64,000 bases of DNA from Prevotella sp. UBA7764 (GTDB lineage: Bacteria > Bacteroidota > Bacteroidia > Bacteroidales > Bacteroidaceae): the NCBI GenBank assembly GCA_002481295.1, contig DLDU01000068.1:35861-99860 (forward strand), given 5' to 3'. Both the position numbers and the translations under genes were made by a program. The notes beneath the pieces are model-generated. The model did not search any database. It saw only the letters and a program-made list of their open reading frames with translations, and was not told where the DNA came from. This document shows, in pieces, positions 1 through 64,000 of the stretch (its first letter is position 1; each line of letters opens with the position of its first letter).

Positions 1-2714
1 TGTCCCGTGATCTCGTCGATGACCTGCTGCTGCGACTTGCCGGCGTCAGGGTCGAGGTTCTCTTCCTGTTCGTTGTCTTCGGGATTGTTGTCCTCCGGCT
101 CCGGTTCGGGCTGTCTGAGCGGTTCGAGCTCTTCCACCTTGTCGACCTGCCATGTGGCGATGCGCTTACCCTTGGCCTTGAAGCCCTTCACGGCAATGAA
201 GCTGTCCACGTCGATGTCCATTGGCGCGCGTGACGCGTCAGCACCACCGAAGGTCACACGCACACGCGGATAGACGGTGTCGGTGAGCAATAGCAGCTGG
301 TTCTTGGGGTTGTCGCCGAGGAAGCTCTGGTGCTTACGGCTGGCTTCCATCTGGAAACGCTTGATATATGCGTAGCCATTGTTGTCGGCATCGAAGAGCA
401 CCGCCGTCCATACCTTGTTGGGCTTCCACTTCTCGATGATGCGGATGTTGTCCTCGTAGTGGTTGTTCTGGTCGAAGTCGGTGATGTAGAACTCATTGTT
501 GTCGAGCACCACGAGGATGCTGTCGTCATCGTAGAACTCGCCGAGCAGCCGTCCGTGCTCCTCATAGTTGATGCGGTTGACATCGGGATCGAACCACACC
601 TTGCGGCCGCCGAGGGTAGAGTGGCCGTGGCTCTTGAGCGAGATGCGGTGGATGCTCTGCTTCGACAGAAGGTTGCCGTGAGCAGTGCGTCCCTTGATGG
701 GCACCTCGGCAAAGTCCTTGTCCATGAAGATGTTCTGCTTCTTCTTGGTAGGATCGGGGTCGAGTGTCACCTTGATGATCTCAGCCTCACCATTGGGGTT
801 GGCGGTGAAGTAGAGTATGCGTGAGCCCGGTTTGCCTTGTGTGAGGTCGTAGTCGCGGTCGCGGATGATGCTGGTGATGTTGAAGCGCTTGATGTAGTAG
901 TTGCCTTGGCGCCCGTCGCGGTATACGACGTTGTAGACCGTGCGCTTGTCGTTGCGCTTGAACACCTGCACCCAGAGAATGTTCTTGCCCACGAAGATCT
1001 TGTCCGCTACACGGATCACTTTGTACTTGCCGTCGCGGTAGAAGATGATGATGTCGTCGAGGTCGGAGCAGTTGCACACGAACTCGTCCTTCTTCAGTCC
1101 CGTGCCGACAAAGCCGTCCTGACGGTTGATATAGAGTTTCTCGTTGGCCTCCACCACCTTTGTGGAGTCGATGTTCTCGAAGCTGCGTATCTCGGTGCGG
1201 CGCGGATGATCCTTGCCGTAGGTCTCCTTGAGATGTTGGAACCAGGCGATGGTGACGTCGGTCATGTGGGCCAGGTCATGGTCGATGCCCTTGATCTCGG
1301 CTTTGATCTTCGCCATGAGCTGGTCGGCCTTGTCCTTATTATATTTAAGGATACGCTGCATCTTGATCTCCAACAGGTGCAGATAGTCGTCGCGTGTGAT
1401 GTCGCGCAGCAGCTGAGGCTTGTAGGGCGTGAACTTCTCGTCGAGGAACTTTACTACTGCATCCTGGTTGGCGCCCTGCTCGAAACGACGCTCCTTATAC
1501 ATACGCTCCTCGATGAAAATACGCTCCAACGAGGCAAAGAACAGTTGTTCCTGCAACTCGCCCTTGCGGATGAGCAGTTCCTTGCGCAACAGTCCCATCG
1601 TGCGGTCGGTGCTGTGACGCAGCACGTCGCTCACAGTGAGGAAGCATGGCTTGTTGTCCTCGATGACGCAGCAGTTGGGCGAGATGTTGATCTCACAGTC
1701 CGTAAAGGCATAGAGGGCGTCGATGGTCTTGTCCGACGATGTGCCCGGGGTGAGCTGTACCTGAATCTCCACGTCGCGGGCCGTCATGTCGATGACACGG
1801 CGGGCTTTGATCTTACCTTTCTCAATGGCTTTGGTGATGGAGTCCTGCAAGGTGGCAGCCGTCTTGGTGAAGGGCACCTCACGGATGACGAGCGTCTTGT
1901 TGTCGAGCTTGTCGATCTTGGCTCTGACGCGTACCACGCCACCACGCTGTCCGTCGTTGTATTTGCTTGCGTCGATGGCACCGCCGGTGGGGAAGTCGGG
2001 ATAGAGATGAAACTCCTCTCCTTTGAGGTAGTGGATGGCAGCATCGCAGATCTCGTTGAAGTTATGGGGCAGTACCTTGCTGGAGAGTCCCACGGCGATA
2101 CCGTCGGCACCTTGTGCCAACAGCAATGGGAACTTTACGGGCAGTGTCACCGGCTCTTTGTTGCGGCCGTCGTAGCTCATCTGCCACTCGGTGGTCTTTG
2201 GGTTGAAGACCGTCTCAAGAGCAAACTTAGAGAGACGCGCCTCGATATATCGGGGAGCGGCAGCACGGTCACCGGTGAGGATGTTGCCCCAGTTGCCCTG
2301 CGTGTCGATGAGCAGATTCTTCTGTCCGAGCTGTACGAGCGCGTCGCCGATGGAGGCATCGCCGTGAGGGTGGAACTGCATCGTGTGTCCCACGATGTTG
2401 GCCACCTTGTTGTAGCGTCCGTCGTCCATGCGTTTCATCGAGTGCAGGATGCGGCGCTGCACAGGTTTCAGTCCATCCTCGATCTGCGGCACAGCGCGCT
2501 CAAGGATGACATAGGAGGCATAGTCCAGGAACCAGTTCTTGTACATGCCGCTGAGATGATGCACGGCAGAGGCGTCGAAGCGGTCGGCGGGCTTGTAGTC
2601 GGAGTGCGTATCCTCGGTGAGCTCGTCGTCGTCCGATGGCTGTTGGCCCTCGGTGGGCTTGTTGTTGCTATCTTTCAGCTCTTTATCTTTGTCTATAGTC
2701 TTGTCGTCGTCCAT
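1..2714 (-). CDS. parC: DNA topoisomerase IV subunit A (3' end outside window)
   Basis: Breakage-reunion subunit of a type IIA topoisomerase that unlinks daughter chromosomes. Read on the minus strand from an ATG at 2714, the frame stays open to base 1 (904 codons). After an acidic N-terminal stretch (MDDDKTIDKDKELKD) come the typical blocks ERAVPQIEDGLKPVQRRIL, MQFHPHGDASIGDAL and AAAPRYIEARLS. The last holds the catalytic tyrosine. A long C-terminal wrapping domain follows, ending in a Pro/Glu-rich region near the edge. The AAAPRY form, rather than the DDAAAMRY of gyrase, favours ParC over GyrA. Its start is divergent from the MATE gene. The stop codon lies outside the window. Confidence 0.9.
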   Translation of the reverse strand, partial: MDDDKTIDKDKELKDSNNKPTEGQQPSDDDELTEDTHSDYKPADRFDASAVHHLSGMYKNWFLDYASYVILERAVPQIEDGLKPVQRRILHSMKRMDDGRYNKVANIVGHTMQFHPHGDASIGDALVQLGQKNLLIDTQGNWGNILTGDRAAAPRYIEARLSKFALETVFNPKTTEWQMSYDGRNKEPVTLPVKFPLLLAQGADGIAVGLSSKVLPHNFNEICDAAIHYLKGEEFHLYPDFPTGGAIDASKYNDGQRGGVVRVRAKIDKLDNKTLVIREVPFTKTAATLQDSITKAIEKGKIKARRVIDMTARDVEIQVQLTPGTSSDKTIDALYAFTDCEINISPNCCVIEDNKPCFLTVSDVLRHSTDRTMGLLRKELLIRKGELQEQLFFASLERIFIEERMYKERRFEQGANQDAVVKFLDEKFTPYKPQLLRDITRDDYLHLLEIKMQRILKYNKDKADQLMAKIKAEIKGIDHDLAHMTDVTIAWFQHLKETYGKDHPRRTEIRSFENIDSTKVVEANEKLYINRQDGFVGTGLKKDEFVCNCSDLDDIIIFYRDGKYKVIRVADKIFVGKNILWVQVFKRNDKRTVYNVVYRDGRQGNYYIKRFNITSIIRDRDYDLTQGKPGSRILYFTANPNGEAEIIKVTLDPDPTKKKQNIFMDKDFAEVPIKGRTAHGNLLSKQSIHRISLKSHGHSTLGGRKVWFDPDVNRINYEEHGRLLGEFYDDDSILVVLDNNEFYITDFDQNNHYEDNIRIIEKWKPNKVWTAVLFDADNNGYAYIKRFQMEASRKHQSFLGDNPKNQLLLLTDTVYPRVRVTFGGADASRAPMDIDVDSFIAVKGFKAKGKRIATWQVDKVEELEPLRQPEPEPEDNNPEDNEQEENLDPDAGKSQQQVIDEITG

Positions 2715-2739
2715 AAAAGTGATTGGCGTATGTTTCTTG

Positions 2740-2747
2740 CAAAGTTA
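2740..2747 (-). promoter_or_regulatory. -7 element upstream of parC
   Basis: TAACTTTG on the minus strand matches the Bacteroidota -7 consensus TAnnTTTG and lies 26 bp before the parC ATG. No good TTTG -33 partner was seen. Confidence 0.45.
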
Positions 2748-2780
2748 ATAAAAAAGAAGAAGAAAGCAAAATATTCTTCG

Positions 2781-2788
2781 TAACTTTG
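2781..2788 (+). promoter_or_regulatory. -7 element upstream of the MATE gene
   Basis: TAACTTTG on the plus strand, 18 bp before the MATE ATG, matches TAnnTTTG. Together with the parC element it makes a compact divergent promoter region. Confidence 0.5.
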
Positions 2789-2806
2789 CACTAAAAACAG
2801 ACACCA

Positions 2807-4147
2807 ATGAGGAAATACTTTAGCCACTACCGGGCGCTCGTCATGTTGGGCACACCGCTGATCATCGGGCAGATCGGCGTGGTGCTACAGAACTTTGCCG
2901 ACACGCTAATGATCGGTCACCACACTACCGTGGAGCTTGCCGCGGCGTCGCTGGTGAGCAACATCTTCATCCTGGGACTGCTCATGGCTATGGGCTTTGC
3001 CCTGTGTATGACACCGCTCATCGGCAAGGCCTATGGACAGGGCGACGTGGACAGCATCGGATCGACGGTGAAAAACGGACTGGCGGTGAACACGCTGGCT
3101 GCTCTCGTGCTGATGGTGGTCTACACAGTGCTCTATTTCTTCCTTGACAAACTCGGGCAGCCCGACGAGCTCTTGCCCTATGTGCGTCCTTACTATCTCA
3201 TCAACCTGGTGTCCATTCCCTTTGTCTGCTGGGTCAACGGGTTGAAACAACTCTTCGACGCTACTACCGACACGAAGACACCGATGTGGATACTCCTCGG
3301 CGGCAATGCGCTGAACATCGTGGGCAACTGGCTGCTCATCTATGGTCATTGGGGCTTGCCCGAGTTGGGAATCACCGGCGCAGGTCTCTCTACGCTGGCA
3401 GCACGCGTACTGATGTTCGTTGCCATCGCCTTGTGCTTTGCGTTCTCGGGTCGTCATCGTGCCGAGCGCGTGGCTTTCCGAAAGTGCCGGATGAGCCGTG
3501 GCGAGATGCGCTCGCTCGTCGTCTTGGGTACGCCCATCAGCTTGCAGATGGGTATGGAGAGCGGTGCCTGGTCGTTGTGCAGCATCATCGTGGGATGGAT
3601 CGGTACCAATGCGTTGGCCGGACATCAGATCATGCTCACCATCAGCCAACTCTTCTTCCAGTTCTATTATGCGCTTGCCTCGGCGGTATCTATCCGCGTG
3701 AGCCATTTCCATGGGCAACACGACTACACGGCTATCCGGCGTACGGCATGGGCAGGATGCCATCTCAACTTCATGATCGCGATCCTCGTATCAGTACCTG
3801 TGATCATCTTCCGCGAGCAAATGGGCTTCCTTTTCACCAGTTCGCCGAAGGTGGCGGCAGAGGTGGCCAGTGCCATCGTGCCGCTGATCATCTACCAGTT
3901 CAGCGATGGCTTGCAGTGCACTTTCAGCAATGCGATGCGCGGACTGGCTTATGTCAAGCCGGTGATGCTTGTGGCCTTCCTCTCTTATTTCGTGGTGTCG
4001 CTGCCCTTGGCTTATCTCTTCGGCATCAGTCTGCATGGCGGCTTGGTGGGCGTGTGGTTCTCCTTCCCCTTCGGACTCACTATTGCGGGAGTACTCTACT
4101 ACTATTTCTATCATCGCCGGCTGCTGTCCTTGGAAAAGACAGAGTAA
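2807..4147 (+). CDS. MATE family efflux transporter
   Basis: Multidrug and toxin extrusion antiporter of the inner membrane, exporting cationic compounds in exchange for Na+ or H+. At 446 aa it has the normal family length and about twelve hydrophobic segments. The N-terminal half carries the MATE pattern GTPLIIGQIGVVLQNFADTLMIG and later PLIGKAYGQGD. The second half repeats the fold (VVLGTPISLQMGMESGAWS). The start follows a TAnnTTTG element by 18 bp. Substrate cannot be told from sequence. It converges on the alkyltransferase-like gene. Confidence 0.93.
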   Translation: MRKYFSHYRALVMLGTPLIIGQIGVVLQNFADTLMIGHHTTVELAAASLVSNIFILGLLMAMGFALCMTPLIGKAYGQGDVDSIGSTVKNGLAVNTLAALVLMVVYTVLYFFLDKLGQPDELLPYVRPYYLINLVSIPFVCWVNGLKQLFDATTDTKTPMWILLGGNALNIVGNWLLIYGHWGLPELGITGAGLSTLAARVLMFVAIALCFAFSGRHRAERVAFRKCRMSRGEMRSLVVLGTPISLQMGMESGAWSLCSIIVGWIGTNALAGHQIMLTISQLFFQFYYALASAVSIRVSHFHGQHDYTAIRRTAWAGCHLNFMIAILVSVPVIIFREQMGFLFTSSPKVAAEVASAIVPLIIYQFSDGLQCTFSNAMRGLAYVKPVMLVAFLSYFVVSLPLAYLFGISLHGGLVGVWFSFPFGLTIAGVLYYYFYHRRLLSLEKTE

Positions 4148-4207
4148 CAAAGTAAGGGCTTTAATAAGACAGAGTAACAGAGTAAACATATTGCTTGGCA
4201 GACAGCC

Positions 4208-4525
4208 TCAAAGTTTCCATTGACAGCGGTTCATGTCTACACAACCGTTGGACTTAAAGAGCACGCCTTCGTGGAGGAGACGCTCGCGCTGCTCCGGAAA
4301 GACGGGGGAGAGACGACCTGCGCTGTTGACAACACGGTGGCACGGAAGATGCAACTCCTGTGGTACACGACTGAGCCAGAAGCCTACTTGGCGGGCATGA
4401 TGAGGACAACCGGCCAAGGTGGCTACCTGACCGTAGGTGAGCACGCGGCCGGAGGGTATCTGTCTGACAATGTCGTAGATAGTCTCCACAAACTCTCTTC
4501 TCTTGTCTGCTTTTGCGTCCTTCAT
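4208..4525 (-). CDS. MGMT-family methylated-DNA protein-cysteine methyltransferase-like protein
   Basis: Only 105 aa, the size of the isolated C-terminal DNA-binding/active-site domain of O6-methylguanine methyltransferase, without the N-terminal domain of Ada/Ogt. It carries the helix-turn-helix region (IPSGRVLTYGQVATLAG) and the active-site motif PCHRVV. Alkyltransferase-like (ATL) proteins of this size usually have Trp or Ala in place of that cysteine. Here the cysteine is kept, so alkyl transfer remains possible. Likely role: recognition or repair of O6-alkylguanine. The gene sits between MATE and a SNF2 helicase. Confidence 0.85.
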   Translation of the reverse strand: MKDAKADKRREFVETIYDIVRQIPSGRVLTYGQVATLAGCPHHARQVGFWLSRVPQELHLPCHRVVNSAGRLSPVFPEQRERLLHEGVLFKSNGCVDMNRCQWKL

Positions 4526-4560
4526 TATACACTATTTATTATTTTTTATTTATACACTAT

Positions 4561-4581
4561 ACATTATACATTATACATTAT
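4561..4581. repeat. Three tandem ACATTAT units
   Basis: ACATTAT is repeated three times in a row inside an AT-rich stretch. The array contains the stop codon of the SNF2 helicase (4571-4573). Confidence 0.8.
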
Positions 4582-7561
4582 GTATGATCGCTTTGACAAG
4601 GTCGTCTTTCCTGTCCTGTACCTTTAGTATTTGTTCTTCCAGTGATCCACGCGTGATGAAGCGGTAGACCATGACCGAGCGCCGCTGTCCCGAGCGATGA
4701 GCACGGGCGATGGCCTGCTCCTCAGCGGCATGGTTCCACCAAGGATCAAGGAGGAAAACATAGTCGGCCTCGGTGAGGTTGAGGCCTTCACCACCCGCCT
4801 TGAGCGAGACGAGGAAGAACTGGCAGGAGGGCGTCTGCTGGAAGTGCTTCACGATAGACTCCCGGTCACGGCTCTGTCCGGTGAGCAGGTCATAAGTCCA
4901 TCCGCGCTGTTTCATCTCCTCAGCGATCACGTCGAGGAAAGAGGTGAACTCGCTAAAGAGCAGCACTTTGTGGTCAGTACCACGCAACTCCTCCAGTCGG
5001 TCGAGGACTTCCTGAACCTTGCCCGAGTCGCCTTCCTTATGTTCCAACTTGGGACTGCAAGCCAGCCGGCGCAGGCGGGTAATGGCGGCGAGCACCACAA
5101 TGCGGTTGTTGGCTTGCTCGGCATCCATGAGCAGGTTGCGCATCTTGCTCTGTTCTTCTTCGTAGAGTGCCGCCTGTGCCTCGGTCATGTCGCACCATAC
5201 CTGCTCGTCTTGTCGCTCAGGCAAGCTGTCGAGGACGTCGCCACGCAGTCGGCGCAGGAAAAAGGGAGCGACAAGTTTGCGCAGGATCGCCGTGTGCTCA
5301 TCCTGCAAGTTGACGTTGATGGGATGAATGAAATTGTTTTGGAAGGTTTCGTAGTCACCCAACAGAGCTGGGTTGAGCACGCTCATCAGTGTCCACAGTT
5401 CGTCGAGTGCGTTGACCATCGGCGTGCCGGTGAGCGCAATGGCGAAGTCGGCATGAATCTTCAGCACAGCCTGATAGAGCAGCGAAGTGTTGTTACGGAA
5501 AGCGTGAGCTTCGTCATAGACAGCGATGGCAAAGGACAGGCGGTTGAGCACTCCAATGTCGTTGCGGAGCATAGGGTAGGAGGTGAGCACTACGTCGGCG
5601 TTGGCGAGTTGGGACTGTTTGGCTGCCCGCTCGCGTGCATTGCCCGTGTATTCCACCACACGCAAGGAAGGAGCGAAGCGCCGAAACTCGTCGTGCCAGT
5701 TGAAGACAACCGAGGAAGGAGCCGCGACAAGCACTGGGCGATGGCCGGACTGCTGGCGCAGATCGGGTTGGGAAACGGCTGCCGATGGTATGGCTTTTGC
5801 GGCGTGCCCGCTCATCTCCTCATCAGAGAACAAACTCATCTGAACAGGCGTGCTGGTTGGCTTACTCCTTATTATATTGTTGCTCCTGGTTACACTATCA
5901 CTCCTTATTATATGATAGTCTCCCTGCTGATCGGGATTCTCGGCTTGTGTAGATAGGGCGTAGGCTGTCGCGTCTTCCCGACTACGATCTTCTGTAGAAG
6001 CGGAATCCGTACTTTCGAAATAGTGGAGGATGACGGCAATCGTCTGCACCGTCTTGCCCAGTCCCATGTCGTCGCCGAGCAGACAGCCCGATCCACTGCG
6101 CTGATGGCTGAGCATCCATTGGTAGCCTAAAAGCTGATAAGGACGCAACTTAGCCTTCAGTCCATTTGGCGGCAATGGCTTTTCCTCTATGTCGCCGGTT
6201 GCGGGAACTTTCAGTGTAGGCGGCAAGAGGTCTTCTGTTGGCAACACTGTCTGCTGGGATCGGTGAAAGGTGAGCGTGCCCCGGCTTTTCATCATTCCGA
6301 AGAGCATGGCGGCACTGTATTGGGCATACCACTCGTCGGGGATGACAAACCAGTTGCCCGATGGCAGTCTTACTTCCTGGTCGCCATTGATGATGGCATC
6401 ACGGAAGTCTGTAAGTGCCATTCGTGTACCGTCGGGAAAGACAAGTGTGACGTGCATCTGAAACCAGTCGCCCGTCCAGCGGTCGTCGTGGAGCCTCTTC
6501 ACCTCGCCGATGACATAGTGGTGGGTGGTGCGTTGCTGTGTCTCAATGCCGTGTTGCGTGAGTACAGCCTCGTTGGTTGTCAGCCATGCGGTCATCTCTT
6601 GTAGCGGTGCAGTCTGAGGACGGTGAAGCTCGTTGTCGAGTAGTTGGGTGATTGTGGACTCCCATTCGCGGTTGCGCCAGATGCAGACAAAGGTCACACT
6701 CTTGCCGTCGTCGTGGAGAGTCACACTCTTCTCACGGCTGTCAGAAACGGAGAATGTCGCCGTATCGTAGACAAACTGCGTATCAAGGCTATAAAGACCA
6801 TTGATCGATGCTTGCAGCGTCAGCACCGCCTTACCCTGAGGATGAAGGTTGTCGACGTCGAAGCCGTCGGATGATATGTCGATCTTCTTGACGATCTTCA
6901 GGATGAATTGGCGAAAATACTTTGCCTGGATAGAGGCAGGAATATGATAGATCTCTTTCTTCAGAAAGGGCGTGAGCAGTTTGCCGCCGAGTCCCTCGTC
7001 GAGTTGTCGTAGGCTATGGTCGATGACGAAAAGCGAAGGGTTGTTGCAGAGTACTTGTGTGCGATGAGCCGATGGAATGATGTCCTGGCCGAGTGTGAGG
7101 CGATAGTCGATGCCGTCATCAGTCTTGGTGAAGGCCGTGTGCAGTTTTAATGGCTCCGCGTTGAAGTGCAGTTCATCCTGTTGCTTGAGCCATTCACCCG
7201 GCTTGGGGGCGAAGAATATGTGCACACCAAGCCGTGAGGCAGTGGCTACTGCTTCGGTGATGTGCTGATCCACCTGCGTGATGACATATCTCTGTGTGGT
7301 CTTGTCGGCTTTCTCGAAGAATGCTTTCTTATTGCTGAAGTTGCGTCCGGATTTAGCAAAGAGGTTGTCGGACTGGGTCCACAGACACAGCTCAACGAGT
7401 CGCTTGAGCTCTTTGTCGTCGATGCCGGTGGTTTTGTCGATGAAATCGCCACCGGCAAATTCCTCTCCCTCTTTATGAACGTGCCGCAACCTCAGGGTGA
7501 AGAGATTCCAAAAGCCAAGCGGACTGATGAGCAGGGCAAGGCTATCCATTGGCGAGAGCAT
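4571..7561 (-). CDS. SNF2-family DEAD/DEAH-box helicase/translocase
   Basis: ATP-dependent double-stranded DNA translocase of the SNF2/Rad54 class, 996 aa. The first 470 residues are a poorly conserved substrate region. The motor follows: Walker A GDDMGLGKT (about 496-504), DEAH box (683-686), motif III LTGTPMVN, and the RecA2 lobe with LFSEFTSFLDVI and the terminal ARAHRSGQ motif. Between Walker A and motif Ia lies a low-complexity insert of about 90 residues (516-607), absent from ordinary SNF2 motors. The start overlaps the end of the threonine aldolase gene by 20 bp, so the two are probably co-transcribed. A DNA repair or transcription-recycling role is likely but not shown. Confidence 0.9.
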   Translation of the reverse strand: MLSPMDSLALLISPLGFWNLFTLRLRHVHKEGEEFAGGDFIDKTTGIDDKELKRLVELCLWTQSDNLFAKSGRNFSNKKAFFEKADKTTQRYVITQVDQHITEAVATASRLGVHIFFAPKPGEWLKQQDELHFNAEPLKLHTAFTKTDDGIDYRLTLGQDIIPSAHRTQVLCNNPSLFVIDHSLRQLDEGLGGKLLTPFLKKEIYHIPASIQAKYFRQFILKIVKKIDISSDGFDVDNLHPQGKAVLTLQASINGLYSLDTQFVYDTATFSVSDSREKSVTLHDDGKSVTFVCIWRNREWESTITQLLDNELHRPQTAPLQEMTAWLTTNEAVLTQHGIETQQRTTHHYVIGEVKRLHDDRWTGDWFQMHVTLVFPDGTRMALTDFRDAIINGDQEVRLPSGNWFVIPDEWYAQYSAAMLFGMMKSRGTLTFHRSQQTVLPTEDLLPPTLKVPATGDIEEKPLPPNGLKAKLRPYQLLGYQWMLSHQRSGSGCLLGDDMGLGKTVQTIAVILHYFESTDSASTEDRSREDATAYALSTQAENPDQQGDYHIIRSDSVTRSNNIIRSKPTSTPVQMSLFSDEEMSGHAAKAIPSAAVSQPDLRQQSGHRPVLVAAPSSVVFNWHDEFRRFAPSLRVVEYTGNARERAAKQSQLANADVVLTSYPMLRNDIGVLNRLSFAIAVYDEAHAFRNNTSLLYQAVLKIHADFAIALTGTPMVNALDELWTLMSVLNPALLGDYETFQNNFIHPINVNLQDEHTAILRKLVAPFFLRRLRGDVLDSLPERQDEQVWCDMTEAQAALYEEEQSKMRNLLMDAEQANNRIVVLAAITRLRRLACSPKLEHKEGDSGKVQEVLDRLEELRGTDHKVLLFSEFTSFLDVIAEEMKQRGWTYDLLTGQSRDRESIVKHFQQTPSCQFFLVSLKAGGEGLNLTEADYVFLLDPWWNHAAEEQAIARAHRSGQRRSVMVYRFITRGSLEEQILKVQDRKDDLVKAIIHNV

Positions 7562-8576
7562 TCTCCAAGGCAGTGAGATCTTCGTCGGTAGTTGCCCAGC
7601 TGGTCACAAAGCGGCAGACGAGTTGTTTGTCGTCCTTCTGTTCCCACACTTCAAAGACAATGCTTTGGCTGAGTTGCTGCTGTTGTTCGGGCGAGAGGAT
7701 GACAAACTGCTGGTTGGTCGGTGAGTCGATAGCCAGTTTGATGCCGTATTTGCGGAAGAGTGCTTTCATGCGCATGGCCATGTCGATGGCGTGCCGGGAG
7801 ATGCGTCCGTAGAGGTCTTCGGTGAAGAGCGTGTCGAACTGCAGTCCGAGCATACGTCCCTTGGCGAGCAGGGCACCGTGGCGCTTGATAGTGGTGAAGA
7901 AACCGCGTGGCGGTCGCTGCTGCGAGAAGACTACGGCTTCGCCGAACATCGCTCCCACCTTGGTGCCACCGATGTAGAAGGCATCGCAGTGATGAGCCAG
8001 GTAAGGCAGCGTCATGTTGGTGCCCTCGGCAGCCAGGCCATAGCCCAAACGGGCACCATCGACATACAAAGCAAGATGGTAGCGGCGGGCCACATCATAG
8101 AGTGCGCCAAGCTCCTCCTGCGAGTAGACGAGTCCCATCTCGGTGGGCAGTGTGATGTATATCATCCCCGGCTGCACCTCATGCTCATGGCTGGGATCGG
8201 CAAGGAAGCGGTCCATATAGTCAGCCACCTGCTGCGCCGTGAGCTTCGTGTCGGCTGAGGGCAGGGCGAGCACCTTGTGTCCGAAAGCCTCCACGGCACC
8301 GGCCTCGTGCACGTTGATATGTGCCGTGTCGGCAGCGATAACACCCTCGCCCGGAGCGAGCAGAGCGTCGATCATCGTGGTGTTGGTCTGTGTGCCGCCG
8401 ATGAGGAAGTAGATTTCAGCGTTACCCATCTGGCAGGCGTGCCGGATCTTTTCCTTGGCTTGCTCGCAGTAGGGGTCGTTGCCGTAGCCACTGGTCTGCT
8501 CGTCGTTGGTGTCGAAGAGCCGGTGCAGGATTTCGGGCTGTACGCCATTGTTATAATCGCTTTCAAAAGAAACCAT
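7542..8576 (-). CDS. Threonine aldolase family PLP enzyme
   Basis: Fold-type I pyridoxal-phosphate enzyme of the beta-eliminating lyase/low-specificity threonine aldolase family, 344 aa. Expected reaction: threonine or allo-threonine to glycine and acetaldehyde. Landmarks: N-terminal SDYNNGVQPEIL, the PLP-contact segment FLIGGTQTNT, YVDGARLGYGL (the Asp that contacts the PLP nitrogen), and the Schiff-base lysine in FYIGGTKVGAMFGEA. The length is normal. It is first in a minus-strand pair with the SNF2 gene and divergent from pflB. Sequence alone does not separate L-threonine aldolase from related lyases. Confidence 0.88.
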   Translation of the reverse strand: MVSFESDYNNGVQPEILHRLFDTNDEQTSGYGNDPYCEQAKEKIRHACQMGNAEIYFLIGGTQTNTTMIDALLAPGEGVIAADTAHINVHEAGAVEAFGHKVLALPSADTKLTAQQVADYMDRFLADPSHEHEVQPGMIYITLPTEMGLVYSQEELGALYDVARRYHLALYVDGARLGYGLAAEGTNMTLPYLAHHCDAFYIGGTKVGAMFGEAVVFSQQRPPRGFFTTIKRHGALLAKGRMLGLQFDTLFTEDLYGRISRHAIDMAMRMKALFRKYGIKLAIDSPTNQQFVILSPEQQQQLSQSIVFEVWEQKDDKQLVCRFVTSWATTDEDLTALENALANG

Positions 8577-8615
8577 ATTGCTTACTGATTATTATTGCAT
8601 TTTGTTATGAACTTA

Positions 8616-8623
8616 CAAAGATA
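8616..8623 (-). promoter_or_regulatory. Promoter of the threonine aldolase gene
   Basis: Minus-strand TATCTTTG matches TAnnTTTG. A CTTG lies 20 bp further upstream (8644-8647), close to the TTTG -33 consensus. Confidence 0.5.
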
Positions 8624-8683
8624 AGACTTTTATGTTGATTGAGCAAGAAAAGCCCGTCTCATCATTTCTTATGATGCCTTTTA

Positions 8684-8715
8684 TTTGCATATTCCACGGA
8701 AAATGACTACCTTTG
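8684..8715 (+). promoter_or_regulatory. Promoter of pflBA
   Basis: TTTG at 8684-8687, a 20-bp spacer and TACCTTTG at 8708-8715 form a complete Bacteroidota sigma-ABfr promoter. It would give a leader of about 70 nt before the pflB ATG at 8792. Confidence 0.75.
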
Positions 8716-8791
8716 CAAGCCTAATCACGGGGAGTGCGTGCGCAAACACCGCTTCTTATTTATTCATACCTATAATATACACCCACGCTTT

Positions 8792-11038
8792 ATGAGCAAC
8801 GCATGGCGCAACTTCCGTGGCACGCTGTGGACGGAAGAGATCAATCTCAGAGATTTCATTCAGAATAACTACACCCAGTACGACGGTGACGAGAGTTTCC
8901 TCGTCGGTCCTACTGACGCTACCAACACCCTTTGGGGCGAGCTGCAAAAACTACAGAAAGAGGAACGTGCCAAAGGCGGTGTCCTCGATATGGAGACAGA
9001 AGTAGTCTCTGGGCTCACTGCTTATGGCCCCGGCTACATCAACGAGAAGACCAAAGACCTCGAACGTGTCGTAGGCCTTCAGACCGACAAGCCGCTGAAG
9101 CGCGCCTTCATGCCCTACGGCGGCATCAAGATGGCTGAGCAGGCCTGCACCACCTATGGCTATCAGCCTTCCGAAGAGATCCACAAAATCTTCCATAAAT
9201 ATGTCAAGACGCACAACGACGGTGTCTTCGACGCTTACACGCCGGAGATGAAGCATGTGCGTCACAACCATATCCTCACTGGTCTGCCCGACACCTACGG
9301 CCGTGGCCGCATCGTGGGTGACTACCGTCGTGTAGCCCTCTACGGTATCGACCGTCTCATTGAGGAGAAGCAGAAAGACCTCGCCACTATGGGCGAGCGC
9401 GAGATGATCGACGAGGTCATCCGCCTGCGCGAGGAGATCGCCATGCAGATCAAGGCACTCAAGGGCCTCAAGGAGATGGCAGCACAGTATGGCTTCGACA
9501 TCTCCAAACCTGCTACCAATGCCCGCGAGGCTGTACAGTGGCTCTACTTCGGTTACTTGGGAGCCGTGAAGACACAGAACGGTGCTGCCATGTCGGTGGG
9601 CCGCGTCTCTACCTTCCTCGACATCTACATCACACGCGACCTCAACGAGGGTACGTTGACTGAGGATGATGCACAGGAGCTCATCGACCACTTGGTGATG
9701 AAGTTCCGCATGGTGAAGTTTGCCCGTATCCCTTCTTACAACGAGCTCTTCTCCGGCGACCCGGTATGGGCTACGCTCGAGGTGGCAGGCATCGGACAGG
9801 ACGGCCGCCACATGGTGACAAAGAACGACTTCCGCTTCCTCCACACACTGGAGAACATGGGACCATCGCCCGAGCCTAACCTCACCGTGCTCTACAGCAG
9901 CCGTCTGCCCAAGGCTTTCAAGCGCTATGCTGCCTACATCTCGGTGAAGACCAGCTCTATCCAGTACGAGAACGATGATGTCATGCGTCCTGTCTGGGGC
10001 GACGACTACAGCATCTGCTGCTGCGTGAGCGCTACTCAGACGGGTAAGGAGATGCAGTTCTTCGGTGCACGTGCCAACCTCGCCAAGTGCCTCACCTACG
10101 CCATCAGTGGTGGCGTGGACAGCAAGACACGTGAGCAGGTGGGACCTGCCTACCGTCCTATTGAGGGCGACGTGGTGACCTACGATGAGTTCATGCCCCG
10201 CTTCATGGATATGATGGAGTGGCTGGCCGCTGTCTATGTCAAGACGCTGAACCTCATCCACTACATGCACGACAAATACTTCTATGAGGCTGAGGAGATG
10301 GCTCTCATCGACACCGATGTGCGCCGCACCTTCGCCACGGGTATTGCCGGCTTCTCTCATGTCGTTGACTCCATCTCGGCTATCAAATATGCCAAGGTCA
10401 ACATCATCCGCGACGAGACGGGCTTCCCCTTGGAGTTCAAGACCGAGGGCGACTTCCCCCGCTACGGCAACGACGACGACCGTGCCGACAGCATCGCAGT
10501 GTGGTTGCTCAAGACTTTCATCGGCATGGTGAAGAAACATCACACCTATCGCAACTCCGAGCCGACAACGTCTATCCTGACCATCACTTCCAATGTGGTC
10601 TATGGTAAGTACACGAGCAACATGCCTGACGGCCGTAAGGCCGGTGCCCCGCTCTCTCCTGGTGCCAACCCATCTTATGGCGCTGAGAAGAACGGCCTGT
10701 TGGCTTCGCTCAACTCGCTGGCTAAGTTGCCCTACAAGTATGCACTCGACGGCATCTCCAACACGCAGACCATCAGTCCGAGCGCGCTCGGACACGACGA
10801 CGACCAGCGTGCCGAGACACTCGTCAGCGTCATGGACGGCTATTTCGACAAGGGTGCACACCACCTCAATGTCAACGTCTTCGGCGTGGACAAGCTCAAG
10901 GATGCCATGGAGCATCCTGAGAAGCCGGAGTATGCCAACTTCACCATCCGTGTGAGTGGCTATGCCGTGAAGTTCATCGACCTGACCCGTGAGCAGCAGC
11001 TCGACGTCATCGCCCGCCAGGCTCATGAAAGACTCTAA
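8792..11038 (+). CDS. pflB: Formate C-acetyltransferase (pyruvate formate-lyase)
   Basis: Glycyl-radical enzyme converting pyruvate and CoA to acetyl-CoA and formate in anaerobic metabolism. The ATG at 8792 is chosen because the product then begins [16 protein letters not shown], matching the usual PflB N-terminus. A GTG 54 bp upstream lies in the expected leader. About 748 aa. The adjacent active-site cysteines are in [13 protein letters not shown]. The glycyl-radical loop is near the C-terminus ([14 protein letters not shown]). A strong promoter lies 77 bp upstream, and the 3' end overlaps pflA by 14 bp, so enzyme and activase are coupled. Confidence 0.95.
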
Positions 11039-11804
11039 GACACTCGGCCTCACCTCTCCTCAGGGAGGTGGGGCTTCTTTATACGTTCACTCCACCGAGT
11101 CGTTTGGCTCTGTCGACGGTCCCGGCATCCGCTTCATCATCTTTCTCAAAGGCTGCCACATGCGCTGCCGCTATTGCCACAATCCCGACACATGGCGCAT
11201 GGCAGGAGCAGAGGAGAAAGCCACGACGGTGACGGAACTGCTCGACCAGGCTGAACGCTATCGTGCCTATTGGGGCGACAAGGGTGGCATCACGGTCAGC
11301 GGCGGTGAGGCGCTGCTGCAGATCGACGGGCTTATCGCGCTCTTCGAGGAGGCGCACCGGCGTGGCATCAACACGTGTCTCGACACGGCAGCCCAACCGT
11401 TTACGCGCCGCGAACCTTTCTACGGCAAGTTTCTGCGGCTGATGCAGAGCACAGACACCGTGCTGCTGGACTTGAAGCATATCGACAGCGAGGCGCACCG
11501 TCAGCTCACCGGTCACGGCAATGAGAACATCCTCGACTGTGCCCGTTGTCTCTCCGACATTGGCGTGCCGGTATGGATCCGCCACGTGCTCGTGCCGGGA
11601 ATCACCGACGACGAGGATCAGCTGCACCGTCTCAGGGTCTTCATCGACACGCTCAACAATGTTGAGCGCGTCGAGGTGCTGCCTTATCATACCCTTGGCG
11701 TCTATAAGTGGGAGGAACTCGGCATACCTTATACGCTCAAAGACGTGCCCACACCCAGCAAGGAACAAGTGGCGCGCGCCGAAGAGATACTCTGCGGGAA
11801 ATAA
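11025..11804 (+). CDS. pflA: Pyruvate formate-lyase activating enzyme
   Basis: Radical-SAM activase that installs the glycyl radical on PflB. The [4Fe-4S] motif is CHMRCRYC (CX3CX2C), followed by the glycine-rich [11 protein letters not shown]. The ATG at 11025 overlaps the pflB end. The start of the conserved domain ([16 protein letters not shown]) comes about 20 residues later. The extra N-terminal stretch is encoded by a small GC-rich palindrome (11048-11073) resembling the dispersed repeat elsewhere in the window. The stop is followed immediately by the prophage target duplication. The gene's natural terminator now appears to be on the far side of the prophage at 51019-51057. Confidence 0.93.
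11048..11073. repeat. Palindromic GC-rich element inside the pflA N-terminus
   Basis: CCTCACCTCTCC, a short loop, then GGGAGGTGGGG: an imperfect hairpin in the style of the dispersed repeat at 58137 and 62901. It is read in frame as [10 protein letters not shown]. Confidence 0.5.
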
Positions 11805-11809
11805 GCGAC
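11805..11809. repeat. Left target-site duplication (GCGAC)
   Basis: GCGAC directly after the pflA TAA recurs at 50983-50987 beyond the prophage right end. Five base pairs is the duplication length made by Mu-type transposition. The match extends to GCGACTG on both sides, so the exact boundary is uncertain by 2 bp. Confidence 0.7.
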
Positions 11810-11837
11810 TGAGTATAAAAAGGTGTATAGGGCACAG

Positions 11838-11939
11838 AACGAAACGTATATAAAGGATAGAGCACGAAAATACGTGGAACCCCTTTATTTATAGGGGATT
11901 GGAGAGATTGAGGGTTGAGAGCGAGAAAAAACGAAACGT
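11838..11939 (+). other. Left-end transposase-binding-site candidates
   Basis: The 10-mer AACGAAACGT occurs at 11838-11847 and again at 11930-11939. Related sites in inverted orientation lie at the right end. Repeated CGAAA-containing sites in opposite orientation at the two termini are the arrangement of MuA-binding att sites. Confidence 0.6.
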
Positions 11940-12033
11940 TTACATTGCTTTAATTCTGCTTTACATGGAGGCAGGCTTGATGAGGCTGAAATGAGCGAGA
12001 AGTTTACATTGGCTTTCTGATGGCTTACATGTG
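11938..12033 (+). repeat. Iterated TTTACAT motifs at the left end
   Basis: GTTTACATTG occurs at 11938-11947 and 12002-12011. Each copy is followed about 21 bp later by a TTACATG variant (near 11960 and 12024). The pair is therefore duplicated with a 64-bp period, which suggests a protein-binding array. Confidence 0.5.
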
Positions 12034-12064
12034 GGTGCTGAGGCTTTTGTAAACTACTGTTGAG

Positions 12065-12089
12065 GCTGGTATGAGTACCGGCTTTTTTT
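12065..12089 (+). terminator. Intrinsic terminator near the phage left end
   Basis: GCTGGTA, TGAG loop, TACCGGC, then seven T. The 7-bp stem has one G-T pair. It could stop pflA transcripts that enter the prophage from the left. Confidence 0.75.
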
Positions 12090-12122
12090 ATGCCCGTTTT
12101 GAATATTTAATATAGCAAAAAC

Positions 12123-12152
12123 CTTGCATATAAGGATTATTTAGTAACTTTG
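12123..12152 (+). promoter_or_regulatory. Promoter of the left-end small gene
   Basis: CTTG at 12123-12126 and TAACTTTG at 12145-12152 lie 27 bp before the ATG at 12179. The -7 match is good. The -33 is weak, with 18-bp spacing. Confidence 0.5.
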
Positions 12153-12178
12153 CAGCCAAACAAAAGACAGATCCAGAT

Positions 12179-12409
12179 ATGGCAAAAGTGGTACATGTTC
12201 ATTTAATAGGGAAGCGGAAAGACTACTACTTTAGTAGCATTTCTGCCGTGTTCACGGTTTTAAGCCGCGAGGACATCGGTGTGAGCAAGCATTGGCTGTT
12301 GAACGCGGGGCTTGGAAGAGGTCACGTGGTACACAACGAAAAGGCTGTAATTAAGGCTTCTACGCTGATTTCATGCCCTCGACGGGCAGATAATAGTGAC
12401 GGTGATTAA
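12179..12409 (+). CDS. Small protein of unknown function at the phage left end
   Basis: 76 aa (MAKVVHVHLIGKRKDYYFSS), basic, without a recognised domain. It has its own TAnnTTTG promoter and an intrinsic terminator 72 bp after its stop, so it looks like a monocistronic gene expressed in the lysogen. It lies outside the repressor, toward the host junction, where transposable phages may keep cargo or regulatory genes. No function is proposed. Confidence 0.6.
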   Translation: MAKVVHVHLIGKRKDYYFSSISAVFTVLSREDIGVSKHWLLNAGLGRGHVVHNEKAVIKASTLISCPRRADNSDGD

Positions 12410-12480
12410 AGCGGCTTAGAAGGCCGTTAAAAGGGTATTTTGAGACCGTTGTAACACGTCGGCGTACTTAACCATCTGGA

Positions 12481-12504
12481 GGGGGCTTTACGGCTCCCTT
12501 TTTT
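12481..12504 (+). terminator. Intrinsic terminator after the left-end small gene
   Basis: GGGGGCT, TTAC loop, GGCTCCC (two G-T pairs), followed by six T. Confidence 0.65.
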
Positions 12505-12531
12505 CATGGCCGAAAATAGCGATTTTTGGGG

Positions 12532-12590
12532 TTAGGCGGACAGTAAGACGGACAATTTAGGCGGACAACTTTAAGAGTTTAGGCGGACAA
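12532..12590. repeat. Four direct repeats TWAGRCGGACA
   Basis: Copies start at 12532, 12544, 12557 and 12579 (second copy TAAGACGGACA). Starts are spaced 12, 13 and 22 bp, roughly helical-turn spacing. They lie in the otherwise gene-free stretch 12410-12859 between the left-end gene and the repressor. This is where Mu has its internal activating sequence/operator region. An operator or transposition-enhancer role is inferred. Confidence 0.6.
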
Positions 12591-12859
12591 ACTACCCTAA
12601 AAATAGGGGGTGATAGGTAGGGGGGTATCGGTGAAATATTTGTTAAAAAGCGGCTTTTTGGGTGCGATAGCCCCCCCCATAAATACCATCATTTTTTACT
12701 ATATACCTTATATATATGCCCTGTTTATCGGGGTTTAACGCAATTTTAACACCGTTCAGGGGGTGGGTAAGGGTGCATCTGAGCGGCCAGAGGGTTGCCC
12801 GCAGGGGTACGCTTCAGAAAGCTAAACAAGATATTCCTTCCCATTTTTAATGATACGTA

Positions 12860-13333
12860 CTAACCGGCATTTGCAATGCCAGAACTCTTGACATCCCCAA
12901 CATCGACCCCCCTATTTCTTTCAAGTTCTTCAATTTTAGCCTTGAGCCTGCCAATTTCTTCGGCTTGCTCACTGAATCGCAAATCTTTATCTCGCATTAT
13001 CTCTAAAAACATTTGGCATACACCATCCGATGTCAGTGGGAAGTCTGGCAATGGTGCTACAACAATACCTGGTTTTGAGCGTCCTTTTATTGGCCCTACT
13101 TTTAACATAGTACCCTGACCTGTCAAAATCCACTCCGCAGAGAAGCTGTATTGATCGCACAAATCAGCAATAGCATCTACCCCCGCGTTCATTCGATTAT
13201 TCAGAATTTCTGAAAACTTTGCGGGCTTGATGCCAAGGCTCTCTGCAACCTTTGTTTTTGTGAGGCCTTTATCCTTTAATAGGCTCTCAATAGCGGCTAT
13301 AAAACGCCTGTTAATATCTGCTTTATTCATCAT
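12860..13333 (-). CDS. Phage repressor, helix-turn-helix
   Basis: 157 aa. The N-terminal half is a Cro/CI-type HTH: FIAAIESLLKDKGLTKTKVA followed by SLGIKPAKFSEILNNR and the usual WILTGQGTML end of the domain. A linker and a C-terminal coiled-coil-like segment (EQAEEIGRLKAKIEELERN) suggest dimerisation. No protease or lid domain is seen. It is transcribed away from the early operon. Two CAGA-N3-TCTG palindromes in the divergent region are the likely operators. It should keep the prophage silent by blocking the early promoter. Confidence 0.85.
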   Translation of the reverse strand: MMNKADINRRFIAAIESLLKDKGLTKTKVAESLGIKPAKFSEILNNRMNAGVDAIADLCDQYSFSAEWILTGQGTMLKVGPIKGRSKPGIVVAPLPDFPLTSDGVCQMFLEIMRDKDLRFSEQAEEIGRLKAKIEELERNRGVDVGDVKSSGIANAG

Positions 13334-13348
13334 TCTATCTAAAAATTA

Positions 13349-13401
13349 CAGAAAATCTGAAAATAATTCCATAAAAATTTGGTAGTATTACAGAAATTCT
13401 G
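13349..13401. promoter_or_regulatory. Two palindromic repressor operators
   Basis: CAGAAAATCTG at 13349-13359 and CAGAAATTCTG at 13391-13401. The second is extended to the perfect palindrome ACAGAAATTCTGT. The starts are 42 bp apart (four helical turns). The second lies inside the early promoter and touches its -7 element. Confidence 0.7.
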
Positions 13402-13409
13402 TATCTTTG
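13378..13409 (+). promoter_or_regulatory. Early lytic promoter
   Basis: TTTG at 13378-13381, a 20-bp spacer and TATCTTTG at 13402-13409: a full Bacteroidota promoter facing the transposase operon, overlapped by a repressor-type palindrome. Confidence 0.8.
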
Positions 13410-13492
13410 CACCGTGTTCCAATGAGAACGGCGCGGCAAAGATACGAAAAAGACGCGAGAAATGAGAATATTTATAGTTAAAAATAAAGATT

Positions 13493-13942
13493 ATGTTGAA
13501 AAAAGAATTTGAAGAAAGAACGAAGCTCAGCGTTTCTGAGGCAGAGTTCAACGGAATTAACGCCCTCTACATGGCATGTGGTGAAGACATCGATAAGGAT
13601 GAGTTCTGTAAGTTGTACATGACCTTCGACGGTCGCCTGGATCTGATGCACAAGATTGAGCGTGAGCACCAGCGTATTAAAGATGCTCTTTACGAAAAAG
13701 AGTTGCTGCATAAGGAGGCTATGGAGATTATCAGTGACGCTGCTGATGCAGTGCTGGAGATTCAGAAAGGTCTGCTTGATTATGAAGAGGAAAGTCCCTG
13801 TCGTTGTTCAAGAGCTGTTAAGCAGCTTGACATTAAGGCATTTTGGCTCATTGGCAGAGGCGAGACCATCAAGCGTAAGGCGAAAATGGGAATCGAATTT
13901 AATGAGGAGGATTTAGAGTATATTAGCAACAATTTGAAATAA
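13493..13942 (+). CDS. Early operon protein of unknown function
   Basis: 149 aa, first gene after the early promoter (about 80 nt leader). Mostly helical and charged, with a heptad-like centre (HKIEREHQRIKDALYEKELL) and two cysteines in CRCS. No family recognised. Position suggests an early control function or transposition partner. Confidence 0.7.
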   Translation: MLKKEFEERTKLSVSEAEFNGINALYMACGEDIDKDEFCKLYMTFDGRLDLMHKIEREHQRIKDALYEKELLHKEAMEIISDAADAVLEIQKGLLDYEEESPCRCSRAVKQLDIKAFWLIGRGETIKRKAKMGIEFNEEDLEYISNNLK

Positions 13943-13961
13943 CCCCTAAACACTTATAGTT

Positions 13962-14342
13962 ATGGAAACGAGCAACAGAAGAATCGAAGTGAGCACGGAA
14001 GTCCGCAACAAGATTATCAAGACTTTCGGTGTGACAGGTAAAACAGTGAGCAATGCTCTAAACTACACGGGCGAGCGCGGTCAGACTGATCTGGCCAAGC
14101 GCATCCGTATCATGGCACTGGAGAATGGCGGTCGCCACATGGCGAGCTGGCCTGAGTGCGAGACCATCCACGACGCTAACGGCATGATGCGCCAGATATT
14201 CGATAACGGGGCCACCATCGAGGTGGATAAGCAGACTGGCGACGCTCAATGGTTCGACCCCAAGGGCGTGAAGCGAGGTGAAAAGAAGAATATCACCATC
14301 CCCCAACTGTATGTTATGCAGGAATTGGCAGCATCATTCTAA
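13962..14342 (+). CDS. Early DNA-binding-like protein
   Basis: 126 aa. The N-terminus RRIEVSTEVRNKIIKTFGV then GKTVSNALNYTG and LAKRIRIMALENGG has the look of a helix-turn-helix domain with a following recognition-type helix. It sits just before the transposase, where Mu has ner, so a Ner-like negative regulator of early transcription is possible. That role is inferred from place and fold only. Confidence 0.6.
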   Translation: METSNRRIEVSTEVRNKIIKTFGVTGKTVSNALNYTGERGQTDLAKRIRIMALENGGRHMASWPECETIHDANGMMRQIFDNGATIEVDKQTGDAQWFDPKGVKRGEKKNITIPQLYVMQELAASF

Positions 14343-14364
14343 CCATTAAAGAACGGAGGCAGAT

Positions 14365-16380
14365 ATGGAGTACTACGGCAATGCGCTTTGCGTGAGTTAC
14401 GACGATTTGGTTGGTGGCGGCATCATGACCGCCAGCAACTTGCAGAAGATGGCTCAGCGTGGAAAACTGACAGTTGTTCGTCAGGGTAAAGGGCTTGGCA
14501 ACTGTGCCCTGGTTGCCGTTGACTCCCTGCCTGAGAAGTATAAGGCTGAGGTTAAGAAGCTCTATCCAGAGGGCAACCGCACACGCCTTATCGCGTGGGT
14601 ACAAAAGAACTACGAGCGCGACACAGCGGCCTATTCGTTCTTTTTCAACAGCAAAGAGAACACCGGCGTTGAGCTGCCTCAGGAAAAGGTGCTGGAGTAC
14701 ACCATCAACGCAAGCGTTCTAAATTGCTGCATCCGTCTGTATGACCGTGCGGCCATGTGCCAGAAGATGTTCGGGAACCGCTACAACTGGGATGAAATGA
14801 CTGCCGTCATCGACACCCTGCGCGACCTGTATCACCACACTCTTCCAGCCTCAACGATGCGCTTCCGTAAGAAGGTGGCTGAGTATAAACGTGATGGTTA
14901 CATCTGCCTGGTTAGCGGCAAGTTCGGCAACCAGTCGGCCCGTAAGGTTGACTTCAAGACGGAGCGTCTCATTCTGGGTATCGCTATCCTGCCAAATAAG
15001 CCCTTCAATACATCGGTGGCCGAAATGTATAACCAGTTCGTGTGTGGAGAGCTTGACGTTTGGGATCCTGAGACTGGCGAAATGTTCAACCCCGACGATT
15101 TCACGGATAAGAACGGTGAGCCGATGGCCCTGAGTGAAACCACTATCAACAACTATCTGAACTCACCTAAGAACCGCGTGCTGATAGACAACGCCCAAAT
15201 GAGCTTCACCACCTTTATGCACGAGGTGATGCCACACGTTCACCGTCACGCCCCGGAGTTCAGCTTCAGCAAGATCTCGTTTGATGACCGCGACCTGCCC
15301 CGCAAGCTGAAGGATAGCAAGCAGAGGCCAAAGGCTTACTACGCTTACGACGTTACGAGCCAGTGTGTTGTCGGCTATGCTTACAACCGTAATAAGAACA
15401 CCGACCTTGTGGTGGACTGCTTTCGCTCACTGTTTATGCTGATAGAGCGCGAGGGCTGGGGCTGCCCCGCACAGGTAGAGGTCGAGAACCACCTTATGAG
15501 CCAGTGGCGCGACTCATTCCTAAAGGCTGGTGTGATGTTCCCGTTTGTTCGCTTCTGCGCCCCTCAGAACTCACAGGAGAAATACGCTGAGCAAATGAAC
15601 GGTGCTAAGAAAAAGAGCGTGGAGCACAGGAACCACTTAGGTATTGGCCGCTTTTACGCTAAAGACCGCCACTACAGAACTGAGTCAAAGAAGGTGTTTG
15701 ACGAACTGAATGACACCTACGAAGACCAGGAATACTACACATGGGAGCAGCTTATTGCCGAAGACCTGAAGGATATCGAGCAATTCAACCAGACGCTGCA
15801 CCCCAACCAGAAGAAATACAAGGGCATGACCCGCTGGCAGGTGCTGGTGGAGAATATGAACCCGACTCTCCGTCCCCTCGATCGTGCTATCTGCGCCCGC
15901 TATGTTGGTGAGCACGTGAGCACATCGATACGCCGTAACTCTTACTGCCGTGTTCAGGGTAAGGACTGGTGGCTGAGTGAGGTGGAGGTTATCGAGAAAC
16001 TGGCTCCAAACGACTTCAAGGTGGAGGCTTACTACCTGACCAACGAGCAGGGCGAGGCCACCGACGTTTGGATCTACCAGAACGATATGATGGTGGATAA
16101 GCTGCAAGATGTCGGCACGTTTAACACGGCAGACGCTGAGCAGACCGACGAAGACCGTGCCATCTTCACGGAGCAGCAAAAGAAGATAGCCCATTTCGGC
16201 AAATACGTGCGCGACAACGCGATATCGCGAGTGGGTATTATGAGTAAGGCCCCGGAGGCTATCGAGGCCGACACAGACGAAACAACGGGCTTTGCGGCTG
16301 AGTCCGAAGATATACAGCCGGAAACCATGCCTGAAGCCTACCAGTTCAAGGATGAGGCAGACGCTTTGGCAGACCTGTAA
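14365..16380 (+). CDS. MuA-like transposase
   Basis: 671 aa, the size of MuA (663 aa). It carries out integration and replicative transposition. An N-terminal DNA-binding region (Mu-type start, then LIAWVQKNYERD) precedes an RNase H-like core (about 320-410). First acidic residue D329 in YYAYDVTSQCVVGYA. The last is E405 in APQNSQEKYAEQMNG. Where families of this type have the second Asp (DNG/DNT), the sequence reads VEVENH (E374), so the triad appears to be D-E-E. A beta-barrel (WWLSEVEVIEKL) and an acidic tail follow, the tail being suited to contact MuB. Next gene is MuB. Confidence 0.9.
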   Translation: MEYYGNALCVSYDDLVGGGIMTASNLQKMAQRGKLTVVRQGKGLGNCALVAVDSLPEKYKAEVKKLYPEGNRTRLIAWVQKNYERDTAAYSFFFNSKENTGVELPQEKVLEYTINASVLNCCIRLYDRAAMCQKMFGNRYNWDEMTAVIDTLRDLYHHTLPASTMRFRKKVAEYKRDGYICLVSGKFGNQSARKVDFKTERLILGIAILPNKPFNTSVAEMYNQFVCGELDVWDPETGEMFNPDDFTDKNGEPMALSETTINNYLNSPKNRVLIDNAQMSFTTFMHEVMPHVHRHAPEFSFSKISFDDRDLPRKLKDSKQRPKAYYAYDVTSQCVVGYAYNRNKNTDLVVDCFRSLFMLIEREGWGCPAQVEVENHLMSQWRDSFLKAGVMFPFVRFCAPQNSQEKYAEQMNGAKKKSVEHRNHLGIGRFYAKDRHYRTESKKVFDELNDTYEDQEYYTWEQLIAEDLKDIEQFNQTLHPNQKKYKGMTRWQVLVENMNPTLRPLDRAICARYVGEHVSTSIRRNSYCRVQGKDWWLSEVEVIEKLAPNDFKVEAYYLTNEQGEATDVWIYQNDMMVDKLQDVGTFNTADAEQTDEDRAIFTEQQKKIAHFGKYVRDNAISRVGIMSKAPEAIEADTDETTGFAAESEDIQPETMPEAYQFKDEADALADL

Positions 16381-16415
16381 GAACGATATTTCAATAACAT
16401 TTAAATACAGTTACA

Positions 16416-17291
16416 ATGGAGATTACAAAAGACATCAAAAAACGGATTTTGGCTGCAATGAAGGCCAACCGTGTGAACTATCCGAGCGACTCGAAGCATG
16501 CCTCAAGTCTTGGCATCAGCTCGGCTGTGTACTCACAACTGAATCAGGGCCAGACGGAGCGTGTTCTTAGCGAGGCCAACTGGATAAGCATGGCCCGCAG
16601 GCTTGGTGTGGAGCTTCGTCCCGGTATGGAGTGGAAGGCTGCCAAAACGGCCACGTTCAAGTACATCTGGGCACAGTTGACCGCATGTCAGGGCAGCAGC
16701 TTGAGTGCCATCATGTGCGACATGCCGAATATTGGTAAGACCTTCACGGCCCGCGAGTATGTGAAGCAGCACAAGAATGCTATCTATGTGGACTGCTCAC
16801 AGGTGAAGACCAAACGCGCTCTGGTGCGCAAGATCGCGAAGGAGTTTGGCGTAAGTGCCAACGGAACCTTTGGCGATATCTATGAAGATCTGGTGTTCTA
16901 TATCCGCACAGTCGAGAACCCGCTTATCGTACTCGATGAAGCCGGTGATTTGGCATACGAGGCATTCTTGGAGCTGAAAGCCCTTTGGAACGCAACGGAA
17001 CGCTGCTGTGCCTGGTATATGATGGGAGCCGACGGCCTGAGGGCCAAAATAGACCGTTCCGTTGATGCTAAGAAGGTGGGCTATGCTGAAATGCTGAGCC
17101 GTTACGGTGACCGCTTCTGCAAGGTGACTCCAGATGATGCTAAAGAGCGTCAGGCGTTCCTCATAGAGCAAGCGCGTGTGGTTGCCGAGGCTAATGCCCG
17201 CGAAGGCGTGGACGCTGGAGAACTGGCACGTAAGACTGGCGGTGCTCTGCGTCGCGTATATACTGAGATTGAAAAGGCTAAGGCAGTATGA
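16416..17291 (+). CDS. MuB-like AAA+ ATPase, target-capture protein
   Basis: 291 aa. The N-terminal HTH-like domain (residues 1-75) resembles that of MuB. The AAA+ module has Walker A MCDMPNIGKT (100-109) and Walker B LIVLDEAGDL (D174, E175). MuB binds DNA in an ATP-dependent way, delivers target DNA to MuA and gives target immunity. The residue starting the P-loop is not Gly, a variation also tolerated in MuB-type ATPases. Placed 35 bp after the transposase and overlapping the next gene by 4 bp. Confidence 0.9.
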   Translation: MEITKDIKKRILAAMKANRVNYPSDSKHASSLGISSAVYSQLNQGQTERVLSEANWISMARRLGVELRPGMEWKAAKTATFKYIWAQLTACQGSSLSAIMCDMPNIGKTFTAREYVKQHKNAIYVDCSQVKTKRALVRKIAKEFGVSANGTFGDIYEDLVFYIRTVENPLIVLDEAGDLAYEAFLELKALWNATERCCAWYMMGADGLRAKIDRSVDAKKVGYAEMLSRYGDRFCKVTPDDAKERQAFLIEQARVVAEANAREGVDAGELARKTGGALRRVYTEIEKAKAV

Positions 17292-17539
17292 GTAAGTACG
17301 CAAGAGATAGGAAACGGCTACTTCGCATACTGAAAAAGAAGGGGTTTCCGAGTTCCCGAAAGTGGGTGAGGTACTGGATGAAAGTAGTAAAAAGACCTCC
17401 AATCTGGCAGAATGAGCAAGAAGTCACTATTATTAACGCCTTCTACAGAAGAAAGGATGTAACACGCCACTGGTTTTGGTTCTTCAACCGCAGACCAATA
17501 GAAATACCTCAAGAATATTGCAGACCCTATTTATTATGA
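17288..17539 (+). CDS. Small basic early protein, unknown
   Basis: 83 aa, strongly basic and tryptophan-rich (KKKGFPSSRKWVRYWMKVV, HWFWFFNRRP). Start overlaps the MuB stop as ATGA, and its own stop overlaps the next start the same way, so translation is coupled. No family recognised. Confidence 0.65.
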   Translation: MSKYARDRKRLLRILKKKGFPSSRKWVRYWMKVVKRPPIWQNEQEVTIINAFYRRKDVTRHWFWFFNRRPIEIPQEYCRPYLL

Positions 17540-17772
17540 ATGAAGCGAAGATATACCCAAAGGGAACGGTGTTCCAGTTGCTGCTGAACGGTCGCGATGC
17601 CTCATCGGTCATCAACGAGTGGTGGGAGGCCAGCACTCAGGCCGATGTTCGCGTCCGCAAGGCCAAGACTAAAGGCTGTATGGTACTGGAGACCGAAGAC
17701 ATGATATATGCGAGCCACATTATCAAGCTGTGGCCCGGAACTAAGGTAAACATTAAAGAACCGAAGAAATAA
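17536..17772 (+). CDS. Small early protein, unknown
   Basis: 78 aa from the ATG that overlaps the previous stop (ATGA). An in-frame upstream ATG at 17476 is less likely. The product (MNEAKIYPKGTVFQLLL) has a mixed alpha/beta character and ends in KEPKK. The final A of its stop codon is the first base of the next gene's ATG (17772). Function unknown. Confidence 0.65.
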   Translation: MNEAKIYPKGTVFQLLLNGRDASSVINEWWEASTQADVRVRKAKTKGCMVLETEDMIYASHIIKLWPGTKVNIKEPKK

Positions 17773-18395
17773 TGGCAAAGCGAGCATACACACCAAGAGA
17801 CATTGAGGCAAAGAAGTACGAGTGCTTCGATTGGGACGGCGAATGGCTGTCGGCCTTTGGCAATCCCGCAATCAACTCTAAATGGGTGGTGCTCGGCCCG
17901 TCGGCCAGTGGCAAGAGCTCGTTTGTGATGCAGCTATCGAAGAAACTGTGTGAGTATGGCCCCGTGCTCTATCTGCCTTTCGAGGAAGGTGTTGGCATGG
18001 AGTTCCAGCGTCGCCTGAAGCTCATGAAGATGGGCGAGGTGCAGGGCAAGTTCACTGTTGCCCCCGATGACACACTGGAGGAACTGGAAGAGCGTCTGAG
18101 CCGTCCTAAGTCGCCCCGGTTCGTCATCGTTGACTCTTTTCAAGTTTCGGAGTGGAGCTATGAGCAGGCAATGGAACTGATGAAGCGTTTTCCAAACAAG
18201 GGCTTCGTGTTCATCAGCCAGGAGTACAAAGGCCAACCAATGGGCAAGGCTGCCATCAGGCTTCGTTATATCGCCGACATGAAGGTGCGCGTGGCCGGAT
18301 ATAAAGCCTACTGTCAGGGCCGCAGTGCCGGTGAGCCGGGTAACTATTACGTGGTGTGGGAAGAGGGCGTATTAATGACATCAAACAATTTATAG
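17772..18395 (+). CDS. P-loop ATPase, RecA/AAA-like
   Basis: 207 aa. Walker A GPSASGKSS near residue 43, Walker B-like RFVIVDSFQ, and a sensor-like FVFISQEY. The overall pattern (single small ATPase core, no extra domain) resembles phage RecA-like/Sak4 or AAA_24 ATPases acting in recombination or replication. It sits in the early operon next to MuB. Whether it aids replication or recombination cannot be told here. Confidence 0.7.
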   Translation: MAKRAYTPRDIEAKKYECFDWDGEWLSAFGNPAINSKWVVLGPSASGKSSFVMQLSKKLCEYGPVLYLPFEEGVGMEFQRRLKLMKMGEVQGKFTVAPDDTLEELEERLSRPKSPRFVIVDSFQVSEWSYEQAMELMKRFPNKGFVFISQEYKGQPMGKAAIRLRYIADMKVRVAGYKAYCQGRSAGEPGNYYVVWEEGVLMTSNNL

Positions 18396-18397
18396 TT

Positions 18398-18652
18398 ATG
18401 AGTAAGATTAAAGAAACAATTGAGCTGAAGCCGGATCACGGTTGCACAAGAGGCGCACGTGATGAACGGCTTGTATCGAGCGGGCATGAATGCCCTGAGT
18501 GTCACGGTAACGGCTTTCATTGGGCCGAGGATCCAGACCCATGCAGTCATGGGAGTATCAAGGAACCATGCAGCGTCTGTAACGGCACTGGCAAGGTGGA
18601 TGCGGTTGTAACAGTTCATTGGCAGGCATCAGAAGGAAGGAGTAAGGTATGA
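18398..18652 (+). CDS. DnaJ-type zinc-finger small protein
   Basis: 84 aa from the ATG at 18398, just after the previous stop. It has CPECHGNGF and CSVCNGTG, the CxxCxGxG repeat of DnaJ-like zinc fingers, able to bind one zinc ion. Function unknown. A second protein of the same kind lies at 21761. Confidence 0.7.
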   Translation: MSKIKETIELKPDHGCTRGARDERLVSSGHECPECHGNGFHWAEDPDPCSHGSIKEPCSVCNGTGKVDAVVTVHWQASEGRSKV

Positions 18653-18918
18653 AACATACTATCAATGAATATGTGACAATTGCCTATGTGCAATTTAAAG
18701 CTAACGCTCCTTGGAGGCCTCGAACCTTTACGGAAAAGATGTGTATCATCAGTAGCAAAAGAAACGATGAGAAGGTAAAGGCCTTTGCCACAGCTACAGC
18801 AGAGCGTTGGAAGAAACAGCTTGAAGATAATCATAATGAGTTACACTTGACCTATACTATCAAAGTTGAGACTATTGGTGTTGCTGGTATTGATGTTTTA
18901 GAAGATAAAAAGGCATGA
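18649..18918 (+). CDS. Early protein of unknown function
   Basis: 89 aa, overlapping its neighbours at both ends by 4 bp. Sequence features: MKHTINEYVTIAYVQF, a central KRNDEKVKAFATATAERWKKQ helix. No family recognised. Confidence 0.65.
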   Translation: MKHTINEYVTIAYVQFKANAPWRPRTFTEKMCIISSKRNDEKVKAFATATAERWKKQLEDNHNELHLTYTIKVETIGVAGIDVLEDKKA

Positions 18919-19367
18919 AGATATATATCAGTGGAAAGATTGGCGAGGAAGTTCTAACGGAAGCTACTCGCGAGAAGTTCGCACGGGCAGAGAGAATGTT
19001 GCGGCAGTTAGGCTACGACGTTTTCAACCCAACCACAAGCGGACTGGGAGCAACTGCCGAAGAGCACGCAAAGAAGCACGGAACCACATTTTATAGGGAG
19101 ATACTTGTTTGCGACATTATCGCTCTCAATCTTTGCGACGCTATCTATATGCTACGTGACTGGCACAACTCCCCTGGTTCTTTCGTTGAGCTGTGCTTTG
19201 CTCAGGCTACCGGCATCGACGTATTGTTTAGTGAAAGAGCCGACGCTTGGGATTACCTCAATAACAAGTTCGAGGAAGAGGCTGGAACCCTGCACACTGT
19301 GGCATCGAGAGACGAATTTATTGACAGTCGCATTAACGACGTATGGCTACCCTTAAAAAACGCTTGA
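18915..19367 (+). CDS. DUF4406-type, nucleoside deoxyribosyltransferase-like protein
   Basis: 150 aa. MKIYISGKIGEE, then YDVFNPT, CDIIALNLCDAIYMLRDWHNSPGS and ELCFAQATGIDV follow the DUF4406/nucleoside 2-deoxyribosyltransferase-like fold, including the SxGs and E-L-x-F-A blocks. Members are common in phages and may act in nucleotide metabolism. The substrate is unknown. In the early operon just before the Dam-type methylase. Confidence 0.75.
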   Translation: MKIYISGKIGEEVLTEATREKFARAERMLRQLGYDVFNPTTSGLGATAEEHAKKHGTTFYREILVCDIIALNLCDAIYMLRDWHNSPGSFVELCFAQATGIDVLFSERADAWDYLNNKFEEEAGTLHTVASRDEFIDSRINDVWLPLKNA

Positions 19368-19371
19368 GAAT

Positions 19372-20157
19372 ATGAAGACTCCTATCACATATTATGGCGG
19401 CAAACAGTTACTGGCCCCAACCATTATAAATATGATACCCACTCACAGAATATATTGTGAGCCTTACTTTGGCGGTGGTGCTGTTTTCTTTGCAAAAGAG
19501 GCTTCATGGTTAGAGGCCATCAATGATATAAATGACCGCCTGATGACCTTTTACGAAGTCCTGCAGAACAAATTCGGCGAGCTTGATACCCTCATTCAGG
19601 GAACACTAAACAGTGAGTATCAGCACAGGAAGGCCAAGGATATATACTACGGACTTCGCGAGGCCTCCGACGTGGAAATTGCATGGTCTGTATGGGTAGT
19701 TACAAGCCTTTCCTTTGCTGCAACACCACGTGGCGGTTGGAAGTGGAGTAACGGTACCAGCGGTTCTCACACAGGCAGAATGGTCGCCCATCATAGAGAA
19801 AAATTCACTCAGGCCCTGTCTGAAAGGCTTCGATACGTACAGATTTCCAGTCGCCCGGCTCTCAAGGTAATCACGGAAAGGGACTCTGCTGATACATTCT
19901 TCTACCTCGACCCTCCCTATCCGGGATGCAACCAGAAACATTATAGCGGGTTTACAGATGAAGATCTGGAGGAGCTGCTCGACGTGTTAGAAGGATTGAA
20001 GGGCAAGTTTATTCTCTCGAACTATGGTCGTGACTGCCTCATGGAAAAGGTCGAGAAATGTCACTGGAGCCATAAGATGATTGAAATGCCTTTGAAGTGC
20101 GCAAACTTCAATAATAAGGCACGAAAGAAGCAAGAGATACTGGTTTGGAACTATTAA
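19372..20157 (+). CDS. D12-class adenine-N6 DNA methyltransferase (Dam-like)
   Basis: 261 aa. N-terminal TPITYYGGKQLLAP (SAM-binding region of D12-class enzymes), YCEPYFGGGAVFF (motif I) and catalytic DPPY in FFYLDPPYPGC. This is the layout of Dam/DpnM enzymes that methylate adenine in short sites, for Dam usually GATC. No endonuclease partner is adjacent, so it is probably a protective or regulatory phage methylase. Confidence 0.9.
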   Translation: MKTPITYYGGKQLLAPTIINMIPTHRIYCEPYFGGGAVFFAKEASWLEAINDINDRLMTFYEVLQNKFGELDTLIQGTLNSEYQHRKAKDIYYGLREASDVEIAWSVWVVTSLSFAATPRGGWKWSNGTSGSHTGRMVAHHREKFTQALSERLRYVQISSRPALKVITERDSADTFFYLDPPYPGCNQKHYSGFTDEDLEELLDVLEGLKGKFILSNYGRDCLMEKVEKCHWSHKMIEMPLKCANFNNKARKKQEILVWNY

Positions 20158-20170
20158 AAGCAATACGACT

Positions 20171-20632
20171 ATGGCACAGGAAGTAACGAATTTCGGACGG
20201 TTCTACGCTACGTTTAACAAGATTCCGTACAGTGGCGACCGTGAGGACTTGAAAAAGGAAATGGTGGAGAAAGTGACCTTTGGCAGAACTAACAGTCTGC
20301 GTGAGGTGACAAAGCGCGAGTACCAGGATCTGTGCGAAGGGCTCGAAAAGATATACCCTGCCAACCGTATCAATGAGGCAGCACGTGAGGAACTGAGACG
20401 GCAGCGCAGCATTTGCCTGAAGCTGATGCAGAAGTTGGGCATTGATACCACCGACTGGAACCGCGTTAACGCTTTCTGCCAAGACGGACGTATCGCTGGT
20501 AAGCAGTTCCGCGATATCACCAGTGAGGAACTGGAGCAGCTTGCCAAGAAACTGCGCAGCATAGAGCGCAAGGGTGGCATCAGAGAATTAGAGGAACCGG
20601 GGCCAAAGGCTATCGTCGTTCCCTTCAAATAA
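20171..20632 (+). CDS. Mu Gp16/GemA-like protein
   Basis: 153 aa. The second half (LRRQRSICLKLMQKLGID, then GKQFRDITSEELEQLAKKLRSI) matches the Gp16/GemA pattern of a helical domain with an 'LT/IT-xEEL-xxL' stretch. In Mu, GemA affects host gene expression and DNA topology. The N-terminal half is not recognised. Position before Gam fits the Mu order loosely. Confidence 0.6.
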   Translation: MAQEVTNFGRFYATFNKIPYSGDREDLKKEMVEKVTFGRTNSLREVTKREYQDLCEGLEKIYPANRINEAAREELRRQRSICLKLMQKLGIDTTDWNRVNAFCQDGRIAGKQFRDITSEELEQLAKKLRSIERKGGIRELEEPGPKAIVVPFK

Positions 20633-20660
20633 CAATATTAACTAAAAAACAAAATGAGTT

Positions 20661-20756
20661 ATGGAACAAGAGTCAAACAGAGTAAATGAGGATGAGCTTC
20701 GTGAGGAACTGATGCAAGATCACTACGAAAGAATGCTCTCTGAGTATGCAGTCTAA
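20661..20756 (+). CDS. Very short early ORF
   Basis: 31 aa, acidic (MEQESNRVNEDELREELMQD). It lies in the 140-bp gap after the Gp16-like gene, with the same AGTTATGG start context seen at other early genes. It is supported only by context and even composition. Confidence 0.4.
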   Translation: MEQESNRVNEDELREELMQDHYERMLSEYAV

Positions 20757-20775
20757 CAATTTAAAAAGTACAGTT

Positions 20776-20934
20776 ATGGCACAGGAGAATTACAACAATG
20801 GGCTGGCAACAGCCGGACTTGAAGGCAAGTCAATCGTGAGGTGTGACAACCAGAAATGTGAGACGTGTGTTAACCAGGATGACGATTGCGCGAAGCTTAT
20901 ATGCAGCGGTGGCCACGTCTGCGTCTGGGGATAA
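20776..20934 (+). CDS. Cysteine-rich small protein
   Basis: 52 aa from the ATG at 20776. Five cysteines in CDNQKCETCVNQDDDC plus a sixth and seventh in CSGGHVC suggest metal binding. Function unknown. Confidence 0.55.
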   Translation: MAQENYNNGLATAGLEGKSIVRCDNQKCETCVNQDDDCAKLICSGGHVCVWG

Positions 20935-20975
20935 GAAACCGTATTTAATAACCCTATAAATTTAATTTTAAGATT

Positions 20976-21185
20976 ATGGCAAAGATTGATGATGTTTTCT
21001 GCACATTAGGCAGAACAAAGAAGAGTGAGTTTATTAGTGAGCACATAGAACTGGCATCGTCCAGTGCTGTAGCTGAGTATGTGAAGAGTTATCTTTTTGA
21101 CGTTCTTGAGGACGTGGAAGATGACGAATATATCGCAAACTACCTGCGTGAGAAAGGATATGAAGTTAAGAAAACAAGCAAATAA
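20976..21185 (+). CDS. Small acidic early protein
   Basis: 69 aa, helical, acidic middle (DVLEDVEDDEYIANYLREKG). No family recognised. Sits directly before the Gam-like gene. Confidence 0.6.
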   Translation: MAKIDDVFCTLGRTKKSEFISEHIELASSSAVAEYVKSYLFDVLEDVEDDEYIANYLREKGYEVKKTSK

Positions 21186-21200
21186 TTAAGTTTTAAGATT

Positions 21201-21764
21201 ATGGCAACAAGACAGAAGAAAACAGTGATTAGCGGTGTAACACGTGAGGCCGCTGATGTAGCATTCGCAACCTTCGCAAAGGCCGATGCAAGTATTAACA
21301 AGATCAATGCTGACATTGAGCTACAGTGTGCAAAGATCCGTGAGAAGCATCAAGCAGAATTGACACGCTTAACGGCTGAGAGAGATTCTTCCTTTGAGAT
21401 GCTTCAGGCTTTTGCCACTGAGAACCAGACAGAGCTGTTCTCGAAGAAAAAGAGCCTCGACATGGCGCACGGCACTATTGGCTTCCGCACAGGAACCCCG
21501 AAGCTGAAGACCTTGAAAGGCTTCACTTGGGCCTCCGCTTTGGAATTGGTTAAGGCTTTCATGCCTTCCTCATATATCCGCAAGGTTGAGGAAATAGCAA
21601 AAGATAAGCTGTTGGCCGACCGCGACTTGGAAGATGTGAAGATAACCGAGAGTGGCCTGATGGAGCAGGAAGTTACTATGAAAGAGGCAATGGCCAAATG
21701 CGGTATTCAGGTTGTTCAGGAAGAAACCTTCTATGTAGAACCTAAGAAAGAAGATGCAGAATGA
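21201..21764 (+). CDS. gam: Host-nuclease inhibitor protein, Mu Gam family
   Basis: 187 aa. The long N-terminal coiled coil (DASINKINADIELQCAKIRE) leads into the Gam core MAHGTIGFRTGTPKLKTLKG, with a helical C-terminal part. Mu Gam is a Ku-like dimer that binds DNA ends and shields them from host exonucleases such as RecBCD/AddAB. In the early operon as in Mu. The stop overlaps the next ATG (ATGA). Confidence 0.85.
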   Translation: MATRQKKTVISGVTREAADVAFATFAKADASINKINADIELQCAKIREKHQAELTRLTAERDSSFEMLQAFATENQTELFSKKKSLDMAHGTIGFRTGTPKLKTLKGFTWASALELVKAFMPSSYIRKVEEIAKDKLLADRDLEDVKITESGLMEQEVTMKEAMAKCGIQVVQEETFYVEPKKEDAE

Positions 21765-21931
21765 AAAAGACTATTCGTAAAACCCCTAAAGTGACCCTGT
21801 GCCGTGAATGTGGCGGCACAGGTCACATTGATGGCGACCATCCTGTTGTTTGTCCTCAGTGCGAGGGTAGCGGTCGCGTCACAGTGAGCGGCACAATGGA
21901 GCTGGATATCAGAGCCTACAAGCCGAAGTAA
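21761..21931 (+). CDS. DnaJ-type zinc-ribbon small protein
   Basis: 56 aa, start overlapping the gam stop. CRECGGTGHIDG and CPQCEGSGRV are two CxxCxGxG units, a single DnaJ-like zinc-binding hairpin. It is paralogous in style to the protein at 18398. Function unknown. Confidence 0.65.
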   Translation: MKKTIRKTPKVTLCRECGGTGHIDGDHPVVCPQCEGSGRVTVSGTMELDIRAYKPK

Positions 21932-21952
21932 CAAATTAAACGCCAGCAGCTG

Positions 21953-22195
21953 ATGAAGAAACATAAACGCAACGGACGTGGAATGTCCTACGAAGCACGC
22001 GTAGCTGAAGTGAACCGCATCTACGACGAACACCGGCGCTCAGGTCTCTCAAATGTAGAGATCTGGCGTCGCTACGTCTATCCGAAGCTCTTCATCAGCG
22101 AGCGCACCTTTTACAACATGCTCAACGCATCGGCTGTCATCGACATCGAAGCTGTTGAGCGTGAAAAGCAATTGTGGATACCCTTTCCAGACTGA
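21953..22195 (+). CDS. Small HTH-like protein
   Basis: 80 aa, basic. NRIYDEHRRSGLSNVEIWRR then ISERTFYNMLNAS resembles a helix-turn-helix in which SERTFYNML would be the recognition helix. It lies between early and morphogenesis genes, where a middle/late regulator such as Mor would be. That function is only a suggestion. Confidence 0.55.
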   Translation: MKKHKRNGRGMSYEARVAEVNRIYDEHRRSGLSNVEIWRRYVYPKLFISERTFYNMLNASAVIDIEAVEREKQLWIPFPD

Positions 22196-22198
22196 CCT

Positions 22199-22774
22199 AT
22201 GGCACAAGCAAGTATTGACACCCTGATTAAGAACATACTGAGCGATCTGCGCGTGGAACTGACTGATGAGTTCGACCAGAACTTTGAGCGGCAGTCCTAC
22301 TTTGGCCGTGCATGGCAGCGCAGGAAAACTCCTATTGGCGACGGTGCACTGCTACAGAAAAGCGGAGCCTTGCGCCGTAGCATTCACAGCCCACGAACCA
22401 GCGACACCGGCATTACGTTCTCTTCATCGTTACCCTACGCCTCCATCCATAACGAGGGTGGCGAGATTGAGGTAACGGCGAAGATGAAGCGTTTCTTTTG
22501 GGCCAAATACTATGAGGCCTCAGGCAGCGTTAGCCGTAAGAAGGATGGTTCAGAGAGCCGTTCAAAGCGCAACGTGGCCCGTTCTGCTGCCGCTGAGTTC
22601 TACCGTCGTATGGCCTTGATGAAGGTCGGCCAGATGATAAAGATGCCGGAGCGCAGGTTCATCGGTGGTGGCCCCGAAGTGGAAGCCATCGTGCGCAGCA
22701 TCATTGATGAGAATCTGAATGAATATCTAACACAGTACGAAAATGCGAAAAGAGTTTTATCTGGCCGTCAGTGA
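22199..22774 (+). CDS. Phage virion morphogenesis protein, Mu gpG-like
   Basis: 191 aa. LLQKSGALRRSIHSP, LPYASIHNEGGEIEVTAKMK and MPERRFIGG are the signature blocks of the gpG/tail-completion family (HK97 gp10-like fold). The product joins head completion or tail assembly. It is carried with the early-orientation genes rather than in the late operon. Confidence 0.82.
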   Translation: MAQASIDTLIKNILSDLRVELTDEFDQNFERQSYFGRAWQRRKTPIGDGALLQKSGALRRSIHSPRTSDTGITFSSSLPYASIHNEGGEIEVTAKMKRFFWAKYYEASGSVSRKKDGSESRSKRNVARSAAAEFYRRMALMKVGQMIKMPERRFIGGGPEVEAIVRSIIDENLNEYLTQYENAKRVLSGRQ

Positions 22775-23345
22775 ACGGCTCATGCACAGCTACCGTTTGT
22801 CTGATGGTAGCATTCAACAAATCTACAAGGAAGAGGATGTGCCAGAGGGAGCAGAGCACATTATCCAGCATGCGGACTTGTGGAACAATAACGTGGAGTA
22901 TATCGAGCAGGAAACCAACTGGCCGCGTCCGGCTGTGTTCGTTGAGTTCCGGCCTATCCTGTGGGAGCGTATGACCACTCGCGGAGCCAACGGGTACCAG
23001 GCACGTGCAGAAGTACGTCTGCACATCGTCACCGACTGGAAAGGTGGCGCATCGTCAGAGTATAGCAACGAAATGCGACTGCAGAGCATTGAAGATCTGG
23101 ATCTGAGTGAGCAGATACATACTGTCATGCTTGGGCTGCATGGCGACCATTTCGGTGATGTGGAGATACAGGCTACTCTGACGAACCACAACCATGAGGA
23201 GCTGATAGAGAATGTCGAGGTTTACAATGTTACCTTCGTGCGTTCTATCGAGAAAAAGACGCAGAGGATTCGGGTTCCAATGGATGCTAAGTTAGTGTCG
23301 CCCGGAGGTCAGGAAACGGAGGTCGTAGGGCCTGAAATACCCTAA
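22743..23345 (+). CDS. Probable tail-completion/terminator-like structural protein
   Basis: 200 aa, overlapping gpG by 32 bp. Central region FVEFRPILWERMTTRG, ARAEVRLHIVTDWKG and IEDLDLSEQIHTVMLGL resembles tail-terminator proteins, which have the same beta-helix order, but no signature is clear. A virion role is inferred from its place after gpG. A bidirectional terminator follows. Confidence 0.6.
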   Translation: MRKEFYLAVSERLMHSYRLSDGSIQQIYKEEDVPEGAEHIIQHADLWNNNVEYIEQETNWPRPAVFVEFRPILWERMTTRGANGYQARAEVRLHIVTDWKGGASSEYSNEMRLQSIEDLDLSEQIHTVMLGLHGDHFGDVEIQATLTNHNHEELIENVEVYNVTFVRSIEKKTQRIRVPMDAKLVSPGGQETEVVGPEIP

Positions 23346-23373
23346 AACGGAACAAAATAGTAACATATATACA

Positions 23374-23413
23374 AAAAAAATCCGCAAATCGTTTGGAGGT
23401 TGCGGATTTTTTT
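23374..23413. terminator. Bidirectional intrinsic terminator
   Basis: AAAAAATCCGCAA (23375-23387) and TTGCGGATTTTTT (23400-23412) form a perfect 13-bp inverted repeat with a 12-nt loop. The A run and T run serve both directions: the early operon from the left and the MuF operon from the right. Confidence 0.85.
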
Positions 23414-23422
23414 GTATCTTTG
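23392..23422 (+). promoter_or_regulatory. Promoter of a candidate small RNA
   Basis: TTTG at 23392-23395 (in the loop of the terminator), 19-bp spacer, TATCTTTG at 23415-23422. A complete consensus promoter with no protein gene downstream on this strand. Confidence 0.7.
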
Positions 23423-23429
23423 CACCGAA

Positions 23430-23508
23430 GATGCATTGTAGGAGGCATTCCACATGTCGGCATCGCAAGATGTGCAGGCTACGAAATGACCATTTGCATC
23501 TTTTTTTT
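23430..23508 (+). ncRNA. Candidate small structured RNA, about 80 nt
   Basis: It starts about 8 nt after a consensus -7 element and ends in a T run. AAGATGCA (23428-23435) pairs with TGCATCTT (23495-23502) to close the molecule, followed by eight T (23501-23508). Inside, CACAT (23451-23455) can pair with ATGTG (23470-23474), and GTAG with CTAC. A perfect TAGGAGG and an ATG nearby could also encode an 11-residue peptide, MSASQDVQATK. It lies in the only gap between the converging early and MuF operons. Confidence 0.6.
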
Positions 23509-23510
23509 GT

Positions 23511-24770
23511 TTATATGAACTTCATCATATAAAGCAGCTCTCCGTCTGTTACCTTGCACTTGAACTCTATGGTTCTCCCTTGATAGGTTACTGTATATAC
23601 ATTGAAATTGAAGCTATGGTGTCTGCCCGCCTCAACCCTATCCAGTGTTGCATTTGGGATCCATGAGTTAAAATCAGTGGCGGTTCTAAGAAGGTGAACG
23701 ATATCAGGATCTCTTTTTGCCTTTGCTGCAGTTTCCGTAAAGAAAGCCTTACCAACACCAATAGTGTGCCCGTCCGCTGTTTGCACAAGCGAGCGTTTAG
23801 ATGGTGTGCCGTTAATCGTTGTAGTGGCCAAATTGTTATCGGCCCACTGTATCGCCTTTTCTCTCGCCGTTCTAAACTCCTGTGGTGTAAGTCTCTGGCT
23901 GGTTCTGGAGGCTTGAGCCTGTCTGATCAATCTACATGCAGCGCAAAGCTCATTCTCCGGCACGAATGCCAGGTTAAGTTTGCCTTTGGCGATATCGCAG
24001 TCACGACAACGCTTGATGGTGTACGGGTTGTAGTCAGGGAACGTCTTCTGCTCCATACCAGCATTAAACTGGAAGATGCCTTTGGTGTCCTTTCCTGTGG
24101 CCTGTGCTCCCCGTTGCATGGCCTCATCGCGTGGGGTGGTCGGATACTTGGTCTTGCGAACCTGTACGACTGTGCAGCGGCAGTTCCAGCCGTTGGGTGG
24201 GTAGTATGTTTGCCAGAACGGATCGCTTGGCGGCAACGTCACACCATTAAGTGCAGCGTGTTCCGGGCGTACCTTGCTATCACCAGCCGTGCGGTACTGG
24301 AGGTTGTAGCGGTCGCCGTCCTGTTCTATCTGCTCCCACTTGCCAGCCATTTCAGCCGATGACTGCACGAAGTTGTACTCAGCACGGAGATAGTTTTTGT
24401 TGTAGGTTTCGTCTATCTTTCGAACGTCGTTTAAGAACTGTTCAAACGGCTTTCGGTTGCCGCTCTCATCAACCAGGGATGGGAAGGCCTCATTGAGTTC
24501 GTGGAACGTCTTAATTCCGCTGAAGATATAATCAGACTGTTGGAGCCGCTGACGCATACGGTCGGACATGGCTGTCTGGGAGAAAGCCGCATCGAGCACC
24601 TGGGCATGCGTATCGATGAAATCCTGCACGGGTTTCTCCCTCAGGATATCAACACTGAACTGCGCTCCAGCTTTCGAGTGAAGCGACTGCATCATGGGTT
24701 CGAAGAGGGCTGAAAGCTGCTGGCGTAGCGCGTCCGTTTCCGGGCTTGCCAACTCCAGAGTTCCGGGCAT
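23511..24770 (-). CDS. MuF-like phage head morphogenesis protein with C-terminal extension
   Basis: Minor capsid/portal-proximal protein of the Mu gpF class, 419 aa from the ATG at 24770. The diagnostic MuF core is DPFWQTYYPPNGWNCRC, preceded by the helical N-terminal half. A CxxC pair (RCRDCDIA, CAACR) follows. Residues about 290-419 form a further domain (MKFI end, GRTIEFKCKVTDGELLYMM). Many MuF proteins end in PBECR-type toxin-like domains and this may be one. Twenty sense codons continue upstream of the ATG, in the frame reached by a -1 slip at the end of the portal gene. A portal-MuF fusion is therefore likely (see 24802-24836). Confidence 0.85.
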   Translation of the reverse strand: MPGTLELASPETDALRQQLSALFEPMMQSLHSKAGAQFSVDILREKPVQDFIDTHAQVLDAAFSQTAMSDRMRQRLQQSDYIFSGIKTFHELNEAFPSLVDESGNRKPFEQFLNDVRKIDETYNKNYLRAEYNFVQSSAEMAGKWEQIEQDGDRYNLQYRTAGDSKVRPEHAALNGVTLPPSDPFWQTYYPPNGWNCRCTVVQVRKTKYPTTPRDEAMQRGAQATGKDTKGIFQFNAGMEQKTFPDYNPYTIKRCRDCDIAKGKLNLAFVPENELCAACRLIRQAQASRTSQRLTPQEFRTAREKAIQWADNNLATTTINGTPSKRSLVQTADGHTIGVGKAFFTETAAKAKRDPDIVHLLRTATDFNSWIPNATLDRVEAGRHHSFNFNVYTVTYQGRTIEFKCKVTDGELLYMMKFI

Positions 24771-24801
24771 GTCAGCCAGCAGCTCTGTATATCGGCTGTG
24801 C

Positions 24802-24836
24802 AGCCCCTCGTAGTCAGAGGGGCTTAGTCGAAAAAA
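24802..24836 (-). promoter_or_regulatory. Programmed -1 ribosomal frameshift signal, portal to MuF
   Basis: On the minus strand the portal gene ends CGT TTT TTC GAC TAA. T-TTT-TTC (24836-24830) is a perfect X-XXY-YYZ slippery heptamer in the right phase. Five nucleotides (GACTA) later comes an 8-bp GC-rich hairpin, AGCCCCTC / GAGGGGCT, with a 7-nt loop. After a -1 slip the frame runs through 20 codons (RLSPSDYEGLHSRYTELLAD) into the MuF ATG. The fusion would be about 886 aa. Confidence 0.75.
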
Positions 24837-26170
24837 CGGCTCTCATTTGGCTTGTGTTGGCCTTTCTTTTCATCATCGGGCGTTTCCCCGCCGTTGCTCC
24901 CGTTATCGTCATGTTGGGGCTGTGTGGGGCCAATCAGGGGCTGCTGCTGTCTGCGTTCCCCAACAGGGATGCCGTATTTGTTCTCGAAGTACTTGCCCTC
25001 AACCTCATAGTTGTTGACAACCAGTTCCTCGACGGCCTTCTGCTGCTCAGGCGTGTAGTCCACAGAGTCATCCCATTTGAACTGCAGGCCTTGAAGTGGG
25101 AACCCGTGCCGTATCATTCGTGGTATGAGCTGCTCGTTGATGATATCGCACAGCATATCACGGTCGGCATCGATAAGGTTCTCGAACACCTCCAGATGCG
25201 TTTCTGACTGACTGAGTGAGCTACCGTCCTCGATGGTCATTGTCTGACCGATGACCAGCTTCGAAAGTTCAGAGTTGGCGCGATCCACTCGTTTGTCGTA
25301 CACGTTGAAGGCATCGCCCTTTGAACTCTCCACCACCTCGATATCGGTTCCCTCCTGAAACAGTCCCCAACCCTCGGTTCCCATTTCGGCCATCATCTTT
25401 TCCATCTTGGCCAGCTCCTTATCGTCACGGGTCGTGGTGTGGGCTATGCGCATAGGCATGCCGAAGATTTCAGCGAAGGTGTCCCAAAAGGCCAACGCGT
25501 TCTTTTTGGGTATGGTCTGAGTGGCTGCCTTCAGGAATAATCCCAAGGCCTCAGGCTGTCCCACCTCCACGAGCCAGTCGCAGAATGGTGGCTGGTGGTA
25601 GTCGATGCCAGTATGCCAGTCCATACCCAATTCGGGGATGACGCGGTGATATTCAGGAATGACGTGCTTACGCTCTATGAGCCTCACGCCGTTATATGTA
25701 AGCCTTCCGTTGATATCGGTTGTCAGGTCGCCCAACTCTATGAGCGAGTGGCCCCAATAGTTAGCATCGAGCGCATAGTGCAAGAGCTGCTTGAACCAGG
25801 GCTTTGCAAAGAACTTGGCGGCTTCCTCATTCTCTTTCTCCTTATCATCTACCAGTTTGAATGCTTTAGCCAATACAAAACCCTCGCGCTGCTGGATACA
25901 GCCCGAAAGATGCAGGTCGATATCCACGTCACGGTAGATATCATAAAGACGCTGGCGGTTGGGGTTATCAACGTTGATGGCCATCTGCCATGCGTGCCTC
26001 CAGTCACCGATATCCTTACGAGTCAGCGCGTCGGTCTGACGCTGTAACTCCACGACCATCTTTTTCAGTCGCTTGCGGTCGCCCTCCTTTGCCAGATTGA
26101 ACGTACCGTATTGTGAATTCAGTACACGCCCTGATAGCGGGTTCTGCTTGTTATTTCCTTTCTTTTTCAT
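24824..26170 (-). CDS. Portal protein, Mu gp29-like (DUF935)
   Basis: Forms the dodecameric DNA gate at the head vertex. 448 aa. The order follows the DUF935 family: RDVDIDLHLSGCIQQREGFV, then FFAKPWFKQLLHYALDANYWG, GTDIEVVESSKGDAFNVYD and TMTIEDGSSLSQSETHLEVF. The C-terminal tail is low-complexity and Gln/Asp-rich (QPQHDDNGSNGGETPDD). The gene ends in a slippery TTTTTTC with a hairpin, suggesting a fraction of ribosomes make a portal-MuF fusion. It is fourth in the leftward packaging operon, before MuF. Confidence 0.9.
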   Translation of the reverse strand: MKKKGNNKQNPLSGRVLNSQYGTFNLAKEGDRKRLKKMVVELQRQTDALTRKDIGDWRHAWQMAINVDNPNRQRLYDIYRDVDIDLHLSGCIQQREGFVLAKAFKLVDDKEKENEEAAKFFAKPWFKQLLHYALDANYWGHSLIELGDLTTDINGRLTYNGVRLIERKHVIPEYHRVIPELGMDWHTGIDYHQPPFCDWLVEVGQPEALGLFLKAATQTIPKKNALAFWDTFAEIFGMPMRIAHTTTRDDKELAKMEKMMAEMGTEGWGLFQEGTDIEVVESSKGDAFNVYDKRVDRANSELSKLVIGQTMTIEDGSSLSQSETHLEVFENLIDADRDMLCDIINEQLIPRMIRHGFPLQGLQFKWDDSVDYTPEQQKAVEELVVNNYEVEGKYFENKYGIPVGERRQQQPLIGPTQPQHDDNGSNGGETPDDEKKGQHKPNESRFFD

Positions 26171-26173
26171 ACC

Positions 26174-26593
26174 TTACCAATTATGCTTTAGTTTCGGCTG
26201 TGAGCTATACTTGAAAAGGAAGCCTGTAGGCTCTCCGTCTTCATCAGTGGCCAAAGGTAAGTCAGGCAAGATCTTCTCGGCCTGTACGCCCTTCAGCCAA
26301 TCGAGGGCGCGTTCGTAACGCTTCTCGCGGATCTGCATACCCATATTCTGGGGCAGCGACGCGGCCATGTGGTACAGTGCAATATCACAGGTGTACATGA
26401 CCACAAGCTGGTTGCGGTTATCACCATCGGCACTGAATATGGCCTGGCAGTCATACTTGGGGCGTAGGTAGCCCGCTATTTCCTCGATGGCCTCCTTCTC
26501 GGCTTTGGCCCGGTTCTCGGCACTCACCTGAGTAACGATGCGTAGCGCACCCTCACCGATAACCACCTTGTAATCTTCGTCTGTGATGAACAT
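26174..26593 (-). CDS. Gp36-like phage protein (DUF1320)
   Basis: 139 aa. MFITDEDYKVVIGEGALRIV start, EEIAGYLRPKYDC and MYTCDIALYHMAASLPQNM blocks, and MQIREKRYERALDWLKGVQ match the DUF1320/Mu gp36 family, a head-tail connector component. Lies 3 bp from the portal gene. Confidence 0.8.
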   Translation of the reverse strand: MFITDEDYKVVIGEGALRIVTQVSAENRAKAEKEAIEEIAGYLRPKYDCQAIFSADGDNRNQLVVMYTCDIALYHMAASLPQNMGMQIREKRYERALDWLKGVQAEKILPDLPLATDEDGEPTGFLFKYSSQPKLKHNW

Positions 26594-26595
26594 AT

Positions 26596-26784
26596 TTATA
26601 ATTGTTTTTTTAATTCCTCATAACTGTATCTTTCGATATAGTGCTTATCCCCATTTTTCATAGAGACTACATAACTCGTGCTATATCCGTCGTAATCTTC
26701 TTTGAGTGAGCTAATATCGTCGATATTAACCTCAATAGTTCCACCATATCGCCCGCTGCCTATCAGATGTGCAAACTTTGCCAT
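26596..26784 (-). CDS. Small phage protein, unknown
   Basis: 62 aa, beta-rich (GSGRYGGTIEVNIDDISSLK, YVVSMKNGDKHYIERYSYEE). Sits 2 bp after the Gp36-like gene in the same operon. No family recognised. Confidence 0.6.
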   Translation of the reverse strand: MAKFAHLIGSGRYGGTIEVNIDDISSLKEDYDGYSTSYVVSMKNGDKHYIERYSYEELKKQL

Positions 26785-26791
26785 AGTTTCG

Positions 26792-27022
26792 TTATTTAGT
26801 TACGAACAAAGCGCGTTTCTCGATATCCTGAACCTTCACGCCTTTCCTGAACTGATGCGTGGCCACCATTTTCTTGATGTCCTGTTTAGCCACCACCACC
26901 AGTTTTCCATTAACTACTACTACGAGCTGTTTACGGCCCGTCAGCTTCTGAAGCTTAACGGCCTTTTTGACGGCGCGTTTGTAACGCCATGCGTTGTACA
27001 AGTCTTTAATCAGTTGTATCAT
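26792..27022 (-). CDS. Small basic phage protein
   Basis: 76 aa from the ATG at 27022 (MIQLIKDLYNAWRYKRAV). A longer frame exists but would overlap the terminase 3' end by over 100 bp. Strongly basic helix, then a beta segment (KQLVVVVNGKLVVVAKQDIK). Function unknown. Confidence 0.55.
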   Translation of the reverse strand: MIQLIKDLYNAWRYKRAVKKAVKLQKLTGRKQLVVVVNGKLVVVAKQDIKKMVATHQFRKGVKVQDIEKRALFVTK

Positions 27023-27023
27023 A

Positions 27024-28583
27024 TTACCATGTATTTTTGGGGCTCGGACGTTTGCCGAACCTCGGTGTAAACTTTTGTATGCGCGTGTTCTTTTGTAATA
27101 TATAGATGGCTCCCTCGTCGGCATCCGGCGCGTCATCGTTGCCGCTCATTCCCTTTTGGAAAGCCAAAGTCTGCTCAAGTCCGGCCTGCATGTCCGGGTC
27201 ATCTTTCTGCGACTCATCGTAGAACACAAAGCCACGTTCCCATAACGGACTGATTGCCTCTATACGCTGGAACTTATCGGGCTTCTTTCGTTTGTCGCCT
27301 GTGATGGGCAGTTGGTAGCCTCTAAGCTCTCCCTCAGTGGTGAAGTCATCGAGTATCATATCCTGCATGAAGGAAGCCTCCATTGCAAAGCGGATGGCAA
27401 TGCCCTCTTCCTGGCTCCACTCATAGATATCATAGCACCACCTTACCATTTCAGCAAGGGAGGTCTTACGGACGAAGGCCCTCAGTTGCCAGAGGTTCGT
27501 CTTCTGCTTTCCCCATAGCTTCGCGGACTTGGTATCGTTCTTTTGGGTTCCCTTCCAAGATGGGTCGATGTAAAGGACGAATTCAGAGAACTCCTTCCAC
27601 TTGGGACGCTTGGCCCAACGTATCCACTCATGCTTGAACACGTTACCCTCCACAATCGGGTTGTGCATCATCTCCTTGTTCCAAGCGCGGTAGCCGACAA
27701 ACTCTTCATAAGCCCGTGCCTCTTCCTTAGTCCATTTATCCTTCCATACAGGCTCGCCATCGTTGTCAACTGCATAGACAGTCGAAACGTGTACGCCCTT
27801 TGTGGCACAGATGTTGGCCAGTACTGAGGTCTTACTAATGAGGTTGCCCACCATGATAAAGCGGCCACGTCCTACATCAAGCGCACCGAAAAGGGCCTCT
27901 TTTACCCAATCCGTCAACTCGCCCACACGTCGCTTGTTTCGGCATAGCTCATCATCGTCGAGGTCATCTATAACGATGTAGTCGGGACGTGCCTCGCGCT
28001 TTCTGAGACCACGTGGCGACTGCCCGCGACCGCATGCCAAGAATGAAACGCCGTTACGTGTGGTGAACTCTCCCTCCGTCCAATCGCCCAAGGTCATCTG
28101 CTCCCCAAAGTCGGCAATAATGCGCTTGTTGTACTGGAGCTCAGCTTGAATGTCGCCCAACAGTCGGTTGGCACTATCCTCAGACTTACCAACAATCACC
28201 ATGAAGTTGATCAGCCGTTTGGGCTGGAATATCAACCAAAGCGGCATGAAGATGTCGAAATGCGTGGACTTGGCGTGACCGCGTGGCCATTTGAACACGG
28301 CCTTGAGATTGGGCGTGTTCTTAACCTTCTGCGCTGCCTGGTTATGGAACGGGGCATTGTGGATAATGCGGACGGGCTCACCCGTCACCTTATCGCGCAG
28401 TGTGAGGAAATGGGGAAAATAGTACTCACAGAAAGCGGCATAGTTTTTCTGGAGCCTGCGAATACGCTGCTCCTTCTGCGTCTGGCTTTCACGTGTGAGC
28501 TGTGAAGTCTCTGTAAGCGACTGTATTTGCTTACAGTGTTCCTGCCATTGCTCAAGTGCCTGTTTCCTTTCCGCTGCTGTCAT
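27024..28583 (-). CDS. Terminase large subunit, Mu gp28-like
   Basis: DNA-packaging motor and headful nuclease, 519 aa. Walker A-like KWPRGHAKST, Walker B DYIVIDDLDDD, followed by the coupling region MVGNLISKTS. The RNase H-like nuclease begins at FVLYIDPSWKG (first metal Asp). Later acidic positions are AMEASFMQD and QAGLEQTL. Partner small subunit gene is 12 bp upstream. The transcription direction is opposite to the other late genes. Confidence 0.9.
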   Translation of the reverse strand: MTAAERKQALEQWQEHCKQIQSLTETSQLTRESQTQKEQRIRRLQKNYAAFCEYYFPHFLTLRDKVTGEPVRIIHNAPFHNQAAQKVKNTPNLKAVFKWPRGHAKSTHFDIFMPLWLIFQPKRLINFMVIVGKSEDSANRLLGDIQAELQYNKRIIADFGEQMTLGDWTEGEFTTRNGVSFLACGRGQSPRGLRKREARPDYIVIDDLDDDELCRNKRRVGELTDWVKEALFGALDVGRGRFIMVGNLISKTSVLANICATKGVHVSTVYAVDNDGEPVWKDKWTKEEARAYEEFVGYRAWNKEMMHNPIVEGNVFKHEWIRWAKRPKWKEFSEFVLYIDPSWKGTQKNDTKSAKLWGKQKTNLWQLRAFVRKTSLAEMVRWCYDIYEWSQEEGIAIRFAMEASFMQDMILDDFTTEGELRGYQLPITGDKRKKPDKFQRIEAISPLWERGFVFYDESQKDDPDMQAGLEQTLAFQKGMSGNDDAPDADEGAIYILQKNTRIQKFTPRFGKRPSPKNTW

Positions 28584-28595
28584 GGGGCAGTGAGT

Positions 28596-29069
28596 TTAGA
28601 GTTCGGCACTTGGGGCCATCTTTTCCATGAGGAACTGGTTCTGGTACTTGTTGATGGCCTTGATGAGTTCGGGGGTGATTTCCGGGTCAAACTCAGCATT
28701 GTACTGGAGCCATTTGTTGAACGCCATGAATACCTCGATGGCATCTACCACGTTGGCCTTCTTATCAAGTTTCTCGACTACGGCACTCAGCTTAGACAGC
28801 TTATCGGCCAGTGAGCCAATCAGTGTCGGGTCGTTGGACTTGTTGACGTTCTCAATGAGTTGGTCAATAGTAAGCAGCAGTTTGTTCACCAGTTCCGGGC
28901 GTGTGATGTTCTTGGCGGCGCGTGCCTCCTTCCATCCTTCCTTCGTACACCAGTTCGATATGGTAACGCGTGATACGCCCAACCGTTCTGCAATTTCCTG
29001 TTGCTCCATGCCGGACATATACAGTGAACGTCCGAGCTGTTTCTTGTTTTCAAGTTCTGCTTTTGTCAT
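28596..29069 (-). CDS. Terminase small subunit-like HTH protein (Mu gp27-like)
   Basis: 157 aa from the ATG at 29069. The upstream ATG at 29105 would place codons inside a 23-bp palindrome and is less likely. LGRSLYMSGMEQQEIAERLG then SRVTISNWCTKEGWKEARA is a clear helix-turn-helix of the terminase small subunit type. A helical oligomerisation part follows. It should recognise phage DNA for packaging. First gene of the leftward operon. Confidence 0.8.
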   Translation of the reverse strand: MTKAELENKKQLGRSLYMSGMEQQEIAERLGVSRVTISNWCTKEGWKEARAAKNITRPELVNKLLLTIDQLIENVNKSNDPTLIGSLADKLSKLSAVVEKLDKKANVVDAIEVFMAFNKWLQYNAEFDPEITPELIKAINKYQNQFLMEKMAPSAEL

Positions 29070-29088
29070 TGCGATATTACTTTTTATT

Positions 29089-29215
29089 GCGATTTTGCAG
29101 TGCAAAATTGCATAAAAAGGGCCACACTAACAAAAAACGGTGTACTCGTTGCAGCCTTTACTGCAAGCGTTGCAGCGTTTTTTGGATGGTCGCAGGAAAG
29201 TGCGTAATATTGCAG
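29089..29215. promoter_or_regulatory. Divergent late control region with TTGCAG sites
   Basis: A 23-bp near-perfect palindrome, GCGATTTTGCA-G-TGCAAAATTGC (29089-29111), lies between the two late operons. TTGCAG occurs at 29095, 29149, 29170 and 29210, and its complement CTGCAA at 29161. TAATATTG at 29205-29212 is a near-match -7 element for the rightward operon. These are candidate binding sites for the late-gene activator. Confidence 0.5.
29149..29183 (+). promoter_or_regulatory. Possible attenuator before the protease gene
   Basis: Three segments, TTGCAG (29149-29154), CTGCAA (29161-29166) and TTGCAG (29170-29175), can pair 1:2 or 2:3. The 2:3 hairpin has a GCG loop and is followed by CG and six T, as a terminator. 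Stems are only 6 bp. Confidence 0.35.
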
Positions 29216-29237
29216 TCGCAAAACATAAGTAATTGAT

Positions 29238-30173
29238 ATGAGTAAGCGAGTAAGAATTACCAATGAAAGCGTCAACAGCTACGGCTTCCGGGTTCTGACC
29301 AGCGGAATAGATCTGGAGCAGTACAGACGCAATCCCGTACTCCTGTATATGCACGAGCGCGGTAATGTTATAGGTTACGTGAAAGACCTGCAAGTTGAGA
29401 ACGGCGAGGTGACCGGCGAACTGGTATTTGATGAAGCCAGTGAGTTGAGTATCCGATGCAAGAAACAGTTCGAGGTTGGAAGCCTCCGAATGGTAAGCGT
29501 CGGTTTGGATCCGAAGGAGACCAGCGGTGCTCCTGAGCTGCTGCTTGAGGGTCAGACCAGACCAACCGTCACCAAGAGCAAGTTGGTGGAGGTGTCACTT
29601 GTGGATATCGGAGCCAATGACGATGCCATTAGAATGTACAACGAAGGTACAGCTATTGAATTAGGAAAAGACGGCAACTGCCTGTTGCCATTACTGAGTA
29701 ATAACCCCATCAATCAAACAACAATGGATTTAAAGAAGTTAGCCCTACAGTTGGGCCTGCCTGAGACGGCAGACGAGGCAACCGTTCTCGCGAAGATTGC
29801 CGAATTGCAGAAAGAGGCCGGAGCGAATGTAACGCTCAAGGCTGAGAATGACAAGCTGAAGCTTGCAGGTATTACAACTCTCGTGGACAAAGCCATCACC
29901 GAGAAGAAAATCACTGTCGAGAATAAGGAGCACTTCCTTAACCTCGGTAAGACCATCGGTGCTGAGGAACTTGAGAAGACTCTTGCAGCCATGTCGCCCA
30001 ACGTAAAGCTGAGCGGTATCATCAACCATCAGGGTGGCAGTCCCGCACAGCAGGGCTCATACACCAAGCTGAGCGAGGTTCCTGAGGCAGAGCTGCTGAC
30101 AATGCGTCAGTCAGATCCCGCAACCTACAAGCGTCTGTTCAAGGCCGAGTATGGTTATGAGTGTGAAATCTAA
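29238..30173 (+). CDS. Prohead protease / scaffold protein (Mu gpI/gpZ-like)
   Basis: 311 aa. The first half is a prohead protease: YGFRVLTSGIDLEQYRRNPV, the likely catalytic His in YMHERG, and the Ser-containing MVSVGLDP with LVEVSLVDIGAND. The second half (from about residue 163) is a helical scaffold region (KLALQLGLPETADEATVL). An internal ATG at 29724 starts this half in frame, as Mu makes gpZ from within gpI, so a separate scaffold may be produced. First gene of the rightward late operon. Confidence 0.87.
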   Translation: MSKRVRITNESVNSYGFRVLTSGIDLEQYRRNPVLLYMHERGNVIGYVKDLQVENGEVTGELVFDEASELSIRCKKQFEVGSLRMVSVGLDPKETSGAPELLLEGQTRPTVTKSKLVEVSLVDIGANDDAIRMYNEGTAIELGKDGNCLLPLLSNNPINQTTMDLKKLALQLGLPETADEATVLAKIAELQKEAGANVTLKAENDKLKLAGITTLVDKAITEKKITVENKEHFLNLGKTIGAEELEKTLAAMSPNVKLSGIINHQGGSPAQQGSYTKLSEVPEAELLTMRQSDPATYKRLFKAEYGYECEI

Positions 30174-30197
30174 TGTCAAACCAATAAGAAAACGAAC

Positions 30198-31532
30198 ATG
30201 AAAAGATTGCTTTTTCTGATGTCGGCGGTTTTGATTAACTGCCTGTGCGGTGGCCTGATGGCCTCTGCTGCGGGGTTTAGCCCCATGTCGGGAGCTGTTG
30301 GACTGAATGTCCTTGCGGCAGTTGTTGGCAACGTTGCCCCTGCCGGTTCCCTTTGTGCCGGTGTCTATACTGAGATATGGACTGGTGAGCTCGTAAAACA
30401 TCTGCGCCGTGGCCTTGAGGCTACTTGGCTCGATGGTATTCCTGACAACTCAAGCATCGTAGAGAATGACATTATCCATTTGGTAGAGGTCGGTGTGGAT
30501 CCTGACGTACTGGTTAACAATACAACTTATCCAATCCCCTTGCAGGCCCTCGACGATGCAGATATCGCCATCCAGCTTGATAAGTTCCAGACTAAGGTAA
30601 CTCCTATCACAGACGATGAACTTCATGCCATCAGCTATGATAAGATGACACGTGTTAAGGAAAGTCACGGTAACTCTATCAACGATGCCAAGTTTGCCAA
30701 GGCCGCTCACGCCATGTGTGCTGCCAGCAATGGTGCGAAGACTCCCGTTTTGAAGACTACCGGCTCACGCGATCCTGAGACTGGACGTATCAAGCTCGTA
30801 CCAAACGACCTTATCCGTATGAAGAAAGCTATGGATAAGCTGGGTGTTCCTACTATTGGCCGTCGCCTGGTATTGTGCAGTGATCACATTAACGACTTGC
30901 TGGAGGTAGACCAGAAGTTCAAGGAGCAGTACAATATCAACCGCAACGATGGTACTGTTGGCCGTCTGTATGGCTTCGATATCTATGAGTTTGCCAACAA
31001 CCCGCTCTACACTACGGCTGGCACAAAGAAGGCTCTGGGTGCAACCGCAAGCACGGGTGAGTTCCAGTGCTCGTTCGCGTTCTATGTTCAGCGTGTGTTC
31101 AAGGCTACCGGCTCGACCAAGATGTACTACAGCGAGGCGGGCACGGATCCAGAATACCAGCGTAACAAGATCAACTTCCGTCACTACTTCATCTGCATGC
31201 CTAAGAAGGCCGATGCTGGCGTAGTCATTTACTCTGACTATGACGCTCAGGGTGCTCCCACCATCACAGGTGATGACGCTATCAGCGTGAAGGCTGCTGG
31301 AGGTTCTAACAACCGTACCTATGCCACCTCAAACGGTGCAGACATTACGGCTGTAAGTGATTCGGAGTGGCTGACTGTAGCAGTAACTGGTAAAAAGGTG
31401 ACCTTCACCAGTGAGACATACGCCTACGACGCTGAGGGCGAGGCAACCCGTACCGCTACCGTGACTATCGGTATCAAGGATACAGAGGTTACCAAGATCG
31501 TGACTGTAACACAGCCAATGGCTGAAGCATAA
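30198..31532 (+). CDS. Major capsid protein with hydrophobic N-terminus and BACON/Ig-like tail
   Basis: 444 aa, placed directly after the protease/scaffold. The central part (VYTEIWTGELVKHLRRGLEA to YRHYFICMPKKADAG, roughly 55-355) is capsid-like. Two features are odd. The N-terminus MKRLLFLMSAVLINCLCGGL looks like a signal peptide or membrane segment. The last 85 residues (ISVKAAGGSN, SEWLTVAVTGK, RTATVTIGI, VTKIVTVTQP) follow the BACON/Ig-like beta-sandwich pattern. Maturation by the adjacent protease could remove the N-terminus. The tail may be displayed on the capsid and bind glycans. Confidence 0.82.
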   Translation: MKRLLFLMSAVLINCLCGGLMASAAGFSPMSGAVGLNVLAAVVGNVAPAGSLCAGVYTEIWTGELVKHLRRGLEATWLDGIPDNSSIVENDIIHLVEVGVDPDVLVNNTTYPIPLQALDDADIAIQLDKFQTKVTPITDDELHAISYDKMTRVKESHGNSINDAKFAKAAHAMCAASNGAKTPVLKTTGSRDPETGRIKLVPNDLIRMKKAMDKLGVPTIGRRLVLCSDHINDLLEVDQKFKEQYNINRNDGTVGRLYGFDIYEFANNPLYTTAGTKKALGATASTGEFQCSFAFYVQRVFKATGSTKMYYSEAGTDPEYQRNKINFRHYFICMPKKADAGVVIYSDYDAQGAPTITGDDAISVKAAGGSNNRTYATSNGADITAVSDSEWLTVAVTGKKVTFTSETYAYDAEGEATRTATVTIGIKDTEVTKIVTVTQPMAEA

Positions 31533-31546
31533 AGGAAACGTAGGCT

Positions 31547-32020
31547 ATGGCAAACAAGCTGCAATATCTGGTAATCCACTGCACAGACACACCTGCTGGC
31601 CGTGAAGTGACATCGGATGACATCCGTCACTGGCACACTGACCCTGTGTCGAAGGGTGGTCGTGGCTGGAAGCAAGTGGGTTACACAGATATGTTCCACC
31701 TCGACGGCAGAAGGGAGCGTCTTGTTAGGAATAACGAGGATGCCTATGTGGACGGTTGGGAGATTACCAACGGCGTAGCTGGCTACAACAGCGTGAGCCG
31801 TCACATCGTCTATGTCGGAGGCTGTGCAGCTAATGACCATAAGCGCAAGATAGACACGCGCACGGAAGCTCAGCGCAGAGCCATGAAGGAATATGTGCTG
31901 AACTTCCACAAGCGTTTCCCCTCTGTTAAGATTGTGGGACACAACCAACTGGCAGCTAAGGATTGCCCGTGTTTCAATGTTCCCGCATGGTTGAAGGAAA
32001 TAGGAATAAATCAAAAGTAA
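31547..32020 (+). CDS. Endolysin: N-acetylmuramoyl-L-alanine amidase
   Basis: 157 aa single-domain amidase_2/PGRP fold similar to T7 lysozyme. It cuts the bond between muramic acid and L-alanine in the cell wall at lysis. Zinc ligands H11 (YLVIHCTDT) and H132 and C140 (GHNQLAAKDCPCF) have the T7 spacing. No signal peptide, so release needs a holin or the following membrane proteins. Confidence 0.9.
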   Translation: MANKLQYLVIHCTDTPAGREVTSDDIRHWHTDPVSKGGRGWKQVGYTDMFHLDGRRERLVRNNEDAYVDGWEITNGVAGYNSVSRHIVYVGGCAANDHKRKIDTRTEAQRRAMKEYVLNFHKRFPSVKIVGHNQLAAKDCPCFNVPAWLKEIGINQK

Positions 32021-32026
32021 CGAACA

Positions 32027-32584
32027 ATGGCAGACATCATTCTACAGTTCCTTACATGGGCCATCCCATCGGGCGGCATTGGTGCAGCCATTGCCTGGTT
32101 CTTTAATCGCAGGGCTCACAATGCCGAAACAGCCAAGGTCGTACACGACACCTACAAACAGATGTATGAGGACGTGAGCAAGCTGCTGATTGAGACCAGG
32201 GAAAAGTACGAAGAAACCTATGAGAAAGTTGAAGAACTCAGTCAAGAGTACGCTCGCACACGGACTGCGCTTAACCGCCTCAGCCGTGCCGTCGAAGCTA
32301 TTCAGCTTTGCCCTTATCGCAGTGAGTGCCCTGTGCGTGGTGAGCTGCAAAAGTCAGGCGACGACACCGCAAGCGTCCTACGTACCTCCACCCGTGGCAA
32401 TTCCAACGCTCACACCCGTAGCGGTGGACGGCGACAGCGCAATGCTGGAGGCCAAGCTTCGCGCGGATTCAAGCGGAAGGGTGACACTGGATCTGCTTCG
32501 TCAGGAAACCTCGAAACGGATGAGCCTGCAGGCGGAGATCGACTCTCTGGGCAACCTGAAGGTGAAGGCCAAACGGAAACCTGA
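32027..32584 (+). CDS. Membrane-anchored coiled-coil lysis-region protein
   Basis: 185 aa in the longest frame. One N-terminal membrane segment (FLTWAIPSGGIGAAIAWFF), then a coiled coil (YEETYEKVEELSQEYARTRT) and a CPYRSECPVR motif. From about residue 105 the composition becomes low-complexity because the DNA also encodes the nested lipoprotein in another frame. It resembles DUF2730/gp25-like or i-spanin/holin-like proteins. The exact lysis role is not settled. Confidence 0.65.
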   Translation: MADIILQFLTWAIPSGGIGAAIAWFFNRRAHNAETAKVVHDTYKQMYEDVSKLLIETREKYEETYEKVEELSQEYARTRTALNRLSRAVEAIQLCPYRSECPVRGELQKSGDDTASVLRTSTRGNSNAHTRSGGRRQRNAGGQASRGFKRKGDTGSASSGNLETDEPAGGDRLSGQPEGEGQTET

Positions 32585-32792
32585 CACCGTCTATGTCGAA
32601 GGAAAGGACTCCTTGATATACGTTCCGGTTCCCGGCCCTGAAAGGGAAGTGGAAAAGGCAGTCGAGGTTAATGTCCTGAACAAATGGCAGAAGGCTATGG
32701 TATGGCTTGGCTCAGCAGCTCTGCTGATAGTGGCAGCCCTCGGACTCCCGAAGCTCTTAAAACTGATTTTAAAACTCTTAAAACGCTATTAA
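32286..32792 (+). CDS. Nested lipoprotein with C-terminal membrane helix, u-spanin-like
   Basis: 168 aa from the GTG at 32286, which gives a short lipoprotein signal (MPSKLFSFALIAVSALCVVS then Cys). In-frame ATG starts at 32190 and 32220 would bury the signal. The body is Pro-rich, then a coiled stretch (LLRQETSKRMSLQAEIDSLG). The protein ends with a membrane helix (WLGSAALLIVAALGL). A lipid anchor plus a C-terminal membrane helix is the architecture of unimolecular spanins that fuse inner and outer membranes. The first 300 bp overlap the previous gene in another frame, as Rz1 does in Rz. Confidence 0.65.
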   Translation: MPSKLFSFALIAVSALCVVSCKSQATTPQASYVPPPVAIPTLTPVAVDGDSAMLEAKLRADSSGRVTLDLLRQETSKRMSLQAEIDSLGNLKVKAKRKPDTVYVEGKDSLIYVPVPGPEREVEKAVEVNVLNKWQKAMVWLGSAALLIVAALGLPKLLKLILKLLKRY

Positions 32793-32793
32793 A

Positions 32794-33003
32794 ATGGCAA
32801 AGGATAAGGAAAAGAACGAGGCCCCTGCCAGTCAGGAGCCTAAGAAGGAAGAACCGGCATTCCTTGAGCAGTACCGCAAGTGCTACCCGACGAATAAGAA
32901 GTTCTACGTGACTTCCGACAATCTGGTATTCCTTGAGAGTGAATTCAAAAAGGCCGCAGCACACCAGGCAACGCTGGGCAGCGGTGAGTTAATAACCTAT
33001 TAA
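32794..33003 (+). CDS. Small phage protein between lysis and tail genes
   Basis: 69 aa, charged (MAKDKEKNEAPASQEPKKEE), with KFYVTSDNLVFLESEF in the middle. It stands where Mu has gp35/gp38-type small proteins before the tail sheath. Function unknown. Confidence 0.65.
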   Translation: MAKDKEKNEAPASQEPKKEEPAFLEQYRKCYPTNKKFYVTSDNLVFLESEFKKAAAHQATLGSGELITY

Positions 33004-33014
33004 ACAACAACAAC

Positions 33015-34196
33015 ATGTTACCCAACGTAAAAATCATTCTTGGAAACGGAAACGTCGGCTCAGTGAGCCTTTCCGATGATGGTGTTGCCGCTCTGCTTCT
33101 GACTGGTGCGGCAGTGGAAAACAAGTTTGCGCTCAACACTCACTATGTGCTGAGTGGCACAAGCGGTCTTGCCACTCTTGGCATCACTGAGGCAAACAAC
33201 CCTCTTATCTGGAAGGATGTTAACGCCTTCTACACAGAAGCCGGTGACGGCGCAGAGCTTCACATTCTGGCCGTGTCTGAGGCAACCACTCTGACACAGA
33301 TGGTGGCAGCTGCTGCTGACAGCCCCATCCACAAGCTTCTCGATCCCGCAGCCGGTCGCATCCGTCTGGTAGGTCTGAACCGTACACTCCCCGCTAACTA
33401 CGAGGCCACTATGAACGGCAGTGTTGACGGTGACGTACAGACCGCCGTAGCTGCTGCTCAGGCTATCGCTGAGAGCTATCTGGGCAAGATTGCCCCTGTT
33501 TGTATTATGGTTCCTGCCATGAAGTGGAGTGGCAGCATGACCAACATCTACCAGCCTCGTGAGGGTTCGCAGAATATGGTCAGCGTTATACTCGCTTCTG
33601 ACGGTAAGGTTGGCACAACTCAGAGTGCCGCTATGGGTATGATTCTCGGTCGTGCCGCTAAGGTTCCTGTGAACGTAAGCATTGGCCGCGTTAAGGATGG
33701 AGCTATCTGTGCTTCTGGTGCTGGCTTCCTGATGGATGGCACAACTCCTGAGAGCCACTATGCAGACTGGAACGCTCTGCATGATGCAGGCTACATCTTC
33801 TTCCGTACCTATATCGGAAAGGGTGGCTACTATCTGAACGATGACGCAACCGCAACGGCCACCACAGATGACTACTGCCGTCTGTGCCTGACACGTGTTA
33901 TCCAGAAGGCAGTTGTAATCTGTTACAAGTGCTACATCGATGAAATTCTGGACAACATCGACGTTGACCCTGAGACGGGCAAGATCCCGACTGCTATGGC
34001 CAAGTACTACGAGTCACTGCTGGCCAAGAACATCAACAGTGGTATGGAGGGTGAGATGAGCGGCTTCAACGCAAGCATCGATCCTGATCAAGACCTTATC
34101 ACTACCGGCAAGATGGACGTGGTGGCCCGCATCACTCCGACTGCCCTGCTCCGTGAGATTGAGGTGAACCTTGCATTTACTAACCCTAACGCATAA
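33015..34196 (+). CDS. Contractile tail sheath protein (DUF2586-like)
   Basis: 393 aa, equivalent in place to Mu gpL. It begins with MLPNVKIILGNGNVGSVS and carries VCIMVPAMKWSGSMTNIYQ, the alanine-rich APs of sheath cores and IARITPT-type C-terminal (VVARITPTALLREIEVNLAF), which forms the conserved sheath-handshake strand. It shows that the virion is a myovirus. Confidence 0.87.
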   Translation: MLPNVKIILGNGNVGSVSLSDDGVAALLLTGAAVENKFALNTHYVLSGTSGLATLGITEANNPLIWKDVNAFYTEAGDGAELHILAVSEATTLTQMVAAAADSPIHKLLDPAAGRIRLVGLNRTLPANYEATMNGSVDGDVQTAVAAAQAIAESYLGKIAPVCIMVPAMKWSGSMTNIYQPREGSQNMVSVILASDGKVGTTQSAAMGMILGRAAKVPVNVSIGRVKDGAICASGAGFLMDGTTPESHYADWNALHDAGYIFFRTYIGKGGYYLNDDATATATTDDYCRLCLTRVIQKAVVICYKCYIDEILDNIDVDPETGKIPTAMAKYYESLLAKNINSGMEGEMSGFNASIDPDQDLITTGKMDVVARITPTALLREIEVNLAFTNPNA

Positions 34197-34201
34197 TAAC
34201 A

Positions 34202-34627
34202 ATGAGAGACTTTAATTCAAAGGAATATGCCTGGATCGATGTTACCGTCGTAGTTCTGGGCGTGGAGATCAAGACCATTCGTGCCGTTGAGTACAAGTCA
34301 AAGCGTGCTACAGAGGCCCTCTATGCTGCTGGCAAGTGGGCGCGTGGCATCCAGAGAGGCCGCAAGGAGGTTGAGGGAACGCTTACCGTTCTCCAGTCTG
34401 CCCTGATTGCCCTTCAGGACGCAGGTAAGGCTGCTGGCTTCAACGATATCACCGATATCGAGTTCGACATGGTTGTGTCGTATGCCAGCGAGTACGGCGG
34501 CAAGGTCACCACAGACCGCATCCGCCAGTGTGCTATCACTGAGGCCGTGAACTCCATCAAGGAAGGCGACCTCTATTCAGAGCACGCCCTGCCGTTCATC
34601 GCTTGTGAAGTTGAGTATGGTATCTAA
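34202..34627 (+). CDS. Tail tube protein
   Basis: 141 aa, directly after the sheath as Mu gpM follows gpL. IKTIRAVEYKSKRATEALYA and GIQRGRKEVEGTLTVLQSA are typical of tube proteins with a repeated beta-barrel. It stacks as hexamers around the tape measure. Confidence 0.82.
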   Translation: MRDFNSKEYAWIDVTVVVLGVEIKTIRAVEYKSKRATEALYAAGKWARGIQRGRKEVEGTLTVLQSALIALQDAGKAAGFNDITDIEFDMVVSYASEYGGKVTTDRIRQCAITEAVNSIKEGDLYSEHALPFIACEVEYGI

Positions 34628-34639
34628 TCCGGGACTGCC

Positions 34640-34933
34640 ATGAAGGAAATCGATTCAAAACAGATTGATGCGTGGAAGAAAGCGCACGGCGACGTTTTCA
34701 AGGTAGAGGTTGACGGTAAGGTCTGCTACCTGAAGAAGCCAGACCGCAAGGTGCTGGGAGCCGCTTCCGTTCTCGGAAAGAACGACCCGATGAAGTACAA
34801 CGAAGTCCTGCTGGAGAACTGCTGGTTGGATGGCGATGAGGAAATTAAGAAGGATGACAGCCTGTTCCTGGGCGTGTCAAGCCATCTTGCAGAAATCATC
34901 GAGATCAAGACCGCAGAGATAAAAAAACTCTAA
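34640..34933 (+). CDS. Tail assembly chaperone, zero-frame product
   Basis: 97 aa between tube and tape measure, where tailed phages encode the tail chaperone (lambda gpG, Mu gp41). It has DVFKVEVDGKVCYLKKPDRK and DPMKYNEVLLENCWLDGDEE. It ends ATA AAA AAA CTC TAA, a slippery site. A -1 slip gives the longer form described next. Confidence 0.78.
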   Translation: MKEIDSKQIDAWKKAHGDVFKVEVDGKVCYLKKPDRKVLGAASVLGKNDPMKYNEVLLENCWLDGDEEIKKDDSLFLGVSSHLAEIIEIKTAEIKKL

Positions 34934-35121
34934 GCCGGACAGGTTTAAAGGATAAGCGCGGATGGCTCTTCCTCGGCGATGCGCTCATTCGCGCTTATCT
35001 TCATTTCGACCCCTCCGACCTGTCTGACGAAGAATGGGCGATGCAGATAGGGATGGCAGAATATATCAGGGCCGACTTAACAAATTCACTCACCATTAGT
35101 TTACGAGCATGCCTACGTTAG
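34921..35121 (+). CDS. -1 frameshift extension of the tail chaperone
   Basis: A-AAA-AAA (34921-34927) is an in-phase slippery heptamer two codons before the stop. Re-reading from 34927 opens 64 codons (KRGWLFLGDALIRAYLHFDP and on to TAG at 35121), ending 13 bp inside the tape measure gene. The 160-aa fusion corresponds to the conserved gpGT-type product. No strong hairpin was found after the site. Confidence 0.72.
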   Translation, partial: KKTLSRTGLKDKRGWLFLGDALIRAYLHFDPSDLSDEEWAMQIGMAEYIRADLTNSLTISLRACLR

Positions 35122-38100
35122 AATATACTTTCTCCATCCAAGACCAAGCCAGTGATAAGCTGCTACGGATAACGGCTGCCAGCCAGCCGCTCATCAGTGC
35201 GGTTACTACCGTGCAGGATAAGATGGCCGCTGCCGGTACACTGATGAATGAGACGGGCGGTAGCATTACTGCCCTGAAGGCACAGATTGACGCGCTGAGC
35301 GCAGAACGCGACCTGCTTCCGGCTGATGGTCTGGGAACTATCGCCCAATACAACGAACGCATCGGAGAGCTTCAGCAGAAGGTGTCTGACCTGCAGACCG
35401 CCAAGCCGAAGCCCGTCACCGTTCCTTACACATTTACCCTGAATGACCGTGTCTCTGGCGGTCTTCGGAAGATTAACACAGAGAGCGAGCACGTCCGCAG
35501 CGCTATGGATGGCGTTGGCCAGAAGATGAAGGCCGCAGACGCATTGATGGACGCGACGGGCAGAAGCGTCGGTGCGCTTCGTGCCAAGATAGAGGCCCTT
35601 CGTGCTGAGCGCGAGTGGATCCCCTCGGACAACCTCGATGCCATCCGTGAATATGACAAAGAAATCAAGTCGCTGGGTGATGAGATAGAGCGTGTGGAAC
35701 GCCTTACCAGCGGCACAAGTAACTTGAGCAAGTGGGCCGGTGACTTGGCAAGTAGCGTCCCCGGCATCGGACTGCTCAAGAACCCCATCGTTCAAGCTGG
35801 AGCCGCGATGATTGGAACGGCCAAGTCTGCCATGACCTTCGACCAGAACATGGCACAGGTGAATATTACCACACTGCTTGAAGGAGAGGATCTCGAAAAC
35901 CTGAAGAAAGGCATCAAGGGCGTGGCAGAAGAGTTCGGCGCGGACGCTGCAACGGTTCCTTTGGCTTTCGACCTTATCAACTCACAGATCAACGATGCCG
36001 ATAAGTCCATGAATGTGCTGGCTGCCAGTATTAAGGGTAGCAAGGCGGGCTTCGCGGACGTGAACACCGTAGCCTCAGCACTGGCACAGACCGTGTCACT
36101 GTTGGGCGATGTTGATGCCAATGAGGTGCTGGACGTGTTCTTCGCATCAAAGCGAATGGGTGCGGTGGACTTTTCCAGCTTGGCACAATACCTGCCGAAA
36201 CTGCTGTCAACAGGTGTCGGCATGGGTATTGACTACAAAGACGTATCAGGCGCATTCTCCTACCTGACTGGTAAGGGCCAGAGTGCCGACCAGGCCACCG
36301 TTATGCTTCAGAACGCCATGTCTATGCTTGGCAGGGGTGACGTTCGCGATAAGATGGCAAAGGCTGGCGTGAAGGTCTTTGATGAGCAGGGCAAGATGCG
36401 TGGCATGACGGATATCTTCGGCGACCTTAGTAACCTGATGAACGGACGCTCTGATGAGGAACGCTCACAGCTGCTGGAAGGTTTCGGCATTGTGGATAAG
36501 GAGGCAAAGGGAGCCTTTAACGTCCTGATGGCCGATATGGAAAAATACAAGGGTATTGTTGAAGGTGTTCAGGACGCTACTAAGAACGAGGAAGGTAACA
36601 AGGCCCTCGCAGCCAGTAAGAACACCGTTCAGGAGGCGGAGGAAGCGTGGAACCGCTTTAAGAACGTAGGCCTTTCCATCGGCGAGCAGATGCTACCTAC
36701 TATCTCCACCGGCCTTGAAACATTCTCCACACTTATTCAGGCTTTGTCGCCTGTAGTACAGTTGGTGGCCCCGATTATCAGTGGCGCGTTCTCTGGTGTC
36801 AGCGTGGTACTGAAAGGCGTTACTTTTGTTGTTAGGACACTGATTGACTTTTTCGGTGGCTGGCTGAGTTACCTACAGGAGGGACAGCCTCTCGTTGTCG
36901 GCTTTACCGCTGCACTTGCCGCACTCGGAGTGGTATGGGCTGCCAACACGGCCATTGCCAAAGCCGATATCGTATGGCAGGGCATCAAGAATGGCCTTAC
37001 CGTCGTTTCGACTACTCTTACGGAGGGATGGGCCGCAGCACAGGCATTGCTAAACGCCTCCTTCCTTGCCTGCCCGCTGACGTGGGTTATAGCTGCTATC
37101 GTTGCGGTTGTCGCTGCCGTAGCTGCTGCATGGCAGAAGTTCGAAGGCTTCCGTGTTGCAGTTCTTGGCGCATGGGGCGTAGTTAAGGAGTTCGGACGCG
37201 CACTCGTGAGTGCCATTGTGTCACCGATTAAACAGATTCTGAAAGGTATTGGAAGTCTTGGCGAGGCTATTGCCAACCTCTTTGAGGGCAATTTCGATGC
37301 AGCCGCGACAGCAGCCAAGCAAGGCTTCAAAGATATAGGAAAGGGCGTGCTTCAGTCATCGCCCGCAGGTATTGCCGTCAACACGTGGAAAAACGGCAAC
37401 TATGCCAAGGCATGGGAAGATGGCAAGCAGGCCGGACACCAGAGCTGGGCAAACTCACAGTCTGAGAAAGCCAAGTCGGCAGCGGAACTGCCGAAGGAGC
37501 TTGAGGCCGCAATGAACGTATCAGAGACCGCTGCTCCTGCTGTCAGCACTCAAGACCTGTTGAAAAAGATGGATAAGAGCGGCAAGGGTGGTAAGAGCGG
37601 CAAGGGATCCAAGACCAAGCAGACTCTTAACCTGAACGAAGAGGCTACCAACTATGCGCAGAGTGCCAACTATCTGGCAGCTACGCAGAAGCTGGCTCCA
37701 GTAACGGCAAAGCTGCTGCCTATCGGTGACGTTGCTCAGGCTCCATCCGTCAATGGCGATATCGCCAAGACACAGGCCATCACTCAGACCAATAGCGCAC
37801 TGAAGGTGGACATTTCCAAGCAGGAGTACGAACCAGAAGGCACAAACTACCTGAGCGATATCATGGCCAATGTCCGCAAGATAGCTGCTGCTGTCATGCT
37901 ACCGATGGCCGTATCTTTGGCCAGCCCCTCAGAGGCCTCAGCAACCACCAACATACTGAGCCAGTCGAAGACACAGAACGTGTCGGCTTCTTCTATGACT
38001 GTACAGTCTGACGCGCTCAGTCTGTCAAGCAATGACAACGGATCCGTTATCGACCTGAGCAAGCCCTATGAGGTTACATTGCCAGAAATTGTCATCACTC

Positions 38101-39236
38101 CTGGTTCTGAGAGCAAGTCATTGGCAAATACCGTGCTTTCTGCTCCTTCGGCTGTCAGCAACCTATCCAATGCCCTGACGCTATCGGACACCAGCAACCA
38201 GGCATTCGACAACGCCGTTGCCATGAACGGGCCACAGGCCATGCCGAAGCCTTACGAGGTGACGCTACCCGAAATCGTCATCACTCCTGGTTCTAACAAT
38301 ACGGAGCTGGCACAGAATATCGAGTCGGCATCGCTGATGGGCGACACACTCACAGAGGCAACGGCTCAGACCGAGACGCTGAATGCTGCCGGTGATATTG
38401 CCATGCAGTCAGTCGAGAACCGCTCGGAGGCTAATAGTCTGGGTAACTTCTGGAACCAGCAAGGCGGTGCTTCGATGTCGATGCCCTCATTCATGAGCAG
38501 CTCTTCATCGTCCAGCAGCTTATCTGATGCCCTGTCGATGGGTGACACCAGCAACCAGGCATTCGACAACGCTGTTGCCATGAACGGGCCACAGGCCATG
38601 CCGAAGCCTTACGAGGTGACGCTACCCGAAATCGTCATCACTCCTGGTTCTAACAATACGGAGCTGGCACAGGATATCGAGTCGGCATCGCTGATGGGCG
38701 ACACACTCACGTCTGCATCATCTACAGGCGACACCGTTTCTGAGGCATCCACACAGAGCGAAGCCGTGAATATCTCCAATGCCGTGCCGGAGCTGACAAA
38801 CGCACGGGAAAAGGCAGAGCCTAAGAGAAAAGGCATTCGCGGATGGCTTGCCAATAAGTTCCAGCCGCTGCTTGCATCCGTCGGTGGTACATCGGCAGAA
38901 CTTCATAACCTGACAGGCGGTGACACGATGCAGAGCGTGAACGCCACATCGGACACGCTCAACCAGTCGATGGGCAACTATGCCGACAACAGTATCTTGA
39001 TGCCGTCAATGTCTGAGAGCCTTTCCGACGCTACCGATATCGCCAGCTCTGACAACAGCCAGAGCCAGACTTTCAACAGCAGCGTTCAGGAAAGCAGCAG
39101 CAACGGCAGCCGTAACGTTACCATCGACCGTGTATGCGACCAGATAGTTATCAACGTAGAGAATACCGACGGACAGGGTGCAGAGGAAATCCGCAGCCGT
39201 ATTCTGGAGGTGCTCAATGAAATAGTGGAGGGATAG
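35109..39236 (+). CDS. Tail tape measure protein
   Basis: 1375 aa, fixing tail length. N-terminal coiled coils with a duplicated block (ALKAQIDALSAERDLLPADG and ALRAKIEALRAEREWIPSDN). Then a TMP core (FDQNMAQVNITTLLEGEDLE), several hydrophobic helices about residues 560-680 (VVGFTAALAALGVVWAANTA), and a long Ser/Thr-rich C-terminal part. The C-terminal part repeats PYEVTLPEIVITPGS three times. Two of the copies sit in a 167-bp near-identical DNA repeat. Starts inside the frameshifted chaperone. Confidence 0.92.
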   Translation: MPTLEYTFSIQDQASDKLLRITAASQPLISAVTTVQDKMAAAGTLMNETGGSITALKAQIDALSAERDLLPADGLGTIAQYNERIGELQQKVSDLQTAKPKPVTVPYTFTLNDRVSGGLRKINTESEHVRSAMDGVGQKMKAADALMDATGRSVGALRAKIEALRAEREWIPSDNLDAIREYDKEIKSLGDEIERVERLTSGTSNLSKWAGDLASSVPGIGLLKNPIVQAGAAMIGTAKSAMTFDQNMAQVNITTLLEGEDLENLKKGIKGVAEEFGADAATVPLAFDLINSQINDADKSMNVLAASIKGSKAGFADVNTVASALAQTVSLLGDVDANEVLDVFFASKRMGAVDFSSLAQYLPKLLSTGVGMGIDYKDVSGAFSYLTGKGQSADQATVMLQNAMSMLGRGDVRDKMAKAGVKVFDEQGKMRGMTDIFGDLSNLMNGRSDEERSQLLEGFGIVDKEAKGAFNVLMADMEKYKGIVEGVQDATKNEEGNKALAASKNTVQEAEEAWNRFKNVGLSIGEQMLPTISTGLETFSTLIQALSPVVQLVAPIISGAFSGVSVVLKGVTFVVRTLIDFFGGWLSYLQEGQPLVVGFTAALAALGVVWAANTAIAKADIVWQGIKNGLTVVSTTLTEGWAAAQALLNASFLACPLTWVIAAIVAVVAAVAAAWQKFEGFRVAVLGAWGVVKEFGRALVSAIVSPIKQILKGIGSLGEAIANLFEGNFDAAATAAKQGFKDIGKGVLQSSPAGIAVNTWKNGNYAKAWEDGKQAGHQSWANSQSEKAKSAAELPKELEAAMNVSETAAPAVSTQDLLKKMDKSGKGGKSGKGSKTKQTLNLNEEATNYAQSANYLAATQKLAPVTAKLLPIGDVAQAPSVNGDIAKTQAITQTNSALKVDISKQEYEPEGTNYLSDIMANVRKIAAAVMLPMAVSLASPSEASATTNILSQSKTQNVSASSMTVQSDALSLSSNDNGSVIDLSKPYEVTLPEIVITPGSESKSLANTVLSAPSAVSNLSNALTLSDTSNQAFDNAVAMNGPQAMPKPYEVTLPEIVITPGSNNTELAQNIESASLMGDTLTEATAQTETLNAAGDIAMQSVENRSEANSLGNFWNQQGGASMSMPSFMSSSSSSSSLSDALSMGDTSNQAFDNAVAMNGPQAMPKPYEVTLPEIVITPGSNNTELAQDIESASLMGDTLTSASSTGDTVSEASTQSEAVNISNAVPELTNAREKAEPKRKGIRGWLANKFQPLLASVGGTSAELHNLTGGDTMQSVNATSDTLNQSMGNYADNSILMPSMSESLSDATDIASSDNSQSQTFNSSVQESSSNGSRNVTIDRVCDQIVINVENTDGQGAEEIRSRILEVLNEIVEG
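38187..38353 (+). repeat. Direct repeat copy 1 in tape measure gene
   Basis: 167 bp nearly identical to 38544-38710, 357 bp (119 codons) apart, so the reading frame is kept. It encodes DTSNQAFDNAVAMNGPQAMP and the PYEVTLPEIV block. Confidence 0.9.
38544..38710 (+). repeat. Direct repeat copy 2 in tape measure gene
   Basis: Second copy of the 167-bp in-frame repeat. Only a few silent or conservative differences were seen (for example AACGCC versus AACGCT, and Asn versus Asp before IESAS). Confidence 0.9.
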
Positions 39237-39239
39237 GCT

Positions 39240-39827
39240 ATGGGTGTATTTTCAGTCTATGACATCATCAAAAAGGCACAGGCAGCAGCCTCAACGATTG
39301 ACACGCTGCTTGGCACTAAAATTGGCGATCCGAAGTTCAAGCCCAAGTATGACGGCCCCGAAGCCAATGAGCGCGAGAGCAGCAATCTCGGCTCTACGCT
39401 GAGGAAGCGCGACGCTAACGGACGCTGGTACTTCATGCCGGTTGTGCTGGTGTATAAAGGAAAGGAGTATGAGATGCCCAACTCCCTCATTTCCATACGC
39501 GGAAAGAAGCATATCGTGTCCACCCCTATGGTTGGCCGTAAGGGAACCGTCAAGGAGCTTATCAGCATGGAGGATTACGAGATCAAGATTCAGGGTGTGG
39601 CCTTGGGCACTGACTGGCCCGATGACCAGTTGGCCGACATCAAGGAAATCTACGCCGTGAATGAGAGTGTACAGTTGAAATGCGCCCTCACCGATATCTT
39701 CATGGATGAGGAAGACATGGTTGTAATCAAGAGCATAGACATTCCCGAAATGAGAGGTGTCGAACACGCTCAGACCTACAGCCTCGACCTTGAGACAGAC
39801 AGGAGTTTTGAACTGATAATGGAGTGA
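39240..39827 (+). CDS. DUF6046-type phage tail protein
   Basis: 195 aa. It resembles the DUF6046 family of Bacteroidota phages: an N-terminal helix (FSVYDIIKKAQAAASTIDTL), then VLVYKGKEYEMPNSLISIRG and KGTVKELISMEDYEIKIQGV. It stands between tape measure and baseplate hub, where Mu has gpN (DNA circularisation/baseplate). A baseplate or tail-tip role is inferred. Confidence 0.7.
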   Translation: MGVFSVYDIIKKAQAAASTIDTLLGTKIGDPKFKPKYDGPEANERESSNLGSTLRKRDANGRWYFMPVVLVYKGKEYEMPNSLISIRGKKHIVSTPMVGRKGTVKELISMEDYEIKIQGVALGTDWPDDQLADIKEIYAVNESVQLKCALTDIFMDEEDMVVIKSIDIPEMRGVEHAQTYSLDLETDRSFELIME

Positions 39828-39830
39828 TAT

Positions 39831-40793
39831 ATGTTTGTACTGACCTCAGAGATAAGCATTGGCAGCGTGACGTTCAAGAGCGTCCACGACGTGCAGATCA
39901 AGCGGAGTATCTACAGCCTCGCTGCTACAGCCGTCGTGAAGGTTCCCGTGACAGCCGTGCTCAAGCATGAGGGCGAGCCTCCCGCACATATCGAGACGGC
40001 CAACGCTATCAAGGCAGGCGACGCGGTGACTATCAAGCTGGGCTATGACGGGCAGCTCCAAACGGAGTTCGTCGGCTATGTAAAGCGTCTGAACTACAAA
40101 CTGCCTCTGGAGATTGAATGCGAGGATGAGTACTATAAGCTGCGCTTCGTCAACTGTGTTTTCAGCAAGAAAGAAACGTCGTTAAAAGCATGTTTAAACG
40201 AGGTTCTAAGCGGAGTCCAGATGGGCGAGGTTGCCGACCTCACGCTAAAGAACTTCGTTATCAACAACAAGCCCGGAAGCTGGCTTCTCGGCTACCTGAA
40301 GAAAGAATACGGCCTGCTGGCCTATTTCGACATCAACGGCAAGCTGTATGTGGGCAAGGCCAACAGCGTGAAGGGCGAGACCGTGAAATATGTGCTGCGT
40401 GAGAATGTCATCAATGACGATGAATTGAAATACCAGCTGGCGCAGGATATCAAGCTGAAGGTTAAGGCCATCTGCTACTATAAGGATGGCTCGAAAATAG
40501 AGGGTGAACTTGGCGAAGACGGCGGTGAGCAGAAGACACTCTACTACTACGACGTGAAGGATGCCGGAGAGTTGAAGGCCCTTGCAAACGAGGAACTGCG
40601 ACGCTACAGCTTTGACGGCTACAGGGGTAAAATCAAGACGTTCCTGCAGCCCTACGCCCTTCCCGGTATGGTGGCCGATATCACCGACAATACATACCCC
40701 GACCGTAGCGGCAGCTACTTCATCGAGGCAGTGACAACAACATTCGGTACTGGCGGTGGCCGTCGTACCGTAGAAATAGGTATAAAGGCATGA
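39831..40793 (+). CDS. Baseplate hub protein, Mu gpP / late-control gpD-like
   Basis: 320 aa. VTIKLGYDGQLQTEFVGYVK is the typical hub-protein strand pair, followed by LEIECEDEYYKLRFVNC and LLGYLKKEYGLLAYFDINGK. The C-terminal GMVADITDNTYPDRSGSYFI region matches the second hub barrel. It forms the trimeric hub on which the spike sits. Overlaps the spike gene by 4 bp. Confidence 0.8.
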   Translation: MFVLTSEISIGSVTFKSVHDVQIKRSIYSLAATAVVKVPVTAVLKHEGEPPAHIETANAIKAGDAVTIKLGYDGQLQTEFVGYVKRLNYKLPLEIECEDEYYKLRFVNCVFSKKETSLKACLNEVLSGVQMGEVADLTLKNFVINNKPGSWLLGYLKKEYGLLAYFDINGKLYVGKANSVKGETVKYVLRENVINDDELKYQLAQDIKLKVKAICYYKDGSKIEGELGEDGGEQKTLYYYDVKDAGELKALANEELRRYSFDGYRGKIKTFLQPYALPGMVADITDNTYPDRSGSYFIEAVTTTFGTGGGRRTVEIGIKA

Positions 40794-41434
40794 GCAAGGA
40801 AATAGACGAAATACGCAGGAAGTTCAACGAAATGATGGGCGACATGGTGCGCAATGTCATTCAGGGCGTTGTGACTGAGGTGAACGAGGATGAGTTTACC
40901 TGCACCGTCCGTGTGGATGACGCTGTGGACTATTTCGACGTTCGCCTGCGCGGTCTTGTGGACGGAGCCCTGAAGGGCTTTGCGTTCATCCCCAAAGCTC
41001 AGAGCGTAGTCCTGGTTTGTCCCATCGGTGGCAGCAACGAGCTTTTTGTATGCCAGTACACGGAAATAGATAAGCTCATCTTCACCGACAACAACCTGAA
41101 GCTGACCATCGACACGGAAAAGCTGGAGCTTGAAAGAGACAACGTCACTATCACCAGTGATGACAGCAGTACGGTCATCAAGGCCAGCGATGCAACGGCG
41201 ACGGTGAACACGGACGGCATAGAGCTGAAGAACGGCAGCAGTACCATCACTGTGACATCGGGCGGCCTGACACTGAAAAAGGGCGGCGCAGGTCTGAAAA
41301 AGACACTGGAGAGCATGCTGGATGCTATCTGCCAACTGACGGTTCCGACGGGCGTAGGCCCCTCTGGAGTACCTATCAACATGGCATCGTTCCAGCAGAT
41401 AAAAGCAGAAGTTTCACAATATATGGAGGGATAG
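40790..41434 (+). CDS. Baseplate spike protein, gpV/Mu gp45-like
   Basis: 214 aa. N-terminal OB-fold-like domain (VIQGVVTEVNEDEFTCTVRV, KGFAFIPKAQSVVLVCPIGG), then a repetitive beta region (KLELERDNVTITSDDSSTVI) as in triple-stranded beta-helix spikes, and a helical end. It is the membrane-piercing tip of the contractile tail. Confidence 0.8.
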   Translation: MSKEIDEIRRKFNEMMGDMVRNVIQGVVTEVNEDEFTCTVRVDDAVDYFDVRLRGLVDGALKGFAFIPKAQSVVLVCPIGGSNELFVCQYTEIDKLIFTDNNLKLTIDTEKLELERDNVTITSDDSSTVIKASDATATVNTDGIELKNGSSTITVTSGGLTLKKGGAGLKKTLESMLDAICQLTVPTGVGPSGVPINMASFQQIKAEVSQYMEG

Positions 41435-41437
41435 AAT

Positions 41438-41665
41438 ATGCCATTAGTTAAAGCAACAATCAAGAGCGAAGTAAAGGAAGCCTTTACAGCGGTTATGAAC
41501 CAGAAAGACGATGACCGCGAGGGCGCATTGGATAAGGTGGCCGACAAACTGGCCGATGCCATCATCAATGCCATCAAGAGCCAGCAGATAACATACTCTG
41601 CCGGGTTGGTAGCCCCGTCGATGGGCGGGCCTGTCACCGGCACGTTTAACTATAAGATATCGTAA
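41438..41665 (+). CDS. Small baseplate-region protein
   Basis: 75 aa (MPLVKATIKSEVKEAFTAVM, GALDKVADKLADAIINAIKS). The pattern of a helix ending in a Gly/Pro-rich tail is common in Bacteroidota Mu-like phages between the spike and gp46. Function unknown. Confidence 0.65.
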   Translation: MPLVKATIKSEVKEAFTAVMNQKDDDREGALDKVADKLADAIINAIKSQQITYSAGLVAPSMGGPVTGTFNYKIS

Positions 41666-41666
41666 T

Positions 41667-41963
41667 ATGAAGGACTACTGCCAGACACAGAACGGAGACC
41701 TCGACCTGAGCACAGGCGATATCTACCCAACGGAGAGCACGGCACAGCATCAGCGTGATCTGGTTCTGGGTGATATGGGCCATATCAGGCACAGGCCGGA
41801 ACTCAGCGTCGGTGCGGTGGAGTACCTGCTTAACGAGGATAAGGAAGGGCTTCTGCGCCGTACCCGTCAGGTACTGGCTGCCGACGGCCAGAAGGTAAGG
41901 AAGGTGGCCTATGATACGATGAACTGTAAATTTCAAATAGACGCTGCCTATGAAAACGATTGA
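41667..41963 (+). CDS. Baseplate wedge protein, Mu gp46 / T4 gp25-like
   Basis: 98 aa. LDLSTGDIYPTESTAQHQRD, ELSVGAVEYLLNEDKEGLLR and the C-terminal VAYDTMNCKFQIDAAYEND resemble gp46/gp25-like wedge proteins, which seed sheath assembly on the baseplate. Overlaps the next gene by 14 bp. Confidence 0.7.
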   Translation: MKDYCQTQNGDLDLSTGDIYPTESTAQHQRDLVLGDMGHIRHRPELSVGAVEYLLNEDKEGLLRRTRQVLAADGQKVRKVAYDTMNCKFQIDAAYEND

Positions 41964-42252
41964 AGTATATGCAGACCAGACCATCCTCGACCTCGCCATG
42001 CAGCACTATGGAACTGCTGACGGTGTGGCTGATATCCTGAGGCTCAACCCCTCGCTGGAGAATGACCCGCAATGCGTGGCCGCAGAGGAAAGGGAAGCCG
42101 GGGCGTTCTACCCCGACCTTCGCCTGACACCCGGCCAGAGCGTCCTGATAGATGACGGCGGTACCATCATTAAGAAGTCCGTCGTAAAGAAGATAGAACG
42201 AAACGTAACAACATACATGACAGAAGAATGGCAAGAACAATTAGTGAGATAG
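41950..42252 (+). CDS. LysM-like tail protein (gpX-like)
   Basis: 100 aa. MKTIEVYADQTILDLAMQHY, then GVADILRLNPSLEND and LTPGQSVLIDDG follow the LysM/gpX pattern of small tail proteins that bind the baseplate or cell wall. Overlaps both neighbours. Confidence 0.75.
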   Translation: MKTIEVYADQTILDLAMQHYGTADGVADILRLNPSLENDPQCVAAEEREAGAFYPDLRLTPGQSVLIDDGGTIIKKSVVKKIERNVTTYMTEEWQEQLVR

Positions 42253-43031
42253 AAGCAAGCATCGAGCAGCGTCTTAACGCATCGTTCGAGCTTTCCACGT
42301 CCGCAGCTGCTGAGTGGCGCATGTGGACGCATTGCGTGGCATACTGCATCCACCTCTTTGAACTGACCCTTGACATCTTCAAAAAGGAGATGGACGATGA
42401 CGCGAAGCGGGAGATTGCCGGTTCCCTTACATGGTACAGGAGAAAGTGCTTTGATTTCCAGAACGGCCACGAGCTGAGGTTCTCGACGGTTACCGGCCTC
42501 CTTGAGTATGAGACGCTGGATGAGGAAGCTCAGGTTGTGAAGGTGGCAAGCGTCAGCGTGTCAGACACCAACACCCTTGTTATCCGTGTGGCTACACTCG
42601 ACAATAACGGCGAGACAGTTCCTCTGGCTTCACAGCAGACGCAGAACTTCAAAGACTATATCGATGCCATCAAGTTTGCCGGAACCAAGACACAGGTGAT
42701 ATCTACGGATGCCGACCTCGTGCGTTACTCCATCCAAGTATGGTACGACCCTGCATATCCTGCTGAGTCGGTACGTGCCAACGTGCTTGCATCACTTACG
42801 GCATTCCGTACCTCTCAGGACTTCGGAGGCATCATCTACCGTCATGAGATACTGGAGGCCGTGACCTCCGTAGCCGGTGTAGTGACGGCCAAGATCGTAT
42901 CGCTCTCTCGCAAGGGCAGCGAGGACAGCTCATGGACGGACATCGACACGGCGAGCCGTCTGCATGCAGGCTACTTCAACTATGACACGGGCCACTGTAC
43001 GCTTACGCTGATATCCAACAACGAACTGTAA
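42228..43031 (+). CDS. Baseplate J-like protein, Mu gp47-like
   Basis: 267 aa. Position after gp46 and the sequence VYDPAYPAESVRANVLASLT-like region (VWYDPAYPAESVRANVLASL), FGGIIYRHEILEAVTSVAGV match the J/gp47 wedge family. The family length is often longer (about 350 aa), so this is a compact version. Confidence 0.75.
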   Translation: MARTISEIEASIEQRLNASFELSTSAAAEWRMWTHCVAYCIHLFELTLDIFKKEMDDDAKREIAGSLTWYRRKCFDFQNGHELRFSTVTGLLEYETLDEEAQVVKVASVSVSDTNTLVIRVATLDNNGETVPLASQQTQNFKDYIDAIKFAGTKTQVISTDADLVRYSIQVWYDPAYPAESVRANVLASLTAFRTSQDFGGIIYRHEILEAVTSVAGVVTAKIVSLSRKGSEDSSWTDIDTASRLHAGYFNYDTGHCTLTLISNNEL

Positions 43032-43043
43032 AGGTAACGCGCT

Positions 43044-43496
43044 ATGAACATTATACTGAACTTCAAAGAAATTGTACGGCAGTACGTAGCACCACACCGT
43101 CGCCAGCCCAACCGCCTTGCATGGCTCTGGGGGCTGATAGACCTTGACAGCGTGTGGGCGACCTTTGCCGCATGGCGTGCCTACTACCGCTATAAGGTTC
43201 ACGTTACGAGCCAGCAGGGATCGCTTCTGGGACACCTGCGCAACCTGTTTGGCAGAGGCATTGTGATAAAGAGCTACAGCGGCATGTATCTGGAGGTGGG
43301 TTTAAACTCTGAACCTGCGCACATGGTCATCTTCAACCCATACCGTGAAGTCGCCCTTGAGGGTGAGAGCCAGTCGGCCTTCGACGGTGCGGACTTCGTT
43401 ATCTATGTTCCTTCAGGAGTGGATATCAGCAATATGGGTGAAGAGATTGAGAGATACAAACTGGCAGATAAAACATTCAAAATCATACAACGATGA
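43044..43496 (+). CDS. Tail protein, Mu gp48-like position
   Basis: 150 aa. Begins MNIILNFKEIVRQYVAPHRR and ends YKLADKTFKIIQR. Contains FNPYREVALEGESQSAFDGA. Placed where Mu has gp48 (tail protein I family) and overlapping the fibre gene by 4 bp. Family membership is inferred from position. Confidence 0.6.
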   Translation: MNIILNFKEIVRQYVAPHRRQPNRLAWLWGLIDLDSVWATFAAWRAYYRYKVHVTSQQGSLLGHLRNLFGRGIVIKSYSGMYLEVGLNSEPAHMVIFNPYREVALEGESQSAFDGADFVIYVPSGVDISNMGEEIERYKLADKTFKIIQR

Positions 43497-44524
43497 AAAG
43501 ACATGTACAGTATCAAGGTATCAGGAAATGGTCGGGCGATGACCTTCTTGAACTCCAGAGTGAGCCGTTGCGCGTGTTGGATAACTTCTTTGCGCAGTGG
43601 GGCAACTGTGTGATATGCGGCTGCGTTCCATCGGATAACGCCATCAGTGCGGGCCTTGTAAGTATCGGAGGCCTCACGCTTCCGCTGGCAGCCTCAGCCG
43701 TTGCCTCATGGCCCATCTATCTTGTGGCCGCTGAGACACACATCCAGCGTGACTATGCCGATGACGTGGTACGCGATATCGCCGTAAGCCGCTATGCAAA
43801 GATCCAGACCAGCCAGCCATCCGGCAGCGTGTCATTCCTGAAGATCGAGAGAAACGGCAATCACGGGTTCTTGGAGAATATGCATGCCGCATGGCTGACT
43901 ACCCTGTTGCGGAACGTCGTAACCCTACAGGGTGACAGCTCACGCCATAACGGGCAGATTGCCACTCTCCAAGAGGCAGACACTGCGAAGGGCAGACGTA
44001 TCACGGCATTGGAAGATGTGCGGACTGTTGAGATAGACCACGTGCCGACTCAATACGACGATAACTATGCCATCGGTCAGGAGGTATGGCATCTTGGCGC
44101 GAACGGTAAGACGTTCTACCGCTGCTATGACAACTCGCCTGGCTTTGCCGTGTGGCATGAGTCTGAAAACAGCGTCAACAGTGACACCCTCGCTCTCTAC
44201 CAGCGCACTCCAACGCTTATGCACCTGAAGTATCTGCCCGAAATATCGACAAAGAACAAGGTGCAGCAATATCTTGCCGGTGTGCTGCTCCCCGTGTCAT
44301 GTACGAAGGGCATCATACGCCAGCGCAATGAAGGCGACTCCTTGAAGGTACACCCCACGACTGGAAAGCTGACCTTGCAGCATACGGGTACGACCTCCTT
44401 CTATGTCTATGCCACCGGCAATACGGAGCTGACAGAGGAAGTGCAGATCACAGTCCGCACACCTCGGTTCCTGAAGGTGAACGGTGTCATCATGAAGGCG
44501 AACGGGAAACCGATTATTGTTTAA
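43493..44524 (+). CDS. Tail fibre/adhesin-anchoring protein with Ig-like end
   Basis: 343 aa. The N-terminal MKRHVQYQGIRKWSGDDLLE and central VVTLQGDSSRHNGQIATLQE coiled coil suggest a trimeric fibre. Residues about 260-330 (PVSCTKGIIRQRNEGDSLKV, LQHTGTTSFYVYATGNTELT) look like a BIG2/Ig-like domain. The gene directly precedes the DGR target, so it probably links the variable adhesin to the baseplate. Confidence 0.7.
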   Translation: MKRHVQYQGIRKWSGDDLLELQSEPLRVLDNFFAQWGNCVICGCVPSDNAISAGLVSIGGLTLPLAASAVASWPIYLVAAETHIQRDYADDVVRDIAVSRYAKIQTSQPSGSVSFLKIERNGNHGFLENMHAAWLTTLLRNVVTLQGDSSRHNGQIATLQEADTAKGRRITALEDVRTVEIDHVPTQYDDNYAIGQEVWHLGANGKTFYRCYDNSPGFAVWHESENSVNSDTLALYQRTPTLMHLKYLPEISTKNKVQQYLAGVLLPVSCTKGIIRQRNEGDSLKVHPTTGKLTLQHTGTTSFYVYATGNTELTEEVQITVRTPRFLKVNGVIMKANGKPIIV

Positions 44525-44544
44525 CATCATAAAACTGTAGAATT

Positions 44545-46020
44545 ATGGCAGAACAACTGAGTGATGCGGAGATCCTGAAACTCCGCGAGATTATGACAGG
44601 CTGGGACGGTGGCAAGCAGATTGATGACCTGCCAGCGTCAGACCTTACGAAGCAGGAGAAATACATTCCTGTATTCAATCCCTCCAATGGCCAGACTGAA
44701 TACATGGAGTTGCAGGATGCGGTGAACTATTCTATTGCACCCCGTTTCGGGCGTGTGTGGAACGAGTCGCTGAGCACTCCTACGGCTGCATCATGGACTG
44801 GCAATGTTGAGTTTGGCCGTGAGCTTGCTCAGGCCCTGAAGCTTGGATGCTACCTCGTTAAGAATGACCACTCAAGACGTAAGCTGGCAGCCACTAACCA
44901 CTATCTGTTTGAAACGGGTGAGCTGGCCAAGTTGGATGGTTCTATGGGACACTATCAGTGGGGCTGGGGCGTTCCCTTCTACCTTGCACTATATAAGGCC
45001 GGAGGCTTGTGGCATGAGGAAATCTCCCTGCGTCCGATTCCCGGACAGTACAACTACCGTATTCCCGTCGGCTCTATATCCGCACACGGCTTGGCATGTA
45101 TAGACCGCGACACCAATACATTGTGCAGCTTTGTCAACGAAGACGCTAAGTATCGCGGTGGCAATAACAACGCAGATTGGGACGGCACATACCGTACATT
45201 GCGAGGCACGGCAGTAACATCGATGACCTGTGAGGCCATGCGAGCCGCTGCCCGTCGTAATGGAACTGGATGGATGTGCGGAACCATGCGTCACAGCACC
45301 GTTATAAAGATCCTCTTTGAGATTATCTTCGGCACACGTGACGTTCAGGCTGCCTACAATGCGAACCTCGACGCTGACGGATTGCACCAGGGCGGTCTTG
45401 GCTCAGGCGTTACTACTTGGAGCGGCGCGTGGAACACCTACAACGGTTATCATCCGTTCCTTCCTACGACTGTCGGCATAGAACTTGCAGACGGTTGCGG
45501 TGTTGTAAACTACGAGGTCAAGGATGGCGACAACAATGTTGTATATACAGCTCCCGTTCCCGTGTTCTTCGGCCTGAAGAATATGTTTGGTTACCTATGG
45601 CGACACCAAGACGATGAATTCGTCAAGTGCAACGAGAACCAGACACGCACACACCTTGTTGCACCGTCCATTTACGGAACATGGACTATCGGCAACGAGG
45701 AAGGCATGGTGGCTTATTCCAACAGCCCGGATTCCGAAGGTTACATAAAGGTTATCAGCTACGACCATCTTGAGAACTTCCCGACGCAAGTCGGCGGCAG
45801 CGCATCGACATTTCACCCCGACTATTTCTACAAAGACACAGCCACTTCTGGCTTCCGTCTGGTTCTTCGTGGTGGTAGTGCGAGCGGTGGTTCCAGTGCG
45901 GGGTCTTCGCGTGTCGATGTGTGCTATGGTGTCTCGCGCTCCGATGCGCACATCGGGTCGCCTCTCTGCGAAGCAGAAGAGGAGTGGCCATTGGAGCCAG
46001 TGTATGCTGAAGCGGCCTAA
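44545..46020 (+). CDS. DGR-diversified receptor-binding protein (C-type-lectin-like)
   Basis: 491 aa. The N-terminal part (about 1-80) resembles a fibre attachment domain. The rest has a formylglycine-generating-enzyme/C-type lectin-like composition (rich in Gly, Trp, Tyr, Asn), ending in the variable region GFRLVLRGGSASGGSSAGS. Eleven codons that are AAC or AAT in the template have changed to Ser, Gly, Arg, Asp, Cys, Tyr and His codons. It should be displayed at the tail tip and change host recognition. A hairpin overlaps the 3' end of the variable repeat. Confidence 0.9.
   Translation: MAEQLSDAEILKLREIMTGWDGGKQIDDLPASDLTKQEKYIPVFNPSNGQTEYMELQDAVNYSIAPRFGRVWNESLSTPTAASWTGNVEFGRELAQALKLGCYLVKNDHSRRKLAATNHYLFETGELAKLDGSMGHYQWGWGVPFYLALYKAGGLWHEEISLRPIPGQYNYRIPVGSISAHGLACIDRDTNTLCSFVNEDAKYRGGNNNADWDGTYRTLRGTAVTSMTCEAMRAAARRNGTGWMCGTMRHSTVIKILFEIIFGTRDVQAAYNANLDADGLHQGGLGSGVTTWSGAWNTYNGYHPFLPTTVGIELADGCGVVNYEVKDGDNNVVYTAPVPVFFGLKNMFGYLWRHQDDEFVKCNENQTRTHLVAPSIYGTWTIGNEEGMVAYSNSPDSEGYIKVISYDHLENFPTQVGGSASTFHPDYFYKDTATSGFRLVLRGGSASGGSSAGSSRVDVCYGVSRSDAHIGSPLCEAEEEWPLEPVYAEAA
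45846..45966 (+). repeat. DGR variable repeat (VR)
   Basis: 121 bp aligned without gaps to the template 46227-46347 (offset 381). There are 15 mismatches, every one at a template adenine (15 of 23). Changes are A to G, C or T. No other base differs. The last 15 bp (ATCGGGTCGCCTCTC) are unchanged and serve as the IMH-like 3' anchor. Confidence 0.97.
45961..45982 (+). other. Hairpin at the 3' end of the VR
   Basis: CCTCTCTGC, GAA loop, GCAGAAGAGG: nine base pairs with one bulged A, starting in the last 6 bp of the VR. DGR target sites such as that of BPP-1 need a hairpin/cruciform next to the VR. Confidence 0.65.
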
Positions 46021-46094
46021 TGGGGCCAATAGTGGCCATCGGCGGTCAACGGGAACCAAAAGAACCCGTGGCCGTCAGGCCACCCCCTCATAAC

Positions 46095-46115
46095 AACCGC
46101 GAAGCGGTTTTTTTA
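46095..46115 (+). terminator. Intrinsic terminator after the target gene
   Basis: AACCGC, GAA loop, GCGGTT, then T run. It ends the late/tail-fibre transcript and isolates the template RNA promoter downstream. Confidence 0.8.
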
Positions 46116-46181
46116 TATAGCGTTCTTTGACTTTTTTTCATGTTTTTATCTGATTATGTCTCATAGTCGAAAAAAATTGTG

Positions 46182-46189
46182 TACCTTTG
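46182..46189 (+). promoter_or_regulatory. -7 element for the template RNA / RT transcript
   Basis: TACCTTTG fits TAnnTTTG, about 38 bp before the TR. No clear -33 TTTG was found. It would give a template RNA starting near 46196 and running into the RT gene. Confidence 0.6.
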
Positions 46190-46226
46190 CACCCCGAAAA
46201 AGGTTGCCGTGCCTCTGACTCGTTGT

Positions 46227-46347
46227 TTCTGGCTTCCGTCTGGTTCTTCGTGGTGGTAATGCGAACAATGGTTCCAATGCGGGGTCTTCGAATGTCAATG
46301 TGAACAATGGTGTCTCGAACTCCAATGCGAACATCGGGTCGCCTCTC
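46227..46347 (+). repeat. DGR template repeat (TR)
   Basis: 121-bp donor copy containing eleven AAY codons in the register of the target reading frame and 23 adenines in all. It lies in the 487-bp non-coding gap (46021-46507) between target and RT. The stretch after the TR (46348-46507) is GC-rich with hairpins such as GAGGC-GCGGG-GCCTC, as expected for the spacer that DGR RTs need for cDNA priming. Confidence 0.95.
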
Positions 46348-46507
46348 AACTTTACACTGGTAATGAGGCGCGGGGCCTCGCCCCACGGCGAAAAATAAAC
46401 TAAAGGCGGGTAGTGCTGGTAGACTGACCACAAGTCAGGCCGAAGGCAACGAAGTCAGGAAAAAAGCAGACCAAGACACTGTTAAATGACACTGTACAGA
46501 CACCGAA

Positions 46508-48154
46508 ATGAAACGAAGAGGCTTTATTTCACCTCGTATCGAGACAAAGCCTAACTTTGAGAGGGCTTTCGAAGGCTTTGCGGACGGTAAGCATAAAAGA
46601 GCAGCCGTCCGCAAGTTCGAAGCCGACCTTGGAAACAACCTTAACATGCTGTTGGAGGCCTACGCCACAGGAACTTGGAAAACATCAGATTATTCCGACG
46701 AAATTATTCATGAGCATAAGACCAGGACTATTAGTAAGCTCCCGGTCATTGACCATGTAATGCAGTGGGCTCCCTTGCTACAGATAGAAGATTTCCTGTG
46801 TAGCACATATATTCGAAAGAGCTGCTCATGCGTAAAGAAACGTGGAACCCATGATTTCGTTAACCTCCTGAGAAAAGATCTTGGAGACTACAAAGGCACA
46901 TATTATTACGTTCAGATTGATATTCATCACTTCTTTCCTCGAATTCCTCACGACATCGTTAAGGAGAGAATACGGGAAAAAATAAAAGATCCGAAGCTTC
47001 TGGCCTTCCTTGATGAATTCATAGACAGCTATTATCAGGGTCTGCCATTAGGCGTTAAGATTTCACAGATACTGGCCAACTTCCTGCTTGCCAAATTCGA
47101 CCATCAGGTTATCCGGGTGTTTGATATCGACAAGGATCCTGAGAAGATGGCCTATTGGCGTAGCCGATATGTTACGGACTGCCTCCTGACCTGTAGGACT
47201 GAGCAGCAGGCCGCAGAACTTGCTAAGGGCGTGGCTTATCTCAATGAGAAGTTTGACCGATTTGTAGCAAAGGGCCTGAAAGATAACTACCAGCGTTTTG
47301 CCGATAACATGGTAACGGAACACGAAGATAAAACCTTCCTGCACCTTATAGTGGAAATGCAGATAATGGTGCTTACCCGCGACTATTATGCTGTTATCAA
47401 TAGGGACTGGAACGTTCGCCCCGTCTATGACGGCGGCATAGACGTTTGTGGCTATGTGTCCTACCATGACCACCGAAAACTAAGGAAGCGCAACAAACAA
47501 GAGTTGTGCCGTGAGGTAGCCAAACTAAAAAAGAAGGGCCTCAACCCCGAAGAAATACGATTAAAGTGTGCAAGCCGTATCGGCTTTGCCACTCACGCGA
47601 ACTGCAATAACTTATTACGTAAATTAGATATTAACATGGAGAAAAGACTTGGAACGGTTATTAAGAACCGCAAAGTGAACATTCCCTTTAAGGGGATGCG
47701 CTACGACCAGAAGAGAACATTTTCTGAGATCGTATGCAAAGATGGGCAGGACGAAACGCCCTATAAGATTCTGCTGGTGGACTTCATCGAGGATGACAGC
47801 ACCATCGAGAAGGAAACAGTCATCGTTCAGGTTCCCGACGGCAACGGGGGAATGAAAAGCGAGCAGCAGACACGCCCGAAGAAACGACTCGCCATCCGTT
47901 ATAAGCGGATTGTCAGGACGGTCACACAGATTGGCACAGACGGCGAGGAAGTTGAAACCTACGAGTTTGAGCCGGAGGTTGATAAGAAGACAGGACAGCG
48001 CACAGGACGCGACGCGGAATGGTATTCTTACACCGGCAGCTCGGTACTGCTTGACCAGGCAGGAAACGATTTCTCGAAAGAGGATCTGCCCTGTCCTACG
48101 GTAATAACAGAATTCACGAACAAACAAGGTAAGAAATTCCTAAAATTCACTTGA
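46508..48154 (+). CDS. DGR reverse transcriptase
   Basis: 548 aa. RT motifs: TISKLPVIDHVMQWAPL (motif 1-2), YYYVQIDIHHFFPRIP (motif 3, D138), and the DGR-type GLPLGVKISQILANFLL (178-193), with the SQ found in place of the QG of group II intron RTs. The catalytic YxDD box appears as RFADNM (F264-N267), with Asn for the second Asp. About 75 residues separate motif 4 from it, longer than usual. Residues about 370-548 are a C-terminal extension of unknown function. It copies TR RNA with adenine errors for transfer to the VR. Confidence 0.92.
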   Translation: MKRRGFISPRIETKPNFERAFEGFADGKHKRAAVRKFEADLGNNLNMLLEAYATGTWKTSDYSDEIIHEHKTRTISKLPVIDHVMQWAPLLQIEDFLCSTYIRKSCSCVKKRGTHDFVNLLRKDLGDYKGTYYYVQIDIHHFFPRIPHDIVKERIREKIKDPKLLAFLDEFIDSYYQGLPLGVKISQILANFLLAKFDHQVIRVFDIDKDPEKMAYWRSRYVTDCLLTCRTEQQAAELAKGVAYLNEKFDRFVAKGLKDNYQRFADNMVTEHEDKTFLHLIVEMQIMVLTRDYYAVINRDWNVRPVYDGGIDVCGYVSYHDHRKLRKRNKQELCREVAKLKKKGLNPEEIRLKCASRIGFATHANCNNLLRKLDINMEKRLGTVIKNRKVNIPFKGMRYDQKRTFSEIVCKDGQDETPYKILLVDFIEDDSTIEKETVIVQVPDGNGGMKSEQQTRPKKRLAIRYKRIVRTVTQIGTDGEEVETYEFEPEVDKKTGQRTGRDAEWYSYTGSSVLLDQAGNDFSKEDLPCPTVITEFTNKQGKKFLKFT

Positions 48155-48157
48155 ACA

Positions 48158-48559
48158 ATGAACAGAGTAATCTACACGAAGCGCAAGAGCTTTGAGAAGT
48201 ATGACGATAAGCACTTTATCGCATACCTGAACGAAGAGATTATCCCGGACTACGTGCCGGAAGTAATGGACGGACAGCCAACGCCAGAACCCACGACCGG
48301 CTATGCCTATGAAGGCCCGATGGCCGACGGCGGCACTCTGCTTGAGGCCAGCGAGGCAGACCGCGACTCGCTCGTCAACGGTGTAATCCGCTGCCAGTAC
48401 ACACAGTCTGAAGAAGATGCCATCAAGACGCATCGCCTTCAGGTGATTGGTAACGAGATTGCCGACGAAGAGGAACTGGCTAAGTACGAGCAGGAGTGGA
48501 CGGACTTCAACAGTGTCCGTGCCGTGGCCAAGGAATATGTAGGCCGCTGGCTCTCGTAA
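48158..48559 (+). CDS. Acidic protein downstream of the DGR RT
   Basis: 133 aa, 3 bp after the RT. Acidic throughout (MADGGTLLEASEADRDSLV, EIADEEELAKYEQEWTDF), opposite in charge to the basic Avd accessory protein of classic DGRs and not similar to it. It could be a tail-fibre chaperone or a DGR accessory. Function unknown. Confidence 0.65.
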   Translation: MNRVIYTKRKSFEKYDDKHFIAYLNEEIIPDYVPEVMDGQPTPEPTTGYAYEGPMADGGTLLEASEADRDSLVNGVIRCQYTQSEEDAIKTHRLQVIGNEIADEEELAKYEQEWTDFNSVRAVAKEYVGRWLS

Positions 48560-48572
48560 TAAGTCCTTCGGG

Positions 48573-48711
48573 GGATAGAAAAAAGCCCCCGGCCCATGTT
48601 AATAGTCATCTCACCTACTTTTAACACTAAATGCGTTGTACCGCAAGACCGGGGGCGTAAGCCCTTCGTCTCGGTACAACGCTATTTTTATGCCACTAAG
48701 TAGGTGAGATG
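48573..48711 (-). ncRNA. Candidate structured RNA with nested perfect stems
   Basis: The gap 48560-48737 holds an outer perfect 14-bp stem (48607-48620 with 48698-48711) and an inner perfect 11-bp stem (48633-48643 with 48672-48682). A GGGC-GTAA-GCCC tip lies at 48653-48664. On the minus strand TACCTTTG (48722-48715) precedes it by a few bases. The 3' end is CCGGGGGC followed by six T, and GCCCCCGG in the apical loop can pair with it. Minus-strand transcription of about 140 nt is favoured but the strand is not certain. Confidence 0.55.
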
Positions 48712-48737
48712 GTGCAAAGGTACAATTATTTTTTGAA

Positions 48738-48980
48738 ATGACACTGTTTGAGATACTAAATTTTAATCGGGAGCTGTTAAAAAGGCTTATTTCAGTGGGT
48801 TTTAAACCCGATGACTGCCGATATCTGGAACTTTATCGCGACTACGTGCAAATGCGCAAGGGGGGCGATAAGGTGACCTATATCGTGTCGGTACTGTCCG
48901 AAAGGTATAGCGTCAGCGAACGGAAAATCTACAGTATCATTAAGCATCTGGAAACCGACTGCACGAGCGGTGCAGTGTGA
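48738..48980 (+). CDS. Small HTH regulator-like protein
   Basis: 80 aa. LLKRLISVGFKPDDCRYLEL then VTYIVSVLSERYSVSERKIY and SIIKHLETDC form a helix-turn-helix in which SERKIYSIIKHL is the recognition helix. It may be a late or right-end regulator. Mor/C-like activity is possible but not shown. Confidence 0.65.
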   Translation: MTLFEILNFNRELLKRLISVGFKPDDCRYLELYRDYVQMRKGGDKVTYIVSVLSERYSVSERKIYSIIKHLETDCTSGAV

Positions 48981-49017
48981 TTGTCCTTTTTCCTTCTTTA
49001 TTGTCGCTTTCCCTGAC

Positions 49018-49025
49018 TACCTTTG
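49018..49025 (+). promoter_or_regulatory. -7 element of the right-end cassette
   Basis: TACCTTTG, 25 bp before the ATG at 49051, marks a separate transcription unit for the three right-end genes. The -33 element is poor. Confidence 0.55.
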
Positions 49026-49050
49026 CACTGGTTATCAAAAATATCAAGTC

Positions 49051-49176
49051 ATGGGAAAGTACACCTATAAACCACAATTCGGTGTGATAGTTATCTGCAC
49101 CGATGAAAAAGAGCAGAAGGCAGTCTATGACCGTCTTCACAGTGAAGGTCTAACCCTTAAAGTCGTAAACGTATGA
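49051..49176 (+). CDS. 41-residue protein leading the right-end cassette
   Basis: The ATG at 49051 gives MGKYTYKPQFGVIVICTDEK with an EGLTLKVVNV end, an alpha/beta fragment. It overlaps the ABC-GNAT start by 4 bp, so it is translated together with it. Mu pairs its right-end mom with the small regulator com, but no zinc motif like Com's is present here. Confidence 0.65.
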   Translation: MGKYTYKPQFGVIVICTDEKEQKAVYDRLHSEGLTLKVVNV

Positions 49177-50330
49177 AGATAGAAGTGAGTCATCATTGCA
49201 GCGACTTCAACAGCTATCGCGCTGCACGTGTTAAGAGCCTTTTCAACGCTGAAAAGGGCTGTGATTGGGAAAAGACCGTAGAACTGCCCATCGAGGGCAA
49301 GGAGTGGCAAATCGGCCTCATTGTCGGCCCGTCTGGTAGCGGTAAAACGAGCATCGGAAACCGCATCTTTGAGGATGAGCCGATTTATGACCTTTATTCA
49401 GGATGGGATAGTAATAAGCCCATCGTGGACTGCATCGATCCTGAGGGCGACTTCAATATCGTCACGGGTATGCTGTCAGCCGTAGGGCTTGGCGACGTTC
49501 CCGCGTGGCTGCGTCCGTTCAACGTGCTCAGCAACGGCGAGAAGTTCAGGGCAGGGCTGGCACGTTTGGCCTGTGAGCGTCCAGAACATGCAGTCGTGGA
49601 TGAGTTCACCTCTGTTATAGACCGCCAGATTGCCAAAGTAGGAGCCGCTGCATTCGCTAAGACGTGGCGACGTGGAAAGGGGCAGATAGTGCTGCTTTCC
49701 TGCCATTACGACATTATTGAATGGCTACAGCCCGATTGGGTCTATGACACTGCGGAGGCACGCTTTTACGAGCGTGACTGTCTTCGGCAGCGTCCGAAGC
49801 TCGAACTTCAAATTTATAAGGTCAGGGGAACTGTGTTCCCAAGACTGTTTAAGCAGCATTACTATTTAGATCTGGCTATGCCAGTAGCCGCTGAGTGCTT
49901 TGTGGGCTTTATCAACGGTGAGCCGGTGTGTCACCTGTGCGTGGCTCCACTTTTCACTGCAAACGCTTACAGGGCCACACGCCTGGTTGTTATGCCGGAG
50001 TGGCAGGGTATTGGTGTCGGCACACGGTTCCTGAATGCGGTCTGTGAGTACCACCTACAGGGCAGAGGCCGCTGTGGCTATAAATTGCCCGTGTTCTTCC
50101 ATACATCACACCCTCAGTTATGCGGAGCACTCAGGCACTCTAAGAAATGGATCCAGACGGGCGCACACCTCTATGGTGATAACAAAGGGCGCAGTGCAGC
50201 GTCCATGAAGCGTTCCGCTGAGCGTAAGGGAAACAAAAATGCAGCAGCCATCGGCTACGGTGGTCACTTCCGGGCAGTACAGGCATTTAAATATATTGGT
50301 GAAAATGGTTATCAGAATTTTGGGAAATAG
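49173..50330 (+). CDS. ABC-type ATPase fused to a GNAT acetyltransferase-like domain
   Basis: 385 aa. An ABC ATPase without membrane segments: Walker A GPSGSGKTS (52-60), signature-like LSNGEKFRAGLA, Walker B HAVVDEFTSV, H-loop LLSCHYD. A GNAT-like domain follows (about 225-330) with RLVVMPEWQGIGVGTRFLNA, the acetyl-CoA-binding V-x-x-x-W-x-G-x-G-x-G motif. The same fusion is COG2401 of archaea and phages, function unknown. Its place at the right end of a Mu-like phage and the partner formyltransferase suggest a DNA or nucleotide modification role. Confidence 0.82.
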   Translation: MKIEVSHHCSDFNSYRAARVKSLFNAEKGCDWEKTVELPIEGKEWQIGLIVGPSGSGKTSIGNRIFEDEPIYDLYSGWDSNKPIVDCIDPEGDFNIVTGMLSAVGLGDVPAWLRPFNVLSNGEKFRAGLARLACERPEHAVVDEFTSVIDRQIAKVGAAAFAKTWRRGKGQIVLLSCHYDIIEWLQPDWVYDTAEARFYERDCLRQRPKLELQIYKVRGTVFPRLFKQHYYLDLAMPVAAECFVGFINGEPVCHLCVAPLFTANAYRATRLVVMPEWQGIGVGTRFLNAVCEYHLQGRGRCGYKLPVFFHTSHPQLCGALRHSKKWIQTGAHLYGDNKGRSAASMKRSAERKGNKNAAAIGYGGHFRAVQAFKYIGENGYQNFGK

Positions 50331-50793
50331 GGACACGGCTGCATATCAGGCCGCACGCTCGTTGATACTGGAGCACGGCCACCAGTTGTGCAGCGAGGGC
50401 AACCACGACTACCATCTGGCCGTTGCACCGTTGCTGACAGAGAAAGTTCCTGAAGACGAACTGAGGGAGCCGCTTTTTGGTACGCTCATATTCCACCCCT
50501 CGCCGTTGCCATACGGACGTGGAGCCTCATCCATTAAATGGGCATACAAGAGACATGAGCCGATAACGGCTGCGACATGGTTCTGGGCTGATAATGGCTA
50601 CGACACAGGCGACATCTGCGAGCAGGAGATAGTGAAGATAGACTACGACCTGCGCCCACGAGACTTCTACGAGCAGCACATATTACCTGCCATGCTAAGA
50701 ACGTTGGAACGCTGTTTAAATAGCATTGCAAACGGCTTTCAACGCAGAGTGCCACAAGTAGAGCAATATGCCACTTTCGATAAGCGCACATAA
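50305..50793 (+). CDS. Formyltransferase-family protein
   Basis: 162 aa from the ATG at 50305, overlapping the ABC-GNAT gene by 26 bp. IFHPSPLPYGRGASSIKWAY matches the N10-formyltetrahydrofolate-binding loop of methionyl-tRNA and GAR formyltransferases, and WADNGYDTGDI holds the catalytic-type Asp. The usual Asn two residues before His (NxH) is replaced by Ile. It lacks the tRNA-binding C-domain of Fmt. A small-molecule or base-modifying formyltransferase is possible. Confidence 0.78.
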   Translation: MVIRILGNRDTAAYQAARSLILEHGHQLCSEGNHDYHLAVAPLLTEKVPEDELREPLFGTLIFHPSPLPYGRGASSIKWAYKRHEPITAATWFWADNGYDTGDICEQEIVKIDYDLRPRDFYEQHILPAMLRTLERCLNSIANGFQRRVPQVEQYATFDKRT

Positions 50794-50837
50794 ACCCTAT
50801 GTTTACTCTGCAAAGGTACGAAAAATCTGCCAAAAAG

Positions 50838-50870
50838 AAGCCCCGGAACCGTTAAAGTTTCGGGGCTTTA
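50838..50870 (+). terminator. Terminator of the right-end cassette
   Basis: AAGCCCCGGAAC and GTTTCGGGGCTTT form an 8-bp perfect core stem with further pairing and end in a short T run. Confidence 0.7.
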
Positions 50871-50911
50871 TGTTAAACTTGAAAAGAGAGATTTTCGCGG
50901 CGGCTGAGAGG

Positions 50912-50966
50912 ACATTTCGTTTTGCTGGATTGAACGCTTCGTTTGAAAATACGCGAACATTTCGTT
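50912..50966 (-). other. Right-end transposase-binding-site candidates
   Basis: ACATTTCGTTTTGC occurs at 50912-50925 and 50957-50970. Between them lies AACGCTTCGTTT (50933-50944). Read on the minus strand they are AACGAArYGT sites, matching those at the left end in inverted orientation, within 20 to 70 bp of the right junction. Confidence 0.65.
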
Positions 50967-50982
50967 TTGCGGATTATAGGTG

Positions 50983-50987
50983 GCGAC
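50983..50987. repeat. Right target-site duplication (GCGAC)
   Basis: GCGAC matches the copy directly after the pflA stop. Joining the flanks restores pflA followed about 200 bp later by a terminator. Confidence 0.7.
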
Positions 50988-51018
50988 TGCCGAATTAAAT
51001 TCAGAATATATAAACCAT

Positions 51019-51057
51019 GCAGTGGATTACCGAACTGGCAATCCACTGCTTTTTTTA
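51019..51057 (+). terminator. Intrinsic terminator, probably of pflBA
   Basis: GCAGTGGATT and AATCCACTGC (perfect 10-bp stem) followed by eight T. With the prophage removed it lies 37 bp after the TSD, i.e. about 40 bp after the pflA stop codon. Confidence 0.85.
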
Positions 51058-51074
51058 TTTACATCACTCTATCC

Positions 51075-54000
51075 TTACTCCATCTTCCGCACTTTCCTGC
51101 GGATGAAGTCTCGCTCGCCTGCCGTCAGCGCGTACTTGGTATAGAGCAGCTCGTCTATATCGTCCACCGTCAATGCCCAATCAATGTCGGACATCGGCGT
51201 GAAATTCTGAAGGGGGACGTATTGCCATTTCTCAGGGGTAATGTCTTGAGTAGTCTTTAGTGCACCTAAAAGGCTTCTTACAAATCGCGTCTTGATGTAC
51301 TTCACCAGTGCTTTTGCTTCATATCGTGTGCTTAATTGCCCGATGCTGATAAAAGTCTCCGTATTGCCCGTTCCCGGTTCTCCCACAAATGGAGCCGTAA
51401 GTATCTCGCCAAATTCACCGGTGCCATTTGCTTTAGAGAGGAATGCTTTGTAATAGTCCAGGTTGCTGACCGGTCTGATATAGTCTCGGCGCACATATTT
51501 ATATATGCGGTTGTTGTCCGTACGCCCGAGTATGCGGATATAGTCTTTTCCATCGGACGGCTTCTCGTCGAAGAAGATCTGAGGCAGACGCTCGAAGATG
51601 TTGGTAGAGACATCGTAGGGATGACCCTCACTGAGTTGGGCAAGGGCTTCAGGATGTTCTTCATGCATGAGATGTGTGAAGCGATAAGCCGTACGGCTCA
51701 CGACGATATTGCTCATAGGAATGAAGTCCCTTCGAGCAGAGACCTTCTCCATGATTGCGTTCAACTCTGCATAGGGAGTGAAAATACCTACGGGTGTATG
51801 CTCCACATCTATGTTCCGCAAGCTGACAGCCACACCTCCTTTAATATCAGTACCGGTAAACACCTTGCTGCTTAATTGCCGGTAGTCCACAATTTTAAGA
51901 TGAGGGTCAGCCAACATCTTTTGGTTCCAAGCTTTAGGTGTGCTACCGGCATTGGATAAGAACCGTGCAGGGTGGATCATTTCCACCACACCCGACAAGT
52001 CGTAGCTCAAATCCATAAACTGGTTATAGATAGGCTCATTGTATGTCTTTTGCTCGCCCACAGCTTCATTCTGATAAGGTGGATTGCCGATGACGATTGT
52101 AGGGTGAATATCCTGAAGTATCTGCATGAGTTTTTCTTTCTTTTCGTTTTTGATCAAATCGTAGCTGTTATAATTTTCTATTACGTTGCCTACAGGCATG
52201 CCGAGCAGACTATAGACCTTACGGGTAAACTCGTAGGCGAACGTTGATGTGGTGAGTGAGTAAACGCTGTTCTTAATCTTATCGCCGTACACCTTGTAGA
52301 GGGCACTGGCAAACTCGCCTTGTTTTGCGGCAATGTCAAGGATGGGCGTGTCCTGCTGAATCTTATTCTCGGGCAGGTTCCTTGCCATCTCTTCTGCCAT
52401 CCATGAGGGAGTGACGATTTCGGACTTAGAGAATTTTCCCAGCTTCTTCATGGCATGTTCAGCCCGCTCTACTGGCGCTAAGCTCTTGTCGCATGCCAGT
52501 TGGCTCATATTCGAGATCCTATAATCCAATTCTCGCAGCACAAAGGGATTGGACTTGTGCTGAATGGTTTGAAGCACCTTGGTATCGAGCTTCAAGTTCC
52601 TGGCAATACGCTGATTGTCGGCATCTGTCCCGATGACACGCAGGATGTCTTCTAACGAGTCGACTTTGTTGTCAGTCAAGAAGGCAAAGAACAGGATCAG
52701 AGCGTAATAGCTCTTCAACTTTTTCTGCTGTTCCAACCATTTCTTCTGCTCTTCAGTAGCCTTCTTTTTGTCAGTGGTCTCCTCTGGTGATTGCTTTTCT
52801 TTAGTCGGGTCGTATGAAGCCTCCACATCAAAGTCATCTCCTTCACCTTTGTATGTTGGAGCAAGAAGGCCTTTGTCGGAATCTATGGGCTCTACCGATT
52901 TCAGTGCTTCCAGCACGTCGGCCTGATCCAACAAGCTATCATCAGCGGGAATCTCTGTCGCCTCTTCCTTGATGCTCTTGTTGGCAGTGTATGCCCTCAC
53001 CTCTTCCAAGATGTCGTTGGGCTCAACCTGCTTCATCTTGTCCTTGTTGACTACGATGATCGGTGATATGCGCAGCTCCTCGGCGATGCGGTCTGCCAAT
53101 TTGCTGTTGCCTCGCTTGTCGGTATTTACGTTATATATCTGTGACTTTGCTTCCTGCATACGGAACATTCTACCGGGTTCAAAGTCGACTAAGAGAGTCT
53201 GTGGCTTCATGCAGTATTTGATACTGTGGCCCTTGCCGTCTGTCATCTCACGCACATACTGGTTTTGCAACCGGAAGACAGCTTGGTCGTATTCCTGAGG
53301 TGATGCCGTGTCTTTTAAGTAAATCATTGTGTCCCACTCGGGCACCGTAGCACCTGTGAGCATACGGTTTACGGTGAGCGTCAAAGTTTTCTGGTCATTT
53401 GCCTCGCACGCCGTTATTTTGTTTGTGACATCGATGGTGCTGGGGTAACTGTCTTCATGTGCTACACCTGCAATATTCAACAGCACATATTGGCTAAGAT
53501 TTTTGAACTGGTCTTTATGGGTTGCTATCAATGTCTCCATTGCATCGCAGGATGCCCGATAAGGCAACACACAGACCATATGGCGGCAAAGTTTGCCCTG
53601 CTTGATGCGGTCGTAGTTGAGAAAGCTAAAGATGTTTGCGTCTTCCTTGCTGCCATCTATGGCCATCAACAGTTCAAGCACTTCTTTTTCATGGCGGAAC
53701 ATCAGGTGCTTGCCGTCCTCTGTCTTTTGTGTAGACTGCGGTCTGAACAGTTCGTTGAGCGCATACTCCACACCGTCCTTCTTCAGCATCTCCATCTTGC
53801 GCATGGAGCTCTTGTTGACATTGAAGGCGAATCTCACCATTTGGGGGAATCCGAAGTAGGGATTGTCCCACTCGTTGGTATCGTCCTCGTGAAGATGCTG
53901 CGCATCCCACTGCTCCTTGTCCCTCACGATGTCTGTGAACTGATAGAAAGCAATGATGTCGTCCTTTTGAAACTCACTGCTCATCAGAATGCGGTAAGGG

Positions 54001-55025
54001 GTACCCGAGAGATGAAGGCGTACGGCGGCGCGGAGACGTTTCATCTCTTTGTTGTTGTCATAGTCTTCAGCCGTTTCATTGTACTTGGCTTCTGCCTTTT
54101 CCTCATTCTTGCTCAGTCTGAGTACCTTGCCGTATTCCTCGGCCCGTGCGCCATAGTGGGTCTCATCGATGATGAGCAGGTCCCAAGTGCGATTGAAAAT
54201 CTCTTGATGGCGCCGCTTTATCTGCTGTCCGCTGAGATCCTGCAACGTGAGGAAGACCACAGCCCGATGGCCACGGTCTAACGTGTTCTCCACAATGTTC
54301 CTGTCGCGGGCCAAGGCATCGGTATCAATAAAGTCAAAACCTTCAAAGTTCTTTAGACTCTCTACTGTTTTCTTCCATTCTTGTTTGACATCGGCTTTTC
54401 CCGATACTACTAAGATTGTTCGGCATTGGGTGTCGGCCTTTGCACACATCAAGGCAGTAAAGGTCTTGCCAAAGCGCATCACGGCATACATCAGCAGATT
54501 GGTGCGGCCATGGCGTACAGCACGAATGTAATTCTTTACCGACTCTTCTTGGTTGGGGCGCAGAAGAAAAGGGCCCACTTCGCGCTTATAGGTGTAAACA
54601 ATAGCGGTAGGACGATTCTCGAAAGTATAGAACTGGTATTTACCCTTGTTGCTTTCGTAGTCATGTCGTATGTCCTCTATGGCATCGGCGACGTCATTCT
54701 CCGTTGCATGTCGGAAGAACTCACGCGAATAGTATGGCAGGTCCGTCAGTTCGGTAGGCATCAGACGGTGCAACTGTCGGTCATGCTCCAGAAAATAGTG
54801 TATGGCAAAATCGCGGAAATAAGTTTCTTTGCCCACCTTTGCCACTGCCTCATAGTGTTCTTTCAAGTCGGGGAAATAGCGACGCCACTCTTGTAGTCGT
54901 TGTTCTATGGGACGATAGGTGTCACCCACCTTCAGATAGTTGGGCACCGTCTCTGTGGAAAACGCATATATCTGTGGCTCCACACGCCCGATGATGAACT
55001 GGTCGATAACGCTTTTCTCCTTCAT
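51075..55025 (-). CDS. GIY-YIG / helicase / methyltransferase fusion (restriction-modification-like)
   Basis: 1316 aa, three functional parts. Residues about 18-80: a GIY-YIG/T5orf172-like nuclease (IYAFSTETVPNYLKVGDT, REQRLQEW-like). Residues about 150-700: a superfamily 2 helicase (Walker A AVMRFGKT at 181-188, DETH box in LIIDETHYG, LSGTP). C-terminal part: an N6-adenine methyltransferase with IVTPSWMAEEM, ILDIAAKQGEFASALY (motif I) and NPPY in IVIGNPPYQNE. A single-chain restriction-modification or phage-defence enzyme is likely. It overlaps the methyltransferase-like gene upstream by 4 bp. Confidence 0.82.
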   Translation of the reverse strand: MKEKSVIDQFIIGRVEPQIYAFSTETVPNYLKVGDTYRPIEQRLQEWRRYFPDLKEHYEAVAKVGKETYFRDFAIHYFLEHDRQLHRLMPTELTDLPYYSREFFRHATENDVADAIEDIRHDYESNKGKYQFYTFENRPTAIVYTYKREVGPFLLRPNQEESVKNYIRAVRHGRTNLLMYAVMRFGKTFTALMCAKADTQCRTILVVSGKADVKQEWKKTVESLKNFEGFDFIDTDALARDRNIVENTLDRGHRAVVFLTLQDLSGQQIKRRHQEIFNRTWDLLIIDETHYGARAEEYGKVLRLSKNEEKAEAKYNETAEDYDNNKEMKRLRAAVRLHLSGTPYRILMSSEFQKDDIIAFYQFTDIVRDKEQWDAQHLHEDDTNEWDNPYFGFPQMVRFAFNVNKSSMRKMEMLKKDGVEYALNELFRPQSTQKTEDGKHLMFRHEKEVLELLMAIDGSKEDANIFSFLNYDRIKQGKLCRHMVCVLPYRASCDAMETLIATHKDQFKNLSQYVLLNIAGVAHEDSYPSTIDVTNKITACEANDQKTLTLTVNRMLTGATVPEWDTMIYLKDTASPQEYDQAVFRLQNQYVREMTDGKGHSIKYCMKPQTLLVDFEPGRMFRMQEAKSQIYNVNTDKRGNSKLADRIAEELRISPIIVVNKDKMKQVEPNDILEEVRAYTANKSIKEEATEIPADDSLLDQADVLEALKSVEPIDSDKGLLAPTYKGEGDDFDVEASYDPTKEKQSPEETTDKKKATEEQKKWLEQQKKLKSYYALILFFAFLTDNKVDSLEDILRVIGTDADNQRIARNLKLDTKVLQTIQHKSNPFVLRELDYRISNMSQLACDKSLAPVERAEHAMKKLGKFSKSEIVTPSWMAEEMARNLPENKIQQDTPILDIAAKQGEFASALYKVYGDKIKNSVYSLTTSTFAYEFTRKVYSLLGMPVGNVIENYNSYDLIKNEKKEKLMQILQDIHPTIVIGNPPYQNEAVGEQKTYNEPIYNQFMDLSYDLSGVVEMIHPARFLSNAGSTPKAWNQKMLADPHLKIVDYRQLSSKVFTGTDIKGGVAVSLRNIDVEHTPVGIFTPYAELNAIMEKVSARRDFIPMSNIVVSRTAYRFTHLMHEEHPEALAQLSEGHPYDVSTNIFERLPQIFFDEKPSDGKDYIRILGRTDNNRIYKYVRRDYIRPVSNLDYYKAFLSKANGTGEFGEILTAPFVGEPGTGNTETFISIGQLSTRYEAKALVKYIKTRFVRSLLGALKTTQDITPEKWQYVPLQNFTPMSDIDWALTVDDIDELLYTKYALTAGERDFIRRKVRKME

Positions 55026-56020
55026 TTCTTGTTATTTTTGAGACACATACGAAGGGGCACGGCCAGTCCTGTGCTCCAAGACTTCACCAAGACAGGTATG
55101 CCGTTGTGTTTCCTGGCATCGCGCACCTTGCAGCCCGGACAGGGATGCACCTCTTTTTCGCCTAAGAGATTTGTGGTCACCACATCGTGGCACGTGTCGG
55201 GTACGACAAGTTTGAGTCCGTCCATCTGCGCGATATTCCACGAGATGATGTCGGCAATAATCCTTAACCATTCTTTGGTAGGCTGATGGCCGAAGCGGTG
55301 AGCAAAATATTCTGTAAATGTATAAAGAAGGTTCTCTCGGGCCAGCAACAGACTGTCGCCGGCCCATTCGTTGCCGAGCGTATTCTGATAAGCCATTCGC
55401 GCGCCTTCCAGCCACTCTTCCTCGCCCGTGGTGTTCTCACTGACAATGCGAAGCTTGCGGTCGAGAAATCCTATGCGACTTTCAATGGGGATGGGCTCGC
55501 CGGTCGTGGTGTCGTAACGGCTGACAATAAACGGTGCCTCGCCACAGCAATATTCCATCCACCTGATCTTCACAAACTCCTGCCATGTCTTGCCTTCCGG
55601 TATCGCTATCTTATCCCGCTTGACAACCCAGTTGTGACGGTCATTAATTTCCTTGTTGAAGACTTCACGATTGCCGAAGAACAGCTCGTCGAGGTTATTG
55701 ACCATGAAGTTGCACATCCACGAGGGTGTAAAAATCTCAGCCTTGGCCTTGACACGCTTCTTCTGTAGCTCTTGGCGTTTCAGCACGCGTGGCATGACGA
55801 CATGGCGGTTTTCGTCTGTGATCGCCTCTACAGCTATCTCGTCGTGGAAGTCGTAGCCTGTGCCTCGAGACTCATAGTCGTTGGTAGCCCAAAAAATATG
55901 ATGTGTCTTCCCGTCGTTTTTTGCGACAGTGACAGATTGGTCAACAAGAAGCAACTCCAAGATTTCCTTGCCATAGTCCTTGTCGATGTCATTCCATAAT
56001 ATATCGGATGAGTCGGGCAT
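55022..56020 (-). CDS. Methyltransferase-like partner protein
   Basis: 332 aa. AEIFTPSWMCNFMVNN is the start of an Eco57I/type I HsdM-like methyltransferase and EYCCGEAPFIVSRYD a motif I variant. The expected motif IV NPPY is replaced by SWNIAQMDG. The protein also has GDSLLLARENLLYTFTEYF and a CPGC pair. It is probably a second methylation or specificity subunit for the larger gene. Whether it is catalytic is unclear. Confidence 0.72.
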   Translation of the reverse strand: MPDSSDILWNDIDKDYGKEILELLLVDQSVTVAKNDGKTHHIFWATNDYESRGTGYDFHDEIAVEAITDENRHVVMPRVLKRQELQKKRVKAKAEIFTPSWMCNFMVNNLDELFFGNREVFNKEINDRHNWVVKRDKIAIPEGKTWQEFVKIRWMEYCCGEAPFIVSRYDTTTGEPIPIESRIGFLDRKLRIVSENTTGEEEWLEGARMAYQNTLGNEWAGDSLLLARENLLYTFTEYFAHRFGHQPTKEWLRIIADIISWNIAQMDGLKLVVPDTCHDVVTTNLLGEKEVHPCPGCKVRDARKHNGIPVLVKSWSTGLAVPLRMCLKNNKK

Positions 56021-56038
56021 AGTTCCTTTTTTATTTCA

Positions 56039-56046
56039 CAAATTTA
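56039..56046 (-). promoter_or_regulatory. -7 element of the restriction-modification operon
   Basis: Minus-strand TAAATTTG matches TAnnTTTG, 18 bp before the ATG at 56020. No -33 partner was seen. Confidence 0.45.
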
Positions 56047-56092
56047 CAATAAATATTTGAGAAATACATTCTTTATCCATGTTTTTCCCCAG

Positions 56093-57277
56093 CTAAGGCT
56101 GTACAGTGTCTACTTCCCACTCGTCCACCGTGTGCTTGTCGGCATCTGGGGACAGCAGATCACGGACGTAGGCCGCATGTACCTCCTCATTTGGAATGGC
56201 AAGTTCATAGGCTCTAATCTCCCTGTCATAGCCCTTGATGGTGAGGTAGCCGCTCTGATAGAGCAATGGCAGAGCGTCGTGCATGTTCTCAGTGGGCACG
56301 TCGAAAGCAAAATCCAATGTCTCCAAAGAGTTACCTGATGCGAAGTCTGTATTGAAATGTTGCATCTGATTGATGAGAAAGGGAGGTGTGCTATACGTAG
56401 ACCAGTAGTTGCTCAGCTGTCGGTCACCTAATGCATTGAGCAGGCTGAAAGGATTGAAGACCTCTTCTGCATCTTCAGCAAAATGGTAGCCACCATATTT
56501 CTGCTTGATCTTGTTAAACATCTCCTCATAGGTCAGGTGATAATCCTTGGCCATCTGCTCTATGCTCTCCTTAAAGACAGTTTGTACCTCATGCTCCGTA
56601 AAGCCGCAGATAGATGCGAACTCAGGGCGCATAGATACATAAACAATATTGTTGAAGCTTGAAAAGATGCTCGGTTGTGGGAATCTCGTGATGCCAGTGA
56701 TGAAGCAATACTCGACATACTGCTCTTCGACTTTGAGCGGTATGCAGAAATTCAGTAACTCCTCTTGTATGGCGTCAAGCTTAGCCTGGTCACCAAGTGC
56801 GTCAGGTAAAGCGGCATCATAATTGTCGATGAGGACCACTACCTGCTTACCGGTCTCCTTATATAATCGTCTGATCAGTCCGTCAAGCTTCATTCCGGGT
56901 GTAGACTCATCGGCGTTCTCCTCGTAGATATCCAATTGCTTCAAAGTCTGAATCAGCGATTGTTGAAACTCCTGAGGCGTAGTGCATCCCTTCGTAGAAC
57001 TGAGGTCGAGATGGATGACCGGATACTGCGTCCATTCTTTTTCGAGTTCCATGATCTTCAATCCCTCAAACAACTCACGGTCGCCTTTGAAATACGATTC
57101 CAAGGTCGACGTGAGCAGCGACTTGCCGAAACGCCGGGGCCGGCTCATGAATATAAACTTGGCATAGTGTACCAACTCCCATACGAGGTCGGTCTTGTCA
57201 ACGTAGATATAGCCACCGTTTATGATTTCCGAGAAGGTCTGAATGCCTACCGGATATTTTCTCGTCATCTGCTCCAT
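56093..57277 (-). CDS. AAA-ATPase-like / PD-(D/E)XK family protein, C-terminally short
   Basis: 394 aa. It begins MEQMTRKYPVGIQTFSEIIN with the family P-loop region IFMSRPRRFGKSLLTSTLES. KQVVVLIDNYDAALPDA is the Walker B region. Members of this Bacteroidota family (DUF1703 with AAA_ATPase-like) are normally about 500-550 aa, with a PD-(D/E)XK nuclease domain after the ATPase. Here the protein stops after AIPNEEVHAAYVRDLL, so the nuclease is missing. Only 72 bp separate it from the restriction-modification start, so the domain cannot lie downstream. Confidence 0.82.
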   Translation of the reverse strand: MEQMTRKYPVGIQTFSEIINGGYIYVDKTDLVWELVHYAKFIFMSRPRRFGKSLLTSTLESYFKGDRELFEGLKIMELEKEWTQYPVIHLDLSSTKGCTTPQEFQQSLIQTLKQLDIYEENADESTPGMKLDGLIRRLYKETGKQVVVLIDNYDAALPDALGDQAKLDAIQEELLNFCIPLKVEEQYVEYCFITGITRFPQPSIFSSFNNIVYVSMRPEFASICGFTEHEVQTVFKESIEQMAKDYHLTYEEMFNKIKQKYGGYHFAEDAEEVFNPFSLLNALGDRQLSNYWSTYSTPPFLINQMQHFNTDFASGNSLETLDFAFDVPTENMHDALPLLYQSGYLTIKGYDREIRAYELAIPNEEVHAAYVRDLLSPDADKHTVDEWEVDTVQP

Positions 57278-57302
57278 AGTGCGTTCATTCTTTATTCTTT
57301 TG

Positions 57303-57310
57303 CAAACTTA
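57303..57310 (-). promoter_or_regulatory. Promoter of the AAA-ATPase-like gene
   Basis: Minus-strand TAAGTTTG, 25 bp before the ATG at 57277, with GTTG at a 20-bp spacing upstream (57331-57334). Confidence 0.5.
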
Positions 57311-57419
57311 CGCAATTATTTTGTAATGTGCAACTTTGGACGATGGATTCTATGACGATAGAATGATATTGTCTGGGACTGACTATATTCCTCTTTTTTC
57401 CCATGCGAGTTTTTTTTCG

Positions 57420-57427
57420 TACCTTTG
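57420..57427 (+). promoter_or_regulatory. -7 element of trmO
   Basis: TACCTTTG, 31 bp before the chosen ATG. It also shows that the longer frame from 57336 is not the real start, because it lies upstream of the promoter. Confidence 0.6.
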
Positions 57428-57458
57428 CAATCTCATCATCAACATCCCGCGAAGCAGT

Positions 57459-58178
57459 ATGGAAATAGAGAAGATCGCAACGTTTCATTCGCCTTTCGGC
57501 AGTAAGTTTGGCATTCCCAAGCAGAGCGGCATCGTGCCGGAGCTGCGTGGAGAGATCGTTTTGGAGAAGGCCTACCGCAACCCCGACGCGCTGCGCGGCA
57601 TCGAGGACTTTGACTATCTGTGGTTGGTGTGGGGCTTCTCGTCCAACCGCCATGCGCCTACCAGTCTCACCGTGCGGCCGCCGCGCCTTGGCGGCAATGA
57701 GCGGGTGGGTGTCTTTGCCAGCCGCAGTCCTTTCCGACCTAATGGCCTCGGGCTGTCGTCGGTGCGCCTCGACCGTGTCGAGTGGGACACCCCACGCGGA
57801 CCGGTGCTCCATGTGCTCGGCGCAGACCTGATGGACGGCACGCCCGTCTACGACATCAAACCTTATGTGACCTATGCCGACAGTCATCCCGAGGCACGCA
57901 GCGGCTTCGTTGACCGGCGGAAGTGGCAGAAGGTGGAGGTGGACATACCGGCGAATGTCCTCGCCCAGCTACGGGCGGCAGGACTCACGGAAGAAGATAT
58001 TACGGCCCTGCGTGCCGTGCTTGAGGAGGATCCACGGCCACAGATACAGCGGGGAGAAGACAAGGTGTATGGAATGCCTTTTGCCGGACTCGACATCAAG
58101 TTCCAAGCTGTGGGTGGGAGACTGGTGGTAAGGAGCCTCACCCCCCTCGCCCCCTCTCCAAAGGGAGAGGGGGAGTGA
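57459..58178 (+). CDS. trmO: tRNA (t6A37) N6-methyltransferase TrmO
   Basis: 239 aa, TsaA/VirR-like beta-barrel. It methylates N6-threonylcarbamoyladenosine at position 37 of some tRNAs. The N-terminus MEIEKIATFHSPFGSKFGIP and the blocks LRGIEDFDYLWLVWGF, RPPRLGGNERVGVFASRSPFRPN and VYDIKPYVTYADSHPEARSG are the family signature. The last residues (LTPLAPSPKGEGE) and stop codon are contributed by a dispersed GC-rich repeat. Start chosen at 57459 because the ORF begins before the promoter and this ATG gives the normal N-terminus. Confidence 0.93.
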   Translation: MEIEKIATFHSPFGSKFGIPKQSGIVPELRGEIVLEKAYRNPDALRGIEDFDYLWLVWGFSSNRHAPTSLTVRPPRLGGNERVGVFASRSPFRPNGLGLSSVRLDRVEWDTPRGPVLHVLGADLMDGTPVYDIKPYVTYADSHPEARSGFVDRRKWQKVEVDIPANVLAQLRAAGLTEEDITALRAVLEEDPRPQIQRGEDKVYGMPFAGLDIKFQAVGGRLVVRSLTPLAPSPKGEGE

Positions 58179-58193
58179 AATGCTGCAAGGGGT
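58137..58193 (+). repeat. Dispersed GC-rich repeat, copy at the trmO 3' end
   Basis: About 57 bp with a self-complementary centre (CCCCCTCTCC-AAA-GGGAGAGGGGG) and the tail AGTGAAATGCTGCAAGGGG. Its reverse complement recurs at 62901-62954. It provides the TrmO stop codon. Confidence 0.8.
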
Positions 58194-58313
58194 AAGGAAA
58201 AGTTGGAGTAAGGCAATCTGTGCTATATGGCTTTACGAAGGCAGAGTAGATGATAGCTGGAATTAAGGTGGGTGATTGGGGGAATAGTACAGCGAAAGGT
58301 CTTTGAGACGAAA

Positions 58314-58472
58314 TTATTAACTCAAGAATTTAAGAATTAGAGAATGTTTCTATCGACTGGAATTAAAAAGAATTATTAGAAAGGAAGCAGCGTTGCTGCT
58401 TATATACTCCAATTCTCGCCAATTCACAATGACGTGCAAGAGATTCTCTAATTCTCAAATTCTTGATAATAA
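58314..58472. repeat. MITE-like element with 30-bp terminal inverted repeats
   Basis: The left arm (58314-58345) and right arm (58443-58472) are near-perfect reverse complements, differing by a 2-bp insertion and one substitution. The 97-bp centre holds AGCAGC-GTT-GCTGCT (58388-58402). No ORF. Could be a mobile miniature element or a large regulatory hairpin. Confidence 0.65.
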
Positions 58473-58688
58473 AAAACAGTAAATAGTAAGCCTCCAACTT
58501 TAAACGCTGAATGGTTTCGGTTTGAAAAGGAATAGATAAACGAAGAATTATTCCGACAAAAACACCTCCGCGAGAAATTGCAATCTAGAGAATGAGAAAT
58601 CGAAGAAATAAGAGGAAGAACGTCAGAAAAGGACTTTGATGGTGAGAAAACGGCGTGTTGATGCTGTTATCTCGGCTTTTTGACCTTG

Positions 58689-58750
58689 TCAGAAAGCCTT
58701 TCTGATGTGGTCAGAAAGGCTTTCTGATCAGAAATTCTCTAGAGAATTTC
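58689..58750. repeat. Cluster of three palindromes
   Basis: TCAGAAAGCCTTTCTGA (58689-58705), TCAGAAAGGCTTTCTGA (58711-58727) and the perfect 20-bp palindrome GAAATTCTCTAGAGAATTTC (58731-58750). The first two differ by one central base and face each other across 5 bp. Confidence 0.75.
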
Positions 58751-58992
58751 GCAAGAAAACGGCACTTTGAGACTCAAATTCTACTGATTTAAAGCTCAAA
58801 TCTTACGATTATGGTTGTAATATGTTGGTAGTCAGTAACTTATAAAAGCACTCGTGAAATTCGCGAAATTGAGAGCAACATGCCCTCTCGTTCAGAAAAT
58901 CGCCTGTATTTGGGCGGAAAATTGTCACTTTCCCCAACAAACAACCACTAATGCAGCCGTTGGCTGTTCATGACGATTCGCGGGTGAGCGCA

Positions 58993-61296
58993 TCACTTGA
59001 CAACGCTCCACTTCACCCGCGCCGGTCCCTTTACGGTCAGTTTCCCTTGTTTGTCATTCCACACGAGGCGGGTGAGCTGATAGCGTCCCTTCTTGTAGTC
59101 GTAGGAGATGCCGTCGTCGTGATAGAGGGTAAACGCGGCATCGGCACCGGGGAAGACCAGAGCGGTGACGGTTTTGCCCTCTTGCGCGTCGGAGTACTCG
59201 ACTACGTCGGACACAGGAATGATCGTTCCGGCCTTGACGAAGAGCGGCAGACGGTCGATGGTCACTGGCAGGGTGAGCCACTGTCCACCCTCGTAGCGGC
59301 GATGCGTCCAATAGTCATACCATTGGCAACCACGGGGCAGATAGACGCTTCGCGTCGTCGTTTCAGACATCGGATGCGTCACGGGACAGACGAGAAGGGA
59401 GCCGAAGAGATACTCATCTTTCATGTCGAGCACCGTGGTGTCGTTGGGGAAGTCAAAGGCCAGCGGGCGTGCCATGGTGTAGTTGCCCCGTGTCTGTGCC
59501 GCTGCCATGCTGTAGATATAGGGCAGCAGGCGGTAGCGCAGCCTGATCATCCTCAGGATGGCATCGTAGTAAGGCGTGCCGGGCTCACCAAAGCGCCAGA
59601 TCTCGCGTGGCGTGTCGCTGCCATGGGAGCGGAGCATCGGCAGGAAGGTGGCCCACTGAAACATGCGCACATAGTATTCGCGATAGGCCTTGTCGTTTAC
59701 TCCGCCCGGAAACTCACCTTTGTAGAACCATCGGTGACCGTCGTCGCGTGTGAAGAACGAGCCCACGTCGACCGTCCAGTAAGGATTGCCGGTGGCCATA
59801 TAGTTCAGTCCGGATGGTATTTGCTGGCGGAAAGAAGCCCATGAGGCATGGGTGTCGCCATTCCACACCACGGTAGCATAGCGTTGCTGTCCTGCCCAAC
59901 TGCTACGCGTGAGGTTGAGCACGCGTTTGCGGTCGGTGGTAGCCCGCTGGTTGTCGTAGAGGCCACGGGCGTGGTTGAGTGAGTAGAGCTGGCTGCGCTT
60001 AGCACCGAGGGTCTCGCTGAGGATCTGCGTGTTGAGCTGCCATCGCCGTTGCTGATCATCCCATCCATAGGGATGTCCGTCCACGGGCTGCGGTATCTGA
60101 TTCCAGTCGCCGTCGAGCGGTTCACTGCTGTCGCACCACCAGGCATCGAAGCCATTGCGGAAGAACTCCCGGTCGGCATCCTGCCAATAGAGTTTGCGGG
60201 CATTCGCGTCAAAGGCGTTGTAGACAGAGTGCTCGAGCATATAGCCCCTTTTCCGGAAGTCGTCGGCTTCGGGACAGTACTGCGGGTTGGGCCAGATGCT
60301 TACCATCAGCTTGGCGTGAAGACTGTGGATGGTATCGGCGAGAGCCTTGGGACTGGGATAGAAACGAGGGTCCATCTTCATGTATCCCCAGCCCTGCGGC
60401 CAGTAGTTCCAATCCTGCACGATCATGTCGAGCGGCACGTGGCGTCTGCGGTATTCGCGCACCGTGGCGATGAGCTCAGCCGAAGAGGTGTAGCGCTCTT
60501 TCGACTGGATATATCCAAAGGCGTAGCGGGGCAGCAGCTCTACCCGGCCCGTGAGGTAACGGTAGCCGCCCACCACATCGTCGAGTCGCTTGCCGGCAAT
60601 AAAGTAATAGTCGAGTTGGCGGGCTGCCTCCATCTGCATGGAGAACGTGTGGCCGCTGGATGTGTATTTCATCGCGCAGCCCACGTCGAAGAGCAGGCCG
60701 TAGCCCTGTGGCGAGACGAGCACGGGGATCGTGATCTTGAGGTTGTGCTGGGTGAGCCACAGCGTCTTGCCGAGCAGGTTCATATAGTCCTCCATGTGTG
60801 AGCCCAGCCCATAGAGTGCCTTTGTTCCCGGGCAGGCGAACGAAGATAAAAAGCGTGTGGAGTGCCCGAGGGTGTCGGTGCGGATGGCCTTTTTCACGGT
60901 TACCTGTCCGTTGGCAGTCTGCTCGGCGTGTGCCGTGCGGTCGTCATAGACGGTACGTGTCTGTATGACGGACTCAGCCCTGCGCTGTGTCTCTTCCAGC
61001 AGTACACGTCCGGTTTTTCGGTCTGTGAAGGTGATGGCTGTCGTCTTGAGGTCGACGCTGACCTTCAGCAGCGATGAGCGCAGCACGCGGCATCCGTTTT
61101 CTCTGGTCTGGCGAACCGCTACCTGATGGGGAGAATAGATACACACGCCGGTAGCGTTGCCCGGCAGCTGACCGTCGGGTGACCATTGCACTCTGACGAT
61201 CGACGGCGTGACAAACGTGACCTTCACGTCAGCCGCACGGAGTGCTGACGATGAGAGAAGGATCAGGAAAAGAGTAAGAATCGCTGGTCTGTTCAT
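58993..61296 (-). CDS. GH31 alpha-glycosidase (glucosidase/xylosidase type)
   Basis: Secreted or periplasmic retaining glycosidase, 767 aa from the ATG at 61296. That ATG overlaps the GH43 stop as ATGA, so the four-codon longer frame is not used. Signal peptide MNRPAILTLFLILLSSSALRA. The GH31 barrel shows IVQDWNYWPQGWGYMKMD, the nucleophile region FDAWWCDSSEP and the later WNGDTHASWASFRQ acid/base region. With GH43 upstream it forms an operon for plant-derived arabino/xylo-oligosaccharides. The exact substrate (alpha-xyloside or alpha-glucoside) is undecided. Confidence 0.9.
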   Translation of the reverse strand: MNRPAILTLFLILLSSSALRAADVKVTFVTPSIVRVQWSPDGQLPGNATGVCIYSPHQVAVRQTRENGCRVLRSSLLKVSVDLKTTAITFTDRKTGRVLLEETQRRAESVIQTRTVYDDRTAHAEQTANGQVTVKKAIRTDTLGHSTRFLSSFACPGTKALYGLGSHMEDYMNLLGKTLWLTQHNLKITIPVLVSPQGYGLLFDVGCAMKYTSSGHTFSMQMEAARQLDYYFIAGKRLDDVVGGYRYLTGRVELLPRYAFGYIQSKERYTSSAELIATVREYRRRHVPLDMIVQDWNYWPQGWGYMKMDPRFYPSPKALADTIHSLHAKLMVSIWPNPQYCPEADDFRKRGYMLEHSVYNAFDANARKLYWQDADREFFRNGFDAWWCDSSEPLDGDWNQIPQPVDGHPYGWDDQQRRWQLNTQILSETLGAKRSQLYSLNHARGLYDNQRATTDRKRVLNLTRSSWAGQQRYATVVWNGDTHASWASFRQQIPSGLNYMATGNPYWTVDVGSFFTRDDGHRWFYKGEFPGGVNDKAYREYYVRMFQWATFLPMLRSHGSDTPREIWRFGEPGTPYYDAILRMIRLRYRLLPYIYSMAAAQTRGNYTMARPLAFDFPNDTTVLDMKDEYLFGSLLVCPVTHPMSETTTRSVYLPRGCQWYDYWTHRRYEGGQWLTLPVTIDRLPLFVKAGTIIPVSDVVEYSDAQEGKTVTALVFPGADAAFTLYHDDGISYDYKKGRYQLTRLVWNDKQGKLTVKGPARVKWSVVK

Positions 61297-62639
61297 CGCA
61301 TCTGCCACCAGTCAAAGTTAAACAAGTTGCGTTTCTGGCGATCACCACCACGGAAGACCAGGTAGAGGTCGTGAACACCCTTGGCACCGGTCAGAGAGCA
61401 CGTGAACTTCTGATACTGAAACTTGGTGTTGGGAACATTTACGGTACCTGCCAGAGCACCATTCACAGAGTCGAGTCTCACCTCGATGTGGCCACCATAG
61501 AGCTGAGAGGAACAGGAGGCCGTGAACTCATGCGCTCCTTTCCGGAAGTCCACGCCCTTGACGAGGATATACTCACCGTCGTCGATGTCGGTGACAAACG
61601 GTGTGTCGTTCCATGGTCCCGAAGGGTTCTCGCGCGTGGTTTTCAGTCCGTAGCCCCATGCCATCGTCTCAGCCTCCACGCGCCGGAAAGGGTTGAAGGT
61701 GCCCACCTGCCGGAGCGTGCAGTCCTGGAAATAGGGCAGTTCCACGATGGTGCCGTCGGGACGGTAGGTCATCTCAGCCGCGGAGACAGAGCGTCGCTCG
61801 GCATGTCGGCTTGTTTCCAACCGAAAAATGTCGTAGTTGAGTCCAAAGCAATAGGAGCGTCCCTTGAAGTCGATGATGCCGGGGTGGTTGCCGCGTGTGC
61901 GTGGCGTATGGTTCATGATGTGGCCTTTGTAGGTCCATGGACCTGTGGGCGAGTCGCTCATGGCGTAGCCGATTCCCTCGGGACAGCAGGTAGAGGCAAA
62001 GGCCATGTAGTAGTGGCCCTTGCGCTTATAAAACCACGGACCTTCCTGATAGTCTTGGATATGAGCCATCTGCATGATCTCGCCACTGGTGGAGATCATG
62101 TCCTGGTTGAGTTTGATACAATAGAGATTGGGGTTGCCCCAATACATATAGGCTTGTCCGTCATCATCAATAAACACAGTCGGGTCGATGTCGTACCAGT
62201 TTTCTTTCTGCCAGATGAGGGGCTTGCCTAGCGGATCGACAAAGGGACCGTCGGGCGAGTCGGCTACCAGCACGCCAATGCCGTGGCCATGGATGGGACA
62301 ATACATATACCATTTGCCGTTGCGCTCCACCACGCATTCAGCCCAGGCACCGTTGTCGCCCTTGTACCATTTGAAGTCGCGCAGTGAAGCCACGGCACCA
62401 TGGTCCTGCCAGTTGACCATGTCTGTGGAAGTGTAGAGCAGCCAGTCGCGCATCTTGAAGCCCTCGGCGTCGTCCTCGTCGTGGGTGGTATAGAGATAGA
62501 CGGTGTCGCCGTGGACATAAGGCGCCGGGTCGGCGGTATACTTGGTTTGGATGATCGGCATGTTCAAGTCATGCTGCGCCCATGCCATGGAGCTGATAGC
62601 ACTGGCAAGGAAGAGTAATAAAGTAGATTTAGTTCGCAT
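61293..62639 (-). CDS. GH43 glycosidase with C-terminal CBM6-like domain
   Basis: 448 aa. Signal peptide MRTKSTLLLFLASAISSMAW. Five-bladed propeller: IIQTKYTADPAPYVHGDTVY (catalytic base Asp), YDIDPTVFIDDDGQAYMYWG, and the later YQEGPWFYKRKGHYY (catalytic Glu). The last 130 residues (RVEAETMAWGYGLKTTRENP, DLYLVFRGG) are a CBM6-like beta-sandwich. GH43 enzymes remove arabinose or xylose from xylan or arabinan. First gene of the pair with GH31. Confidence 0.92.
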   Translation of the reverse strand: MRTKSTLLLFLASAISSMAWAQHDLNMPIIQTKYTADPAPYVHGDTVYLYTTHDEDDAEGFKMRDWLLYTSTDMVNWQDHGAVASLRDFKWYKGDNGAWAECVVERNGKWYMYCPIHGHGIGVLVADSPDGPFVDPLGKPLIWQKENWYDIDPTVFIDDDGQAYMYWGNPNLYCIKLNQDMISTSGEIMQMAHIQDYQEGPWFYKRKGHYYMAFASTCCPEGIGYAMSDSPTGPWTYKGHIMNHTPRTRGNHPGIIDFKGRSYCFGLNYDIFRLETSRHAERRSVSAAEMTYRPDGTIVELPYFQDCTLRQVGTFNPFRRVEAETMAWGYGLKTTRENPSGPWNDTPFVTDIDDGEYILVKGVDFRKGAHEFTASCSSQLYGGHIEVRLDSVNGALAGTVNVPNTKFQYQKFTCSLTGAKGVHDLYLVFRGGDRQKRNLFNFDWWQMR

Positions 62640-62661
62640 CGTGATAAGATTGTATCTGATG

Positions 62662-62669
62662 CAAAGATA
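62662..62669 (-). promoter_or_regulatory. -7 element of the GH43-GH31 operon
   Basis: Minus-strand TATCTTTG, 22 bp before the GH43 ATG. No well-spaced -33 was found. Confidence 0.5.
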
Positions 62670-62842
62670 ATGCTTTCTTCCGTGAATGGGAAAGTGAGAA
62701 ATATCAAAAACTTGTTTTGATGTATCTATGATAGGAGGAATGTCTCAAGAGCACCATGCTTTTGTGTAACCGACAAAAGAATAGTCTGAGACAATGGTTA
62801 AGGATAAGACAGATCGTTTGGTGTAGGTTAGAAGATAAAGAT

Positions 62843-62884
62843 ATAGGGTGAGACCTTTAGTAAACACTAAAGGTCTCACCCTAT
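62843..62884. terminator. 19-bp perfect hairpin after tex
   Basis: ATAGGGTGAGACCTTTAGT and its exact complement separated by AAAC. It lies in the 340-bp gap between tex and GH43 and has no strong T run. It may end tex transcription or protect the 3' end of the message. Confidence 0.6.
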
Positions 62885-62900
62885 CTGTTTGCAACACTCA

Positions 62901-62980
62901 CCCCCTTGAAGCATTTCACTCCCCTCTTCCTTTGGAGAGGGGTTAGGGGGTGAGGCTGTAGGTTAGGGGGGTGAGGCTGT
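62901..62980 (-). repeat. Dispersed GC-rich repeat at the tex 3' end
   Basis: 62901-62954 is the reverse complement of the trmO-end copy, apart from a few bases. Two further tandem units GGTTAGGGGGTGAGGCTGT run from 62941 to 62980, up to the tex stop codon. Confidence 0.8.
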
Positions 62981-64000
62981 TTATTGTCCCACACCTTTCA
63001 TCGTCAGTGCAATGCGATGGCGGCGCTTGTCAACTTCGAGCACCTTTACTCTGACGTGCTGGTGGAGCTTGATCACATCGTTGGGATCCTTGACATAGCG
63101 GTTGGCGAGCTGGGAGATATGAACCAGTCCGTCTTGATGGACACCGACGTCGACAAAGGCACCGAAGTTGGTGATGTTGGTCACAATGCCGGGCAGTTCC
63201 ATGCCGGGAACCAAGTCGTCGGGAGTCTTTACGCGCGGGTCAAACTCAAAGGTTTCTATCTTGTCGCGTGGGTCAAGGCCTGGCTTCTCCAACTCCTTCA
63301 TGATGTCGCGCAGCGTGGGCAGTCCCACGGTGGATGTCTTGTAGCGGTTGAGATCGATCTTCTTGCGTTCCTCGGGATTTTTCATCAAGTCGATGACACG
63401 GCAGCCGCAGTCCTTGGCCATCTGCTCCACGATGGGATAGCTCTCGGGATGCACGGCACTGGCATCGAGCGGGTTTTTCGCTCCGGGAATGCGCAGGAAG
63501 CCCGCACACTGCTGATAGGCAGCCGGGCCAAGGCGTGGCACCTTCTTCAGTTGTGCGCGAGAGGTGAAGGCACCGTGCTCCTTGCGGTAGTCGACGATGT
63601 TCTGAGCCAAAGCCGGACCGAGTCCACTGACGTAGGTGAGCAGGTTTTTGCTCGCCGTGTTGAGGTTCACGCCCACCGAGTTGACACAGAGCTCGACGGT
63701 CTGGTCCAGGCTGTGCTTGAGTTTGGTCTGATCCACGTCGTGCTGGTATTGTCCCACGCCGATACTCTTCGGGTCGATCTTCACCAGTTCTGCCAGTGGG
63801 TCCATGAGTCTCCGCCCGATGCTTACGGCACCGCGCACGGTGACATCCTCGTTGGGAAACTCCTCACGGGCTGTCGCTGATGCGGAGTAGATGCTGGCAC
63901 CATCCTCGCTGACCACGTAGACGGGGATGTCGGGAATCTGCCGCAGGATGTCCGCCGTCTCGCGCGATGCCGTGCCGTTGCCCACGGCGATGGCCTCGGC
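62981..64000 (-). CDS. tex: RNA-binding transcription accessory protein Tex (5' end outside window)
   Basis: 340 codons of the C-terminal part are present and the frame is open to base 64000. [20 protein letters not shown] and [25 protein letters not shown] helix-hairpin-helix region ([33 protein letters not shown]) mark Tex. The C-terminal S1 domain reads [20 protein letters not shown]. Tex associates with RNA polymerase and RNA. The N-terminal YqgF-like portion lies beyond the window. Confidence 0.92.

Follow-up and report, generated by a model that had tools for sequence, protein, structure and literature searches.

At this locus the gene for a phage portal protein overlaps a second reading frame, displaced by −1, that encodes the head protein MuF, and the question it raises is how MuF is made: from a start codon of its own, or by ribosomes that shift into the −1 frame just before the portal stop and read on into MuF. 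The locus lies in the window (the whole stretch of DNA that was analysed, 64,000 nt) within a terminase-to-MuF packaging block (23511-29105, minus strand) that is inverted relative to its neighbours at 22199-23345 and from 29238 on, both on the plus strand. The first-pass annotation had described the end of the portal gene as an in-phase T-TTT-TTC, a 5-nt spacer and an 8-bp GC hairpin with the stop codon in between, and every one of these elements is in place.

The portal-MuF junction in the window

26174-26593, minus strand: Mu gp36-like head-tail adaptor, next gene upstream within the packaging block (PF07030)
24824-26170, minus strand: portal protein gene (Portal_Mu, DUF935), 448 aa (PF06074, E = 2.8e-75; phrog_113, portal)
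24836-24830, minus strand: slippery heptamer T_TTT_TTC in the register of the portal frame (from the sequence)
24829-24825, minus strand: 5-nt spacer, GACTA (from the sequence)
24826-24824, minus strand: portal stop codon, TAA (from the sequence)
24824-24802, minus strand: putative stimulatory hairpin, 8 bp with a 7-nt loop (RNA fold; pairing and covariation in 46 relatives)
23511-24842, minus strand: −1 frame ORF, stop to stop (ORF reading)
24830-24771, minus strand: fusion-only segment, 20 codons, RLSPSDYEGLHSRYTELLAD (codon table over 47 representatives)
23511-24770, minus strand: MuF (Phage_Mu_F) gene with the conventional start at ATG 24770, 419 aa (PF04233, E = 6.4e-18; phrog_220, minor head protein)

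Both domain assignments are secure, the portal scoring 254.2 bits against a curated cut-off of 23.9 and the adjacent MuF 66 against 29.6. The same portal is found in RUG14503 (L014), a Prevotellaceae MAG, with 100% identity (99.6% when the whole length is compared), which makes a relative of Prevotella the probable host. Read on the minus strand, the portal ORF ends CGT TTT TTC GAC TAA, and its TAA lies between the slip site and the hairpin, the last base of the stop being common to the stem, whose arms AGCCCCTC (24824-24817) and GAGGGGCT (24809-24802) pair with each other. The −1 frame is open only from 24842, so that just 19 nt (24824-24842) are common to both frames, and the heptamer sits inside this strip. 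From 24842 the −1 frame runs open to 23511, which bears out the earlier claim that it is free of stops for the 20 codons ahead of the MuF ATG; a one-base slip back gives a portal-MuF fusion with a calculated length of 886 aa, again as had been estimated.

The 67 nt from the heptamer onward have a predicted folding energy of −23.2 kcal/mol (z = −3.24). A scan of the 64-kb window for T_TTT_TTC plus the hairpin pattern, with up to three mismatches, returned one match, at this junction, where 0.01 were expected; the scan pattern had a loop one base short, and the site itself therefore matched with two mismatches. No Rfam 15 family matched positions 24400-25200 at E values up to 1. A transcription terminator was considered and rejected, there being no terminator-like site on the minus strand of 23400-26300.

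Judged from sequence and comparison, the junction is very probably a programmed −1 ribosomal frameshift signal, shared by a large family of Mu-like viruses that infect Bacteroidota and giving both portal and portal-MuF. It has the marks of tandem slippage, namely an in-register X_XXY_YYZ in the overlap, a conserved downstream structure and −1 coding from the slip site. Ribosomes on the portal message would reach U_UUU_UUC, where the GC hairpin that follows after 5 nt would slow them; in some of these passages both Phe-tRNAs, one in the P site and one in the A site, would re-pair one base back. Unshifted ribosomes would meet the stop one codon later and yield the 448-aa portal; shifted ribosomes would continue through RLSPSDYEGLH... 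to the 886-aa fusion. Both the occurrence of shifting in the cell and its efficiency are things that we infer.

Frame, heptamer and hairpin among relatives

The comparison drew on viral contigs, GenBank phages, GTDB genomes and further genomes related to that of the window. A portal match was present in 235 of the 236 sequences collected; 24 without a MuF match were left out, as were 14 more with a portal score of 140 or less (or, in one case, as L006), leaving 197 loci that form 126 clusters at 90% portal identity (MAFFT alignment), 112 with two genes and 14 with a single in-frame fused gene. The control-window rate and the stem, −1-peptide, Phe-codon and tree work used representatives of an earlier 127-cluster table with nearly equal counts, in which the alignment rows are not all equally long. 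Among the 14 excluded MuF-bearing loci, the truncated close kin L003, L019 and L032 have the signal, L138, L096, L141 and L101 have the −1 geometry without a heptamer, and six others are in frame 0 or +1.

MuF lies in the −1 frame in 106 of the 112 two-gene clusters, in +1 in four and in 0 in two, one of the latter (L131) being a fused gene with a premature stop inside the portal. A slippery heptamer built of T and A is present at 103 of the 106 −1 junctions (80 T_TTT_TTC, 12 A_AAT_TTT, 6 T_TTT_TTT, 1 A_AAT_TTC and 4 A_AAA_AAA/G), always within 60 nt of the portal stop and within 15 nt in 79; two of the other three junctions have no heptamer and one has only GGGAAAG. When clustering is done at 50%, the −1 class makes up 31 of 45 clusters, and the T/A heptamer is found in 28 of the 31. 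Among 21,200 control windows placed within the portal genes of the relatives and matched to the overlap in size (at most 90 nt), 4.1% contain some X_XXY_YYZ with Y = A/T and 0.03% contain T_TTT_TTC. Phenylalanine codons elsewhere in these portals are TTC 1077 times against TTT 529 times; the Phe-Phe pair at the junction is encoded as T_TTT_TTC in 81 two-gene and 5 fused representatives, as T_TTT_TTT in 6 and otherwise in 5. Portals that carry T_TTT_TTC are as little as 18% identical in pairwise comparison (median 47%), and they fall on both sides of the midpoint root of the portal tree, a quick tree with long branches.

A search of viral contigs that started from the signal instead of the proteins matched 111 stretches, and at the 109 loci examined a portal lies in frame upstream in 106, MuF at −1 downstream in 108, and both in 105; the search pattern was modelled on known members and covers some of the −1 peptide, and about half of the junctions overlap with the comparison set (40 of the first 79 were already in it). 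Sequence ends account for three of the four misses. They do not account for the fourth, L325, which has the signal and MuF at −1, with no portal match in the upstream frame despite 3 kb of sequence there.

Covariation of the hairpin was evaluated in 46 members of the window's clade (42 of them distinct) over a 40-nt element that aligns without gaps; they were picked by a common end position of the stem, and the set does not include L001, a 47th member whose sequence is that of the window. In these, 99.4% of stem cells are paired, compared with 28-57% for slid versions of the stem. Doubly changed cells number 33 against 7.6 ± 2.1 in shuffles, and the covariation score is 0.301 against 0.077, a value that none of 500 shuffles reached. 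The three inner pairs vary with compensation (C-G/U-A; A-U/U-A/G-C; C-G/G-C/A-U), and in L202 the stem is kept though the peptide there differs.

Beyond this clade the stem begins 4-6 nt past the heptamer in 77 of 81 T_TTT_TTC two-gene representatives, and the 45 nt after T_TTT_TTC (86 sites) have a median folding energy of −16.0 against −7.9 elsewhere in the same loci, with only 65 of the 86 sites in the lowest 5% of local folding energy. At the 13 A_AAT_TTT or A_AAT_TTC −1 sites the best stem is 7-11 bp long in ten and 8-11 bp in nine, with varying sequence. Stems outside the 46-member test were chosen as the best available, which inflates their pairing and makes the 46-member test the fairer one. 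The corresponding 71-nt stretch of the hankyphage folds no better than shuffles (z = −0.94), with its hairpin contained in the minimum-energy structure. Four −1 junctions (L122; L145, which is Peternella_1; L149, which is fF4; and L060) consist of A-runs with no convincing hairpin.

Alignment of related phages had been proposed as the check on the signal, and most relatives came out in its favour: the T/A heptamer is kept in 103 of 106 −1 junctions and the hairpin covaries, while a few distant relatives have lost the signal. In lotta8-1 and FPSV-S1, MuF is in +1 with its own ATG near the portal stop; in L042 the MuF ORF lies 369 nt downstream; and in phage Mu, by annotation, the F gene is in +1 with its own ribosome-binding site. 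L117 has the signal out of register with the portal frame, in +1 geometry, and is either a damaged or mis-assembled copy or an instance of another mechanism. Loci that look damaged are L005/L009, L028/L136, L117 and L131.

Fused genes, a proposed tether for MuF and other routes to MuF

Five of the 14 fused clusters (L037, L108, L110, L135 and L144, the last from a Porphyromonas phage; 832-865 aa) carry T_TTT_TTC at the joint, followed after a 6-nt gap by a 6-8 bp GC stem of the GCCCC/GGGGC type with differing loops, and their −1 frame stops 20-27 codons on. The portals of these five are 46-67% identical to one another, and L131, described above, is a sixth fused gene with the T_TTT_TTC signal. 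L109, L040 and L083 have A_AAT_TTT with a −1 stop after two codons; a stem begins 4 nt on in L109 (10 bp) and L040 (8 bp) and is weak in L083. In L033, L071, L119, L132 and L156 the joint has an A-run, the −1 frame stops 3-9 codons later and no stem is convincing. L007 lacks a heptamer at its joint. Altogether a T/A heptamer is present in the 70-codon joint zone of 13 of 14 fused clusters, where the rate in the rest of these genes (31 events, 11,035 codons) predicts 18% per zone. This zone was set post hoc and the clusters are related, so the binomial value of 2e-9 overstates the case. A-runs also arise easily from a lysine-rich linker, which counts against the A-run junctions and joints as signals.

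In the tree, fused L109 and L040 lie among A_AAT_TTT two-gene kin, L132/L156 and L071 lie beside A-run ones, and the T_TTT_TTC fused set groups with L148, a two-gene cluster with T_TTT_TTC. From this placement it would seem that the slip site was retained through more than one change in the frame of the stop. These side branches would thus be inverted, as far as their sequences tell, frame 0 giving the fusion and a shift giving a short portal.

What such a signal would achieve, we infer, is that MuF is covalently tethered to some subunits of the portal ring and not to the rest. The tether would fix MuF at few copies and hold it at the vertex, within the head, and the best reading of the data is that frameshifting sets the number of MuF-carrying portal subunits. 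We lean, with some reserve, towards a broader view in which a family-wide RNA element sets the make-up of the portal ring and the fixed fraction of tethered MuF, including its variable C-terminal cargo, in which the logic has been flipped more than once with both products retained, and in which flipped genes keep the heptamer type of their kin. If so, each head would receive tethered internal proteins at its vertex in a small and defined number. A conserved portal-MuF frameshift would explain simply how no more than a few copies of an internal head protein come to sit on a ring-shaped portal.

The predicted structure of the window's MuF (pLDDT 74.1) fits a tether, its first 30 residues being mostly of low confidence or disordered with a short helix, ahead of an ordered core from residue 32. 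A Foldseek search of MuF against solved structures gave no match at E ≤ 0.001 and was uninformative. From about residue 299 on, the model has a separate C-terminal domain with no Pfam match at E ≤ 0.01. Elsewhere MuF C-termini are toxin-like (L134:1576-3246 and L187:3504-5528), the domains matched being a papain-fold glutamine deamidase (PF15644, E = 8.2e-17) and, weakly and under the cut-off, CdiA_C; given that some are toxin-like, the device would also dose head-carried cargo. Within the MuF frame of L182 (4766-6622) there is intein/Hint-like sequence, all four such matches being below Pfam cut-offs. In L187 and L197 the conserved FFRLSP..GLHQRY peptide is separated from the MuF domain by some 190-200 additional residues, and in L197 these include HELAHMI, which we take to resemble a zinc-peptidase motif.

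The alternative that best survives accepts a real frameshift and denies the tether a lasting role: the shift would only fix a low rate of MuF synthesis, and the fusion would then be cut by the head protease. We regard this as unlikely while giving it serious weight. The window has a prohead-protease-like gene at 29238-30173 (Peptidase_S78, E = 3.4e-05; Mu-like_Pro, E = 2.3e-07), and the stretch just past the slip site is where disorder is predicted; against this, no cleavage site was identified, and a device that set only a rate would leave unexplained why fused lineages retain the signal.

Synthesis of MuF from its own start, perhaps coupled to termination of the portal, would make the heptamer and hairpin incidental or give them some other role. 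In the window, ATG 24770 stands at codon 23 counted from the slip, a little ahead of the predicted core, and because of this position some free MuF may be made there by a minor route. For hankyphage p00 (L143, 3769-5208), GenBank starts MuF at an ATG that overlaps the stop of the portal; CTG stands at this position in several relatives, which makes the annotated start doubtful. The own-ATG MuF genes of lotta8-1 and FPSV-S1 and the F gene of Mu with its ribosome-binding site favour the same explanation, each in the +1 frame. As a general route, a conventional MuF start is rejected in view of the frame bias, the missing ATGs and the conserved −1 peptide. Independent starts would not be expected to place MuF in one frame in 106 of 112 clusters, and an ATG in the MuF frame lies within 30 nt of the portal stop in only 4 of the 106. 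The first ATG of that frame comes at a median of codon 47 (100 representatives, 2 with none), which falls in the helix FxxMMxxL, the first core helix of the predicted MuF model. Counting GTG and TTG as well raises the number with a nearby start to 35 of 106, partly through GTG made by the stem: the GTG at codon 9 (11 of 47) arises from the hairpin sequence, and others have GAG, CTG or GCG there.

The codons ahead of the ATG had been said to read like protein, and in the 47 representatives they do, running FFRLSPxDYxGLHxRY from the slip site with third-base changes beyond the hairpin (CAC/CAT, CGN/AGR, TAT/TAC), so that the peptide is conserved, through synonymous changes, ahead of any common start codon. 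We therefore consider initiation at an independent start very improbable as the explanation of the junction. The scarcity of ATGs, the heptamer in 103 of 106 −1 junctions and the covarying hairpin support the original proposal that a −1 signal would fuse the portal to MuF.

Slippage of RNA polymerase at the T6 run, adding a U and letting a normal ribosome read the fusion, draws on the runs of 6-7 T at most junctions and on the longer A-runs of four −1 clusters and five fused joints. A homopolymer run is not conserved in all members: 12 −1 clusters with AAATTTT and one with AAATTTC keep the rule for tRNA re-pairing with no run, and the register, the short spacer and the covarying stem are needs of ribosomal frameshifting. 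For the family as a whole we find transcriptional slippage hardly tenable; it could operate in the A-run lineages L122, L145, L149 and L060, and the A-run junctions, two-gene and fused alike, are candidates for transcriptional rather than ribosomal slippage. That the split is a sequencing error or a decayed gene, the true gene being an ordinary in-frame fusion like those of 14 of the 126 clusters and, in the accessible text of PMC7302621, of Microbacterium phages, can for practical purposes be dismissed despite the damaged look of L005/L009, L028/L136, L117 and L131, given that the −1 offset and slippery heptamer recur at 103 of 106 junctions in many assemblies and isolates and with TAA, TGA or TAG as the portal stop.

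Comparison with known frameshifts and portal-MuF pairs

Programmed frameshifts in phage structural genes are known mainly for tail chaperones and for extensions of coat and tail proteins. The first-pass annotation knew of no portal-MuF frameshift, and we likewise found no report of one in searches of an open-access library. The mechanism proposed from the sequence would thus be known in kind and new in its target, the portal and MuF.

The tail chaperone frameshifts (lambda G/GT, SPP1 gp17.5/17.5* and Mu, the last by −2) likewise give a short and a C-terminally extended form of a phage structural protein, and that of SPP1 17.5 is reported, in the part of the source available, to use the same UUUUUUC heptamer (PMC6316719). 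Tail chaperone pairs precede the tape measure, whereas the site considered here joins portal and MuF and does not lie between the major tail and tape measure genes; the tape-measure-like gene of the window is at 35109-39236. The same phage likely has a separate tail-chaperone frameshift, at A_AAA_AAA, in 34628-35121 on the plus strand, where an ORF (34628-34933) ends ATA AAA AAA CTC TAA and the −1 ORF continues to 35121, at the tape measure start. Frameshift-extended proteins of two lengths are also described for the T7 and T3 coat protein, the phage A2 head protein and Listeria phages in a review (PMC5009743) in which the word 'portal' does not occur; those extensions, several of them Ig-like, are on a major coat or tail protein, whereas here a whole second head protein would be added to the portal.

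In-frame portal-MuF fusion genes, which the first-pass annotation had correctly mentioned for some other phages, are described in Microbacterium subclusters EA3, EA5 and EA8 and cluster EB (PMC7302621, as far as the available text goes), besides the 14 of 126 clusters here. The Microbacterium and Porphyromonas fusions hold both functions in one gene, as the window's predicted fusion would; they would make the fusion only, unless the signal retained in genes of the Porphyromonas type works. In GenBank, the Porphyromonas phages have a 'portal' annotation across the joint, which in L144 is one 'portal protein' gene, and the junction of hankyphage p00 is covered by two genes that overlap. Over 351 nt around this junction, p00 and the jmh43 hankyphage record are identical. 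If our reading is correct, genes of Bacteroidota prophages (hankyphage and Porphyromonas phages among them) have been miscalled in two opposite directions, either with a MuF gene given an invented start or with a single 'portal' gene. The word frameshift is absent from two hankyphage papers (PMC12135933, which reports a mass-spectrometry study of the capsid, and PMC6199706). The published statement that comes closest is in the PRFect paper (PMC10885494), which lists genes for VIP2 and MuF-like proteins as 'False Positives' and observes that where one genome has a fused gene, another may rely on frameshifting.

SPP1 gp6/gp7 and Mu gp29/gp30 also pair a portal with an adjacent MuF, but there the two interact as separate proteins, and the Mu MuF gene has its own annotated ribosome-binding site in the +1 frame, unlike the −1 frame of the window. 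In dnaX, the clamp-loader gene, frameshifting gives tau and gamma. Like dnaX, the fused clusters with T_TTT_TTC or A_AAT_TTT would shift to an early stop and a shortened product, and this arrangement, a long frame-0 product with an early −1 stop, belongs to the side branches and not to the window. The dnaX-like fused clusters and the window mirror each other inside a single gene family.
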